64,000 bases of DNA, taken from NCBI GenBank assembly GCA_009840525.1, contig VXNP01000012.1:1-64000 (forward strand). The letters are read 5' to 3'. Below, one piece after another: positions 1 to 64,000 of this stretch. The notes under the pieces are model-generated. The model had not been told where the DNA came from, did not search any database, and saw only the letters and a list, made by a program, of their open reading frames with translations. Origin of the DNA: Gammaproteobacteria bacterium (lineage in GTDB: Bacteria; Gemmatimonadota; Gemmatimonadetes; Longimicrobiales; Gaopeijiaceae). The stretch's first letter is position 1. Every line of letters starts with the position of its first letter. Made by a program: the position numbers and the translations under genes.

Positions 1-86
1 CTCCGCCATCGGGTTGTCAGACCGCTGCCTCGCGGTTCTCCGTTACGCGGTTTCTTACACATCCCCCCCAACCACCGCCGCCCCCA

Positions 87-97
87 CCCCCCCCCCC
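87..97. repeat. C11 homopolymer upstream of proS
   Basis: Eleven consecutive C residues lie in a very C-rich leader (about positions 63-113), 28 bp before the proS start codon. Such a tract can slip during replication and alter leader length or promoter spacing. It can also be a sequencing or assembly error, and the sequence alone cannot separate these. Confidence 0.6.
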
Positions 98-125
98 GCC
101 GGGCGCCACCCCCAGGACCAGACAA

Positions 126-1586
126 ATGGCTGATGACAAACGGCTGACACCCCGGAGCGAGAGCTTCTCGGCCTGGTACAACGATGTCGTTCAGCGCGCG
201 GAACTGGCCGACTATTCGCCGGTGCGCGGGTGCATGGTCATTCGTCCCTGGGGATACGCGATCTGGGAACTGATGCAGCACGGACTGGACGGTCTCTTCA
301 AGGAAACCGGCCACGAGAACGCCTATTTCCCACTGCTCATACCGATGAGCTTCATCGAGCGCGAGAAGGAGCACGTCGAGGGTTTCAAGCCGGAGCTCGC
401 GGTGGTGAGCCACGCCGGCGGCAAGGAGCTCGATGAGCCCTATGTCGTTCGTCCGACCTCCGAGACCATCATCTACTCGATGTACGCGAAGTGGGTGCAG
501 AGCTACCGCGATCTGCCCCTGCTGCTGAACCAGTGGTGCAACGTGATGCGCTGGGAGCTGCGCACACGGCTCTTTCTGCGGACCTCGGAATTCCTCTGGC
601 AGGAGGGCCACACCGCGCATGCGACGCGGGAAGAGGCCGAAGAGGAGGCACGGCGCATGCTCGGGGTGTACCGCCGGTTCCAGGAGGACTGGATCGCTAT
701 GCCCCCGGTCAGCGGGCTCAAGAGCGAATCGGAGAAATTTGCGGGAGCGGTGCGAAGCTATTCCGTGGAGGCGCTGATGCAGGACAATCGCGCGCTTCAG
801 GCGGGAACCTCCCACTTCCTGGGACAGAACTTTTCACGCCAGTTCGGCCTCACCTTCCAGAGCGAGGAGGGGCGCGAGGAATACGCCTGGAACACCTCCT
901 GGGGCGTGTCCACGCGGATGGTCGGGGGCATGGTGATGACGCACGGCGACGACAACGGCATCGTCGTGCCGCCGCGGATCGCTCCGGCCCAGGTCGTGGT
1001 CGTGCCCATCTGGCGCACGGACGCGCAGCGCGCACTGGTGCTCGAGGAGGCCGACCGCTTCCGGGACCAGCTGGTAGCGGCAGGGGTGCGGGTGCGCATC
1101 GACGCCCGCGACCACCTCAACCCGGGGGCCAAGTTCTACGAGTGGGAGCGCAAGGGCGTCCCCTTCCGCGCCGAAATCGGGCCGCGCGATGTGGCGAAGG
1201 GGCAGGTGGTGCTGGTCCGGCGGGTTCCGTTCTCGAGCAGCGAGCGCAAGCGCTTTCTGTCACGCGAAGAAGCCCTGACCACCCTGCCGGCTCTTCTCGA
1301 CGCATTCCACGAAGCCTTGCTCGAGAGCGCCCGCGCGCGCCGCGAAACCAACTCCCACAGGGGGATCTCGGATCTCGGCGAGCTCAAGGAGATCCTGGAC
1401 GCGGGGGGTGGATTGGTGTACACCGGATGGAGCGGCGACCCCGACGTGGAAGAGAAGGTCAAGCAGGCGACCAGGGCCACGATCCGGGTCATCCCCGACG
1501 ACGAGTTCGCGTCGTCCAGCCGGCCGTCGCGGTGCATCGGCGGCGGCGCTGCCAAAATGGAGGTGGCGTGGGCGCGGGCATACTGA
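126..1586 (+). CDS. proS: Prolyl-tRNA synthetase, archaeal/eukaryotic-type short form
   Basis: Class II aminoacyl-tRNA synthetase that charges tRNA(Pro) with proline in the cytoplasm. The 486 aa length fits the short ProS type 3, not the roughly 570 aa bacterial form with an editing insert. Visible landmarks are the TSETIIYS segment near residue 110, the motif 2 region with RTSEFLWQEGHTAH near 150-165, the motif 3 region HGDDNGIVVPPR near 272-285, an anticodon-binding domain at about 290-400, and the C-terminal ARAY ending typical of this type. Start is the ATG at 126 with AGGA about 8 nt upstream. The lysA GTG begins 1 bp after the stop, so the two are probably co-transcribed. Confidence 0.96.
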   Translation: MADDKRLTPRSESFSAWYNDVVQRAELADYSPVRGCMVIRPWGYAIWELMQHGLDGLFKETGHENAYFPLLIPMSFIEREKEHVEGFKPELAVVSHAGGKELDEPYVVRPTSETIIYSMYAKWVQSYRDLPLLLNQWCNVMRWELRTRLFLRTSEFLWQEGHTAHATREEAEEEARRMLGVYRRFQEDWIAMPPVSGLKSESEKFAGAVRSYSVEALMQDNRALQAGTSHFLGQNFSRQFGLTFQSEEGREEYAWNTSWGVSTRMVGGMVMTHGDDNGIVVPPRIAPAQVVVVPIWRTDAQRALVLEEADRFRDQLVAAGVRVRIDARDHLNPGAKFYEWERKGVPFRAEIGPRDVAKGQVVLVRRVPFSSSERKRFLSREEALTTLPALLDAFHEALLESARARRETNSHRGISDLGELKEILDAGGGLVYTGWSGDPDVEEKVKQATRATIRVIPDDEFASSSRPSRCIGGGAAKMEVAWARAY

Positions 1587-1587
1587 G

Positions 1588-2841
1588 GTGACTCCGCTGG
1601 CTCGCTCGGACGGCGTGCTCCGCTGCGGACCGTTCGCTCTCGACGACATCGCCGCTCGCTTCGGGACCCCGCTCTACCTCTACGATGGAGCCTTGCTGGA
1701 AGACAGGTATCGCACCTTCGAAGCCGCCTTCGCAGGCGCCCGCCTGCTCGTGGCGTACTCGGTCAAGGCCAACGGCAACCTGGCGCTCCTCAACCGCCTG
1801 GCCCGTCTCGGTTCCGGCGCCGACATCGTGAGCGGAGGAGAGCTGGCGCGCGCCCTTGAGGCAGGGATACCGGCAAAGCGGATCGTGTTCGCCGGTGCAG
1901 GCAAGAGCGAGGAGGAGCTGGGCGCCGGGCTGGAAGCCGGAATCTACGGGTTCAACGTCGAGAGCCGTGAGGAGCTGCATCTGCTCGAACGCATCGCCGT
2001 CCGGCGGGGTGTGCAGGCCCGCATCGCGCTGCGCGTGAACCTGGACATCGCCTCGCCCACGCCTCACGCGTACACGCGCACGGGGCACGCCGGCACCAAG
2101 TTCGGCGTTCCCGCCGACGAGATCATGGACCTCTATCGGTGGGCTGCCTCCCGAACCGCGCTGCGGGTCGCGGGCATCGCGGTCCACATCGGGTCGCAGA
2201 TCGTGGACGCCGAACCGTACGAGCGTGCCGCGCGCGAGATCTTCGCCCTGGAGCGGGCGCTTTCCGATGAAGGCATCCCGCTCGAGTACGTCGATCTGGG
2301 CGGTGGATTCGGGGTCGCCTACCGAGACGACTCCGAGATCGATCTCGCGCGTGTCGCCGCAGCGGTCCTGCCTGCCGTAAGGCGGCGCGGCCTGCGGCTG
2401 GTGCTTGAGCCGGGCCGCTACATCGTGGGCGAATCCGGGACGCTCATCGTGCGCGTGCTGTACGTCAAGCGATCCGGAAACAAGACCTTCGTGATCACGG
2501 ACGGGGGCATGACCGAACTGCTGCGCCCCAGTCACTACGACGGGTACCATCAGGTCGAGCCGGTGCACGCGCGTCCGGGCGCGGCGGTGGTAGTGACCGA
2601 CGTGGTGGGCCCCGTGTGCGAGGACGGCGACTTTCTCGCGCGCGACCGCGCCATCGAGCTGCCTTCCGCGGGCGATCTGATGGTGGTGCGGACCGCGGGC
2701 GCCTACGGTTTCTCCATGGCCTCGAACTACAACGGCCGCCTGCGGCCGGCGGAAGTGCTGGTTACCGGCGGCGGACTCCACCTGATCCGCCGGCGGGAGA
2801 CCTTCGCCGATCTGATTCGCGGGGAGAGGATTCCGTCATGA
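1588..2841 (+). CDS. lysA: Diaminopimelate decarboxylase
   Basis: PLP-dependent fold-type III decarboxylase that converts meso-diaminopimelate to L-lysine, the last step of lysine biosynthesis. The PLP lysine is K60 in the AYSVKAN motif. A glycine-rich GGGFG loop, the [11 protein letters not shown] segment and a late CEDGD motif with the conserved cysteine are all present. The open frame extends upstream inside proS. I place the start at the GTG at 1588, just after the proS stop, which gives 417 aa, the normal family length. The stop overlaps the guaA start as ATGA. Confidence 0.95.
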
Positions 2842-4394
2842 CCCCCACCAGGCCGCGCGACCGGGTGCTGATCCTCGACTACGGATCGCAGTTCACACAG
2901 CTCATCGCGCGCCGCGTCCGCGAAGAGCGGGTCTTCTGCGAGATCCACCCGCCGACCCGGTCCGTGGAGTGGATCCGGAGCTGGGCGCCCAGCGCGATCG
3001 TGCTCTCGGGCGGGCCGTCCTCGGTCTACGAGGAAGATGGCCCGGGGGTGGAGCCTGAGCTGCTGCACATGGATGTTCCGGTGCTCGGAATCTGCTACGG
3101 GATGCAACTGATCGCCGAGTTGGAAGGTGGACGGGTGGAGTACGGCAAGCGCGAGTACGGACGAGCCGAGCTGCGCCTGAGGGAAACGGAAGGCCTGTTC
3201 GCAGGATTCGCGCGCGAACATCCCGTCACGGTCTGGTGTTCACACGGCGACCACGTGGACCAGCCTCCGGAAGGATATCGCGTCGTCGCTTCCACCGAAG
3301 GCCTCCCGGTGGCCGCGTTCCGGGCCGAGGACCGGGCCATCTACGGAGTGCAGTTTCATCCGGAAGTCGCGCATACCCCCGAGGGCGACCGGATGCTCTC
3401 CAACTTCCTCTTCCGCGTCGCCGGCTGCCGTCCGAGCTGGACGGCGAGCGCGTTCGCCGAAGAGAGCATCGCCGCCATCCGCGAGCAGGCGGGGAGCCGG
3501 TCCGCCATCTGCGGCCTCTCCGGCGGCGTCGATTCCTCGGTCGCGGCCACCCTGGTGCATCGGGCGCTCGGCGACCGCCTGACCTGCATCTTCGTGGACA
3601 ACGGGCTCCTCCGGAAGGGCGAACGCGAGGGCGTGGAGCGCACCTTCCGCAGGCACATGGGGATGGAGCTTCTGGTGACCGACGCGCGCGAGGAATTCCT
3701 CGAAGGGCTGGCCGGGGTCGACGATCCCGAGCGCAAGCGCCGGATCATCGGCGAGATCTTCATCCGCGTGTTCGAGCGCACGGCGCGAGAGGCCGGCAAG
3801 GACGCGTCCCTGCTGGTGCAGGGCACGCTCTATCCGGATGTCATCGAGTCCCTCTCCGTGCGGGGACCGTCCGCAACCATCAAGACCCATCACAATGTGG
3901 GCGGGCTTCCGGACGACATGCCGTTCGAGCTGATAGAGCCGCTCCGCGAGCTGTTCAAGGATGAAGTGCGCCGGGTGGGGCAGGAGCTGGGGCTCCCGGA
4001 GGCGTTCGTGGCGCGCCATCCCTTCCCGGGCCCGGGGCTTGCCGTGCGCATCCTGGGCGAAGTCACGTGGGAGCGGCTGGAGGTATTGCGCGACGCGGAC
4101 GCCATCTTCCTGGAGGAGATCCGTGCCGCCGGGCTCTACGACGAGATCTGGCAGGCGTTTGCGGTACTCCTGCCGGTGCGGTCCGTGGGCGTGATGGGCG
4201 ACGCGCGCACCTACGAGTGCGCGGTGACGCTGCGCGCCGTGACCTCGCGCGACGGCATGACGGCCGACTGGTACCGGTTTCCGCCGGAAGTGCTGGCGCG
4301 CGCCTCCACCCGCATCATCAACGAGGTCGCCGGGGTGAACCGGGTGGCCTACGACATCAGCTCCAAGCCGCCGGCCACCATCGAGTGGGAGTGA
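2838..4394 (+). CDS. guaA: GMP synthase (glutamine-hydrolysing)
   Basis: Converts XMP to GMP using glutamine-derived ammonia and ATP. The N-terminal class I glutamine amidotransferase domain carries nucleophile C86 (GICYGMQ) and the His174/Glu176 pair (FHPE). The ATP pyrophosphatase domain carries the PP-loop SGGVDSS at 228-234. The C-terminal dimerisation domain ends in PPATIEWE, typical for GuaA. Length is 518 aa from the ATG at 2838, which overlaps the lysA stop. The frame is open further upstream, but that part is a shadow of lysA. Confidence 0.97.
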
Positions 4395-4412
4395 GGAGGA
4401 CGGGCATTGCTC

Positions 4413-4440
4413 GCTCCCGCGGAGATCAGGACGCGGGAGC
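4413..4440. terminator. Inverted repeat between convergent guaA and lipoprotein genes
   Basis: Perfect 8-bp arms GCTCCCGC (4413-4420) and GCGGGAGC (4433-4440) flank a 12-nt loop. The repeat sits in the 31-bp gap between two convergent genes and extends over the lipoprotein stop codon. Position and symmetry suggest a shared bidirectional terminator or mRNA-end hairpin. No T-tract follows on either strand, so it is not a canonical intrinsic terminator. Confidence 0.45.
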
Positions 4441-4782
4441 GGGGTCGTCTTCGGTGCGCAGGGCCCGGAGCGTGTCGTCGATTTCGGCCCACACTTCGAC
4501 CATGAACTCCAGGCGGGCCCCGTGGACGTCGACGTAGTCGAGCAAATCGGCCTCGGTGACCCCATTGGACTCCAGGATCTCCGCCTTCGCTTCGGGGTCG
4601 ACCCGACCATCGGGCGAATGGAGCGCCGCCGTGCGCAGCTCCACATAGGTGCCTACGAAGACGTCCCGGGAAATCGTGCCCGCCGCGTCGCGCGCCTGGT
4701 CGCCGCCGCACGCGAACAGGAGCAGGCACAGCAAGCCGCCCTTCAACAGCCTGCGCGCTCCGCCGGCTCTCGAAGGTGTCAT
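4426..4782 (-). CDS. Small hypothetical lipoprotein
   Basis: A 118 aa protein of unknown function. The N-terminus has basic residues, a leucine-rich hydrophobic stretch and a lipobox ending L-F-A-C with C25 as the predicted lipidated cysteine, so it should be exported and anchored to a membrane. The mature part is acidic and looks helical. I chose the ATG at 4782 because it gives a clean signal peptide and overlaps the transporter stop as ATGA. A longer frame reaches 4911 inside the transporter gene. Coupling to the OPT gene suggests co-expression, but no functional link can be read from the sequence. Confidence 0.75.
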   Translation of the reverse strand: MTPSRAGGARRLLKGGLLCLLLFACGGDQARDAAGTISRDVFVGTYVELRTAALHSPDGRVDPEAKAEILESNGVTEADLLDYVDVHGARLEFMVEVWAEIDDTLRALRTEDDPAPAS

Positions 4783-6842
4783 GCCTCGCGAGCCTCTCCG
4801 CTGGTGGCCGCACGCCAGAGGAGCAGGCAGAGCCCCGCGAAGATGAGAGTGCCGACCAGCTCGGAGAAACCGGTGAAGAGGCTCGCGTACCACTCGTGGC
4901 CGACGATCCACTGTGAAGCCCGCGAGGGATCGCCGGTCACCTGAGTGACCAGGTAGATCGCGCCCCCGATCAGCACCCCCACCAGGGCCGCCCCGGCGAT
5001 CAGGCCGGAGCCGAACAGAACGCCCCGCTCGCGCTGCTCGGCGAGCCGGTCTCCGCCGTTGTCCGGGCCCGCGTAGCGACGGGTCAGCGCGCGCCGCATC
5101 ATGCCTCCCACGAAGATCGGGGTCATGAGCGAAACCGGCAGATACAGCCCCACGGCAAACGCCAGCGAAGGCAGCCTCAGCCCGAACTCGACGACGGCTG
5201 CCAGCGCCATGCCGACGATGACGAACATCCAGGGCAGGCTATCGGCCAGGACGCCGTCCACGACCAGCTTCATGAGGTTCGCCTGAGGCGCCGCCAGCTC
5301 CGCTCCCCCGATGCCGTACGATTCGTTGAGGACGATGAGCACCCCGCCCATCACCGCCGCGCTGGTGATCACCCCGATCAGCTCGCCGATCTGCTGCGAG
5401 CGCGGGGTGGCTCCCAGGAGGAATCCGGTCTTGAGATCCTGTGAGGTGTCCCCCGCGATCGCCGCCGAAATGCACACCACCGCACCCACCGCCAGCACCG
5501 CGACCTTGGAGGCGGCGGTACCGTCGTTCAGTCCCAGCCCCACCCAGATGAGCGAGGTGAGCAGCAGGGCGGCGATGGTCATTCCCGAAACCGGATTGGA
5601 CGAGGAGCCGATCAGCCCCACGATGCGCGAGGACACCGTCACGAAGAAGAAGCTGAAGAGCACGATCAGGACCGCGCCCAGCAGGTTCACCGGGACGCCC
5701 GGCCAGAGCCAGAGGGCCACCGCCAGCAGCGGGGCCAGCGTGAAGACGAAGCGCATGGACAGATCCCGCTGCGTGCGGGAAGTCGGTCCGCCGGCGCCTC
5801 CCATGCCGCCCAGCCCCAGCTTGAAGCTCTCGACCATGGTGGGCAGCGACTTCAGGAGGGTCGCGATGCCCCCGAAGGCCACCGCTCCGGCCCCGACGTA
5901 GCGGATATAGTTGCTCCATATCTCCGCGGACCCCAGTTCCGCCATCGGGACCGTGCCCGGGTACACGATGTCGTTCCCGCCCCAGGCGTTGATCACCGGG
6001 ATCAGGATCAGCCAGGCCAGCGCGCTCCCCGAGAACATGATGGTGGCGATGCGCGGCCCGATGATGAACCCGACGCCCAGCAGCTCGGGAGTGAAGTCTC
6101 CCCCGATCTGGGCTTTGCCCGGGAGAGGCGCCGCCGGCGACTCGTTCCAGAGCGAGAGCCCGCGGGGATTGGCCAGCGCCTGGTAGACGGCGCCGACTCC
6201 GAGCCCGGCGAAGAGAAGACGGGCCTTGCCGCCTCCCACGTCCCCGGCCACCTGCACCTCCGCGCACGCAGTGCCTTCGGGATAGGGCAGCCTGCCGTGC
6301 TCGCGCGAAATCAGGTAGGAGCGCAGGGGGATCATGAACAGCACGCCCAGCATTCCGCCGAAGAGCGCGATCACCGTGATCTGGGTGACGCTGACCAGGA
6401 TGGCCGGATCTTCGCGCGCCCAGAGGAAGAGCGCGGGGAGCGTGAAGATGACCCCGGCGGCCAGCGATTCCCCCGCCGACCCCACCGTCTGCACCATGTT
6501 GGATTCGAGAATGGTGCCGCCCCAGATGCGGAAGATGGCCACCGCCATCACCGCCGCGGGGATCGAGGCGCTCACCGTGAGCCCGACGCGCAGCCCCAGG
6601 TAGGCGTTGGCGGCGCCGAACACGATGCCCAGAACCGCTCCGATGAGCACGGCCCGGGGCGTGAACTCGAGGATCTGTTCGCGCGCGCCCACGTAGGGGC
6701 GGTACTGGTCGCCCGGCAGGGTCTCGTAGGCCTGGGGAGGGAGCCCGCCACGGGGCCCGGGATCGACTGTCGCCACTCTTTCCTCCAGCCACGGGTTACG
6801 CGGAACCCGGGCAACGTGGATCGCGCCTTCTCGGCTTGTCAA
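4779..6842 (-). CDS. OPT-family oligopeptide transporter
   Basis: A polytopic membrane protein of 687 aa with many glycine- and alanine-rich hydrophobic segments spread over its length, after a soluble N-terminus of about 60 residues. Family landmarks include FGAANAYLGLRVGLTVSASIP in the first membrane pair and the later SSNPVSGMT and GDTSQDLKTG motifs, typical of bacterial OPT proteins. These transporters take up oligopeptides or metal chelates; the substrate here cannot be inferred. It is the first gene of a minus-strand pair and diverges from clpB across a 239-bp gap. Confidence 0.88.
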   Translation of the reverse strand: MTSREGAIHVARVPRNPWLEERVATVDPGPRGGLPPQAYETLPGDQYRPYVGAREQILEFTPRAVLIGAVLGIVFGAANAYLGLRVGLTVSASIPAAVMAVAIFRIWGGTILESNMVQTVGSAGESLAAGVIFTLPALFLWAREDPAILVSVTQITVIALFGGMLGVLFMIPLRSYLISREHGRLPYPEGTACAEVQVAGDVGGGKARLLFAGLGVGAVYQALANPRGLSLWNESPAAPLPGKAQIGGDFTPELLGVGFIIGPRIATIMFSGSALAWLILIPVINAWGGNDIVYPGTVPMAELGSAEIWSNYIRYVGAGAVAFGGIATLLKSLPTMVESFKLGLGGMGGAGGPTSRTQRDLSMRFVFTLAPLLAVALWLWPGVPVNLLGAVLIVLFSFFFVTVSSRIVGLIGSSSNPVSGMTIAALLLTSLIWVGLGLNDGTAASKVAVLAVGAVVCISAAIAGDTSQDLKTGFLLGATPRSQQIGELIGVITSAAVMGGVLIVLNESYGIGGAELAAPQANLMKLVVDGVLADSLPWMFVIVGMALAAVVEFGLRLPSLAFAVGLYLPVSLMTPIFVGGMMRRALTRRYAGPDNGGDRLAEQRERGVLFGSGLIAGAALVGVLIGGAIYLVTQVTGDPSRASQWIVGHEWYASLFTGFSELVGTLIFAGLCLLLWRAATSGEAREA

Positions 6843-6985
6843 GCGCGCGAACGGGGGAGGCCGAGCCGGCTGGAACTGGCTACACCGGGGCCTCCGCGGA
6901 TGGTCCGAATCTTGAACTTCAGGGGGTGGGCGGATGCCCGGAGGGACCGGCGCGCCCGAGGATGCAACGGGATTTCGTCACCGAA

Positions 6986-7004
6986 GTCTGCCAAAATGGC
7001 AGAC
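6986..7004. promoter_or_regulatory. Palindromic operator candidate, copy 1, upstream of clpB
   Basis: GTCTGCCA-AAA-TGGCAGAC is a perfect palindrome with 8-bp arms and a 3-bp AAA centre. It lies 78 bp upstream of the clpB start, in the intergenic region shared with the divergent OPT gene. Its core is identical to that of copy 2, and the centres (6995 and 7037) are 42 bp apart, about four helical turns. This geometry suits a dimeric repressor or activator binding two sites on one DNA face. It is neither the CIRCE nor the HAIR heat-shock operator. Confidence 0.65.
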
Positions 7005-7028
7005 ATACGCCGCACAGAAGTGACTGAA

Positions 7029-7045
7029 TCTGCCAAAATGGCAGA
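7029..7045. promoter_or_regulatory. Palindromic operator candidate, copy 2, upstream of clpB
   Basis: TCTGCCA-AAA-TGGCAGA has 7-bp perfect arms and the same AAA centre as copy 1. It ends 36 bp before the clpB ATG, close to where the promoter or transcription start should be, so a bound protein would probably block transcription. The regulator is not identifiable from this window. Confidence 0.65.
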
Positions 7046-7081
7046 CGCGCCTTGCACGACCACACGCAGAGGGAATATCAG

Positions 7082-9676
7082 ATGATCGAAGTCGACCGCT
7101 TGACGGTGAAGGCGGCCGAGGCGCTGCGGGCCGCCATCGCGGACGCCGGACGGCGCCGGAGCGCCGAGGTCTACGGCATCCACCTCCTCGACGCCCTCCT
7201 CCGCCAGGAAGAGGGCATCGTCACGCCGATCCTGGACAAGATCGGAGTTTCCGCCCCCGCGGTCGGCGAGCGGGTGCGGGCCGCACTCGACGGACTGGGC
7301 CGCGTCTCGGGCGGCTCGGATGCGCGCGTCAGCCGCGATCTCGCGCGCGCTCTCTCCGCCGCCGAGCGGCACGCCGCGGAGCTCGGGGACGACTACGTGT
7401 CGACCGAGCACCTCCTGCTCGGGCTCACCGTCGAGAAGGACGACGCGGGCGAAACCCTGCGGTCGGCGGGAGCCACGGAGGAGCGGGTGCTGGAGGCGCT
7501 GTCGGCGGTCCGCGGCAGCCACCGCGTCACCGACCAGACCCCGGAGGACCGTTATCAGGCTCTCGCGCGCTACAGCCGCGACCTGACCGCGCTGGCGCGG
7601 CGGGGCAAGCTGGACCCGGTTATCGGCAGGGACGTCGAGATTCGCCGGGTGATCAAGGTGCTCGCGCGCCGCACCAAGAACAATCCGGTGCTCATCGGCG
7701 AGCCCGGGGTGGGAAAGACGGCAATCGCCGAAGGCCTGGCGCAGCGCATCGTGGCCGGCGACGTCCCCGGCGCGCTGGCGGAAAAGACCTTCCTGTCTCT
7801 GGACATTTCGGCCATGCTCGCCGGAGCCAGGTACCGCGGCGAGTTCGAAGAGCGCATGAAGGCGGTGCTGAAGGAGATCTCCGACGCCGAGGGCCGCTTC
7901 GTCATGTTCGTGGACGAGCTGCACACGGTCGTTGGCGCCGGCGCCGCGGAAGGGGCGGTGGACGCCGGCAACATGATGAAGCCTCTGCTGGCCCGCGGCG
8001 CACTGCGCATGGTGGGGGCGACCACCCTCGACGAGTACCGGAAGCACATCGAGAAAGACCCTGCGCTGGAGCGGCGCTTCCAGCCCGTGTACGTGGCGCC
8101 GCCGTCGGTTGAAGACACGATCGCAATCCTGCGAGGCCTCAAGGAGCGCTACGAGGTTCACCACGGCGTGCGCATCCGCGACGACGCCCTGGTCGCGGCG
8201 GCCCGGCTGTCCGACCGCTACATCGGGGGCCGTTTCCTGCCCGACAAGGCGATCGACCTCATGGACGAAGCCGGCAGCCGGCTCCAGATCGAGATCGACT
8301 CGCTGCCCACCGAGATCGACCAGGTCGAGCGGCGCGCCATTCAGCTCGAGATCGAGCGCCAGGCACTGGAGGACGAGCACGACGATCCCGGCGCGCGGGC
8401 ACGCCTCGAGCGCATCCGCCTGCAACTGGCCGAGCTGAGGGAACGCAGCTCCAGCATGAAAGCGGGTTGGCAGGCGGAGCGGGACGCCATCGCCCGCCTG
8501 AAGACGCTCAAGGAGGAAGCGGACGCACTCCGCACCGAGTCCGGGCGTGCGAAGCGTACCGGCAACCTTCAGCGGGCCGCCGAGATCGACTATGGCGAGC
8601 TCCCGGCGCTCGACACTTCGCTCAGGCAGGCGGAGCAGCGGCTGGCGGAGCTGCAGGCGGGCGGCACCTGGCTGCGCGAGGAGGTGGACGCCGACGACAT
8701 CGCCGCAGTGGTCGCGGAATGGACGGGGATTCCTGTAGCGAGCCTGGTGGAATCGGAGAGGGAGCGGCTGGTCCGCCTGGAGGCGCTGCTCGGCGGGCGT
8801 GTGATCGGACAGGAGGAGGCGCTCGCGGCCGTCTCGAACGCGGTACGCCGTTCGAGGGCCGGGCTGCAGGATCCCGGCCGGCCCATCGGATCGTTCATCT
8901 TCCTGGGTCCGACCGGGGTGGGGAAGACCGAGACTGCGCGCGCGCTGGCCGAATTCCTCTTCGACGACGAGCGCGCGATGGTGCGCCTCGACATGTCGGA
9001 ATACATGGAGAAGCACGCCGTGTCGCGGCTGCTGGGCGCGCCTCCCGGCTACGTGGGCTACGACGAAGGCGGCCAGTTGACCGAGGCCGTGCGCCGACGC
9101 CCGCACGCGGTCATCCTGTTCGATGAAATCGAGAAGGCGCACTCCGACATCTTCAACGTCCTGCTTCAGATTCTCGACGACGGCAGGCTGACCGACTCCC
9201 GGGGCCGCACGGTCGATTTCCGCAATGCCGTGATCATCATGACCTCCAACCTGGGCAGCCACTACATCCTGAGGCACGCCGGAACCGATCCGTGGGAAGA
9301 GGTGGAGGCGACCGTCACCCGGGAGCTGCGGCAACAGTTCCGTCCGGAATTCCTGAACAGAGTGGACGACATTGTTCTCTTTCGGCCATTGGACCGGGCC
9401 TCGATCCGCGCGATCGTTGATCTGCAGCTCGCCCGGGTGCAGGCGCTGGCCGGCGAGCTGGGCATTACGCTCGAGGTTGCGCCCGAAGTCCGGGAATTGC
9501 TCGCGAAGGAGGGCTACGATCCCGCGTTCGGCGCGCGCCCGCTGCGGCGCGTCATTCAGCGTCTCGTCCAGGACCCCCTTGCCATGTCGCTGCTCGAGAG
9601 AGATCCGGGGAAATCCGCGACCATTCGCGTGGTCCCCGCCGCGGGCACCGCCGGCGTGGCCTTCGAGCGGGCGTGA
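7082..9676 (+). CDS. clpB: ATP-dependent disaggregase ClpB
   Basis: Hexameric AAA+ chaperone that, in known systems, resolubilises aggregated proteins with DnaK. From the ATG at 7082 it is 864 aa. Order: N-terminal Clp repeats (about 1-145), NBD1 with Walker A GEPGVGKT near 206 and Walker B FVDELHT near 276, a long coiled-coil middle domain (about 395-525, including [10 protein letters not shown]), NBD2 with Walker A GPTGVGKT near 609 and [10 protein letters not shown] near 678, and a C-terminal small domain. The full-length middle domain marks ClpB rather than ClpA or ClpC. AGAGGGA at 7068-7074 supports this start over an upstream TTG at 7052. The twin palindromes upstream suggest stress regulation. 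Confidence 0.95.
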
Positions 9677-10188
9677 GCGGGCCGGTCCGCCGGGTTGGCG
9701 CAGCCGCGATCGGCTGGTCGGCGGCTCTGCTGACCGCGGGGTGCGCAAGCTCCTCGCCGCTGCCTCCGGCTGCGCACGACGCTGGCCCCCTTCGCGCCAC
9801 GGAACGTTTTCTGGACGCGGCCAATAGGCAGGACCTCGACGCGATGGCGCACGCGTTCGGCACAGACGGGGGATCCATCGCCGACACCGGCGGAAGACTG
9901 GCCTGCGGACTCCGCCGGGTAGCGTCCTGGCTGGGAGCCGCGGACCGCTGCCCGACCCGGCAGGAGGTCGAGGTTCGCATGTATGCCCTCGCGGCAGTGC
10001 TGCGGCACGACGGCTATGAGGTGACCACCGCGGAGCCGGTCCCGGGTCGCGATCGGCCCGTCACCCGGGTATCCGTCGAGGTCCGGCGGGGAGAGCGGAT
10101 CCATCGCGATGTCGGAGTGTTCGTGATCAGCACTGTGTCGGGGTGGCTCGTGGAGTCGGTCGAACTGGAGAAGATCACCGGGCGCTGA
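9673..10188 (+). CDS. Hypothetical lipoprotein, possibly NTF2/SnoaL-like
   Basis: A 171 aa protein beginning with a GTG that overlaps the clpB stop as GTGA. A signal peptide ends in a lipobox L-T-A-G-C (C24). The mature part starts with a helix resembling ATERFLDAANRQDLDAMAHAFG, followed by alternating strands, a layout seen in NTF2/SnoaL-like domains; this fold is a guess from pattern only. It probably sits in the envelope. Its 3' end overlaps the convergent epimerase gene by 14 bp. Confidence 0.7.
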   Translation: MSGPVRRVGAAAIGWSAALLTAGCASSSPLPPAAHDAGPLRATERFLDAANRQDLDAMAHAFGTDGGSIADTGGRLACGLRRVASWLGAADRCPTRQEVEVRMYALAAVLRHDGYEVTTAEPVPGRDRPVTRVSVEVRRGERIHRDVGVFVISTVSGWLVESVELEKITGR

Positions 10189-10630
10189 GAGGCTGCGCCC
10201 GCTCGACCAGTTCCACCAGCGCCCCGCCCGTCCCCTTTGGATGGAGGAAGGCGACCAGGCCACCGTGCGCACCGGGCCTCGGAGTGCGGTCGATGGGCCG
10301 GAATCCCGCAGCGATCAGGCGGTCGAGTTCGATGCGCACGTTCTCGACGCGGAAGGCCACATGATGAAGGTTCGAGCCCCCTGCTGCGAGGAATCGCGCC
10401 ACTGCGCCGCCCCGGTCGTGGGGTTCGAGAAGCTCCACTGCGCCGATGAAGCATACGTCGATGCCGTGTTCCGGGAGGGACTGGCGAGGCGAGGCCCGCT
10501 CGCCCGTCAGGTTCTCGAACAGAGGCGCCGACTCCGCGATCGAGTGGACGGCGATGCCGACATGGTCCACCGGGTAGTGCAGCGGGCTCGGTGACGGATC
10601 CACGGGCCCTGCTGCGGGGTCGAATTCCAT
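10175..10630 (-). CDS. mce: Methylmalonyl-CoA epimerase (VOC superfamily)
   Basis: Interconverts (R)- and (S)-methylmalonyl-CoA in propionyl-CoA metabolism. The 151 aa protein has the two beta-alpha-beta-beta-beta modules of the VOC fold. Likely metal ligands are H23 (VDHVGIAV), H89 or H90 (LHHVAFRV) and E140 (ALVELVE); the VELLEP strand is also typical. I use the ATG at 10630; the frame continues upstream to 10732 without family similarity. It is a single minus-strand gene between plus-strand genes. No mutase or carboxylase is nearby. Confidence 0.88.
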   Translation of the reverse strand: MEFDPAAGPVDPSPSPLHYPVDHVGIAVHSIAESAPLFENLTGERASPRQSLPEHGIDVCFIGAVELLEPHDRGGAVARFLAAGGSNLHHVAFRVENVRIELDRLIAAGFRPIDRTPRPGAHGGLVAFLHPKGTGGALVELVERAQPLSAR

Positions 10631-10746
10631 GACCGGTCGAGATGCGGTTATACTTTGAGGAATCAGGGAAGCAGGGAAGGGCGATGCGGCGCTTCCGCTT
10701 CCATCGTACGAACGACCCGGGACCGGGATCAAGGAGATCAGCCAGA

Positions 10747-11076
10747 ATGAGCGATCGAGTTCTGACGGTTACGGACGAGAGCTTCGCCGACGACATAGAG
10801 AACAGCCAGGGACTAGCGATGGTGGACTTCTGGGCGACCTGGTGCGGCCCCTGCCGCATCGTCTCGCCCATCGTCGATCAGCTCGCGGACGAATATGGCG
10901 ACCGCGGGGTGACGGTGGGCAAGGTGGACGTGGACACCAACCCCGGCACCTCTGCGCGCTTCGGGGTGCGCTCGATCCCGAGTATTCTCTTCTTCAAGGA
11001 CGGGAGGCACGTCGACACCGTTGTCGGCGCCGTTCCGAGGGCCCATCTCGAGGAGAAGATCGAGGCGCACCTGTAG
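10747..11076 (+). CDS. trxA: Thioredoxin
   Basis: Small cytoplasmic dithiol-disulfide oxidoreductase of 109 aa. The redox motif WCGPC has C33 and C36, the cis-proline loop is RSIPS, and the fold starts with the usual FADDIENS helix and VDFWA strand. The ATG at 10747 is preceded by AAGGAG at 10731-10736. The open frame extends upstream to 10642, but that part does not resemble thioredoxin. rsmI follows after 22 bp. Confidence 0.95.
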   Translation: MSDRVLTVTDESFADDIENSQGLAMVDFWATWCGPCRIVSPIVDQLADEYGDRGVTVGKVDVDTNPGTSARFGVRSIPSILFFKDGRHVDTVVGAVPRAHLEEKIEAHL

Positions 11077-11098
11077 GTCCGCGATACGCGAGCGGGGG

Positions 11099-11944
11099 GT
11101 GGCGACTCTCTACCTCGTCAGCACCCCCATCGGCAACCTCTCCGACCTCTCGGCGCGCGCCGCCCTGGTCTTGCGCGAGGTAGAGAGGATCTTCGCGGAA
11201 GACACGCGCAGGACCGGACGGCTGTTGCAACATCTTGGCGTCGACACGCGCCTCACCTCCCTGCATCAGCACAACGAGGCGGCGCGCGCGGGGCGGGTCC
11301 TCGAGTGCCTGGAGTCGGGACATGACGCCGCGGTGGTGAGCGATGCCGGAACGCCGCTGGTCTCGGATCCGGGCGCGCGCGTGGTGGACGCCGCGCTTGA
11401 AGCCGGGCACGACGTGGTTCCGGTGCCGGGTCCGTCCGCGGTTCTGGCAGCGCTGGTGGGGTCGGGGCTTCCGGCCGACCGTTTCGCCTTCCTGGGGTTC
11501 GCGCCCCGCAAGGGACGCGAGCGGCGCGCCCTGCTGCAGCGGGTCGCCCGTTCGCACGAGACCACCGTGCTCTTCGAAGCTCCCGGCCGGCTGCACCGCC
11601 TGCTTACCGACCTGGAGCGCGCGTGCGGCTCCGGCCGCCGGGTGGCGGTGGCGCGGGAAATGACCAAATTGCACGAGGAGTTCGTGCGAGGGACCCTGGC
11701 CGAGGCCCGGGCTCATTTCGGAGAGCGCGCGCCCCGGGGAGAGTTAACGCTGGTGGTCGACCGCTCTCCGGAGGGCGAACCCGACGAATCCGCGGTTCGG
11801 GAACGGGCCGCGGAATTGCTGGCCGGAGGCACGCGGCCGAGTGAAGCTGTCCGGGAGTTGACGGCCCGGCTCGGGGTATCTCGCAACCGCGCCTACCGGA
11901 TCGTACATTCAACTGTTGTGCCGGACGGGCCGGGGACGGAGTAG
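11099..11944 (+). CDS. rsmI: 16S rRNA (cytidine-1402-2'-O)-methyltransferase
   Basis: SAM-dependent tetrapyrrole-methylase-fold enzyme that 2'-O-methylates C1402 of 16S rRNA. Family motifs are VSTPIGNLSD at the N-terminus, AEDTRRT, VSDAGTPLVSDPG and PGPSAVLAALVGSG. The C-terminal segment after about residue 235 is a small helix-turn-helix-like tail. I use the GTG at 11099, just ahead of the first strand, giving 281 aa. An upstream in-frame start at 11021 would overlap trxA heavily and adds a basic segment foreign to the family. Confidence 0.93.
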   Translation: MATLYLVSTPIGNLSDLSARAALVLREVERIFAEDTRRTGRLLQHLGVDTRLTSLHQHNEAARAGRVLECLESGHDAAVVSDAGTPLVSDPGARVVDAALEAGHDVVPVPGPSAVLAALVGSGLPADRFAFLGFAPRKGRERRALLQRVARSHETTVLFEAPGRLHRLLTDLERACGSGRRVAVAREMTKLHEEFVRGTLAEARAHFGERAPRGELTLVVDRSPEGEPDESAVRERAAELLAGGTRPSEAVRELTARLGVSRNRAYRIVHSTVVPDGPGTE

Positions 11945-11994
11945 ACACGCGCCGCACGGCAGGCGCGCTCAAGGCGGGAGTGGTTCAGGAATCG

Positions 11995-12657
11995 ATGCTG
12001 CAGATTGTTCTCGCGATCCTTGCGGCCGTGCTTGCGGCCACTCCGCCCGTCGAACCGACGCTCACCATCGCGCGCCTCCAGTACGACGGAGGAGGGGACT
12101 GGTATGCGAACCCGTCCTCGCTGGCCAATCTGCTGGAGCGAATCGCAGCCGACACCGGGTTGCCGGTGGCGGATCGTGAAGCCACCGTCACCCTCCGGGA
12201 TCCCGCGCTGCCCGACTACCCCTACGTCTACATGACCGGCCACGGAAACGTGAGTTTTGCGCTGGACGAGCAGGGGGCGTTGCGCGAATATCTGTTGGGA
12301 GGGGGATTCCTGCACGTCGACGACAACTACGGTCTCGACGAATCCTTTCGCCGGGAGATCGCGCGCGTGTTCCCCGGCCGCGAGCTCGTGGAGATCCCCC
12401 CCGATCATCCGGTCTTCGGCGCCTTTCACCTGTTCCCGGAAGGCCTGCCCAAGATCCACGAGCACGACGGAGGCCCGCCCCAGGCCTTTGGCCTCTTCGA
12501 GCGCGGCCGGCTGATGCTGTTCTACAGCTACGAAAGCGATCTGGGAGACGGCTGGGAGGATCCCGAGGTGCACGAAGATCCCCCGGAGACCCGCGAGCAG
12601 GCGTTGCGCATGGGCGTGAACCTGTTCGTCTACGCCATCACCCGGGGGGCATCGTGA
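11995..12657 (+). CDS. DUF4159 domain protein, exported
   Basis: A 220 aa protein with an N-terminal hydrophobic signal (LQIVLAILAAVLAA) followed by one DUF4159 domain. Recognisable segments are the LTIARLQYDGGGDWY opening, YVYMTGHGN, and GGFLHVDDNYG, typical of this uncharacterised family with a flavodoxin/GATase-like strand pattern. The ATG at 11995 gives a compact signal peptide; a GTG at 11980 is the alternative. Its stop overlaps the DUF4175 start as GTGA. In known genomes DUF4159 proteins occur near DUF4175 and MoxR/DUF58 genes; only DUF4175 is present here. Confidence 0.85.
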   Translation: MLQIVLAILAAVLAATPPVEPTLTIARLQYDGGGDWYANPSSLANLLERIAADTGLPVADREATVTLRDPALPDYPYVYMTGHGNVSFALDEQGALREYLLGGGFLHVDDNYGLDESFRREIARVFPGRELVEIPPDHPVFGAFHLFPEGLPKIHEHDGGPPQAFGLFERGRLMLFYSYESDLGDGWEDPEVHEDPPETREQALRMGVNLFVYAITRGAS

Positions 12658-15600
12658 GCCGGGCGGCCCGCCCGAGCGTCCGCGGCGCGTTCGAGGCCGT
12701 GCGCGGTCACATCGGAAGCCGCTTCGGGATGGCGGGGGTGCTGTGGGCGATTGTTCCCGTGGCCGTCACGCTGATGCTCGCCTGGTGGCTGGGGGGTGCG
12801 GCGGGGTGGCGTCAGGGAAGCGCGGCGCCGCTGGTCCTGGACGGGCTCGCGATCGCCGCAGTGGCCACCCTGGTTGCTTCGCTGCTCCGCCTCCGGCGCC
12901 GCTGGCTCGACGAAGCCAGGGTCGCCGCAACCATGGAGGAGGCGGCCGGTCTGGCCCGCGGCGTTGTGCGCGGCTCGCTCGAACTCTCCCGTTCGGTCCC
13001 GCCCGGCGTATCGGCCGCGCTGGCACGCCGTGCCGAAGCGCGGGTTGCGGGGCGCCTCACGTCCCCCACGTCCGTGCTGGCCGGATCGCTCCACCGGCGC
13101 AGCGGTCGCTGGATGCGCCTCGGGGCGGGGGCGCTGGTGGTGGCCAGCGTACCCGTGATCTCCGCGTGGGTCGCGTCGCCGGAGCGGTCGCGGCGCGCGT
13201 GGTCGGGGCTCGCGACTCCCTTCGGGGTGATGGCGAGCCCGCGCTATGCCCCTCTGGTGGTCCGGCCGGGGGACATCGAGGTTTCCCGGGGGTCGGACGT
13301 CGCCATCGAGGTCGAAACGATGGGACGCCTCGAGGTTACGCTGCACTCCCGTGCGCCCGGAGACGTACCGCGCGCCGACACGCGCCGGATGCCTGACAGC
13401 GTCGCAACGTTCCGGTTCAACGCCGTGGAAACCGCCTTCGAGTATTGGGCGTCGGCGCCTGACGGGAGCATGAGCGAGCGCTACCGGGTCACGCCGGTGG
13501 ACCCGCTGTTCGTGGCGGATCTGACCCTGCAGCTCACCTTCCCTCCCCACACCGGCCGGTATGCGGAGGAGTATCGGGGATCCGCGCCCGGGTTGAGCGT
13601 TCCGGTGGGCACCCGCGTCCGCGTGGAGGGACGCGCCAGCCGGGAACTTCAGGTGGCCAGCCTCGCGGTCGAGGAGCCGGGCGGGCCGGCTGTCGCCCTC
13701 CAGGTCGACGGCCCCCGCTTCCATGCCGACTGGACACCGCGTGTCGGCGGCGTATACCACTGGCATCTGGTCGATGCGCGCGGCGGCGGTCCGGAGATCC
13801 CGCCCGTTCCACTCGACATTACCCTGGTGCGCGACTCGGTACCCGCCGTCGCCATCGTGTTTCCCGGCCGCGACACCGTTCTGCCTCTCTCGATGGAGCA
13901 GCCGCTGGTCGTTCAGGCTCAGGACGACTACGGACTCGCTTCCGTGGAGCTGGTGGCGTACCGGGTGCGGTCTCTGGGGGCACCCGAGGATCCGGTCGTG
14001 CGCAGGATGGGCATGGCCGGCACCAGGAGTGCCCTCGTGCGCCCGCTCCTGGACGTTTCCGACTGGGGACTGCTCGCCGGCGACGTGATCCGCTACCGCG
14101 CACGCGTGGTCGACAACGCGCCGTCGCCGCAGATCGGCGAAAGCCCGGAATACGTGTTGCGCATGCCGGAGGCCTCCGAGCTGCGCTGGCAGGCCCAGCA
14201 GGTGCTCGAGGACGCGGCGGCCGAGGTCGAGTCGCTGGCTGAACAGGCGGGAGAAGCGGCCGAGGAGACCCGCGAACTGGAGCGGCGCAACCAGGCGGAG
14301 CTCGCCGAGGAGCGCCGGAACCCTGGAACGCGGGGAGAGGAAGAGCTGAGCTTCGAGGAGCAGGAGGAACTGCGGCAGGCGCTGGAGGCCCAGGAGGAAC
14401 TGGCTGCCGAAGTGGATTCACTGAGGCAGGAGCTGGAGGAGGTTGCCGAATCCATGCGCCAGGCGGGTCTTCCGGATCCCGAGTTCAGTGAGGAGATGGA
14501 GGAGCTTCAGCGTCTGCTCGAGGAGATGATGCCGGAGGAGCTGCGCGAACGCATGGAAGACATGGCGCGCAACCTGGAGGAGATGGACGAAGCCGCGTCG
14601 CTGGAAGCGCTGGAACGGCTCGCGCAGGACCAGGAGGAAATGCGCCAGCGTCTGGAGGAATCCATCGAGCGCTTCCGCCGTGCCGCGACGGAACAGGAAC
14701 TGCGCGCCGCCGAGGAAGAGGCCGCGGAGTTGGCGCGCAGGGAGGACGCGCTCGCCGACGCGATGGAGGAGGGGGACACCCTCGACCTGCGAGCGCGCCA
14801 GCAGGCCGACCTGGAGCAGCAGACCGAAGCGCTCCTGGAGCGCATGCAAGAGGCGCGCGAGCACCTCGACGAGTTGGGAGAGCAGCAGGCCGGAGACCGC
14901 GCCGAGACCGCGGGCGAGCGTACCGACGAAGCGCGCCGCGACATGGCCGAAGCCCGCGAGCAGGCGGAGGCGGGAGAAGCGCAGTCGGCGGCGCAGGAGG
15001 CCAGAGAGGCGGCCGAGGCGCTCAGGGAAGCACAGGAGGCGCTGGCGGAAGCGCGTGCCGAGATGACGCAGTCCATGGATGCCGCCGCCCGCGAGGCGCT
15101 GCGGCAGACGGCGGAGGATGCGCTCTCCCTCGCGCGCCAGCAGGCCGGGTTGCGCGAGCAGATGCGGCGCGCGAACACGGAGCAGCAGGCGGCCATGCGG
15201 GCCGATGAGGCGTCGCTTCTGCGCGGCGTGCGCAACATGGCCGAGAACCTGAGCGCCGGATCGCGCGCCTCCGGCCAGGTCGACCGGGCTGTCAGCACCG
15301 CCATCGGCGAAGCCATGGAGGCCATCACCGAGACGCTGGAGGCGCTCGACAGCCGGCGGGGGTCGACGCCGTCTCCGACCGCGACCGCCGAGGCGGCGGT
15401 CCGCGCGCTCAACCAGGTTGCGCTCCAGGCCATCGCAGGCGCCGGGCAGTCAGGGCAGGATGCGGCCTCGGGCGGAGCGGGAGAGATGCAGGAGATGCTC
15501 GAAGCGATCGCCCAGCGACAGGGCGATCTGATCCTGCAGACCGAGGAACTCATGCCGATGCAGCTGGGCGAGCAGGCGCTCGCCAGGCAGATGCAGCAGC

Positions 15601-16034
15601 TCTCGCAGGGTCAGGAGTCGGTGGCCGGCGAGCTCGGTGATCTGGCGCAGCAGCCGAACTCCGAAGAGCAGGCGCTCGGTGATCTTGACGAGCTTGCGCA
15701 AGAGGCGGCCGCCTTGGCCGAGGAACTTGCGATGGAACGCCTGCGCGCGGAAACCATCGAACGCCAGGAGCAACTCTTCCAGCGCTTGCTGGACGCCGGG
15801 AGAAGCCTCGAGCGGGACGAGGAGTCGGAGGAGCGGGAATCCGAGATTCCCGGAGAATTCGAACGAAACGTCGTAGGGCCTCTTTCCGAAGAGGACCTGA
15901 ACGCGCTCCGGTTCGAGCTTCCCCCGGCGGACGTGCTGGGCCGCCTGCCCCCGGCACAGAGGCGCCTGGTGATCGAGTACTTCGAGCGCCTCAATCAGGC
16001 TGCCACCAACCTGCCCCCGGGAGGCGGGTCGTGA
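12654..16034 (+). CDS. DUF4175 giant membrane-anchored coiled-coil protein
   Basis: An 1126 aa protein of unknown function. Three hydrophobic segments lie in the first 170 residues (about 24-47, 55-78 and 150-168), then an extracytoplasmic beta-rich region (about 190-500), then a very long Glu/Ala/Gln/Arg-rich coiled coil from about 505 to 1060, ending in a proline- and glycine-rich tail. This matches the DUF4175 architecture. The coiled coil suggests a long periplasmic spacer or scaffold. The GTG start overlaps the DUF4159 stop, and the stop overlaps the TPR gene start. Confidence 0.85.
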   Translation: MSRAARPSVRGAFEAVRGHIGSRFGMAGVLWAIVPVAVTLMLAWWLGGAAGWRQGSAAPLVLDGLAIAAVATLVASLLRLRRRWLDEARVAATMEEAAGLARGVVRGSLELSRSVPPGVSAALARRAEARVAGRLTSPTSVLAGSLHRRSGRWMRLGAGALVVASVPVISAWVASPERSRRAWSGLATPFGVMASPRYAPLVVRPGDIEVSRGSDVAIEVETMGRLEVTLHSRAPGDVPRADTRRMPDSVATFRFNAVETAFEYWASAPDGSMSERYRVTPVDPLFVADLTLQLTFPPHTGRYAEEYRGSAPGLSVPVGTRVRVEGRASRELQVASLAVEEPGGPAVALQVDGPRFHADWTPRVGGVYHWHLVDARGGGPEIPPVPLDITLVRDSVPAVAIVFPGRDTVLPLSMEQPLVVQAQDDYGLASVELVAYRVRSLGAPEDPVVRRMGMAGTRSALVRPLLDVSDWGLLAGDVIRYRARVVDNAPSPQIGESPEYVLRMPEASELRWQAQQVLEDAAAEVESLAEQAGEAAEETRELERRNQAELAEERRNPGTRGEEELSFEEQEELRQALEAQEELAAEVDSLRQELEEVAESMRQAGLPDPEFSEEMEELQRLLEEMMPEELRERMEDMARNLEEMDEAASLEALERLAQDQEEMRQRLEESIERFRRAATEQELRAAEEEAAELARREDALADAMEEGDTLDLRARQQADLEQQTEALLERMQEAREHLDELGEQQAGDRAETAGERTDEARRDMAEAREQAEAGEAQSAAQEAREAAEALREAQEALAEARAEMTQSMDAAAREALRQTAEDALSLARQQAGLREQMRRANTEQQAAMRADEASLLRGVRNMAENLSAGSRASGQVDRAVSTAIGEAMEAITETLEALDSRRGSTPSPTATAEAAVRALNQVALQAIAGAGQSGQDAASGGAGEMQEMLEAIAQRQGDLILQTEELMPMQLGEQALARQMQQLSQGQESVAGELGDLAQQPNSEEQALGDLDELAQEAAALAEELAMERLRAETIERQEQLFQRLLDAGRSLERDEESEERESEIPGEFERNVVGPLSEEDLNALRFELPPADVLGRLPPAQRRLVIEYFERLNQAATNLPPGGGS

Positions 16035-17815
16035 ACGACGGCACCCGGCGGAGGCTGTCGGCAGTTCCCTGGCTCGTGATCGGCACGGTGCTTGCCTTCG
16101 CACCTGCCACTGCGGACGGCCAGTTGTCCTCAAGCGAGGAATCCCGGCTGCTGCGCGAGGCCGCGCGCGCCGAGTCGGCGGGAGACTACGCCGCCTCGGT
16201 CGAGATCCTCACCTCGCTGTTGGCGGAGCGGCCTGCTTCCTCGGGAGCCATCTTCGCCCTGGAGCGCGTGCTGAGGGCACAGGGCCGGGTGTCGCAGGTT
16301 CTGGATCCCATAGACGCGTTCCTGGCGGTCGACCCTGTGTCCACCGGTCCCCGCTACCTCAAACTGAGGATACTCCTGGAGGTCGATTCCCTGGCTGAAC
16401 TGCGTTCCGCGGCGCAGTCCTGGATCGCGCAGAACCCGGCTTCGCCGGATTCCTATCGCGAAGTCGCGCGAGTGTACGAACGGGCGTTCGGGGGCGAGGA
16501 AGCTCTGTCCGTGCTTCGGCGGGGACAGAGCCGCGCGGCTGGTGGAGTCCTTGCGGTCGAAGCCGGAGATGTCCTGCTGCGCCTCGAGCGTCCCCTGGAG
16601 GCCCTGATGGAGTGGGCGCGTGCCCTGGACGGCCCGGATGCCCAGGCGCCCGGGGCCTTGCGGCGGATGGTGCGAACCGGTGGGGAGCATCCCGGGTTGG
16701 CACCCGCGGTGGTTCGCGAGCTGACGGCGGAAGGTGCGTCCGAAACCCGCAGGCGCGCGGCGATCGAAATCGCGCTCGAGGCTCGCCTGCAACCGGAAGC
16801 GCTGAGTCTTGCGGAGGAGATTGCAGGAGATCTTTCGGAGCGTGAGCGCGAGGGCTTCCTCAACGCATTGCTGCGGCTCGCCGAGGAAAAGGACGCCGAT
16901 CAGCTTGCGCTGTGGACGCTGCAGCAGTTGCGCCGGGAGACTCCGAGGGGTTCACGAGCGCGTACGCTGGATCGGCAGATCGCCGTCACTTCGCTCGTTG
17001 CCGGCGATACCGTGCGCGCGCTGGAGGCCAGGGAGCGGTACGCCCGCGGACTGCCCGAGCGCTCGCCGGAGCGGCGACGGGCTCTGGCCGAGATGATTCG
17101 ACTGGAGACGGCGACCGGCGCTCCCCTCGCGCTGCTCGACCGCTTCGCGGCCTTCCGCGAGGAGTTTCCGAACGCACCCGAAGCCGATCCGCTGGCGGTG
17201 GCGCTTTCGGCACGCTTCCGCGAGAACGGCGACCTGGAAACCGCGGCGTTTGTGCTGGAAGGAGTTCAGGGTCCGCTGAGCGCCCAGGAGCGTGCCTGGC
17301 TGGCTCTCGAGGCGGACAACCGAGAGAGCGCCCGGATCAATCTGATGCTCGCCGCGGGGGGACTGCCCGCGACCGAGGCCACGGCGATCGTGCAGCTGAT
17401 CGGCATCCTGGACCGGGTGGGCGAGCAGGCGGCCGCGCTGGCAGGCAGGGTGGCCATCGCGCGCCACAGGGAGGGCGCCGATGCGGCGTTCTCGCTGGTG
17501 AACGAAACGGTGCACGCCCTGCCGCCGGACGACCAGCCGCCCCTCCTCGCCATGGCCGCCCGCATCGCCGACGAAATCGACCAGCAGGGCGAGGCGGCGC
17601 GCCTGCGCGAGTCTCTGGCCGCCACCTTTCCGGAGTCGAGCGAGGCGCCGGAAGCCATCCTGCAGCTGGCCCGCTACCGGGCAGCCACCCCCACCGGCGT
17701 GCCGGCCGCCATCGAGTTGCTCGAGGAACTCATTCTGGCCCGCCCCAACAGCGCGGTCGTGCCGGTGGCCCGCCGCGAACTGGAACGCCTGAGGGCGTCA
17801 GGAGGTGCATCGTGA
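16031..17815 (+). CDS. Exported TPR-repeat protein
   Basis: A 594 aa protein with an N-terminal signal peptide (PWLVIGTVLAFAPATADG) and then nearly all-alpha sequence in short helix pairs of TPR type, for example ESAGDYAASVEILTSLLAE near the start and a TolA/YbgF-like ending with PNSAVVPVARRELERL. It is probably a periplasmic scaffold protein. GTG start overlaps the DUF4175 stop, and the stop overlaps the next gene's start, so all four genes of the cluster should be translationally coupled. No catalytic motif is visible. Confidence 0.82.
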   Translation: MNDGTRRRLSAVPWLVIGTVLAFAPATADGQLSSSEESRLLREAARAESAGDYAASVEILTSLLAERPASSGAIFALERVLRAQGRVSQVLDPIDAFLAVDPVSTGPRYLKLRILLEVDSLAELRSAAQSWIAQNPASPDSYREVARVYERAFGGEEALSVLRRGQSRAAGGVLAVEAGDVLLRLERPLEALMEWARALDGPDAQAPGALRRMVRTGGEHPGLAPAVVRELTAEGASETRRRAAIEIALEARLQPEALSLAEEIAGDLSEREREGFLNALLRLAEEKDADQLALWTLQQLRRETPRGSRARTLDRQIAVTSLVAGDTVRALEARERYARGLPERSPERRRALAEMIRLETATGAPLALLDRFAAFREEFPNAPEADPLAVALSARFRENGDLETAAFVLEGVQGPLSAQERAWLALEADNRESARINLMLAAGGLPATEATAIVQLIGILDRVGEQAAALAGRVAIARHREGADAAFSLVNETVHALPPDDQPPLLAMAARIADEIDQQGEAARLRESLAATFPESSEAPEAILQLARYRAATPTGVPAAIELLEELILARPNSAVVPVARRELERLRASGGAS

Positions 17816-19095
17816 ACGATTCTTCCCGATCGAGAGCCGGGCGATGCCTGGCCCGGACGACGCTGCTCGCGGCCCTGTTGCTGGCTCCGGCAGCCCTGCG
17901 GGCCCAGCATCTGCTGGTGCCGATGGACCAGGATCAGGACGATCACCTGAAGGCCTACGGCCTCACCTACTGGAGTCTCGAGCGGGGCGCGACCGCCGAG
18001 TGGCTGCTCAACTACCGGGACGGCGCCTTCCTCTTGCCGGACAGGCAGGACGTTCGTCGGGAAGCGGCGTTTCGCGGTGTCAGCATCGAGCCGGTGAGCG
18101 CCGCCGACGTAGCCGCGATACGCGCCCTGATCGCGCGCTCCAACATGGAGTCGGTGATCCTCGAGAAGGCGCCCAGCGTTGCGATCTACACGCCCGCCAA
18201 CACGACGCCCTGGGACGACGCCGTGACGATGGCGCTCGAGTATGCGGGCATCACCTACGACAAGGTCTGGGATCCGGAGGTCCTGAACGGGGATCTGGAG
18301 AACTACGAATGGCTCCATCTCCACCACGAGGACTTCACGGGCCAGTATTCCAAGTTCTTCATCACGTACGCGGGAGCTCCCTGGCTGCAGGAGGAAGTGG
18401 CCCGAAACCAGGAGGTGGCGACCGCGTTCGGATATCCGCACGTGCCCGCGCTCAAGAAGGCGGTTGCGAGCGTGATTCTGGACTACGTCGAGGCAGGCGG
18501 CTTCCTCTTTGCCATGTGCTCGGCAACCGAGACGCTCGGCCTGGCCCTGGCGGCCCGGGATGCCGACATCGCGGCGGCCTTCGCCGACGGGACCCCGCCG
18601 GCCCTCGACGCCTCGGCGCACATGCAGTGGGGCCGGGCGCTGGGGTTTCAGAACGCCGAAGTGCAGCTCTCTCCGTCGGTCAACGCGTTCAGCGACATCG
18701 ACGGTCATCAGGTCAATACGCCGTGGCGGGAAGAACTCGGCACGTTCTCGCTCTTCGAGTTCTCGGCCAAGCTGGATCCCGTGCCGTCGATGCTGACGCA
18801 GAGCCATGAGGATGTGCTCTCCGACTTCTACGGGCTCACCACGTCCTTCCGCCTGGACCGCATCAAGCCGGGCGCCATCGTCCTGGCGCAGGAGGGCGGA
18901 TGGGCCAAATACCTCCACGGGAACCGGGGCGAGGGAACCTGGACCTTCTACGGCGGGCACGATCCGGAAGACCCCGAGCACCAGATCGGCGATCCCCCCA
19001 CGGATCTTTCGCTGCACGCCAATTCGGGCGGCTATCGCCTGATCCTGAACAACGTCCTCTTCCCGGCGGCTCGCAAGAAGCAGCGCAAGACCTAG
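17812..19095 (+). CDS. Exported protein of unknown function, possible GATase1/ThuA-like fold
   Basis: A 427 aa protein with a clear signal peptide ending near LRAQH (about residue 32). The mature protein starts LLVPMDQDQDDHLKAYG, a segment I associate with proteins often labelled asparagine synthetase B in databases, although no asparagine synthetase domain is visible. Alternating strands and the turn GGFLFAMCSATETL, with a cysteine at a possible nucleophile elbow, suggest a class I amidotransferase-like or ThuA-like fold; this is inference. GTG start with GGAGGTG at 17801-17807, overlapping the TPR gene stop. It completes the cluster begun by DUF4159. Confidence 0.75.
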   Translation: MNDSSRSRAGRCLARTTLLAALLLAPAALRAQHLLVPMDQDQDDHLKAYGLTYWSLERGATAEWLLNYRDGAFLLPDRQDVRREAAFRGVSIEPVSAADVAAIRALIARSNMESVILEKAPSVAIYTPANTTPWDDAVTMALEYAGITYDKVWDPEVLNGDLENYEWLHLHHEDFTGQYSKFFITYAGAPWLQEEVARNQEVATAFGYPHVPALKKAVASVILDYVEAGGFLFAMCSATETLGLALAARDADIAAAFADGTPPALDASAHMQWGRALGFQNAEVQLSPSVNAFSDIDGHQVNTPWREELGTFSLFEFSAKLDPVPSMLTQSHEDVLSDFYGLTTSFRLDRIKPGAIVLAQEGGWAKYLHGNRGEGTWTFYGGHDPEDPEHQIGDPPTDLSLHANSGGYRLILNNVLFPAARKKQRKT

Positions 19096-19101
19096 CAGCC
19101 C

Positions 19102-21750
19102 GTGGATAACGCGGGCGGCAGGGAAGACCGACCTACGGACCTCCGCGCCGTGACCCCGGGGCGGTCTGGCCCCCGGCCGGATCTCGTCCTTGCTCCCGAG
19201 GCGGCGGGCCGCATGCGCGAGCAGATCGCGCGGGCGGGCGGGCGCGAGGTCAGCTTCCTGGCCACCGTGACGCCCGAGCGCGTCATCGTTGACCCGCGCA
19301 CCGTGGCCCGGGGCAACCGAGCCGCCGTGCTCGCCGCCGCCAACGACGCGCGCACCGGCGAGATCATGCTGCACAACCACCCCTCGGGGGTGCTGGAGCC
19401 CTCCGGCGCGGACCTCCATGTGGCCGGCCAGCTCTACGAGCAGGGCGTCGGCAGCGCCATCGTGGACAACCTGGCGCAGGCGCTGTACGTGGTGGTGGAA
19501 CCGCCGCCGCCGTCGTCGCACGAACCCCTGGACATCCCCGAGCTGGAGGCGGTGGCCGCCCCGGGCGGCGCCCTGTCGCGCCTGCACGGGCGCTATGAGG
19601 ATCGTCCGGGCCAGCGCGCCATGCTGGCGGAGGTGGCGCGAGCATACAACCAGGGAGGGGTGACCCTGGTGGAGGCCGGCACCGGCACCGGAAAGTCGGT
19701 CGCCTATCTGCTGCCCGCGGCCCACTGGGCGATCCGCAACAAGGAACGCACGATCGTCTCCACCAACACCATCAACCTGCAGGAACAGCTCGTCGCCAAG
19801 GATCTTCCCCTCGTGCGCGAGCTTCTGGGAGAGGACTTCCGCTGGGCGCTGATGAAGGGCAGGGGGAACTACATCTCCATCCGTCGCGCGCATCTGGCGG
19901 CGGAAGGCGCGGCCACCCTCTTCGAGGAGGACCGCACCCGCGAAGTCAACGGGCTGCTCGACTGGATCGCCGCGACGGAGGACGGATCGCTCGCAGACCT
20001 GGCGACTGCCCCGTCCCGGGAGGTATGGGAGGAAGTGCAGTCCGACTCCGACATCTGCCTGCACGCCCGCTGTCCGCACTTCCAGTCCTGCTTCTACCAG
20101 CGCTCGCGCCGGGTTGCGGCATCGGCCGACGTGCTGGTGGTGAACCACCACCTGCTCTTCTCCGACCTCTCTCTGCGCATCGTTACCGACAACTTCACCC
20201 AGTCCGCGGCGCTGCCGGCGTACCGGCGGCTGATTCTCGACGAAGCGCACAACGTCGAGGACGCCGCCACCAGCCACCTGGGTGCAAGCCTGAGCCGAAA
20301 AGGGCTGGGCGCCACGCTGACCCGCCTGGAGCGCGTGGCGGGCGTAGTGCGCCGCAAGCTCTCCGGCCTGCCCACGGCGACGAAAGGTGGCGTACGGCCG
20401 GAGGGCCCCCTGGCGGCTCCCGCCGCGAAGCCTCTTCTGGGCCGCCTGACGGACCGGGTACTCCCATCCCTCACGCAGGCGCGCGCGGAATTCCAGACCT
20501 TCTTCGAGATACTCGACGAAACGGCGTCCCTCGCCGGAGGCGTGCGCGTGAGGCTGGGTTCCGAGCAACTCCCCGAACCGATCGACCGGGCACGCGTCCA
20601 AGAGTACTTCGGTGCGCTGCTGGACGCGCTCGCGCGGCTGGCGAGCGAACTATCCGAACTGTCCTTGCGCATCGAACTCACCGACGAGTGGCGCGAACCG
20701 CTGGAAGGCAGGATCCTCGATCTGCGCAGCATTGAGCGCCGCCTGACTAATGCGTCGCGGAGCCTGCGCCTCGTCCTGGATCCTGGGGAAGACGGACAGC
20801 GATACGTTCGCTGGCTGGAGCAGAGAAGCGCCCGGCGCGGCAAACGGCGCAATCTGCACCTCGCCGCCGCGCCCATCGAGCTGGACGAACTGCTCAGGGA
20901 ACAGTTGTTCGAGCGTGCTCGCAGCACCGTGCTCACCTCCGCGACCCTGACCACGCGCCAGGATTCCAATTTTCTGCGACGACGTCTCGGGCTCGCCCGC
21001 GAAACCGGGGGCGCGCACGCTCTGAGAGTCGTTGAAGCACGCATCGACTCTCCTTTCGACTTCGGTGCGCAGACCCTGCTTTGCGTCCCGTCCGACCTGC
21101 CCCGGCCATCGTTCGGAAGTGGGGCGGGAAGCGGCTCGTTCGATCGTGCCACGGCACGCGCGGTGGCCGCGCTTGCCGACATCTCCGGGGGTGGGCTGTT
21201 CGCCCTTTTCACCTCGCATCGATCCCTGCGCGCCGTGGCGAAGGCGCTTCGGGCGGAGGGAGCGGGATCCTGGCCGCTGCTGGTGCACGGCGAGGATGAC
21301 CGGTCCCGGCTCCTGGCCCGTTTTGTCGAGGCGGGCAACGCCATCCTGCTGGGAACGTCCTCCTTCTGGGAGGGCGTGGACGTGCCCGGCCGCCCCCTGC
21401 GCGCGCTGCTCATCCAGAAGCTTCCGTTCAGCGTCCCCACGGATCCCGTGGTCGAGGCACGCATGGAAGCCATCGAAGCGGCCGGAGGAAACCCCTTCCA
21501 GGAGCTCATGCTGCCACAGGCAGCGCTGCGTCTGCGCCAGGGATTCGGTCGCCTGGTGCGCTCGCGCCGGGACCGGGGCGCCGTGGTGCTTCTCGACTCC
21601 CGAATCGTCAAGTACCGATATGGCCGGTATTTGCTCGAGTCCCTCCCCCCGGCGCCGCTCGCCCACGGGCCCTGGCGCCGCGTCGAGGAGTACTTGCGCG
21701 CATTCTACGAGGCCGCGGGCGAACCGCATGCCGCGCAACAGGCGGGATAG
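19102..21750 (+). CDS. JAMM/RadC-like domain fused to DinG-family helicase
   Basis: An 882 aa two-part protein. Residues about 25-135 form a JAB/MPN (RadC-like) domain with an intact JAMM signature: E49, H91-x-H93, S101 and D104. Residues about 160-880 form an XPD/DinG superfamily 2 helicase with Walker A EAGTGTGKS (191-199), DEAH at 380-383 and the C-terminal QGFGRLVRSRRDRG motif. The Fe-S region keeps C319, C324 and C330, but the expected first cysteine, in the GRGNYxC position, is S259. GTG start at 19102 without a clear ribosome binding site; ATG at 19213 is possible but would cut into the JAMM domain. Probable role is DNA repair or replication-fork processing. Confidence 0.88.
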   Translation: MDNAGGREDRPTDLRAVTPGRSGPRPDLVLAPEAAGRMREQIARAGGREVSFLATVTPERVIVDPRTVARGNRAAVLAAANDARTGEIMLHNHPSGVLEPSGADLHVAGQLYEQGVGSAIVDNLAQALYVVVEPPPPSSHEPLDIPELEAVAAPGGALSRLHGRYEDRPGQRAMLAEVARAYNQGGVTLVEAGTGTGKSVAYLLPAAHWAIRNKERTIVSTNTINLQEQLVAKDLPLVRELLGEDFRWALMKGRGNYISIRRAHLAAEGAATLFEEDRTREVNGLLDWIAATEDGSLADLATAPSREVWEEVQSDSDICLHARCPHFQSCFYQRSRRVAASADVLVVNHHLLFSDLSLRIVTDNFTQSAALPAYRRLILDEAHNVEDAATSHLGASLSRKGLGATLTRLERVAGVVRRKLSGLPTATKGGVRPEGPLAAPAAKPLLGRLTDRVLPSLTQARAEFQTFFEILDETASLAGGVRVRLGSEQLPEPIDRARVQEYFGALLDALARLASELSELSLRIELTDEWREPLEGRILDLRSIERRLTNASRSLRLVLDPGEDGQRYVRWLEQRSARRGKRRNLHLAAAPIELDELLREQLFERARSTVLTSATLTTRQDSNFLRRRLGLARETGGAHALRVVEARIDSPFDFGAQTLLCVPSDLPRPSFGSGAGSGSFDRATARAVAALADISGGGLFALFTSHRSLRAVAKALRAEGAGSWPLLVHGEDDRSRLLARFVEAGNAILLGTSSFWEGVDVPGRPLRALLIQKLPFSVPTDPVVEARMEAIEAAGGNPFQELMLPQAALRLRQGFGRLVRSRRDRGAVVLLDSRIVKYRYGRYLLESLPPAPLAHGPWRRVEEYLRAFYEAAGEPHAAQQAG

Positions 21751-21879
21751 CCTGGAGCCCGGACACGCCCGGCAGCTTGTCCCCCGCGACCAACGGGGTA
21801 CATTACCAGCGTTCGCGGTCTTTCCTTCACGCGACAGAGGTCGTGCCTCTGCGCGGCACCCGAATCGGGCTCTGATTCC

Positions 21880-22095
21880 ATGAAACGGATCGCCGGCATT
21901 CTCGTCGCAGCCTTCTACGCGGTCATAACCTTCCTGGCCTTCGGCCATTCGGCGGATGGATGGGCGGGCGGACACGCCGACCTGGGCTTCTGGTGGGCCG
22001 TGATCGGTGGCTTCCTCGCCATCGCCGGACTCGGGGCATTGGTCGGCACGCTCCTGCACACGCGCCGGAGGAACCGCTTGCCATCGGGCGGTTAG
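21880..22095 (+). CDS. Small two-helix membrane protein
   Basis: A 71 aa protein with two hydrophobic segments (about residues 5-22 and 36-60) separated by a short His/Gly/Asp loop, with a basic C-terminus (HTRRRNR). No family is recognised. The start is an ATG without a strong ribosome binding site. It lies alone between the helicase gene and the FAH hydrolase gene. A real gene is likely but not certain. Confidence 0.55.
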   Translation: MKRIAGILVAAFYAVITFLAFGHSADGWAGGHADLGFWWAVIGGFLAIAGLGALVGTLLHTRRRNRLPSGG

Positions 22096-22184
22096 AAGGC
22101 CGAAACCGCACGCGGGTGCTGCCTCGGGCGGGTCCCGATTCGACCTCTGCTCACCTCAACCACGGAAAGCACGGGCGCCTCCCC

Positions 22185-22823
22185 ATGAGCCTGAAGCATA
22201 TCCCTACCAAGATCGTGTGCGTTGGAAAGAACTACGCGCTCCACGCACAGGAATTGGGCACCGAGGTTCCCCCTGAGCCGATCATCTTCCTGAAGCCGGT
22301 TTCCTCCCTGCTGGCCTCCGGCGAAACCATCCGGATGCCTTCGTGGGCCGGGCGGGTGGACTTCGAGGGAGAGATCGCGTTGGTGGTCGGGAAGCGTGCC
22401 CGCGGGGTGGCGCGCGAAAATGCATGGGACGTGATCGATGCCGTCGTGCCGCTGAACGACGTGACCGCGCGCGAGCTGCAGCGCAGGGACGGACAGTGGA
22501 CGCGCGCCAAGAGCTTCGACACCTTCTGCCCCGTGGGTGAGCCGGTCCCGGTAGCCGACGTGGATGTCGGCCAGCTCGAGGTGATCACGCGCGTCAACGG
22601 GAGCGTGCGCCAGCACGCCCATGTGGACACGATGGTGTTTCCGATCCCCGAGCTGGTCCGCTTCATCACCGCGGTCATGACGCTCGAGCCGGGAGACCTG
22701 ATCGCGACCGGCACGCCCGACGGCATCGGCCCGCTCGCTCCCGGCGACCGGGTCGAAGTCGAGATCCCGGGCGTGGGAATCGTGGCCAATCCGGTGGCGG
22801 CCGAGGAGGTCGATTCGAGCTGA
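22185..22823 (+). CDS. Fumarylacetoacetate hydrolase (FAH) family protein
   Basis: A 212 aa protein with the single FAH fold of the acylpyruvase/fumarylpyruvate hydrolase group. Motifs include CVGKNYALHAQE at the N-terminus, FLKP, the metal-binding DFEGEIALVVG, the NDVTARELQRRDGQW segment, and the GDLIATGTPDGIGPL loop. The enzyme hydrolyses or decarboxylates beta-keto acids; the exact substrate is unclear. An open frame extends upstream to 21960, but the ATG at 22185 starts the family-like sequence. The stop overlaps the next start by 1 bp (TGATG). Confidence 0.9.
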   Translation: MSLKHIPTKIVCVGKNYALHAQELGTEVPPEPIIFLKPVSSLLASGETIRMPSWAGRVDFEGEIALVVGKRARGVARENAWDVIDAVVPLNDVTARELQRRDGQWTRAKSFDTFCPVGEPVPVADVDVGQLEVITRVNGSVRQHAHVDTMVFPIPELVRFITAVMTLEPGDLIATGTPDGIGPLAPGDRVEVEIPGVGIVANPVAAEEVDSS

Positions 22824-23625
22824 TGAGGGATGCGCCCGCGGCCCGCTCGATCGCCTCCTCCGGGGCTCCCCGGTGGGTGCGCTGGGTCGCGGCAGGCATC
22901 TCCGTGGCGACGCATGCGATCGTGATTCTGGTCTATCCGCATCTGAACCCCGAGGCGGCGCCCGCTCTCCCGCCCCTGCCTGTCTTCGTACCGGCCAGCC
23001 AGGACGGCATGCAGATCGTGCAGCTGCTCGAACTCGAGGAAGCGACCCCGGAGCCCGCTCCGGAGCCGGAGCCCGAGGTCGTGCCCACGCCCGAGCCAGC
23101 GGAGCTTCCGGAGGACGCGAGTCCGACGGTCATCGTGGCCGACGTCGAAGTCCCGGCGGGCGACCCGCGCACCGCCGCGGAGAGGTTGCGGCCCTTCATG
23201 AACAACCCCGAGGTCTGGCGCCCCATCGATCCGGAGTTGCTCGACCTCACCCTGGAGGAGCGCGCCCGCTTCGCGATGGCCGCGGTCCTCGAGCTCTGGA
23301 TCGACTCGATCACGACCGCAGAGGCCGCCCGGGTCGCCGCGATGGACTGGACCTACACGGACGCCGATGGCGGTCGCTGGGGATTCTCCCCGGGCAAGAT
23401 CCACCTGGGCGACATCACCCTCCCGCTTCCCTTCCAGTTCGGCCCCAACCCTTCCCGCATCAACGAGCTGCGGGAACGCGACTGGGAATGGATGGAGCTG
23501 CAGCGGGGGGCGGTTGCGGCTGCCGTGGAGCAGTCCTGGAAGGACCGCGCGCGTGCGATCCGTGAACGGATGGACGCCGAGCGCGCGGGGGCGCGCGGGG
23601 ATTCGGTGCGCCGCCCGCCGGGGAC

Positions 23626-23629
<4 letters not shown>
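22823..23629 (+). CDS. TonB-like single-span membrane protein with unknown C-terminal domain
   Basis: A 268 aa protein. One N-terminal membrane segment (about 18-40) contains S-V-A-T-H with S27 and H31 in the S-x3-H spacing found in TonB and TolA anchors, where it contacts ExbB/ExbD. A Pro/Glu linker (about 74-96) follows. The rest (about 110-268) is helical and charged and lacks the TonB C-terminal fold. It is therefore probably an inner-membrane anchored periplasmic protein that may use an ExbBD-type motor. It is coupled to the FAH gene and overlaps valS as ATGA. Confidence 0.7.
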
Positions 23630-26375
<2,746 letters not shown>

Positions 26376-26379
<4 letters not shown>

Positions 26380-28103
26380 TCCGCGCATTCCAAGCGTCGC
26401 GGGGCAGGGGCCCGGGGCGGACGCTCTTCCTGTTTCTCCCTCTGCTCGGCGCGCTGGTGTCGGGGTGTGCGCGCGAGGCGACGCCTCCCGGCGGCCCTCC
26501 CGACCGGCTTCCCCCGATCGTGATCCTGAGCGAGCCGGATACCTTCTCCACCGTGGAGCCCTTCCGTTCTCCGGTGACCCTCCGCTTCAGCGAGCGGATC
26601 AGCGAGCGGCCCAGCTCGGGCACCCTGGACCAGTCGGTGGTGGTTTCGCCGTCCTCGGGCGAAGTGCGGGTGTCGCACGGGCGCGAAGGACTCACGGTGC
26701 GCGCGCTGGGTGGATTCGAGGCCGGGCACATCTACCGCGTGACCGTCCTGCCGGTCATTCAGGACATGTTCGGCAACGCCCTTCAGGAGCCCTTCGAACT
26801 GTTTTTCTCGACCGGGCCGGAGTTCACCCCCAACGTCGTCGCCGGCTCGGTCATCGACCGGCTTACGGGCGAGCCCCTCCGTGACGCGCGGGTGGATGCG
26901 GCGGTCGCCGAAAGCGACGTGGTGCACACCGCCGTCACCGACAGTGCGGGGATCTTCGCGCTGCGCTACCTGCCGGCGGGCGACTATGTGGTGAGCGCGT
27001 ACCTGGACCGCAACCGGAACGCCCAGCCCGACTTCACCGAGCCCCAGGGAACGCGTCCGGCTCCATTGAACGGCGGTGGCGAAGCCGCCGACACCACGAT
27101 CGTGCTCGAGGTCGCGCTGCTGGCGCGGGACACCACCTCGGCGCGGCTCGCGCGCGTCATCGTCGAGGATTCCATCAGCCTGGGCGTCTCCCTCGACGAC
27201 TACCTCGATCCGGAACTCCCGCTGGACGACGTGCGCGTCGTGGTCACTTCCGACAGCGTTGACGCGCCCGGAGCCCTGGCCGTCCTCCATCAGCACGAGG
27301 CGGACGCCTATCGGAGCGCGCTGGCCGACAGCCTCGCGCGGGAACAGGCGGTCCGGGACAGCGTGGCGCAGGCGCAGGCGGATTCGGCGGCCCGGGCCGA
27401 AGCGGCCGCGGGCGATACCACGGCGGCAGTGGATCCCGGGGACGCACGCGGGCCGGCCGAGACGGAACCCGACCCGCCGCCGGTTCAGGCGGAGCAGGAC
27501 GCGTCAGAAGCCGGGGAGGCGGAAGAACGGCCCACGGCGCAGCAGACATTCATCGTCATCCTGGACGGAGTGCTGGCCCCCGACGTGCCCTACGAGGTAG
27601 AGATATCGAACATCACCAACATCAACGGCGTGGGGGGAGGCGGGGGAACCGTCGGCTTTACGCGCCCCGCCCCGCCGCCGCCGCCCCCCGAAGACACCAC
27701 GCAGGCCGAGGCGGACAGCGTTGCCACGGATACCATCCCGGCGCCTCCGGGCGACACGCTCACCGTCCCGGCGGATTCAGCCGTGCGCGACACCATTCCC
27801 GCGGCAGCTGGCGTCCCCGGGGAAGCGGCGCCCGGCGACACGCCTGCCGTCCCGGCCGACTCGACTGCTCGCGACACCATTCCGCCGCCTCCGGCCGACT
27901 CCGCCCGCAGGGACACGATCGCCTCGCAGGCCGCCGACTCCGTGCGCCGCGACACGGTATCGGCCCTACCCGTTGATTCGTCACGCCGCGGCACGGTCGC
28001 GATCCTCCCGGCCACGGACCTCCTCCGGCGTGGCAAGAGCGTCCGGATGCTGCCGGCACGGAGGCGGTTCTCCCGCGACGATCCGTCCGGCACGGTTCGA
28101 TGA
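26376..28103 (+). CDS. Ig-like domain lipoprotein with tandem-repeat tail
   Basis: A 575 aa predicted lipoprotein with lipobox L-V-S-G-C (C31). Residues about 45-150 resemble a bacterial Ig-like (SbsA/Big_5 type) domain: PPIVILSEPD, RFSERI, and GNALQEPFELFFSTG. A carboxypeptidase-regulatory-like beta domain follows at about 155-260 (GSVIDRLTGEPLRDARV, YLPAGDYVVSAYLDRNRN). The C-terminal third is Ala/Asp/Pro/Thr-rich and carries the 13-residue repeats annotated separately. A GTG start overlaps valS. It is probably an outer-membrane surface or periplasmic protein. The bulk of the long open frame upstream lies over valS and is not real. Confidence 0.8.
27711..28010 (+). repeat. Tandem 13-residue repeats in Ig-like lipoprotein
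   Basis: Six imperfect copies of a unit close to A-D-S-x-x-R-D-T-I-x-x-x-P (39 bp) lie near the C-terminus of the lipoprotein. The first two copies carry insertions and the last is degenerate (VDSSRRGTVAILP). Copies three to five are adjacent and in phase. The composition (Pro, Asp, Thr, Arg) suggests an extended, disordered linker. Confidence 0.7.
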
Positions 28104-29494
28104 CCGACCCGCGCCGCCACCTGCCGAGCGTCGACCGCGCGCTGGCCTCTACCGCCTTCGCCGCGCTGCTCGCCGCCCATCCGCGCCAGCGCATCCTCCA
28201 CCATCTGCGCCTGGCGCTGGACCACGCCAGGGAGGATCTCGCGCGCGGAACCGGCCACGCGCCGCCGAACGTCGGCGACCTCGCCGGCGAGGTCGAAAAG
28301 GCGCTGGTCCTTGACGGCATCCCCTCCCTCCGGCCGGTGATCAACGCCACCGGCGTGGTGCTCCACACCAACCTGGGCCGGGCGCCCATCGCACCCGCCG
28401 CCCGCTCCGCCATGGCTCGGGCCGCGCGCGGGTACGGCAACCTGGAGTTCGACCTGAAGCGCGGGAGCCGGGGGTCGCGCTACGTGCACTGCGTACAACT
28501 CCTGCGGGAGCTCACCGGGGCCGAAGCCGCGCTCGTGGTCAACAACGCCGCCGGCGCACTGGTGCTGGGCATGAACACCCTGGCGGTGGGGAAGGAGGTG
28601 GCGGTCTCGCGGGGAGAACTGGTGGAGATTGGAGGCGGCTTCCGCATACCGGAGATCCTGGTCCGCAGCGGCGTCCGTCTGCGCGAGGTGGGCTCCACCA
28701 ACCGCACCCGCATCGCCGACTACCAGGCAGCGCTCGAAACCGGCGAGGTCGCGGCGCTGCTCAAGGTGCACCGCTCCAACTTCCGCATCGAAGGGTTCAC
28801 CGAAGAAGCGGGCGTCGCCGAGCTGGCGGAGCTGGCCGATCGCCTGGGGGTCCACTTCTTCCACGACCTGGGCACCGGGTTGATGATGGACTCCGCCGCG
28901 CTCGGCCTTCCGGGAGAACCGCGGGTGGCCGACAGCCTGGCGAACGGTGCTCACGTGGTCGGCTTCTCGGGGGACAAACTGCTGGGCGGGCCGCAGGCGG
29001 GGATTCTTGTGGGACGGAAAGAGCCGATCGCGAGGATGCGGCAGAACCCGCTCTGCCGCTCCCTGCGCGTCGACAAGGTGACGCTGGCGGGGCTGGAGGC
29101 GACCCTGCGTCTCTACAGGGATCCCGGCCGCGCCCTGAGGGAGATCCCGGCGCTGCGCATGATCGCTGCTTCTCCGGAAGAGCTGCTCGATCGGGCCACC
29201 CGCCTCGCCGCCGCTCTGGAAGCCCGCGGCGTGCCAGCCCGCGTGAGTCCCGGAACCTCGCTCGTGGGGGGCGGAACCTGTCCGGGGGTCGCCCTCGACA
29301 CCTTCGTCGTGGAACCGGACACCGGCGCGCGGTCCGTGTCCGCCGTCGCCGGGCGCCTGAGACGCGGCGATCCGCCGGTGCTCGCGCGCGTGGAGGACGA
29401 TCGCCTCGGCGTCGATCCCCGCACAGTCGAGCCCGAAGAAGAGTCCCTGCTCGTCGAGCGGGTTGTGCGCGCGTGTTCTCGGGACGAGGATTGA
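28100..29494 (+). CDS. selA: L-seryl-tRNA(Sec) selenium transferase
   Basis: PLP enzyme that converts Ser-tRNA(Sec) to Sec-tRNA(Sec) using selenophosphate. The 464 aa protein has the N-terminal helical domain (LPSVDRAL), the INATGVVLHTNLGRAP motif, and the PLP lysine K293 in FSGDKLLGGPQAG. This implies a selenocysteine system elsewhere in the genome; selB, selC and selD are not in the window. ATG at 28100 overlaps the lipoprotein stop as ATGA. Confidence 0.95.
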   Translation: MTDPRRHLPSVDRALASTAFAALLAAHPRQRILHHLRLALDHAREDLARGTGHAPPNVGDLAGEVEKALVLDGIPSLRPVINATGVVLHTNLGRAPIAPAARSAMARAARGYGNLEFDLKRGSRGSRYVHCVQLLRELTGAEAALVVNNAAGALVLGMNTLAVGKEVAVSRGELVEIGGGFRIPEILVRSGVRLREVGSTNRTRIADYQAALETGEVAALLKVHRSNFRIEGFTEEAGVAELAELADRLGVHFFHDLGTGLMMDSAALGLPGEPRVADSLANGAHVVGFSGDKLLGGPQAGILVGRKEPIARMRQNPLCRSLRVDKVTLAGLEATLRLYRDPGRALREIPALRMIAASPEELLDRATRLAAALEARGVPARVSPGTSLVGGGTCPGVALDTFVVEPDTGARSVSAVAGRLRRGDPPVLARVEDDRLGVDPRTVEPEEESLLVERVVRACSRDED

Positions 29495-29590
29495 GGCGCG
29501 ATTGTGCGGGTCCGGGAAGCGTTGGCGCGCGATCCGGGCGGGGGGTCGGCGGGGCAGGGGAACACGGACGCGCCAGCCGGGTTTTTCCCG

Positions 29591-29609
29591 TTGACCCGTC
29601 AAATGACGG
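29591..29609. promoter_or_regulatory. Overlapping inverted repeats upstream of the Fe-S carrier gene
   Basis: Two interleaved palindromes share bases: TTGAC-CC-GTCAA (29591-29602) and CCGTCA-AA-TGACGG (29596-29609). They end 24 bp before the start codon of the A-type Fe-S carrier, where an operator for a regulator of Fe-S assembly could lie. TTGACC may also act as a -35 element, but I see no good -10 box at the right spacing. Function is inference. Confidence 0.4.
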
Positions 29610-29633
29610 AGTCGCACCCTCAGGAGCAAGACC

Positions 29634-29963
29634 ATGCAGATTTCCCTGACGCCTGAAGCTACCGAGAAGATCCGGCAGTTTCTGGAAGATCATGATTCCA
29701 GGTCCGCCGCCGGACTGCGTGTCGCCGTACTCCCCGGCGGTTGTTCGGGCTTCCAGTACGGCCTGAACATTGAAGAGGCGCCTGAAGACGACGACGAAGT
29801 GCTGGAGCTGGACGACTTTCGGGTTTTCGTGGACCCCTTCAGCGCCCAGTACCTCGAGGGCGTGCAGATCGACTATGTGTCCGGCATGATGGGACAGGGC
29901 TTCAGCTTCACCAATCCCCAGGCTTCGGGCGGATGCGGCTGCGGAAGCTCCTTCACGGTCTGA
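29634..29963 (+). CDS. A-type iron-sulfur carrier (HesB/IscA/ErpA family)
   Basis: A 109 aa protein that, by family, carries or scaffolds Fe-S clusters for delivery to apo-enzymes. The three signature cysteines are C37 (GGCSGF), C101 and C103 (GGCGCG). Family sequence is present throughout, from MQISLTPEATEKI to GFSFTNPQA. ErpA and IscA cannot be separated on sequence alone. AGGAG lies about 8 nt before the ATG. Likely clients in this window include NuoB, NuoE, NuoF, NuoG, NuoI and the helicase. Confidence 0.93.
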   Translation: MQISLTPEATEKIRQFLEDHDSRSAAGLRVAVLPGGCSGFQYGLNIEEAPEDDDEVLELDDFRVFVDPFSAQYLEGVQIDYVSGMMGQGFSFTNPQASGGCGCGSSFTV

Positions 29964-30021
29964 TCCTGTTCCCGGTCCTAGCGGACCACCCCAGGCCCCC
30001 CGTAGCGGACCCAGCACGCAG

Positions 30022-30678
30022 GTGATCCGCCTGCGGACCTTCACCGGCGCGGACGGCTTCCAGCAGAACGCCTGGCTGGCGATCTGCGTTGCAACCCGCG
30101 AGACGCTGGTCATCGATCCGGGCGCAGCGGCCCCCGACATGTGCCGCGCGATCGAAGCGGACCATCTGGATGTAAAGGCTGTCGTGCTGACCCACGCCCA
30201 TCTGGACCATGTCGAGGGCGTGCCCGACATCCGTACCGTTACGAACGCTCCGATCTTCCTCCATCCGGCCGATGGTTTCCTCTACCGGGCCGCGACCGAA
30301 CAGGCGACTGCTTTCGGTGTGCACGCGCCGCGGCTGCCCGCCGTCGACGAAGCGCTCGCCCACGGGGACGAGCTCCGTTTCGGGAAATGCGCATTCCGCG
30401 TGCGCCACGCCCCCGGTCACTCTCCCGGTCATGTCGTGCTGGTCAATGAGGACGAGCGGATCGCCGTAGTGGCGGACGTCGTCTTCGCGGGTTCGATCGG
30501 ACGCACCGACCTGCCGGGTGGAGACATGCAGCAGTTGCTGCACTCTATCCGCGAACAGGTGCTGACGCTCTCCGACGACACCCGTCTGTTCACCGGACAC
30601 GGTCCCGAGACCACGGTGGGATGGGAGCGCCGCACCAACCCCTTTCTGATGCCCTTCCAGGGAGGCGAGTTCGTGTGA
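30022..30678 (+). CDS. Metallo-beta-lactamase fold hydrolase
   Basis: A 218 aa protein of the glyoxalase II-like group. The metal motif is H58-x-H60-x-D62-H63 (THAHLDH), followed by HAPGHSPGHVV and the ADVVFAGSIGRTDLPGGD segment that supplies the bridging aspartate. Likely hydrolyses a thioester or related substrate; the exact one is unknown. The start is a GTG at 30022 with only a weak ribosome binding site. The stop overlaps purN as GTGA. Confidence 0.9.
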   Translation: MIRLRTFTGADGFQQNAWLAICVATRETLVIDPGAAAPDMCRAIEADHLDVKAVVLTHAHLDHVEGVPDIRTVTNAPIFLHPADGFLYRAATEQATAFGVHAPRLPAVDEALAHGDELRFGKCAFRVRHAPGHSPGHVVLVNEDERIAVVADVVFAGSIGRTDLPGGDMQQLLHSIREQVLTLSDDTRLFTGHGPETTVGWERRTNPFLMPFQGGEFV

Positions 30679-31409
30679 GCCTGCCCGTAGCGGTGTTCGC
30701 GTCCGGTTCAGGCTCGAACCTGCAGGCAATCCTCGACTATCACGCCGGCCTCGACGCACCCCCCTGGCGTGTTGAACTGGTCGTCAGCGACCAGGAAGAC
30801 GCCAAGGTGCTCCAGCGCGGCCGCCATGCCGGGATTCGGGCTCGCTTTCTCCCGGTCGCGGGGCGATCGTCCGGCGATGTCGCGGGCGAAACGCTCGACC
30901 TGCTCCGCTCCAGCGAAATCGGGTTCGTCGCGCTGGCGGGCTATCTCCGGCTGATTCCCGCGCCCGTCGTCGCGGCGTTCCGCGAGCGGATGGTCAACAT
31001 CCATCCCGCGCTTCTCCCGGCGTTCGGAGGTAAGGGAATGTACGGGATGCGCGTGCACGAGGCAGTTCTGGCTGCCGGTGCGACGGTAACCGGGCCCACG
31101 GTGCACTTCGTGGACGAGGAGTACGATCGGGGCCCGATCATCGCCCAGTGGCCGGTGCCCGTTCGTCCGGGCGAAGACCCGCACACGCTTGCCGCCCGCG
31201 TGCTTCGCGTCGAGCATCTCCTGTATCCGCGGGTGGTGGACCAGTTCGGCCGAGCTCTCGCCCGAGAGTGCCGGCCGACGCCGTTTTCGCCGCCTGGCAC
31301 TGCCTTCCTGGTGAACTCACGGGCCACAGTCGACCTTGGGCGCGCGATTTCCGCCGGCTTCGCATGGCGGTCCGGCGCCGCCTCGCACGGCAACGGGGAG
31401 CGAACATGA
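30675..31409 (+). CDS. purN: Phosphoribosylglycinamide formyltransferase
   Basis: Transfers a formyl group from 10-formyl-THF to GAR in purine synthesis. Motifs are VFASGSGSNLQAI at the N-terminus, and the catalytic NIHPALLPAF segment with H in place, followed by GPTVHFVDEEYDRGPII. The 244 aa length includes a C-terminal extension of about 40 residues beyond the usual end. I use the GTG at 30675, which overlaps the hydrolase stop; the upstream frame is a shadow. The stop overlaps purH as ATGA. Confidence 0.95.
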   Translation: MSLPVAVFASGSGSNLQAILDYHAGLDAPPWRVELVVSDQEDAKVLQRGRHAGIRARFLPVAGRSSGDVAGETLDLLRSSEIGFVALAGYLRLIPAPVVAAFRERMVNIHPALLPAFGGKGMYGMRVHEAVLAAGATVTGPTVHFVDEEYDRGPIIAQWPVPVRPGEDPHTLAARVLRVEHLLYPRVVDQFGRALARECRPTPFSPPGTAFLVNSRATVDLGRAISAGFAWRSGAASHGNGERT

Positions 31410-33127
31410 CTCGAAGGCGGGCGTTGCTGAGCGTCTCGGACAAGAGCGGGATCGAAGAGTTCGCCCGCGGTCTCGTCCGCCGCGGATGGGAGGTCGTCTC
31501 GACCGGGGGCACGGCGCGGGCACTCGCCGGTGCGGGGCTCCCCGTCGTGCAGGTGGCGGAGGTCACCTCACACCCGGAAATGATGGACGGGCGGGTCAAG
31601 ACCCTGCACCCGGCCGTCCATGCCGGTATCCTGGCCCGGGGCGGGAACCGGGACGACGCGGCCGCGCTCGCCGGGCAGGGCTACGCGCCCGTGGGCCTGG
31701 TGGCGGTCAATCTGTACCCTTTCGGGGAGACTGTGGCGAAGGGCGGCGTTTCGGTGGGTGACGCGATGGAACAGGTGGACATCGGCGGACCCACCATGAT
31801 CCGGGCGGCGGCGAAGAACCACGCCGATGTCTGGGCCGTGGTGGATCCCGCGGACTACCCGCGCGTGCTCGCGGCCCTGGACCGGGAAGCAGACGGCCGG
31901 GCGCTTCGCCGGGAGCTGGCGGTGAAGGTGTTCGCGCACACGAGCGCGTACGACGACGCCGTCGCGGTATGGCTGGAACAGGCGGCCGGGCGGGAGAGCG
32001 GAACCCGTACCGATGCAGGGGATCCGGTCGCCGACGGAAGCGGAGGCGGCATGTTCCCGGCCCACCTCGCGTTGTCCGCCGAACTGGAAGGCACGCTGCG
32101 CTATGGCGAGAACCCGGACCAGGAGGCCGCGTTCTATCGCTGGCGCGGACAGGGGCCCATCGGCCTGGCCGGCCTCGAGCAGCTCCACGGAAAGGCGCTC
32201 TCCTACAACAACTATCTCGACTTGGACGGCGCCCTCCATTGCCTCGCTCCGTTCGCTTTCTCGGCGCGCCCCGCCGTGTGCATCGTCAAGCACACCACAC
32301 CCGCGGGGATGGCGCTCGCGGAGACGCTGGAAGAGGCCTACCTGCGGGCTCTCCGCACCGACCCGGTGAGCGCCTTCGGGTCCGTGATCGCGGTCAATCG
32401 TCGCATCGACGCCGCCACCGCGGGGCACATGTCGGAACTCTTTATCGAGTGCCTGGTCGCGCCTGCGTTCGACGACGAAGCCATGAAGATCCTGGCGCGC
32501 AAGTCCGGCCTGCGCCTGCTGGCCATGTCCGGTAACCCGGTCGCGCGCGCCCGCCTCCCGCTCGACCCGGACCGCGTCGACTGGTGGCCGACGGCCTCAC
32601 CCGCGCGCCGCACTTCGGCCGCGTTCCTCGCGGCGCACGGCCGCCTCCCCGAACCGCGCACGCTGCGCACCGTCTCCGGCGGCCTGCTCGCGCAGTCGGT
32701 TCCATCGCCGCCTTTCTACGGGCTTGAGAGCGCGGAGTGGAAGGTCGTGACCCGCCGTACGCCCTCCGGACGCGAACTCGACGACCTGGACTTCGCCTGG
32801 TCGGCGGTCGCGGGGGTGAAGTCGAACGCCATCCTGCTCGCGCGCGACGGCGCCACCCTGGGCATCGGCATGGGACAGGTGAGCCGGGTGGATGCCTCCG
32901 AGCTCGCGGTCAGAAAGGCCGCCGCCGCCGGGCTCGACCTTTCCGGGTGCGCCCTCGCCTCCGATGCCTTCTTCCCCTTCCGGGACGGTGTCGACGCAGC
33001 AGCGGCGGCCGGTGTTCGCGCCATCGTGCAACCGGGCGGTTCGATCCGCGACGAAGAAGTCATCGCCGCAGCGGACGAGCACGAGGTCGCGATGGTCTTC
33101 ACGGGAAGGCGGCTCTTCCGGCACTGA
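31406..33127 (+). CDS. purH: Bifunctional AICAR formyltransferase/IMP cyclohydrolase
   Basis: Catalyses the last two steps of IMP synthesis. The 573 aa protein has the N-terminal cyclohydrolase domain (VSDKSGIEEFA, STGGTARAL, the VKTLHPAVHAGILAR segment, NLYPF) and the C-terminal AICAR transformylase domain, with KHTTPAG carrying the conserved Lys-His pair and the C-terminal GSIRDEEVIAAADE and AMVFTGRRLFRH. ATG at 31406 overlaps the purN stop. The frame runs upstream into purN and is not part of the gene. Confidence 0.97.
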   Translation: MTRRRALLSVSDKSGIEEFARGLVRRGWEVVSTGGTARALAGAGLPVVQVAEVTSHPEMMDGRVKTLHPAVHAGILARGGNRDDAAALAGQGYAPVGLVAVNLYPFGETVAKGGVSVGDAMEQVDIGGPTMIRAAAKNHADVWAVVDPADYPRVLAALDREADGRALRRELAVKVFAHTSAYDDAVAVWLEQAAGRESGTRTDAGDPVADGSGGGMFPAHLALSAELEGTLRYGENPDQEAAFYRWRGQGPIGLAGLEQLHGKALSYNNYLDLDGALHCLAPFAFSARPAVCIVKHTTPAGMALAETLEEAYLRALRTDPVSAFGSVIAVNRRIDAATAGHMSELFIECLVAPAFDDEAMKILARKSGLRLLAMSGNPVARARLPLDPDRVDWWPTASPARRTSAAFLAAHGRLPEPRTLRTVSGGLLAQSVPSPPFYGLESAEWKVVTRRTPSGRELDDLDFAWSAVAGVKSNAILLARDGATLGIGMGQVSRVDASELAVRKAAAAGLDLSGCALASDAFFPFRDGVDAAAAAGVRAIVQPGGSIRDEEVIAAADEHEVAMVFTGRRLFRH

Positions 33128-33149
33128 CGGGACGCGGTTTTCCGGCCGG

Positions 33150-33194
33150 CCGACCCCGAGCAGCCGTGGGAGCCGCTGCGACGGCACTGGTCGG
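33150..33194. terminator. Nested inverted repeat between convergent purH and TonB receptor genes
   Basis: Outer arms CCGACC (33150-33155) and GGTCGG (33189-33194) enclose inner arms GCAGC (33160-33164) and GCTGC (33175-33179). The element lies in the 88-bp gap between convergent genes and could end transcription from both sides. No T-run follows, so the call is tentative. Confidence 0.35.
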
Positions 33195-33215
33195 CAGGAC
33201 CCTGCGCCCCGCGGG

Positions 33216-35777
<2,562 letters not shown>

Positions 35778-35929
35778 GGTGTCCTCCAACACGAGGCGCG
35801 TGAACGCGTGCGGATGACGCGCTGCCGGTTGCATCATGGAAATGGGCCCGAATCGCGGCAAGGCTCCGCGCCGCACCGGAGTCCGTTCCGCACCGGCCGG
35901 CCAACTCGGGACGGTGAGCTGGCCGCTGC

Positions 35930-36226
35930 CTACGCAGCTCTTGGATCGGGCGGCGAGCCGCGACGGTCTCGGATGGTGCCGGTCTCGCGATGCTGCGCGA
36001 CCAGACGTGTCAGCTGAGCGCGCGAAAGCCCGGTCACTCTGGTCAGGAACGTCTTCAGCAAGCTCTTGTCGCGCTTCCTGAGATCGTGGTATTCGAATCT
36101 GTCCAATGTCTTGCGAACGAAACTATATATGGATTCACGGCTTTCAGTCCTCAACCCCGGGGCATCGGCGGCGTTCAGGAAGCGCCGAACCTGGTCGAGA
36201 GTGCGAAGACGCGTTATGCGACGCAT
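35930..36226 (-). pseudogene. Transposase/integrase N-terminal fragment
   Basis: A 98 aa frame with an HTH-rich sequence (RLRTLDQVRRFLNAAD, FVRKTLDRFEYHDL, VTGLSRAQLTRLVAQHRETG) that closely resembles the N-terminus of a common integrase-core transposase group; the usual family protein continues for several hundred residues with a catalytic domain that is missing here. The frame ends at a stop soon after DRRGSPP. A strong AGGAGG precedes the ATG at 36226. This is a truncated remnant of a mobile element; no terminal inverted repeats were recognised. Confidence 0.72.
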
Positions 36227-36229
36227 CAC

Positions 36230-36684
36230 AGTTCACTCCTCCTGTCTCAAAGGTTGCTAGCGAGCCGTATTTCAGGCTCACTATTCTCAATTGTTGGGGT
36301 CATTGTCATCATCTGCTGGCCGGGCCAGCTCCGAAGAATGTCGTCCTCTCGGCCTGTGGGTCTGCATCCCAGGTCTCAGGCTCATATTCCGGACCCGAAC
36401 CATCGACGTGCGGCAGAAAGTGACCGTACAGTCGGCTCAGTGCCTCGGGAACGGACCCCTGCACGCTGCTCCTGCAAACGCCGTGCCGGATCCTGCATCT
36501 GCCGCGCCGCCCGCAACTCCGGGCGCCTTCTGCCATACCCCGTGCGGCACCTCCGGTGCCCGGGCCTTCGGCGGACGCCGAATCGGCCTGCGGACGCTCC
36601 GTTCCGGCTTGACCGGGTGGGGACGCATGGGTAGCTTTCTGCCACCCGAACTCCTGCGAAACCCCTCCACACGCGGGCGACTTG
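36230..36684. other. 455-bp gap before nuoA, probable nuo promoter region
   Basis: No convincing gene. The left part (to about 36330) is AT-richer than the surroundings and contains the ribosome binding site of the transposase fragment and an imperfect inverted repeat (GAGCC-8 nt-GGCTC, near 36260). Open frames on both strands in the right half lack family resemblance. The nuo promoter should lie here, but no clear -35/-10 pair was picked. Confidence 0.5.
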
Positions 36685-37041
36685 ATGTCGGACGCCTACC
36701 TGCCGATCCTGCTCATCTTCGGGGTCTCCGCCCTCAACGCTGTGTTCATGGTGGCGTTGTCTCACATCCTCAATCCTCGCCGGCCAACTCCCCAGAAGGC
36801 AATGCCTTACGAGTCCGGCATGATCCCGCTGGGCGACACCCGCGCCCGCTTTTCGGTGAAGTTCTACCTCGTCGCCATCAGCTTCATCGTCTTCGACCTG
36901 GAAGCGGTCTTCCTCATCCCCTGGGCCGTCGAGATGCGCGCGCTGGGGTGGAGCGGATTCGTGGCTGCTTCCATCTTCGTGGCGGTGCTCACCGCGGGGT
37001 TGGTGTACGAATGGAAAAAGGGAGGCCTCGATTGGGACTGA
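36685..37041 (+). CDS. nuoA: NADH-quinone oxidoreductase subunit A
   Basis: Membrane subunit of respiratory complex I, 118 aa. Three transmembrane segments and the family motif [24 protein letters not shown] are visible, plus [12 protein letters not shown]. The start is the ATG at 36685, the second codon of a frame opening at a TTG. It begins a complete fourteen-gene nuo operon. The nuoB TTG overlaps the 3' end by 10 bp. Confidence 0.95.
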
Positions 37042-37724
37042 GCGAAAAACCCGCTGAACGCCTTCCCGTGGCTTCCTCGCCGCCGGGCGGGGTATTGGGC
37101 GCGGGAACCCCCACCTTTCTGACCACGCGCCTCGATTTCGTCGTCAACTGGGCCCGTCGCAACTCGCTTTGGCCCATGCCTTTCGGCACCGCCTGCTGCG
37201 CCATCGAGATGATGGCCGCGGCCGCCAGCAACTTCGATCTGGCGCGCTTCGGGATGGAGCGCATGTCGTTCAGCCCCCGCCAGGCCGACGTCCTGATCTG
37301 CGCGGGGAGGGTGCCCTACAAGCTCGCGCCCGTCCTGCGCCGCATCTGGGACCAGATGCCCCAGCCGAAGTGGGCCGTCTCCATGGGCGCCTGCGCTTCT
37401 TCCGGGGGCGTGTTCGACGTGTACTCGATGGTGCAGGGGATCGACACCATCATTCCCGTGGATGTCTACGTGCCGGGTTGTCCGCCAAGGCCGGAAGGGC
37501 TCATCTACGGGCTCATGATGATTCAGGAGAAGATCCGGCAGGAGCGCCTGAGCGAGCACGGCGCGCTGCGCGCCGAGGACCCGGCGGCGGTGGCCCGCGC
37601 GCGCGCCGATGCCGACGAGGTGCTGGCGCTCTCCGGACCCTTCGGCAATTCGACCCGGCAGAACCGCGTGAGCGGCCCCACCGGATCCGACGCCTCCGAC
37701 CGGCCCGACGACCGTATTCCGTGA
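37032..37724 (+). CDS. nuoB: NADH-quinone oxidoreductase subunit B
   Basis: Fe-S subunit that holds terminal cluster N2, passing electrons to quinone. Ligand cysteines are C55 and C56 ([10 protein letters not shown]), C121 (MGACASSGG) and C150 (VPGCPPRPE). The 230 aa call starts at a TTG (37032) preceded by GGAGG at 37021-37025 with ideal spacing; an ATG at 37011 is the alternative. The C-terminal tail after about residue 175 is an acidic and Ser-rich extension. Confidence 0.95.
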
Positions 37725-38350
37725 CCCGACCCGACCGCCACGGAATGCCGGCTTCCGCCACCGTTGAAGCTCTGCGCGCGGCATTCCCCAACGCCGTCGT
37801 GCGCGACCTGGTGCAATCCGGGGACCAGCAGGTGGTCTACATCGACCCGGGCAGCAATGCGGAGGTGCTGGACTGGCTGCGCACCGACCCCGGTGAGCGC
37901 TTCAACCTGCTGGTCGACGTGACCGCGGTCGACTACGGCGACGGGCGCCCGCTCGAGGTCGTCTACCAGCTCTGGTCCATACCGCACCGCAAGGCGCTAC
38001 GCGTGAAGTGCGAGCTCCCGCTCTCCCGCCTCGCGATCACCTCGGTGACCGCTCTCTGGAGCGCGGCCGACTGGCTCGAGCGCGAAGTCTACGATCTGTT
38101 CGGGATCGAGTTCCGGGGGCATCCGGACCTCCGCCGCATTCTCATGCCCGAGAACTATGCCGAAGGTCATCCCCTGCGAAAGGACTTCCCGCTGCGGGGC
38201 CGCTTCTCCCGCGCCGAGCAGACCCGCCGCGCCCTCTCCCAGGACCTGGAGCAGTACTACATGCCGGAGGAGCTGGAGGGACGTGGCGCGCCCCAGATCG
38301 TCCCTGCGGACGAATCGCCGAACTCCGCCCCGGAGAGCCAGGGCCGATGA
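37721..38350 (+). CDS. nuoC: NADH-quinone oxidoreductase subunit C
   Basis: Peripheral arm subunit of complex I, about 209 aa. The 30-kDa family signature is visible: [65 protein letters not shown] use the GTG at 37721, which overlaps the nuoB stop as GTGA; the ATG at 37745 is an equally plausible start. NuoC is not fused to NuoD, unlike in E. coli. Overlaps nuoD by ATGA. Confidence 0.93.
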
Positions 38351-39624
38351 CGCGGCGGACGGTGGATATCCCGGTGGGGCGGGGAGCGGAAATGGGGATG
38401 GACGCCCGGCCCGCCATGGGACCGCTGGCGCCCGTCGATGTCGCCGAGCCCGACATCGGGTCCGAGGAGATGCTCATCAACATCGGGCCCCAGCACCCCG
38501 CCACGCACGGCGTGCTGAGGCTCATCTGCGAACTCGACGGAGAGACCGTGGTGTCGGTCACGCCGCACATAGGATACCTGCACTCCTCCTTCGAGAAGCT
38601 GGGCGAGTACCGCACGTACAACCAGATCGTGCCGCTGACCGACCGCATGGACTACCTGGCGCCGCTCATCTACAACTGCGCATACGCCATGGCGGTCGAG
38701 AAGCTGATGGGCATCGAGGTCACCGAGCGCTGCAAGGTGGTGCGCGTAGTCTGCCTGGAGCTGGACCGCATCTTCTCGCACCTGCTCTGGCTGGGCACCA
38801 CCGCCATCGACGTGGGAGCTTTCACCCCATTCCTGTACGCATTCCAGGAGCGCGAGCGCATCTACCAACTGCACGAGGAGCTGACTGGCGCCCGCATCAC
38901 GACCTCCGCCACCCGCGTCGGGGGCATGATGTCGGATCTGCCGCCCGGCTGGGCGGAGGGCGTGCGCGAGTTCATCGATACTTTCCCCCGCACCTTGAAC
39001 GAGATCGACGCGCTGCTCACCACCAACGCGATCCATCAGGGCCGCACCATGAACATCGGCGCGATCGGTCCCGAAGACGCGGTTGATTGTGGCTTCACCG
39101 GTCCCAACCTGCGTGCGAGCGGGGTGGACTACGACGTGCGCAAGGACCGCCCCTACTACGACTACGAGACCTACGACTTCGAAGTCCCGGTCGGCGAGAA
39201 CGGGGACTGCTACGACCGCTACCTGGTGCGCATGGAGGAGATGCGCCAGAGCGTAGCCATCCTGCATCAGGCGCTGGACCGTCTTCCCGACGGCCCCATC
39301 AACGTCGAGGATCCGCGCATCAGCCTGCCGAGCAAGACCGACTGCATGAGCGACATGGAGTCGATGATCCACCACTTCAAGCTCATCATGGACGGCATCG
39401 ACGCGCCCGCCGAGGACTGCTACTTCTCCGTCGAGGGGTCGAAGGGGGAGCTGGGCATGTACCTGGTGGGCGACGGCGGACCCAAGCCGGTGCGCTGGCG
39501 CATCCGCCCGCCCTCCTTCGTCAACCTGTCCGCGATCGCCAAGCTGGCAGAGGGGCACCTGGTGGCCGACCTCATCATGATCAACGCGAGCCTCGACATC
39601 GTGCTGGGCGAGATCGACCGATGA
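38347..39624 (+). CDS. nuoD: NADH-quinone oxidoreductase subunit D
   Basis: The 49-kDa subunit that helps form the quinone-binding site with NuoB; 425 aa. Motifs include NIGPQHPATHGVLRL near residue 45, EKLGEYRTYNQIVPLTDRMDYLAP, and the C-terminal DLIMINASLDIVLGEIDR ending that is diagnostic. ATG at 38347 overlaps the nuoC stop. A longer upstream frame is nuoC shadow. Confidence 0.96.
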   Translation: MTRRTVDIPVGRGAEMGMDARPAMGPLAPVDVAEPDIGSEEMLINIGPQHPATHGVLRLICELDGETVVSVTPHIGYLHSSFEKLGEYRTYNQIVPLTDRMDYLAPLIYNCAYAMAVEKLMGIEVTERCKVVRVVCLELDRIFSHLLWLGTTAIDVGAFTPFLYAFQERERIYQLHEELTGARITTSATRVGGMMSDLPPGWAEGVREFIDTFPRTLNEIDALLTTNAIHQGRTMNIGAIGPEDAVDCGFTGPNLRASGVDYDVRKDRPYYDYETYDFEVPVGENGDCYDRYLVRMEEMRQSVAILHQALDRLPDGPINVEDPRISLPSKTDCMSDMESMIHHFKLIMDGIDAPAEDCYFSVEGSKGELGMYLVGDGGPKPVRWRIRPPSFVNLSAIAKLAEGHLVADLIMINASLDIVLGEIDR

Positions 39625-40283
39625 GCGCTCCCGCCCGCGTGCCGTTCCGCAACCCCGGCTGGGCAGGCAACACGGGAGAGTTCGACCTCACCGAAGCGGA
39701 GGTGCGCGGCACCGATTTCGTGGGCGAGCGGCCTCTCGACGGAGGCCACGAATCGGCGGCTCCCTCGTATCCGTACATGCTCCCCGACAAGGATCCGGAC
39801 GCCGTCCTCTTCGAGGGCGCGTACAAGGAGCGCTTCGAGAAGATTCGCACGCGCTACCCGACCGCGCGCGCCGCCCTCATTCCCACGCTGAACCTGGCCC
39901 AGGAACTGCGCGGCCACGTCTCCCCCGAGACGATGGACGAGGTGGCGGCGCTGCTCGGCCTGGCGTCGGCCGAGGTGCGCGGCACGGTCACGTTCTACAC
40001 GATGTACAACAAGCGGCCGGTGGGGCGATTCCTCATCCAGGTCTGCACCAACATCAGCTGCAGCCTGTGCAGGGGCGAGGAGGTGCTCGACGCCTTCCTT
40101 CGGCACACGGGCACCGAGCTGGGGGAGACCTCCGGGGACGGCGACTTCACCGTCATCGAGGTGGAGTGCCTGGCCGCGTGCGGCTTCCCGGTCGCCGTAC
40201 AGATCAACTCCCGCTACTACGAGAACGTGCTGCCGGACGACGTGCCCGCTCTGCTGGAGCGCCTCAGGGAGCACGGCGAGTAG
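39621..40283 (+). CDS. nuoE: NADH-quinone oxidoreductase subunit E
   Basis: The 24-kDa thioredoxin-like [2Fe-2S] subunit (N1a) of the NADH-oxidising module, 220 aa. Ligands sit in CTNISC (C-x4-C) and CLAAC (C-x3-C), as in the family. An N-terminal extension of about 70 residues precedes the usual domain, longer than in many NuoE proteins. ATG at 39621 overlaps the nuoD stop. nuoF follows directly. Confidence 0.95.
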   Translation: MSAPARVPFRNPGWAGNTGEFDLTEAEVRGTDFVGERPLDGGHESAAPSYPYMLPDKDPDAVLFEGAYKERFEKIRTRYPTARAALIPTLNLAQELRGHVSPETMDEVAALLGLASAEVRGTVTFYTMYNKRPVGRFLIQVCTNISCSLCRGEEVLDAFLRHTGTELGETSGDGDFTVIEVECLAACGFPVAVQINSRYYENVLPDDVPALLERLREHGE

Positions 40284-41576
40284 ATGGCCTACCCCTACGT
40301 GCACGAGCGCGAGGTGCGCATGATCTCCCGCAACTTCGGGGATCCCGGGGCGCGCACGCTCGACGGATACCGGGAGCGGGGCGGATACATGGGGCTCGAG
40401 CGGGCCTTCGAGATCGGGCCGGCCGCGGTGATCGACGAAGTGAAGGCATCGGGACTGCGGGGCAGGGGAGGGGCGGGTTTTCCCACGGGGCTCAAGTGGA
40501 GCTTCATGCCGAAGGCCGGGATCAAGCCGCACTACCTGCTGTGCAACGCAGACGAATCGGAGCCCGGAACCTTCAAGGACCGCGAGCTGATTCGCTGGGA
40601 TCCCCATCAGTTGATCGAGGGGTGCCTGATCGCTGCGTATGCGATGGGCTCGCGGCACGCCTACATCTATCTTCGCGGCGAGTTCTTCGAAGCCAGCCAG
40701 GTCATGGCGCGGGCGGTCGAGGAGGCGTACGAGCGAGGGTTTGCCGGGCGCCGCATCCTGGGCTCGGGAAACGACATCGAGGTGACCGTGCACGTGGGTG
40801 CCGGGGCGTACATCTGCGGTGAAGAGACCGGCCTCATGAACTCCCTCGAGGGCCGCCGCGGGGAACCGCGGGTGAAGCCGCCCTTTCCGGCCGCGGTGGG
40901 CGTCTATTCCATGCCCACCACCATCAACAACGTCGAGACCCTGGCGGCCGTGCCCCACATCGTGGAGCACGGAGGGGAGTGGTACCGGCAGTGGGGCACC
41001 GACAAATCCCCCGGCACCAAGCTCTTCTGCGTGAGCGGCCATGTGGAGAAACCCGGCAACTATGAGCTGCCGCTGGGCTTTCCGATGATGGAGCTGATCG
41101 AGGACGTGTGCGGCGGCGTGGCCGAAGGACGGGCGCTCAAGTCCGTGATCCCGGGCGGCAGTTCCGTTCCGCTCATGGATGTGGAGGATTGCCGGGAATG
41201 CACGCTGTGCTATGAGGGGGTGGAGGCCGCCGGTTCGATGCTCGGCTGCGCCTCGGTCATCGTGATGGACGATCGCACCAACATCGTGCGCGAGGTGCGG
41301 CGCATGGTGCAGTTCTACGCGCACGAGTCGTGCGGGCAGTGCACGCCCTGCCGCGAGGGCACCTCCTGGATGACGCAGGTGCTTCGCCGCATCGAAGCGG
41401 GCCGGGGCACCGAGTCCGACCTGGACACCCTGCTCGACATGAGCGCCCAGATGACGGGCACCACCATCTGTGTGCTGTCCGATTCGGCGGCGGCTCCGGT
41501 GGTCTCCTCCATCGAGAAATTCCGGGACGAATACCTGGCCCTGATCCACGGCGCCGAGAGAGCGGAGGTCGCGTGA
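40284..41576 (+). CDS. nuoF: NADH-quinone oxidoreductase subunit F
   Basis: Flavoprotein subunit that oxidises NADH; 430 aa. FMN/NADH-binding GRGGAGFPTGLKW is near residues 55-67, ICGEETGLMNSLEG lies mid-protein, and the N3 [4Fe-4S] ligands are in ESCGQCTPCREG plus the late TICVLSDSAAAP cysteine. The ATG directly follows the nuoE stop. The stop overlaps nuoG as GTGA. Confidence 0.96.
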   Translation: MAYPYVHEREVRMISRNFGDPGARTLDGYRERGGYMGLERAFEIGPAAVIDEVKASGLRGRGGAGFPTGLKWSFMPKAGIKPHYLLCNADESEPGTFKDRELIRWDPHQLIEGCLIAAYAMGSRHAYIYLRGEFFEASQVMARAVEEAYERGFAGRRILGSGNDIEVTVHVGAGAYICGEETGLMNSLEGRRGEPRVKPPFPAAVGVYSMPTTINNVETLAAVPHIVEHGGEWYRQWGTDKSPGTKLFCVSGHVEKPGNYELPLGFPMMELIEDVCGGVAEGRALKSVIPGGSSVPLMDVEDCRECTLCYEGVEAAGSMLGCASVIVMDDRTNIVREVRRMVQFYAHESCGQCTPCREGTSWMTQVLRRIEAGRGTESDLDTLLDMSAQMTGTTICVLSDSAAAPVVSSIEKFRDEYLALIHGAERAEVA

Positions 41577-43165
41577 GCACCGTCACCCTGACCATCGACG
41601 GCCGCGAGGTCACGGTCCCCGAGGGCACCTCGCTGCTGCATGCGGCCGAGGAGATCGGCGTGGAGGTGCCGCACTACTGCTATCATCCGGCGCTGTCCGC
41701 GCCCGCCCAGTGCCGCCTCTGCCTGGTGGACGTGGAGGGCGCGCCCAAGCCCATGCCCTCCTGCGTCACTCAGGCCCAGGACGGCCAGGTGGTGCGCACC
41801 GACGAGGGGCTGGCGCGCGAGATGCGCAAGGGCGTGCTCGAGTTCTACCTCGTCAACCACCCGCTGGACTGTCCCATCTGCGACCAGTCCGGGGAGTGCA
41901 AGCTGCAGGACTACGTCCACTCCGAGGGCCGCGCGCACGGCCGCGGGGTCGAGCCCAAGCGTGTGTTCGGCCGCGACGACTTCGGGGGCGACGTCCTCTT
42001 CTACGGCGACCGCTGCGTCATGTGCACCCGCTGCGTGCGCTTCATGGAGGAGATGGCCCAGGATCCCGTGCTGACCGTGGTCGAGCGCGGCGACCGGGCG
42101 GTCATCGACACCTTCTTCGAACAGGGGCTGAAGGACTCCCCCTGGTCGGGCAACATCGTCGACATCTGCCCGGTGGGAGCACTGGTCTCGAAGGACTTCC
42201 TGCACAAGGCGCGCGCCTGGGACCTCGACCACACCCCGTCCGTCTGCCCCAACTGCTCTCAGGGGTGCAACGTCGACCTCCACACCCGCGACAACGTGGT
42301 GCATCGGCTCAAGCCGCGGGAAAACCCCGAGGTCAACGGCCACTGGATGTGCGACTACGGCCGCGGCCACTACGAGTGGATGAACCGGAGCGACCGGATC
42401 GAGGAGCCCTTTGTGCGAGGGGACGGCGGCTGGTCGGCGCCCGGATGGCACGGAGCTCTCGCCTCGTTGCGGGAGCGGTTCGAAGATCGCCGCGGCCCCG
42501 TCCACGCCGTCGCTTCCGCACACGCATCCAACGAAGATCTGGGCGCCTTCCGGGAACTGGTGGAGCGCCTTGGCGGACAAGGTGTCGTGTACCGATCGCG
42601 GCGGGCTGCGGACGAGGCCCCGCTGCCCGGCTCCCCCGTGCTGGCCCGTCGCCGCGACCTGGCGCCCAACACCCGCGGCGCCGAACTGCTGGGGATGCGC
42701 CGGGTCGGAAGCGACGACGCCCGCGGAGGGCTGGACGAGGTGGCGGCGAGCACCGGCACGCTGATCGTGCTGGGCGACGAGCTGACGGACCAGCCGGAGG
42801 ACTTCGGCTCGCGTGCGGAGCTCTTCGTATATCTCGGAACCCACCCGGCGCCGGCTGCCCGCAGCGCGCACTTCGTGCTCCCGGTCACCACCTTCGCGGA
42901 GCAGGAGGGGACCTTCACCAACGTGCAAACCCGGGTGCAGCGCTTCGAGCCCGCTCTCAGGGGTGCCGGGAACGCCCAGCCGGCGTGGCAGGTGCTCGGC
43001 GCACTGACCGCCTCCCTCGCCGGAGAACCGGCGCCGGCGAGCGCGGCCGAGTCGTTCAGCCGGCTTGCGGCACGGGTGCCGGAGTATGAGGGGCTCGACT
43101 ACGACCAGCTCGGCGCCCAAGGGGTGCCAGCCAATCGTCCCGCGGCCATCGCGGGAGAACGATGA
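41573..43165 (+). CDS. nuoG: NADH-quinone oxidoreductase subunit G, short form
   Basis: Multi-cluster Fe-S subunit of 530 aa. N-terminal [2Fe-2S] ferredoxin region: YCYHPALSAPAQCRLC plus SC. A 3Cys-1His cluster: HPLDCPICDQSGEC. A ferredoxin pair: CVMCTRC, CPVGA. A molybdopterin-type [4Fe-4S] motif (N7-like) is present at CPNCSQGC with a later MCDYGR. The molybdopterin-like domain that normally follows is strongly shortened and diverged compared with 680-900 aa family members. GTG start overlaps nuoF. Confidence 0.94.
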   Translation: MSTVTLTIDGREVTVPEGTSLLHAAEEIGVEVPHYCYHPALSAPAQCRLCLVDVEGAPKPMPSCVTQAQDGQVVRTDEGLAREMRKGVLEFYLVNHPLDCPICDQSGECKLQDYVHSEGRAHGRGVEPKRVFGRDDFGGDVLFYGDRCVMCTRCVRFMEEMAQDPVLTVVERGDRAVIDTFFEQGLKDSPWSGNIVDICPVGALVSKDFLHKARAWDLDHTPSVCPNCSQGCNVDLHTRDNVVHRLKPRENPEVNGHWMCDYGRGHYEWMNRSDRIEEPFVRGDGGWSAPGWHGALASLRERFEDRRGPVHAVASAHASNEDLGAFRELVERLGGQGVVYRSRRAADEAPLPGSPVLARRRDLAPNTRGAELLGMRRVGSDDARGGLDEVAASTGTLIVLGDELTDQPEDFGSRAELFVYLGTHPAPAARSAHFVLPVTTFAEQEGTFTNVQTRVQRFEPALRGAGNAQPAWQVLGALTASLAGEPAPASAAESFSRLAARVPEYEGLDYDQLGAQGVPANRPAAIAGER

Positions 43166-44421
43166 ACGAACTCTCGCCGACGGCCTTCCTGATCGCCGCC
43201 GCCGTCAAGGTGCTGGCCGTGTTCACGGCGCTGATGGTGGCGATCATGTACGCCACCTGGGCCGAACGGCGCCTGTCGGCCTTTATCCAGGATCGCCTGG
43301 GACCGAATCGAGTAGGCCCGTTCGGACTCCTGCAGCCCATCGCCGACGGCCTCAAGAACATCATCAAGGAGGAGACCGACCCGGCCACGGCATCGCGCTT
43401 CTTCTTCGTTCTGGGGCCGATGCTGTCGATCATGCCGGCGCTGGTCACCTTCGCCGTGATTCCCTTCGCCGCCCCGCTGCCCACGCCATGGGGGACGGTG
43501 GACATGATCGTCGCAGACCTGCCGGTGGGGGTGCTCTACATCCTCGCCATCGGCTCGCTCGGGGTGTACGGGATCTTCCTGGGCGGGTGGTCATCCAACA
43601 ACAAGTACGCGCTTCTGGGCGGCCTGCGCGCCTCCGCCCAGATGGTGAGCTACGAGGTCGGGCTGGGGCTCTCGCTGATCCCGGTCTTGATGCTTGCGGG
43701 CAACGTCACCCTCACCCGGATGGTCGCCGATCAGCAACTGGGGCTGTGGTACATCCTCCCCCTGTCGCTCGGCTTCCTGCTCTTCCTCATCTCGGCGTTC
43801 GCGGAGACCAACCGGCTGCCCTTCGACATGCCGGAAGCCGAGTCCGAGCTGGTGACCGGATACCACACCGAGTACTCGTCCATGAAGTTCAGCATGTTCT
43901 TCATCGCCGAGTACGCGCACGTGATCACGGCCTCGGCGCTCATGGCCACGCTCTTCCTGGGAGGATGGGACATCCCCTTCTGGTCGGGGGACAACTTCAT
44001 CCCGTACGAGGGCGGCCTCATCTCCGGGTTTACCGCGGCGGGCGACCCCATCCCGGCGCAGTTGTCCATCTGGACCACGCTGCTCACCCTGGGCGCCTTC
44101 ATGCTCAAGACCACCTTCTTCGTGGTCCTCTACATCTGGGTGCGCTGGACACTGCCGCGCTTCCGTTACGACCAGGTCATGCACCTGGGCTGGAAGGTGA
44201 TGCTGCCCACCGCGCTCGCCTACGTCATGCTCGTGGGCGCCACCATCCTGGTGTTGGATCAGCTGGGGGTGTCCGGCGGACCGGGCTTCGCCCTGGCGCT
44301 GACCGGAGTGAGCCTCGTCGCCACCGCCATGTTCGCCCTCTACCTCGACCGCGGCCGCATCATTACCGGGGCCGCGCCAGCCGGACGGGCCGCGCGCCCG
44401 GCGCCGGCCGCCCACCCATGA
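43162..44421 (+). CDS. nuoH: NADH-quinone oxidoreductase subunit H
   Basis: Membrane subunit at the joint of the hydrophilic and membrane arms, with a role in quinone binding and proton coupling; 419 aa with about eight transmembrane helices. Motifs: ERRLSAFIQDRLGPNRVGPFGLLQPIADGLK near residues 33-63 and AETNRLPFDMPEAESELVTGYHTEYSSMKF. ATG at 43162 overlaps nuoG. A Pro/Ala-rich tail ends the protein. Confidence 0.96.
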   Translation: MNELSPTAFLIAAAVKVLAVFTALMVAIMYATWAERRLSAFIQDRLGPNRVGPFGLLQPIADGLKNIIKEETDPATASRFFFVLGPMLSIMPALVTFAVIPFAAPLPTPWGTVDMIVADLPVGVLYILAIGSLGVYGIFLGGWSSNNKYALLGGLRASAQMVSYEVGLGLSLIPVLMLAGNVTLTRMVADQQLGLWYILPLSLGFLLFLISAFAETNRLPFDMPEAESELVTGYHTEYSSMKFSMFFIAEYAHVITASALMATLFLGGWDIPFWSGDNFIPYEGGLISGFTAAGDPIPAQLSIWTTLLTLGAFMLKTTFFVVLYIWVRWTLPRFRYDQVMHLGWKVMLPTALAYVMLVGATILVLDQLGVSGGPGFALALTGVSLVATAMFALYLDRGRIITGAAPAGRAARPAPAAHP

Positions 44422-44437
44422 TCCCGCGGGAGTCGCC

Positions 44438-44938
44438 ATGGCCATATCGGTGAAGGTGATACGCCGGCCCGAAGCGGCCCGGAGCTCGTACCTGAGAGCC
44501 GCCCTCAAAGGGATGTCGCTGACCTTCCGGCACATGGTCAACCCGCGCAAGGTGACGCGCAGCTATCCCGAGGAGCCCACGGAACTCCATCCCCGCTGGC
44601 GCGGCACCCACCGAATGGAGGTGCACGCCGACGGGCGCCCGAAGTGCGTCGCCTGCGGCCTCTGCCCCACGGTCTGCCCGGCCAACTGCATCCGCCTGGT
44701 TGGCGGCGAGGACGATCAGGGCAACCGCTACCCCATCGTCTACGAGATCGACGAGTTCCGCTGCATCTTCTGCGGGATGTGCCAGGAGGTGTGCCCGGTG
44801 GAGGCGATCCATGTGGGCCAGCACTTCGAGAACGCCGAGTACACGCGCGAGCGCTTCGTCTACGACCTCGACCGGCTGATGGAGCAGGAGCATCCGGTCA
44901 CCGCGCTCTGGGACCCCTCCGACCCCGCATCGGAGTGA
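44438..44938 (+). CDS. nuoI: NADH-quinone oxidoreductase subunit I
   Basis: Ferredoxin-like subunit carrying clusters N6a and N6b; 166 aa. Two [4Fe-4S] motifs are complete: CVACGLCPTVCPANC near residues 70-84 and CIFCGMCQEVCPVEA near 109-123. ATG at 44438 follows nuoH by 16 bp with GGGAG as ribosome binding site. An acidic C-terminal tail ends it; nuoJ begins 4 bp later. Confidence 0.95.
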   Translation: MAISVKVIRRPEAARSSYLRAALKGMSLTFRHMVNPRKVTRSYPEEPTELHPRWRGTHRMEVHADGRPKCVACGLCPTVCPANCIRLVGGEDDQGNRYPIVYEIDEFRCIFCGMCQEVCPVEAIHVGQHFENAEYTRERFVYDLDRLMEQEHPVTALWDPSDPASE

Positions 44939-44942
44939 GGGG

Positions 44943-45467
44943 ATGGAGCTGATCCTCTTCTACGTCTTCGCCGTGACCGTGGTGGGCGGAGGCATCGGGG
45001 TGGTGGCGAGCCGGAATCCGGTGGCCAGCCTCATGTTCATGGTGGTGTCGCTGGCGAGCGTAGCCGGGATCTACGTGCTCCTGGAAGCGCACTTCCTGGC
45101 CGCCATCCAGGTCATGGTCTACGCCGGCGCCATCATGGTGCTTTTCCTGTTCGTGATCATGCTCCTGAACCTGGGGCACGACTACCGGGACGACCTGGTG
45201 CGCGGACTCTACGCCGTGTGCGCCTTCGTCGTCTCGGGGGCGATCTGCGGCATCCTTGCGACCCGTTTCGGCGGCACTGAGACCAGCCCGCTGTACGAGA
45301 GCTTCCCCGGCGCGGCGGCGATGGACCTGGAGCTGGCCGAACGGGGTGCGGTGTCGCTCATCGCGCGCCCGCTCTTCCAGGAATACGTGGTTCCCTTCGA
45401 GATCACCGGAATCCTGCTGCTGGTCGCGGTGGTAGGCGCCGTCGCGCTGGCGAAGAAGCGGGTATGA
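44943..45467 (+). CDS. nuoJ: NADH-quinone oxidoreductase subunit J
   Basis: Membrane subunit of complex I, 174 aa with five predicted helices. The family segment [52 protein letters not shown] is present, including the conserved [17 protein letters not shown] stretch. The C-terminus ends in [18 protein letters not shown], typical. Positioned between nuoI and nuoK in the canonical order. Confidence 0.95.
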
Positions 45468-45477
45468 GGAGCGCCGC

Positions 45478-45771
45478 GTGCTGACCGAGGCACTGACCAC
45501 CAGCGCCCTGCTGTTCGTGATCGGCACCTTCGGGGTGCTCGTGCGCCGGAACGCCATCATCATGTTCCTCTGCATCGAGCTCCAACTGAACGCAGTGAAC
45601 CTGGCGCTGGTGGCCTTTTCCCGGTACGTGGGCGTGGAGGGACAGGTATTCGTCTTCTTCGTCATGACGGTGGCGGCCGCGGAAGCCGCGGTCGGGCTCG
45701 CGATCATCATCTCCATCTTCCGGCACTACCGGACCGTCAACGTGGACAATTTCAACCTGCTCAAGTGGTAG
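45478..45771 (+). CDS. nuoK: NADH-quinone oxidoreductase subunit K
   Basis: Small MnhC/NuoK-type membrane subunit, 97 aa with three helices. The conserved glutamates lie in [20 protein letters not shown] and in the [19 protein letters not shown] region. The start is a GTG at 45478 with GAGGAG upstream. Ends two bases before the stop-ATG junction with nuoL. Confidence 0.95.
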
Positions 45772-45775
45772 TTGG

Positions 45776-47911
<2,136 letters not shown>

Positions 47912-47921
47912 GGAGCCGGTC

Positions 47922-49454
47922 ATGACGAGCCTGCTGCAAGCGGTCGCGTTCGACTCCTGGATCCTGCACGTGCTGCTGTGGGGTCCGATGGCCGCGATGC
48001 TGCACGTGCTGCTCGAGGACGAGGAACGGTCCGGGCACATCGCCTTCGGCTGGACGCTCGCGCTCTTCGTCGTGAGCCTCGGCCTCTGGTGGTCCTTCAC
48101 TGTGGGGGATCCGGGCTTTCAGATGGCGTCGAGCGTGCCCTGGATCGAGGCGTGGGGCGTGCACTACGCGCTCGGCATCGACGGCATCTCTTTGTTCATG
48201 GTGCTGCTGTCCTGCTTCACGGCCCCGATCACTATTCTCGGCTCGTTCCGCTACATCACCCGCCGCCGGAAGTCCTTCTACGCCCTCATGCTCCTGTTGC
48301 AGACGGGCATCATCGGCGTCTTCACGGCGCTGGATCTGATGCTGTTCTACGTCTTCTTCGAACTCACCCTGGTGCCGATGTACTTCATCGTCGGCGTCTG
48401 GGGAGGCAAGCGGCGCATCTACGCCGCCGTGAAGTTCTTCCTGTACACGGCGGTGGGGTCGCTGCTGATGCTGGTCGGGATCCTCTACCTTTACGCCGCG
48501 ACCGCGGGCGCCGGAGACGGATCCTTCGCCTACCTGGACATCCTCGGCGTGTCGCTCTCGATGCGCGAGCAACTCTGGCTGTTCGCCGCCTTCGCGCTGG
48601 CGTTCTCGATCAAGGTGCCCCTGTTCCCCTTCCACACCTGGCTGCCGGACGCGCACGTGGAGGCTCCCACGCCGGGCTCGGTGGTGCTGGCCGCGATCCT
48701 GCTCAAGATGGGCACCTACGGGTTCCTGCGCTTCCTGCTGCCGTTCTTTCCGGCCGCCTCCCAGCATCCCTCGGTGGTGACGGTGATGATGGTGCTCGGC
48801 ACGGCGGGCATCGTGTACGCCGCCTGGGTGGCGGCAGTGCAGCCGGACGCCAAGAAGCTGGTGGCCTACACCTCGGTGGCGCACATGGGCTTCGTGGTGA
48901 TCGGCATTTTCGCCCTGACGCTGAACGGAATTCAGGGAGGGCTGGTGGTGATGATCTCGCACGGCATCTCCACCGGGGCGCTCTTCCTCATTCTGGGCAT
49001 GCTGTACGAACGCCGCCACACCCGGCTGACCGGGGAGTTCGGCGGCCTCGCACGCGTTGCGCCCATGCTCGCCCTGGCCCTCGTGATCACCGCCCTGGCC
49101 TCCATCGGCCTTCCCGGCACAAGCGGCTTCGTCGGCGAGTTCCTGGCGCTTCTGGGCACCTTCGAGACGCACCCCGTCACCGCCGTCATCGCCACCAGCG
49201 GCGTCATCTTCGCCGCCTACTACATGCTGCCCATGGTGCAGCGGGTTCTCTTCAACGAGCTGGACCGGGAGGAGAACCGGTCGATGCCCGACCTCTCCCG
49301 CCGGGAGATCTTCATCCTGTCGCCCATGGTCGCGCTCATGATCGTGATCGGGGTCGCGCCCACGCCGATTCTCGAGCGCATGGAGCCGAGCGTGGAAGCC
49401 ATCCTGGAGCGCGTCCACACGACCCCGCCCGCCGAGGAAGCGGCCGACTCATGA
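47922..49454 (+). CDS. nuoM: NADH-quinone oxidoreductase subunit M
   Basis: Antiporter-like proton-pumping membrane subunit, 510 aa with about 14 helices. Motifs: YALGIDGISLFMVLLSCFTAPI, FFELTLVPMYFIVGVWGG, and FAFSIKVPLFPFHTWLPDAHVEAPTPGSV. ATG start with GGAG upstream; stop overlaps nuoN as ATGA. Confidence 0.96.
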   Translation: MTSLLQAVAFDSWILHVLLWGPMAAMLHVLLEDEERSGHIAFGWTLALFVVSLGLWWSFTVGDPGFQMASSVPWIEAWGVHYALGIDGISLFMVLLSCFTAPITILGSFRYITRRRKSFYALMLLLQTGIIGVFTALDLMLFYVFFELTLVPMYFIVGVWGGKRRIYAAVKFFLYTAVGSLLMLVGILYLYAATAGAGDGSFAYLDILGVSLSMREQLWLFAAFALAFSIKVPLFPFHTWLPDAHVEAPTPGSVVLAAILLKMGTYGFLRFLLPFFPAASQHPSVVTVMMVLGTAGIVYAAWVAAVQPDAKKLVAYTSVAHMGFVVIGIFALTLNGIQGGLVVMISHGISTGALFLILGMLYERRHTRLTGEFGGLARVAPMLALALVITALASIGLPGTSGFVGEFLALLGTFETHPVTAVIATSGVIFAAYYMLPMVQRVLFNELDREENRSMPDLSRREIFILSPMVALMIVIGVAPTPILERMEPSVEAILERVHTTPPAEEAADS

Positions 49455-50965
49455 CGCTCGACTTCTCCACCCCGGCGCACTACCTGCTGGCGCTGCTTCC
49501 GGAGATCGTGCTCTCGGTCTGGGCGACCGTGGTGCTGCTGGCCGGCGTCTGGAAGGGCGGCGCGACCTCGGCGCCGCGCGCCGGCTCGGGGAATCTGGCG
49601 GTTCTGGCGATGGTGGGGGTGCTCGCGGCGGCTTTCGCCAACGGGTGGCTGTACGGGCTGACACCGGGGCAGGGAAGCACGATGATCGCCGTCGACCGCT
49701 TCCACCTCTTCGCCAACTGGATCTTCCTGCTCGCGGCCATGCTCGCGCTTGCCATCTCGCCCGCCTACGTGCGCCGCCAGCGCTTGCAGGAGGGGGAATT
49801 CCACGCTCTGGTGCTCTTCGCAACGGTGGGCATGATGCTCATGGGAGGCACGCGCGACCTGATCGTGATCTTCCTTGCACTGGAGGTGATGTCGATCAGC
49901 GCCTACGTGCTGTCGGGCTTCAATCGGCGCGATCCCAAGTCGGCGGAATCCGGGCTCAAGTACTTCCTGTTGGGCGCCTTCTCCACCGGCTTTCTGCTCT
50001 ACGGAATCGCGCTGGTATACGGGGCCACGGGCAGCACCAACCTGGGGCTGATCGCGCTGGCCATCGGTTCGGATGCGGCCGTGGCAGGGCTGCTGCATAT
50101 CGGCATTGCGCTGCTGGCCATCGGCTTCGCCTTCAAGGTCTCGGCGATCCCGTTCCACATGTGGACACCCGACGTCTACGAGGGCGCTCCTTCGCCGGTG
50201 ACAGCCTTCATGTCGGCGAGCGTGAAGGCAGCGGCGTTCATCGCATTCGCGCGCGTCTTCCTGGTCGGCTTCGGGGGCATTCCCGAAAGCTGGTACGCGA
50301 TCGGGTGGTGGCTGGCGGCGCTCACCATGGTGATCGCCAACGTCATCGCCCTGGCCCAGACCAACGTCAAGCGGCTGCTGGCCTATTCCAGCATCGCCCA
50401 CGCCGGCTACCTGCTGGTGGCCATAGTGGCGCTGAATCAGAACGCCACCGCGGGACTGCTGTTCTACCTGCTGGTCTACACCGCGATGAACATCGGCGCC
50501 TTCGCAGTGATCCTGTGCGTTTCAGGGCACAGCGAGGAGCGGCTCGGTCTCCACCGGTACGCGGGGCTCGGGGCCAGGCATCCGGCTCTGGCCGTCTGCC
50601 TGACCATCTTTCTCCTCTCCCTGGCCGGCTTCCCCGGCACGGGCGGGTTCATGGGCAAGATCTTCATCCTGCAGGGAGCGGCCGAAGCCGGACTCTGGAT
50701 CCTGTCCGTCATTTTCGTCCTGACGACCGTGGTGTCGTACTATTACTACCTGCGGATCGCATGGTACATGTGGATGCGGGAGGCGGCGGAATCCGGCGAG
50801 GCGGACCCCGTGACGGTGCCCCTGACCATGCGCTTCGCCATGGGCGCGGCGGTGGCGGTCGTGATCGGTCTGGGCGTCTTCCCGGGCGGAGGCGTGGGAT
50901 TCGCCCGCGCAGGTGCGGAAGGACTGCTGACGGCAGGAGCGCTGCTCCTGGGCGCCGCTCCGTAG
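49451..50965 (+). CDS. nuoN: NADH-quinone oxidoreductase subunit N
   Basis: Last of the three antiporter-like subunits, 504 aa with about 14 helices. Motifs: IVIFLALEVMSISAYVLSGFNRRDPKSAESGLKYFLLGAFSTGFLLYG, FKVSAIPFHMWTPDVYEGAPSPVTAFMS and NVKRLLAYSSIAHAGYLL. ATG at 49451 overlaps nuoM. It closes the nuoA-N operon. The frame runs far upstream as a nuoM shadow. Confidence 0.96.
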   Translation: MTLDFSTPAHYLLALLPEIVLSVWATVVLLAGVWKGGATSAPRAGSGNLAVLAMVGVLAAAFANGWLYGLTPGQGSTMIAVDRFHLFANWIFLLAAMLALAISPAYVRRQRLQEGEFHALVLFATVGMMLMGGTRDLIVIFLALEVMSISAYVLSGFNRRDPKSAESGLKYFLLGAFSTGFLLYGIALVYGATGSTNLGLIALAIGSDAAVAGLLHIGIALLAIGFAFKVSAIPFHMWTPDVYEGAPSPVTAFMSASVKAAAFIAFARVFLVGFGGIPESWYAIGWWLAALTMVIANVIALAQTNVKRLLAYSSIAHAGYLLVAIVALNQNATAGLLFYLLVYTAMNIGAFAVILCVSGHSEERLGLHRYAGLGARHPALAVCLTIFLLSLAGFPGTGGFMGKIFILQGAAEAGLWILSVIFVLTTVVSYYYYLRIAWYMWMREAAESGEADPVTVPLTMRFAMGAAVAVVIGLGVFPGGGVGFARAGAEGLLTAGALLLGAAP

Positions 50966-50985
50966 CGGGATGATTTCAACGCGTC

Positions 50986-50997
50986 CGCACTAGTGCG
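50986..50997. promoter_or_regulatory. 12-bp perfect palindrome between nuoN and the phosphomutase
   Basis: CGCACTAGTGCG is a perfect 12-bp palindrome in the 100-bp gap after the nuo operon, 68 bp before the TTG of the mutase gene. A short operator is possible. A chance palindrome in GC-rich DNA is also quite possible. Confidence 0.25.
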
Positions 50998-51065
50998 CGA
51001 CAGCGGATCGCCCGGCATCCGCGAAAAATCACACGGCACGCAACCACTTCTGGCCTGTACCGGTT

Positions 51066-52436
51066 TTGAGTTTTTCTCCCGAGATCTTCCGGCAATACGA
51101 CATCCGGGGCATCGTTGGCGCAACCATCGACAGCGATGTGGCCCGCGCCACCGGGAGCGCCCTCGTCACGGCGGTGAGCGCACGGACCGGCGATGCCCAT
51201 CCGCGCATCGTGGTCGGGAGCGACAACCGTCCCAGTTCGGACGGGCTGGCCGACGCGCTCTCGGAGGGCATCCGCTCGGCAGGCGGACACGTCGTCAGGC
51301 TCGGCACCGTACCCACGCCGGTGACCTACTGGGCCGAGCGCGACCTGGCGGCGGACGGTGGCGCTCAGATCACCGGCAGCCACAACCCGCCCGAATGGAA
51401 CGGGATCAAGATGACCGTGGGTGGCCGCCCGCTGTACGGCGAAGGGATTCAGGAGCTGCGGCGGCGGATCGATGAAGAAGTGGCGCGTCGAACACCGGGC
51501 ACCCTGGAACACGTCGACGTTCTCGACCGGTACGTCGCCGACGTCGCGGGCCGGTTCGAGGGAATCCCGTCGCTGAAGGTGGTCGTGGACTGCGCGAACG
51601 CTTCCGGGGCGCTCACCGCGGTACCTGTGCTGGAGGCGATCGGAGCCGACGTGATCCCCCTCTACTGCGAACTCGACGGGACCTTCCCGAACCATCACCC
51701 CGACCCCACGGTCGACGAGAACATCGTGGACCTGGCGGCGCAGGTTCGCCGGACCGGAGCGGCGCTGGGCATCGGCTTCGACGGCGATGCCGACCGCATC
51801 GGGGTCGTGGACGAAACCGGCGCGGTGGTCCGGGGCGACATCCTGCTTCTCCTTTTCGGCCTGGAGGTGCTCGAACGCCGGGGCCCGGGCGAGAAGCTGG
51901 TCTTTGACGTGAAGTGCTCTCAGGCGCTGCCGCGCGTGTTCGAGGCGGCGGGGGGCATCCCCGTGATGTGGGCGACCGGGCACTCGCTCATCAAGGAGAA
52001 GATGCATGCCACCGGAGCGATCATCGGCGGTGAACTCTCCGGGCACATCTGTTTCGCCGACGAGTACATCGGGGTGGACGACGCCGTCTACGCCGCGTGC
52101 CGGCTTCTGCGCCTGCTCGCCGCGTCCGAACGCCCGCTCTCGGCGCTGGTGGCGGATCTGCCTCGCTACGCATCCACCCCGGAGTACCGTATCGAGGTGG
52201 CCGAGCACATCAAGCACGATATCGCCGAGGCCGCGCGCGAACATTTCTCCCGGAGCCACGAGGTGATCGCGGTGGACGGTGCACGCATCCTTTTCGACGG
52301 AGGCTGGGGTCTGTTGAGAGCATCCAATACCCAGCCAGTCCTGGCGGCACGCTACGAAGCCGACACCGATGTGCGCCTGGGGGAGATCCAGCGCGAGGTC
52401 GAGGACTGGCTCCGGGCCCGAGGCGTCGGTGTCTGA
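51066..52436 (+). CDS. Phosphoglucomutase/phosphomannomutase
   Basis: Alpha-D-phosphohexomutase of 456 aa that interconverts hexose 1- and 6-phosphates for sugar-nucleotide synthesis. The phosphoserine loop TGSHNPPEWNG has S105, the metal loop is DGDADR near 239-244, the sugar-binding loop is GGELSGH, and the phosphate loop RASNTQP is near the C-terminus. It resembles the AlgC/ManB group. The start is a TTG without a clear ribosome binding site, which is the least certain part of the call. Confidence 0.92.
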   Translation: MSFSPEIFRQYDIRGIVGATIDSDVARATGSALVTAVSARTGDAHPRIVVGSDNRPSSDGLADALSEGIRSAGGHVVRLGTVPTPVTYWAERDLAADGGAQITGSHNPPEWNGIKMTVGGRPLYGEGIQELRRRIDEEVARRTPGTLEHVDVLDRYVADVAGRFEGIPSLKVVVDCANASGALTAVPVLEAIGADVIPLYCELDGTFPNHHPDPTVDENIVDLAAQVRRTGAALGIGFDGDADRIGVVDETGAVVRGDILLLLFGLEVLERRGPGEKLVFDVKCSQALPRVFEAAGGIPVMWATGHSLIKEKMHATGAIIGGELSGHICFADEYIGVDDAVYAACRLLRLLAASERPLSALVADLPRYASTPEYRIEVAEHIKHDIAEAAREHFSRSHEVIAVDGARILFDGGWGLLRASNTQPVLAARYEADTDVRLGEIQREVEDWLRARGVGV

Positions 52437-55206
52437 GGCGCGCCCTCGCCCGTGGCGCGGCGGCCGTGTTCTGGTCGCCTCTATCGTGGCCGGGGCCGCG
52501 GTGCTTCTGGTGGCCCGCGAAGCCATCGACCTCTACGTCGAAGTTCTCTGGTTCGAGGCCAACGGATACCTCGACGTCTTCTGGACCCGCACGCTGGCGC
52601 GCTGGGGGGTGCGCGTCCTGGTCATGCTGGCCGTCGGCGCGATGGTCTACGCGAACGTGCGCCTGTTTGCGGTCGCGGTACGCGCGCTCAGGATCCGCAG
52701 GCGTTTCGCCAATCTTGAGATATCCGAGAGAATCCCCGGCGTCTGGATCTCGCGCGGCACGCTCGTCATCTCGGTGTTGGCGGCCCTCTGGTTCAGCGCC
52801 GTGGTCCCGCCTGAAGCGGGACTGGCGCTGCTGCTTCTGCTGCGGGCCCCCGCGTGGGGGCTGAGCGAACCGGTCCTGGGACATGATGTGTCGTTCTACA
52901 TCTTCGCCCTGCCGGTGATGAGCGGGATCCTCGCATTCGCGCTCCTGCTGATCTTCTTCCTCTTCAGCCTGTCCATCGCTATCTACGCGGCGACCGGCGC
53001 CTTTCGACTGACGCGCAAGGGACTCAGGCTGGAGGATCTGGCGCGCCGGCACCTTACCCTCCTGGTCACGACGTTTCTGGTCCTGCTGGCCGTACGCTTC
53101 CAGATCGCGCGCTATATCCTCCTGCTCGACGGCAACTCCGGCGTGCAGGGGCTCTTCGGCTTCACCGACGCCGTCGCCCGCCTGCCCGCGTTGACGGCGC
53201 TCGCTGTGGTCGCCCTGGGTTCGGCGGCCCTGGTGGCGTGGGGAGGCTCGCGACGCAAGGCCGTCCCGACCGCGGCCGGGCTGGGCGCCATTGTGGTGGG
53301 CACGCTCGTGCTGGCTCAGCTCTACCCGGCGACCGTGCAGCGCTTTCGCGTCGAGCCCAACGAGCTCGAGAGCGAAACCCCCTATATCGAGCACAACCTG
53401 GAGTTCACGCGCATCGGGTTCGGGCTCGACCAGTTGCAGCGTGAACGATTCGACTACCGCGGGACGACCGAAGAACCGCGCGCGATGGCCGTCGCCACCC
53501 AGTTCTCCGGGCTCCCGGTCTGGACTCCGGGCGCGCTCCTGACCACGTATCGGCAACTGGAGGCCCGCTTCCGCTACTACGAGTTCAGCGACGTCACCAT
53601 CGACCGGTATCAGGGCCCGGAAGGCCTGGTGCCGGTCGCGCTGGCGGTGCGCGAGATCGAGCCCGGCGGCATTGAGGACCGCAATTGGCAGAACCTCCAC
53701 ATTCGCGAGCGCTACATCGCGGGAATGGGCGCGGTTGCCAGTGCGGCGGGTGAGCACACCCCCGAGGGACGGCCGTCGACGATCCTGTCCGCGATCCCGC
53801 CCGAGTTCGCGGAAGGCGCGGCGGCGCCCGAGAGACTGCGCCTGGTGCGCCCGTCGGTGTTCTTCGGCATCCGCCCCCAGGCCTACGCCATCATCAATCC
53901 GACCACGGAGGCTTTTCTCGACCCCGGGGGCCGGCCCGGCCAGGCCGGAGTGGACTACCCGGAAGGCATCCTGCTGGATTCCTGGCTGCGCAAGGTTATG
54001 CTCGCGTTCCGCTTCCGCGATACGAACCTGCTGTTCGCCTCCGAGGTCTCGCCCCGGAGCCGTTTCGTCTTTCGGCGCCAGGTAACGGCGCGGGCGCGCG
54101 ATATCGCCCCCTTCCTGCGCTTTCCCGAATCGCCTTATCCGGTGGTGCACGAGGGCCGCGTGGTATGGATGCTCGACGCCTTCACCGCCACCCGCCATTT
54201 CCCGCTGGCGAGCGCCTACGACCTGGAAGCGCGTGCTGCGGTGACCTATGTGCGCAACAGCGTCAAGGTCACGGTGGACGGGGTGACCGGGCGTGTCGCC
54301 TTCTATGTGGCTGACGAGAGCGATCCGCTGCTTGAAGGCTACCGGCGCATCCTCCCCGGCCTCTTTCAACCCATGGACGAGATGCCCCCCGGGCTCCGCG
54401 AACACATGCGTTACCCGCGCGCGCTTCTCAGCCTGCAGGGCCGGGTGCTGTTCCAGTATCATCTGGAAACGGCCCCTTCCTTCCACGGCCAGGAAGACGT
54501 GTGGGCACCCGCCACGGAGCTCGCCCAGGGCACCAATCCGGTCCCCTACAGGCCCGAGTACGCCATCTACCGCCTGCCCGGCGCGCGGGAGCCCGAGTAC
54601 CTGCTGAGCACCGCCTTCGTCCCGGCCGGCCGGCAGAACCTGACCGCCCTGCTGGTCGCGCGCAGTGACGGGGACGCCTACGGCGAACTCCTTCTCTACG
54701 ACATTCCGGTCGAGGATCAGGTCCCTGGCCCCCGCCTGGTAGAGGCGCTCGTGGAGCAGGATCCCTTCATCTCCCAGCAGCTCTCGCTCTGGCGACAGGG
54801 GGGAAGCGACGTCTGGACCGGTCATCTGCACATCGTGCCCGTGGACGGCACGCTCATGTACATGGAGCCGATCTTTCTCGCGGCCGAGTCGGACGCGATT
54901 CCCGAGCTCCGCCAGTTCGTCGTCAGCGATGGCCGCCGGGTGGCGATGCAGCCGACTCTGGACGCCACCGTGGCCACGCTCGCAGCCATGGCCGCGCCCG
55001 ACGCGCCCGAGGAAGTGTTCGACACCCGGGACCTGGAGGAGCTGCGGGAACTGGCCACGGACACGTCGACCTGGCCGAGCGACGCCCTCGATCTGCTCGA
55101 CCGCGCGGAGGAAGCGCTCCGGGCCGGGGATTTCGCCGGTTTTGGCGCGCGCCTGCGCGAGCTGCGCGACCTGCTTGAGCGCTTCGAGGACCAGGCAGGT
55201 TCATGA
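52429..55206 (+). CDS. UPF0182 family membrane protein
   Basis: A 925 aa protein with seven hydrophobic segments in roughly the first 300 residues and a large extracytoplasmic domain after that, the classic UPF0182 layout. Family motifs include EVLWFEANGYLDVFWTR, GHDVSFYIFALP and YPATVQRFRVEPNELESETPYIEHNLEFTR. Function is unknown for the family. The GTG start overlaps the mutase stop by 8 bp, with GAGG about 5 nt upstream. A C-terminal helical tail is acidic. Confidence 0.9.
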   Translation: MSEARPRPWRGGRVLVASIVAGAAVLLVAREAIDLYVEVLWFEANGYLDVFWTRTLARWGVRVLVMLAVGAMVYANVRLFAVAVRALRIRRRFANLEISERIPGVWISRGTLVISVLAALWFSAVVPPEAGLALLLLLRAPAWGLSEPVLGHDVSFYIFALPVMSGILAFALLLIFFLFSLSIAIYAATGAFRLTRKGLRLEDLARRHLTLLVTTFLVLLAVRFQIARYILLLDGNSGVQGLFGFTDAVARLPALTALAVVALGSAALVAWGGSRRKAVPTAAGLGAIVVGTLVLAQLYPATVQRFRVEPNELESETPYIEHNLEFTRIGFGLDQLQRERFDYRGTTEEPRAMAVATQFSGLPVWTPGALLTTYRQLEARFRYYEFSDVTIDRYQGPEGLVPVALAVREIEPGGIEDRNWQNLHIRERYIAGMGAVASAAGEHTPEGRPSTILSAIPPEFAEGAAAPERLRLVRPSVFFGIRPQAYAIINPTTEAFLDPGGRPGQAGVDYPEGILLDSWLRKVMLAFRFRDTNLLFASEVSPRSRFVFRRQVTARARDIAPFLRFPESPYPVVHEGRVVWMLDAFTATRHFPLASAYDLEARAAVTYVRNSVKVTVDGVTGRVAFYVADESDPLLEGYRRILPGLFQPMDEMPPGLREHMRYPRALLSLQGRVLFQYHLETAPSFHGQEDVWAPATELAQGTNPVPYRPEYAIYRLPGAREPEYLLSTAFVPAGRQNLTALLVARSDGDAYGELLLYDIPVEDQVPGPRLVEALVEQDPFISQQLSLWRQGGSDVWTGHLHIVPVDGTLMYMEPIFLAAESDAIPELRQFVVSDGRRVAMQPTLDATVATLAAMAAPDAPEEVFDTRDLEELRELATDTSTWPSDALDLLDRAEEALRAGDFAGFGARLRELRDLLERFEDQAGS

Positions 55207-55220
55207 GCCGCGCCGGATTC

Positions 55221-55249
55221 TTGATCGTGAGCGGATGACCGGGTAACTT
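55221..55249 (+). promoter_or_regulatory. Candidate sigma-70 type promoter for sucCD-ndk
   Basis: TTGATC (55221-55226) and TAACTT (55244-55249) are separated by 17 bp in the 133-bp gap between the UPF0182 gene and sucC. It would give a leader of about 80 nt that contains the hairpin at 55255-55272. Confidence 0.4.
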
Positions 55250-55254
55250 GGCCG

Positions 55255-55272
55255 GTCGCCTCTTCCGGCGAC
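55255..55272 (+). other. Hairpin in sucC leader
   Basis: GTCGCC (55255-55260) and GGCGAC (55267-55272) form a perfect 6-bp stem with a TCTTCC loop, just downstream of the candidate promoter. It may stabilise or regulate the leader; no known riboswitch is recognised. Confidence 0.35.
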
Positions 55273-55339
55273 TCTCCCGCAGCGTCCTCCACGGCCACAC
55301 CGTCGCGCCGACTTCCTTCTTCCTCGCGGAGAGCACCGA

Positions 55340-56473
55340 ATGAACCTGCACGAGTTCCAGGCAAGGGAACTCTTCCGCGACGCGGGCATGCCGGTACCGC
55401 AGGGCCGCGTCGCCACCACGCCCGAAGAGGCCGCGGCGATCGCCGCCGACATGGGCGGCGCGGCAGTGGTCAAGGCGCAGGTGCATTCCGGCGGCCGGGG
55501 CAAGGCGGGGGGCGTCAAACTGGCCGGCACCCCCGAGGAAGCCGAGACCCACGCGCGCGCCATACTGGGGATGACCATCCGGGGGCTAACCGTGCACAAG
55601 GTCCTGCTCGTCCCTGTCGAGAACATCGCCAGCGAGCGCTACGTCGGCATCCTGGTCGACCGTGCCGTGCAGGCGCCGCTCTTCATGGTGTCGCGGGAAG
55701 GCGGCGTGGACATCGAGGAGGTCGCGGCCACCAATCCCGCCGCCATCACCAGGCTGCGCGTCGACCCGCGCTTCGGTCTTCTGCCGCACCAGGCGTACCG
55801 GCTGGCGAGCGCGCTCTTCGATGCACCATCTCTGGCGCGGCAGTGCGCGACGGTGCTCTCGCAGCTCTACCAGGTCTTCATGAAGAACGGAGCGTCCCTC
55901 TGCGAGGTAAATCCGCTCATCGCGACGGAGGCGGGAGAGGTGAAGGCCATCGACGCCAAGGTCACGATAGACAGCAACGAGCTCTTCCGCCGGCCGGCGC
56001 TCGAGGCCCTGCGCGATCTGGGCGCCGAGCCCGCCGCGGAAACGCACGCGCGCGCCGCCGGCCTCAGCTTCGTCAAGCTCGACGGCAACGTGGGGTGCTG
56101 CGTCAACGGAGCCGGGCTGGCGATGGCCACCATGGACCTGGTCAAGTACTACGGAGGCGATCCGGCCAACTTCCTCGACATCGGCGGATCGTCCAGCCCC
56201 GACAAGGTCGTGGCCGCGCTCGAGATCATCACGGCCGATCCCAACGTGCAGGTGATCCTGTTCAACATCTTCGGCGGCATCACGCGTTGCGACGACGTGG
56301 CGCGGGGAATCGTCGAGGCCACGAAGCGCGCCGACATCCGCGCACCCATCCTCATTCGCCTCACGGGCACCAACGAAGCCGAAGCCAGGGACATCCTCGC
56401 GGCCGAGGGCTTCTCCGCCTTCACTTCGATGGACGACGTGGTGCGGGCGGCGGTGGAGAGGGCCGCCGCGTGA
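55340..56473 (+). CDS. sucC: Succinyl-CoA synthetase beta subunit
   Basis: ADP-forming subunit of the TCA-cycle enzyme that couples succinyl-CoA cleavage to nucleotide phosphorylation; 377 aa. The ATP-grasp domain starts MNLHEFQARELF, with KAQVHSGGRGKAGGVKL near residues 45-62 and CEVNPLI. The ligase domain has LDGNVGCCVNGAGLAMATMD and FNIFGGITRCD. GGAGAG precedes the ATG. sucD follows after 60 bp. Confidence 0.97.
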   Translation: MNLHEFQARELFRDAGMPVPQGRVATTPEEAAAIAADMGGAAVVKAQVHSGGRGKAGGVKLAGTPEEAETHARAILGMTIRGLTVHKVLLVPVENIASERYVGILVDRAVQAPLFMVSREGGVDIEEVAATNPAAITRLRVDPRFGLLPHQAYRLASALFDAPSLARQCATVLSQLYQVFMKNGASLCEVNPLIATEAGEVKAIDAKVTIDSNELFRRPALEALRDLGAEPAAETHARAAGLSFVKLDGNVGCCVNGAGLAMATMDLVKYYGGDPANFLDIGGSSSPDKVVAALEIITADPNVQVILFNIFGGITRCDDVARGIVEATKRADIRAPILIRLTGTNEAEARDILAAEGFSAFTSMDDVVRAAVERAAA

Positions 56474-56533
56474 CGCCCTTCATTCCGCGACAGCCCTCGG
56501 CGGACTCCTTCCCACAGCACACGGTCCCGCCCC

Positions 56534-57418
56534 ATGTCGATCTTCGTTGACGAATCCACGCGCGTGGTGGTCCAGGGCATCACCGGCCGCGACGGATCCT
56601 TCCACACCGCCAGGATGATCGAATACGGCACCCGCGTGGTCGCGGGAGTCACGCCCGGCAAGGGCGGCCGCGTCATCAAAGGCCCGGGAGGCGCGCGTGT
56701 GCCCGTCTTCGACACGATGAACGAGGCGGTTGCGGAGTCGGGGGCGAACGCCTCCGCGATCTATGTGCCGCCGCCCTTCGCCGCAAGCGCCATCATGGAG
56801 GCCGCGGAATCGGGCGTCGAGTTCATCGTCTGCATCACCGAGGGCGTCCCGGTGCTCGACATGACGCGCGCCTACGCCTTCGTCGCCGATCATGGCGTCC
56901 GGCTGCTGGGACCCAACTGCCCGGGGGTGATCTCGCCGGGCAAGGCCACTGTGGGCATCATCTCCGGCGACATCGTGACACCCGGTCCGGTGGGCGTGGT
57001 GTCGCGCTCGGGCACGCTCACCTACGAGGCGGTCGGACAGCTCACCGGGGCGGGAATCGGCCAGACCACCTGCGTCGGCATCGGGGGAGACCCCATCATC
57101 GGCACCAACTTCATCGACTGCCTCAGAGCCTTCGCCGAAGACGGGGAGACGAGGGCGGTCGTGATGATCGGCGAGATCGGGGGCACGGACGAGCAGGAGG
57201 CGGCCGAGTACGCGGGCCGCAGCCTCGACTTGCCGGTCGTGGGCTTCATCGCGGGCCAAACCGCGCCTCCGGGCCGCCGCATGGGACACGCGGGGGCCAT
57301 CATCAGTGGTTCTTCCGGAACGGCGGAAGAGAAGATCAGGGCCTTCCGCGAGAACGGGATCGGCGTCGCACGGCGGCCGGTCGACATCGTACACCTCACC
57401 CGGGAAGCCCTGCGATGA
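56534..57418 (+). CDS. sucD: Succinyl-CoA synthetase alpha subunit
   Basis: Alpha subunit of 294 aa that binds CoA and carries the phosphorylated histidine H252 (MGHAGAI). Other motifs: [30 protein letters not shown]-like [20 protein letters not shown] and [14 protein letters not shown] at 56534. The stop overlaps ndk as ATGA, so the three genes should be translated together. Confidence 0.97.
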
Positions 57419-57840
57419 GCCTGACACTCGCGATCATCAAGCCCGACGCGGTCGCTTCGGGAAAGACGGGGGCCATCCTCGCCCATCTGGAAGGGGCGGG
57501 TTTCCGCATTCGCTGCCTGCACATGACGCACCTCTCACGGACTCAGGCCGCGGCCTTCTACGCGGTGCATCGAGCCCGGCCCTTCTTCGACTCGCTCGTC
57601 GCCTTCATGACCTCCGGCCCCATCGTGCCCCTGGTCCTCGAGGCCGAGGACGCCGTCGCCCGGTTTCGCGAAACGATCGGAGCCACGGACCCCGCCGAAG
57701 CCGCTCCCGGAACCGTCCGCGCGCTCTACGCGGAGTCGAAGGAGCGCAACGCCGTCCACGGCTCCGATTCGGACGCCAACGCCGCGCTCGAAATCGACTT
57801 CTTCTTTTCGCGCCACGCGCGGCTTGCCCTTCGTGGCTGA
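57415..57840 (+). CDS. ndk: Nucleoside diphosphate kinase
   Basis: Balances nucleoside triphosphate pools by phosphotransfer through a histidine; 141 aa. The active histidine is H115 in [15 protein letters not shown] is at the N-terminus. Its coupling to sucCD is biologically plausible because the ligase makes the nucleoside triphosphate that Ndk redistributes. Confidence 0.96.
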
Positions 57841-57895
57841 GTCCGCGCGAGTGCCGGCGAGAGGTTGTGCAGGGGCTGCCGGGCATCGTGGCGCG

Positions 57896-57925
57896 TTGAC
57901 GCGGGACCGTGCGCCACGCTAGCTT
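57896..57925 (+). promoter_or_regulatory. Candidate promoter of the fatty-acid cluster
   Basis: TTGACG (57896-57901) and TAGCTT (57920-57925) are 18 bp apart. Transcription would start at about 57932, almost at the ATG of the DUF177 gene (57934), so the message could be leaderless; no ribosome binding site is seen before that ATG. Confidence 0.4.
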
Positions 57926-57933
57926 TTTACGCT

Positions 57934-58446
57934 ATGCTGCACTTGAACTTGAACGCGCTCGAACGCACGGGTACGCTCCAGTTGCGAGCGGCGTGCCCGG
58001 CCGCCGATTTCGTCCTCGGGGGACGGGGTCCGGAGCTGTCCGAACCCGTCAGCGTGACTCTGACGGCGAGGTCCATGGCCGCGGGCCACGTGATGGTCCA
58101 GGGAAGGATGTCGACCACCCTGGCGCAGGTGTGCCGGCGCTGTCTGGAACCCGTCGCGCAGGCGTTTGCGCTGCCGATCCGGTTCGTTTTCGTCCCGGAC
58201 GATGAACCGGGCGGCGAGGACGAAGGGGAGGTACGCACCTTCCCCCCGCATCTGGCCGACCTCGACATCGGCGGCCCGTTGCGGGAGGAGTTCGCGCTGG
58301 CGGCGCCCCTGTACGCAGAATGCCGGCCCGACTGTCGCGGCCTGTGTCCGGTGTGCGGCTCAAACCGAAACACGGCCCGGTGCGATTGCTCGTCGCCGGA
58401 TGTCGATGCCCGATGGGAGAAGCTGCGGGCTCTCACGAATCACTAG
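57934..58446 (+). CDS. YceD/DUF177 family protein
   Basis: A 170 aa protein of the DUF177 family, usually next to rpmF and linked by others to 23S rRNA or ribosome assembly. Cysteine pairs C67/C70, and C130, C134, C138 and C141 (PDCRGLCPVCG), suggest metal binding, with a final C150/C152 pair. I use the ATG at 57934 (MLHLNLN), since the upstream frame to 57865 has no family resemblance. rpmF follows after 12 bp. Confidence 0.88.
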   Translation: MLHLNLNALERTGTLQLRAACPAADFVLGGRGPELSEPVSVTLTARSMAAGHVMVQGRMSTTLAQVCRRCLEPVAQAFALPIRFVFVPDDEPGGEDEGEVRTFPPHLADLDIGGPLREEFALAAPLYAECRPDCRGLCPVCGSNRNTARCDCSSPDVDARWEKLRALTNH

Positions 58447-58458
58447 AACGAAGAAGCC

Positions 58459-58641
58459 ATGGCCGTACCGAAGCGTCGTACATCCAAGCAGCGGCAGCGC
58501 AAGCGCCGCACGCACCAGCGAGCCCAACCCGTCGCGGTGTGGAACTGCCCGCGCTGCGACGATCCGCAGATCCCGCACCGCGTGTGTCCCACCTGCGGCT
58601 ACTACCGGGATCGCCCGGTCATCGAAGTCGAGCTGGACTGA
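58459..58641 (+). CDS. rpmF: 50S ribosomal protein L32
   Basis: A 60 aa ribosomal protein with the family start MAVPKRRTSKQRQRKRR and zinc-type cysteines C30, C33, C43 and C46. This is the zinc-ribbon form of L32, not the Cys-less form. Position between DUF177 and plsX is the classic arrangement. Confidence 0.97.
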   Translation: MAVPKRRTSKQRQRKRRTHQRAQPVAVWNCPRCDDPQIPHRVCPTCGYYRDRPVIEVELD

Positions 58642-58666
58642 CCACGCCGGCGGCGACCGGTCCACC

Positions 58667-59656
58667 ATGAGAATCGCGCTCGACGCCATGGGCAGCGATG
58701 GCGCCCCCGCGACCGAGGTCGCCGGAGCGCTGCACGCCCTTTCCCACGAAGCCGGCGATGTAACCGTCGTCCTGGTGGGAGACCGCGCGCGGATCGGGGC
58801 GCAGTTGGACCGGCATGGCGCCTCCGAGGGCGGCCGGCTGGAGATCGTCCATGCCGCGGAGCGAGTTTCTCCCAACGAGTCCCCCGCGGCCATCGTGCGC
58901 CGCAAGCCCGGCTCCTCCCTCGTGACCGGAGTCGGGCTCCATCGCAGGGGCCAGGTGGACGCCTTCGTCAGCGCCGGGCCCACGGGAGCAGTGATGGCGG
59001 CATCGGTGTTCCTGCTCAAGCGGCTGCCGGGAGTGGACCGTCCCGCCGTCGGGACCCTCATGCCCACCACCAGCCGGGCGCACATGCTGATGCTCGACGC
59101 CGGAGCCAACGTGGACTGCCGGCCCCTGCACCTCCTGCAGTTTGCGTTTCTCGGCCATGTCTACGCGCAGGACCTGATGGGGAGACCCGAGCCGCGCATC
59201 GGGCTGCTGAACATCGGCTCCGAGCCGGAGAAGGGGAACGAACGCACGGTGGAGGCATACCGCCTGCTCAGCCAGAGCGAGCTCAACTTCGTCGGCAATG
59301 TCGAAGGCCGCGACATCATCCACGGCCGCTGCGACGTACTGGTCACCGACGGATTCGCCGGCAACGTGCTGCTCAAGTTCTACGAGTCGGTGGCAGGGTT
59401 CGTGATCCGGGTGATGGACCGCGAGCAGGAGCGCATCCGCACGCCGCTGGACCGCTCCACCATCGAGATCCTCGACTACGCCGAATACGGGGGTGCTCCG
59501 CTTCTGGGGGTTAACGGCGTGTCGGTCATCTGCCACGGCAGATCGCCGCCCAAGGCCATCGGCAAGGCCATCGGCGTGGCGGCCAAGGCCGTAAGGACTT
59601 CCATGATCGGGCATATCGCCCGTTACCTGGCCGAAACCGCGGCCCGCATCCCATGA
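58667..59656 (+). CDS. plsX: Phosphate acyltransferase PlsX
   Basis: Makes acyl-phosphate from acyl-ACP for phospholipid synthesis; 329 aa. Family motifs: MRIALDAMGSDGAP at the start, SAGPTGAVMAAS, LLNIGSEPEKGNE, DVLVTDGFAGNVLLK and GGAPLLGVNGVSVICHG. The ATG at 58667 gives the normal length; the frame extends upstream over rpmF as a shadow. Stop overlaps fabH as ATGA. Confidence 0.96.
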   Translation: MRIALDAMGSDGAPATEVAGALHALSHEAGDVTVVLVGDRARIGAQLDRHGASEGGRLEIVHAAERVSPNESPAAIVRRKPGSSLVTGVGLHRRGQVDAFVSAGPTGAVMAASVFLLKRLPGVDRPAVGTLMPTTSRAHMLMLDAGANVDCRPLHLLQFAFLGHVYAQDLMGRPEPRIGLLNIGSEPEKGNERTVEAYRLLSQSELNFVGNVEGRDIIHGRCDVLVTDGFAGNVLLKFYESVAGFVIRVMDREQERIRTPLDRSTIEILDYAEYGGAPLLGVNGVSVICHGRSPPKAIGKAIGVAAKAVRTSMIGHIARYLAETAARIP

Positions 59657-60639
59657 CCCGACCCATCAGCGAAGTCGCCAGCACGGGACGGTTCCTCCCG
59701 GATCGCGTCCTCACCAACGAGGACTGGACGCGCATGGTGGACACGACCGAGCAGTGGATCGTGGAGCGCACCGGCATCCATGAGCGCCGCGTCGCGAGCC
59801 CGTGCACCTCCGTGTGCGACATGGGCGTCGCCGCGGCGGAGCAGGCGCTCGAGCGGGCCGGGGTGGGCGCCGAGGACGTGGACCTGCTGCTGGTTTCCAC
59901 CGCGACGCCGGACAGGCTGCTGCCCTCCACCGCGTGCGACATCCAGGCCCGGCTGGGCGCGAACAGGGCGGCGGCCATGGACATCTCCGCGGCCTGCACC
60001 GGATACCTCTACATCCTGGCCCTGGCGGAAGGCTACATCGCCAGCGGCATGGGCGAGGTGGTCCTGGTGGTGTCCACCGAGAAGATGACGTCGATCATGG
60101 ACTGGGAGGACCGGTCCACCGCGGTGCTGTTCGGCGACGGGGCGGGCGCCAGCGTGATCCGCCGCGCGACCGGCGACCGGGGGATTCTCGCCAACGACAT
60201 CCGGTCCGACGGAAAGCTCGCGGACCTGCTCCAGAGGCCGGGTGGAGGTGCCCTGCGGCCCTTCGACGACTCCGTCCTCGCGGACCGGTCCCACCTGCTG
60301 CTCATGGAAGGCCGGGAGGTGTTCAAGAACGCGGTGCGGGCCATGTCCAGATCCTCCCGTCTCGCGATCAGGCAGGCCGGCTGGACAGCGGACGACGTCG
60401 ACCTCCTTATCCCCCATCAGGCCAACATCCGCATCATCGAGGCGACCGCCCGCTACGCGCGCGTTCCCATGGAGAAGGTGTACGTCAACGTCCACCGCTA
60501 CGGGAACATCAGCTCGGCGACGGTCCCGGTCGCGCTCGACGAAGCGCTGGAGCAGGGCCGCATCGGACCCGGATCCAACGTCCTCCTGGTAGCTTTCGGG
60601 GCGGGTCTCACGTGGGGCGCCACGGCCCTCCGCGTGTAG
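59653..60639 (+). CDS. fabH: Beta-ketoacyl-ACP synthase III
   Basis: Starts fatty-acid synthesis by condensing an acyl-CoA with malonyl-ACP; 328 aa. The catalytic triad is C115 (SAACTGYL), H255 (PHQANIR) and N285 (YGNISS). The ATG overlaps the plsX stop. fabD follows after 26 bp. Confidence 0.97.
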   Translation: MTRPISEVASTGRFLPDRVLTNEDWTRMVDTTEQWIVERTGIHERRVASPCTSVCDMGVAAAEQALERAGVGAEDVDLLLVSTATPDRLLPSTACDIQARLGANRAAAMDISAACTGYLYILALAEGYIASGMGEVVLVVSTEKMTSIMDWEDRSTAVLFGDGAGASVIRRATGDRGILANDIRSDGKLADLLQRPGGGALRPFDDSVLADRSHLLLMEGREVFKNAVRAMSRSSRLAIRQAGWTADDVDLLIPHQANIRIIEATARYARVPMEKVYVNVHRYGNISSATVPVALDEALEQGRIGPGSNVLLVAFGAGLTWGATALRV

Positions 60640-60665
60640 CGGCCTCCACGGTCGATCGTCGTCAG

Positions 60666-61616
60666 GTGTCACTGGCTCTCCTCTTCCCCGGACAGGGATC
60701 GCAGTTTCCCGGGATGGGACGCGACCTGGCGGCCACATATCCGGAGGCTGCGCGGGTCTTCGAGCGCGCGGACGATATCCTCGGGTTCTCTCTTTCCCGT
60801 CTCGCCTGGGAAGGCCCCGAAGACCAGTTGATACAGACGCACAACGCACAGCCCGCGATCCTGGTCCATTCCCTCGCCGCGCTGGCGGTGCTGAAGCCGC
60901 GACTGGGACCCGTCGCCTGCGCCGCGGGGCATTCGCTGGGCGAGATCTCCGCCCACGCGGCCGCGGGCACGCTCAAGTTCGAGGATGCCGTGCACGCCGT
61001 GCGGCGCAGAGGCGAGCTGATGCGGGAGGCGGGACGTGCGCGCCCGGGAGCCATGGCGGCCATCCTCGGCCTTGGGGAACCCGACGTGCGCGAAGTGTGC
61101 CGGGCCGTGTCCGGGCCGGGACCGGTATGTGTTCCGGCCAACTTCAACGCCCCCTCGCAGATCGTGGTCAGCGGCGATTCGGAGGCGATCGACAAGGTTC
61201 TGGTGCACGCCAGGGAAGCCGGCGCCCGTCGGGCCGTGCGGCTGGCCGTGTCCGGCGCCTTTCATTCGCCTCTGATGGCCGTGGCGGAGGAGGGTTTGCG
61301 GAAGTGTTTTCGCAGCCTATCTTTCGGACCGCCCGAGTTTCCGGTCTTTTCGAACGTGACCGCCGGGGCCGTCCGGGATCCCGGCCTCGCGCGTCGGCTG
61401 TTGGTCCGGCAGCTCACTTCTCCGGTATTGTGGTCCCAATCGGTCAGGTCCATGGTCGAAAGCGGTGTGGAGCGATTCGTCGAGATCGGTCCCGGGTCCG
61501 TGCTGTGCGGATTGAGCCGGCGCAACGCCCGGGGCGTCAAGGCCGTTTCCGTGGGCACCGCAAGCGGCGTCCGGAAGCTGTTCCCCGATCCCGCGGTGGC
61601 CGGGAGCACCCCATGA
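60666..61616 (+). CDS. fabD: Malonyl-CoA-ACP transacylase
   Basis: Loads malonyl groups on ACP; 316 aa from the GTG at 60666 (LFPGQGSQFPGMG follows). The nucleophile is S90 (GHSLGE) and the histidine is H200 (AFHSPLM). No ribosome binding site stands out, and the start rests on family alignment. The stop overlaps fabG as ATGA. Confidence 0.95.
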   Translation: MSLALLFPGQGSQFPGMGRDLAATYPEAARVFERADDILGFSLSRLAWEGPEDQLIQTHNAQPAILVHSLAALAVLKPRLGPVACAAGHSLGEISAHAAAGTLKFEDAVHAVRRRGELMREAGRARPGAMAAILGLGEPDVREVCRAVSGPGPVCVPANFNAPSQIVVSGDSEAIDKVLVHAREAGARRAVRLAVSGAFHSPLMAVAEEGLRKCFRSLSFGPPEFPVFSNVTAGAVRDPGLARRLLVRQLTSPVLWSQSVRSMVESGVERFVEIGPGSVLCGLSRRNARGVKAVSVGTASGVRKLFPDPAVAGSTP

Positions 61617-62353
61617 GCGGCGCGCTGGCCGGACAGATCGCCCTGGTGACCGGCGGATCGCGGGGCATAGGGTTCGCGATATCACAGGTCCTCGCGCAGG
61701 ACGGGGCCCGGGTGGCCATAGTGGACATCGACGAAGAGGGGGCCGTCGCCGCCGCCGCTCGACTCGAGGGCGCCGGTCACGCCGGCTACTTCTGCGATGT
61801 CGGAGATGCCGGGCAGTGCCGCGCCACGGTCGCCGCGGTGACCAGGGCGCAGGGCATCGTGACGATTCTGATCAACAACGCGGGGATCACCCGGGACAGT
61901 CTTCTCGTGCGCATGAAGGACGAGGACTGGAATGCGGTGATCAGGGTCAACCTCACGGGCGCCTTCAACATGACGCGCGCCGCGAGCAGGGGCATGATGA
62001 AGCGCCGATCCGGCTCCATCGTCAACATCAGCTCCGTAATCGGCCTGATGGGCAATGCCGGTCAGACCAACTACGGCGCCTCCAAGGCGGGGCTCGTGGG
62101 GCTCACCAAGAGCGTCGCCCGGGAGTTTGCCAAGCGGGGAGTGCGCTGCAACGCGATTGCTCCCGGCTACATCGCGACGGACATGACCGCCGGGCTGGAC
62201 GAACGCACCACCGGGGAACTCGGGTCGCGCATCCCGATGGGCCGGCTGGGAGAGCCCTCCGACGTCGCCGGCGTTGCGCGGTTTCTCGCTGGACCGGAAG
62301 CCGGATACGTTACCGGTCAGGTCCTGGCCGTGGACGGCGGCATGGCGATGTAG
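61613..62353 (+). CDS. fabG: 3-oxoacyl-ACP reductase
   Basis: NADPH-dependent short-chain dehydrogenase that reduces 3-oxoacyl-ACP; 246 aa. Cofactor loop TGGSRGIG at 13-20, NNAG at 88-91, and catalytic S141, Y154 and K158 (YGASK). ATG overlaps fabD stop. The C-terminus ends VLAVDGGMAM, typical of FabG. Confidence 0.96.
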   Translation: MSGALAGQIALVTGGSRGIGFAISQVLAQDGARVAIVDIDEEGAVAAAARLEGAGHAGYFCDVGDAGQCRATVAAVTRAQGIVTILINNAGITRDSLLVRMKDEDWNAVIRVNLTGAFNMTRAASRGMMKRRSGSIVNISSVIGLMGNAGQTNYGASKAGLVGLTKSVAREFAKRGVRCNAIAPGYIATDMTAGLDERTTGELGSRIPMGRLGEPSDVAGVARFLAGPEAGYVTGQVLAVDGGMAM

Positions 62354-62407
62354 CTCGATGATCACTCACCAGCGGCGGAAAACCGCAACACAAGGAGGAA
62401 CAGGCAG

Positions 62408-62650
62408 ATGGCGGACAGCATCGAAGGCCGGGTAAAGGACATCATCGTCACGGAACTCGGCGTCGAGGAGGACCAGGTCACGACCGAGGCTTCGTTCATG
62501 GAGGATCTTGGAGCCGATTCGCTCGACACCGTGGAGCTGGTGATGGCCTTTGAAGAGGAGTTCGGAATCGACATTCCCGACTCCGATGCCGAGCAGATGC
62601 GCACCGTGGGAGACGCGATCGGCTACATTCGCAAGGCCGCCGCATCCTGA
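62408..62650 (+). CDS. acpP: Acyl carrier protein
   Basis: An 80 aa acidic carrier with the 4'-phosphopantetheine serine S38 in DSLDTVEL. A strong AAGGAGG lies in the 54-bp gap before it, fitting a highly translated gene. Central partner of FabD, FabH, FabG, FabF and PlsX. Confidence 0.98.
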
Positions 62651-62690
62651 CCCCTCGGCGCGGGAGAGGCGCCACACGGCGCGAGGACAC

Positions 62691-63977
62691 ATGAGCGGCC
62701 CTTCGGAGAACGGTACCGCCGGAGCAAACCGGCGGGTTGTCGTTACCGGGATCGGGATGATCACTCCCCTCGGCAGCGATGTCCCGTCTTCCTGGGTGGC
62801 CCTGCTGGCCGGCACGAACGGCGGCGGCCCGATCACCCATTTCGACGCCGACGACCGCTTTGCCACCCGGATTGCGTGCGAGGTCAGGGATTTCGATCCC
62901 TCTGGACACCTGAACAAGCGGGAGATCCGGCGCTACGACCGCTTCGCGCAGTTCGCCGTGGTGGCCGCCGCGGAGGCCATGGCTTCCGCGGGGCTGGATG
63001 GCTGCCCGCCCGGTGTCTCCCCCCAACGTTTCGGCGTGATCATCGGCAGCGGGATCGGCGGCGTCGACACCTATGAGAGCCAGGTCCGCAAGCTGGTGAA
63101 GTTCGGGCCACGCCGGATCAGCCCATTCTTCGTTCCGATGTTCATTCCCAACATCGGGTCCGGGCTGGTTTCGATTCGTTACGGCGCCCAGGGTCCGAAC
63201 CACTCCACCGTGTCGGCGTGTTCCTCCGGGGCGCACGCCATCGGCGATGCCCTCCGCGTCATCCAGCGAGGCGACGCCGACGTGATGGTGGCCGGGGGCG
63301 CGGAAGCCGCCATCGTGCCCATCTCCATCGCCGGCTTCGCCTCCATGAAGGCAATGTCGAGACGCAACGACACCCCGGAGACGGCGAGCCGGCCCTTCGA
63401 CGCCACCCGCGACGGCTTCGTCATCGGAGAGGGCGCGGGCTGCCTGGTGCTCGAGTCGCTCGACACCGCCGAGGCGCGGGGCGCGCGCATTCTGGGGGAA
63501 GTCGCGGGCTGCGGGGCCACCGCGGACGCCTACCACATCACCGCGCCGGTTCCGGGAGGCGCGGGAGCCCAGCAGGCCATGCGGCTGGCGCTGGAGGACG
63601 GGGGCATCGCGCCGGAGGAAGTCGGTTACATCAACGCGCACGGCACGTCGACCCCCTACAACGACGAGGTCGAGACGGCCGCCATCAAGGCGGTGCTGGG
63701 GGAAGAAGCGGCCCGGGCGGCCATCGTTGGCAGCACCAAGTCGATGACGGGGCACACGCTGGGCGCGGCGGGCGCCATCGAGTCGGTCATCTCGGTGATG
63801 GTGCTGATGGAAGGCCGGATCCCCCCCACGACCAACTACGAGCACCCCGACCCCGAATGCGACCTCGACTACGCCACCGACGGCATGGTCGAAAGACCTG
63901 TCGAGGCCGCCCTCTCCAACTCGTTTGGTTTCGGAGGGCACAACGTATGTCTCGCCTTCCGGCGCTGGCACGCCTGA
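62691..63977 (+). CDS. fabF: Beta-ketoacyl-ACP synthase II
   Basis: Elongating condensing enzyme of fatty-acid synthesis; 428 aa. Catalytic C177 (SACSSG), H317 (NAHGTSTP), K350 and H355 (GHTLGAAG). The N-terminus begins after a 10-15 residue polar lead. The ATG at 62691 is preceded by GCGAGG. The window ends 23 bp later. Confidence 0.97.
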   Translation: MSGPSENGTAGANRRVVVTGIGMITPLGSDVPSSWVALLAGTNGGGPITHFDADDRFATRIACEVRDFDPSGHLNKREIRRYDRFAQFAVVAAAEAMASAGLDGCPPGVSPQRFGVIIGSGIGGVDTYESQVRKLVKFGPRRISPFFVPMFIPNIGSGLVSIRYGAQGPNHSTVSACSSGAHAIGDALRVIQRGDADVMVAGGAEAAIVPISIAGFASMKAMSRRNDTPETASRPFDATRDGFVIGEGAGCLVLESLDTAEARGARILGEVAGCGATADAYHITAPVPGGAGAQQAMRLALEDGGIAPEEVGYINAHGTSTPYNDEVETAAIKAVLGEEAARAAIVGSTKSMTGHTLGAAGAIESVISVMVLMEGRIPPTTNYEHPDPECDLDYATDGMVERPVEAALSNSFGFGGHNVCLAFRRWHA

Positions 63978-64000
63978 GCGAGCCCCTTCGCGCCTCCCGG

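Follow-up and report, generated by a model that had tools for sequence, protein, structure and literature searches.

What does a RadC-type JAMM domain do at the N-terminus of a DNA helicase? RadC is widespread, and the question is raised by a gene in the window, the stretch of 64,000 nucleotides analysed here (contig VXNP01000012.1, positions 1 to 64,000). A single open reading frame on the plus strand (window positions 19102-21750, GTG start at 19102, stop at 21750) encodes a protein of 882 amino acids, in which an N-terminal RadC-like JAMM domain is followed by a complete DinG/XPD helicase. The first-pass annotation had described one 882-residue frame carrying these two parts, which the open reading frame and Pfam matches confirm, and had named the JAMM residues E49, H91, H93, S101 and D104, each of which is found at exactly that position. 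The features discussed below are as follows.

17806 to 19095, plus strand: conserved upstream gene, no family assigned, adjoining dinG in most relatives
19102 to 21750, plus strand: RadC-like DinG, a JAMM-helicase fusion of 882 amino acids (open reading frame, Pfam, NCBIfam, relatives)
19183 to 19503, plus strand: RadC-like JAMM/MPN domain, residues about 28-134 (Pfam RadC over residues 60-114; profile and fold matches to 2qlc)
19246 to 19248, plus strand: JAMM glutamate E49, invariant in alignments A1 and A3
19372 to 19413, plus strand: JAMM motif HNHPSGVLEPSGAD with H91, H93, S101 and D104 (aligned relatives)
19504 to 19590, plus strand: linker, residues about 135-163, continuous in an alignment of 26 relatives, from which its coordinates are inferred
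19591 to 20286, plus strand: helicase motor domain 1 with Walker A (GTGTGKS) and DEAH box (Pfam, alignments; boundaries approximate)
19876 to 20091, plus strand: iron-sulphur region with ligand positions S259, C319, C324 and C330 (SCCC; alignments)
20902 to 21711, plus strand: helicase motor domain 2 (Helicase_C_2; PF13307 over residues 691-850, E 3.5e-44)
22170 to 22823, plus strand: downstream FAA-hydrolase-family gene, start approximate (PF01557, E 4.1e-64; synteny)

The fusion is genuine and not an artefact of assembly. The protein was found in 57 of the 59 close relatives and in 167 of the 200 phylum genomes sampled; in both sets, nearly all of the matches listed extend into the JAMM domain. 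Among 70 distinct loci compared across the class, 60 encode an in-frame fusion in which none of the five JAMM residues is missing. Although the unusual architecture might suggest two separate genes merged at the linker by an assembly or frameshift error, this explanation can safely be dismissed, as the in-frame fusion and its conserved linker are shared by tens of genomes from separate assemblies. Outside the Gemmatimonadota, the fusion was reached here only in Fusobacterium. The named records of the fusion are Gemmatimonadota, some of which carry a Gammaproteobacteria metagenome-assembled genome label, probably a matter of labelling. Rfam and tRNA scans of the window gave no match.

The N-terminal domain belongs to the RadC-like JAMM fold family, and its ligands are conserved. 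The Pfam RadC model (PF04002) matches residues 60-114 with 24.4 bits, above its cut-off of 22.1, and the H91-x-H93-x10-D104 spacing agrees with the JAMM consensus E...HxHx10D. E49, H91, H93, S101 and D104 are invariant among 24 aligned relatives; this, together with their retention in 60 of 70 loci, indicates that the motif did not arise by chance. In a profile comparison of the JAMM domain, RadC (2qlc) was matched with an E-value of 2.9e-7 and AfJAMM with only 0.4, over the motif. A model of the isolated domain, built from 55 sequences, has a mean pLDDT of 89.5, and its first Foldseek match is again 2qlc, followed by Caldiarchaeum Rpn11, CSN5, PfJAMM1 and bacterial BubCD structures. These fold matches are moderate (TM-scores of 0.44-0.61; rmsd mostly 4-7 Å, 12.6 Å in one case), so the model backs the fold family rather than fine geometry. 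Sequence and domain model together thus provide the glutamate, the HxHx10D array with its serine and the MPN fold that characterise JAMM metalloproteases. Relatives from other genera that retain the motif share about 46-72% amino acid identity with the window protein in the JAMM domain, a level close to that of motor domain 2, which argues that the domain is under real constraint. Metal binding and hydrolysis by the domain are predicted from the motif.

The remainder of the protein is a helicase of the DinG type. Pfam matches comprise DEAD (PF00270), DEAD_2 (PF06733) and Helicase_C_2, while the first match of the full AlphaFold2 model (mean pLDDT 81.5) is E. coli DinG (6fwr, E 9e-40), with XPD structures also listed. 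Walker A, the DEAH box and the cysteines C319, C324 and C330 are invariant in the 24 aligned relatives, and the residues of Walker A, DEAH and motif VI are conserved in nearly all aligned rows. The iron-sulphur domain has three cysteines and one serine as ligand positions; this SCCC set, in which the first cysteine is replaced by serine, occurs in all sampled members of the three families from the window's order (f1-f3), and the class-level families f4-f6 have a CCCC set, as does Fusobacterium. By family membership, the protein would be expected to act as a 5′-3′ DNA helicase.

The architecture itself is already published. RadC-DinG fusions were cited in a 2017 paper (PMC5512222), and "RadC-like DinG" is a named subgroup in a 2025 review by Cheng (PMC11981726). 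The fusion does not, as the first-pass annotation had held, newly join two families; what stands of that interpretation is that a RadC-like JAMM domain, ligands intact, is genuinely fused to DinG. According to the review, the subgroup (for example in Desulfuromonas soudanensis) has a RadC-like domain with an E/H/H/D centre, in which a Zn ion was modelled, followed by a YoaA-like helicase whose iron-sulphur domain has 3-4 cysteines, and no HolC in the genome; the review states that no experimental work on it exists. The window protein likewise carries the RadC-like domain N-terminal to the helicase in one chain, with E49, H91, H93 and D104 as the conserved residues and three cysteines plus a serine in the iron-sulphur domain, and a HolC profile (PF04364) finds no homologue in its genome, with E. 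coli as a positive control. Its SCCC set differs from the CCCS and CCHC variants mentioned in the review, and neither Gemmatimonadota nor Fusobacteria are named in the review's main text (PMC11981726). The best NCBIfam match, the YoaA/DinG equivalog NF053712, scores 543.9 bits against a cut-off of 680, and the HolC partner of YoaA is lacking. Motor domains, iron-sulphur region and arch are shared with DinG/YoaA (6fwr), to which the window protein adds the N-terminal JAMM domain. With canonical RadC (PF04002, NF000642; 2qlc) it shares the fold and the motif HNHPSGxxxPSxxD, but the helix-hairpin-helix part is replaced by the helicase, and the RadC equivalog NF000642 is matched with 24.8 bits, below its cut-off of 180. 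ExoDinG, EndoDinG and pExoDinG also place an enzyme domain N-terminal to the helicase, and dead versions occur there too (PMC11981726), but that domain has an exonuclease or endonuclease fold instead of a JAMM domain.

The reading to which we give about an even chance is that this chromosomal RadC-like DinG combines a helicase with a probable Zn hydrolase whose substrate would, as a best guess, be a nucleic-acid end or adduct. The C-terminal XPD/DinG-type ATP-dependent DNA helicase would use single-stranded DNA as its loading site and open forks or R-loops. The RadC-type JAMM domain, attached to motor domain 1 by a short linker, would most likely be a metal-dependent (Zn) hydrolase acting on something that the helicase exposes or brings close. 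A nucleic-acid-linked substrate is slightly favoured over a protein because the JAMM domain occupies the position of the exo- and endonucleases in ExoDinG and EndoDinG (PMC5512222; PMC11981726). Confidence in such a substrate is moderate, since the fold evidence points to peptidases: the top Foldseek matches of the model, which include RadC and JAMM peptidases, would disfavour it, and DALI searches in the review returned metalloproteases and no nucleases (PMC11981726). It also counts against such a substrate that all biochemically characterised JAB enzymes are peptidases of ubiquitin-like proteins (PMC5512222).

A possible though unlikely alternative is that the N-terminal domain is mainly a structural or binding module, comparable to MPN-minus domains, with a structural metal bound at the conserved ligands. 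Such a role would fit the loci that keep the domain without its motif. The 70 loci comprise 60 with an intact motif, four with a degenerate one and six without a recognisable JAMM domain (L046, L047, L049, L050, L051 and L052). The degenerate copies read KHRLE (L068), SIHSE (L053), RLQSE (L048) and, in Fusobacterium, SRTSE (L066) at the five JAMM positions, and a parallel is offered by pExoDinG with its dead exonuclease (PMC11981726). Against a mainly structural role, the 60 intact loci keep all five residues, including E49 and S101, for which a role in catalysis is expected. The JAMM domain of the four degenerate copies, with 46%, 30%, 21% and 14% identity to the window, has also diverged faster than the motors, as expected after loss of function, and the three in Gemmatimonadota (L068, L053 and L048) come from genomes that are no larger than 2.0 Mb and have no standalone RadC. 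In L047, a SHOCT-like DUF1707 segment replaces the JAMM domain in the same frame, behind a putative start codon. The L066 record (NZ_CP084075.1) is circular, 2.1 Mb long and filed as a plasmid, and looks chromosome-sized.

The helicase ATPase residues are intact in all ten loci with a degenerate or absent JAMM domain. In the helicase tree these loci fall in several separate places, which points to at least four events of loss or degeneration, although long branches leave the exact number uncertain. Repeated loss from a helicase with intact motifs argues that the predicted JAMM catalysis is accessory and not obligately coupled to unwinding. Dependence of the fusion's JAMM domain on a standalone RadC was suggested by three RadC-less genomes with a degenerate fusion (G023, G162 and G172), but was rejected as a rule: in genomes of genus g24 the single RadC match is the fusion itself wherever its place is listed, with an intact motif seen in one of them (G033, locus L019), and Fusobacterium has RadC yet a degenerate fusion.

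It is unlikely that the JAMM domain is instead a peptidase, cleaving DNA-bound or crosslinked proteins that the helicase would meet and unfold, by analogy a one-chain counterpart of FANCJ, of the XPD family, and SPRTN. The matches to RadC and zinc JAMM peptidases are consistent with this alternative, as is the sequence of events in which FANCJ unfolds protein adducts that SPRTN then cuts (PMC12279946); DinG belongs to the same helicase family as FANCJ, and XPD structures are among the matches of the model. However, characterised JAMM enzymes cut isopeptide or peptide bonds beside ubiquitin-like folds, not proteins in general. The authors of the 2017 paper argued that RadC lacks the groove for a ubiquitin tail and is probably nucleic-acid-processing (PMC5512222), an argument that also weakens the earlier suggestion of a ubiquitin-like tag as the substrate. 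A literature search found no link between RadC and DNA-protein crosslinks, and just one paper in which both terms occur, each a single time. The specific proposal of a bacterial one-chain helicase-metalloprotease for proteins stuck on DNA, analogous to FANCJ plus SPRTN with JAMM in place of the SprT protease, is quite doubtful.

The chromosomal neighbourhood of the gene is conserved. The upstream gene, whose protein has no Pfam or NCBIfam match, ends 6 bases before the fusion gene; the FAA-hydrolase-family gene and, further downstream, ValS follow, and this gene order is kept in most relatives. A mobile or defence context was rejected on the basis of these housekeeping-type neighbours and their conserved synteny. 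Among phage records, none of the best 10 of 42 matches extends into the JAMM domain; the JAMM domain alone had no plasmid match, and the full protein found the degenerate version in the chromosome-sized Fusobacterium record filed as a plasmid. On this evidence, the fusion gene appears to be chromosomal and vertically inherited, and not part of a defence island or a phage. The same genome encodes a separate canonical RadC with the HNHPSG motif on another contig (C29), and no other full DinG was found in it, a weak Helicase_C_2 match on contig C112 being a different helicase. Elsewhere in the window, a selenocysteine synthase gene, selA (28100-29494, PF03841), suggests that the genome may use selenocysteine, and Complex I (Nuo) genes with matches of the NuoF, NuoH and NuoL type lie at 40284-47911.

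The analysis adds to the published architecture the repeated loss of the JAMM motif, the SCCC set in the window's order, and the conserved neighbourhood with a separate canonical RadC. The main-text passages available from the review (PMC11981726) do not mention JAMM loss with an intact helicase, the SCCC set or the neighbourhood. The same helicase with an intact, a degenerate or no JAMM domain offers a natural series for comparative tests, and the presence of a RadC-type domain on a DNA helicase makes RadC testable with DNA substrates. If true, the proposal of a one-chain helicase-metalloprotease would assign a function to JAMM domains of the RadC type.
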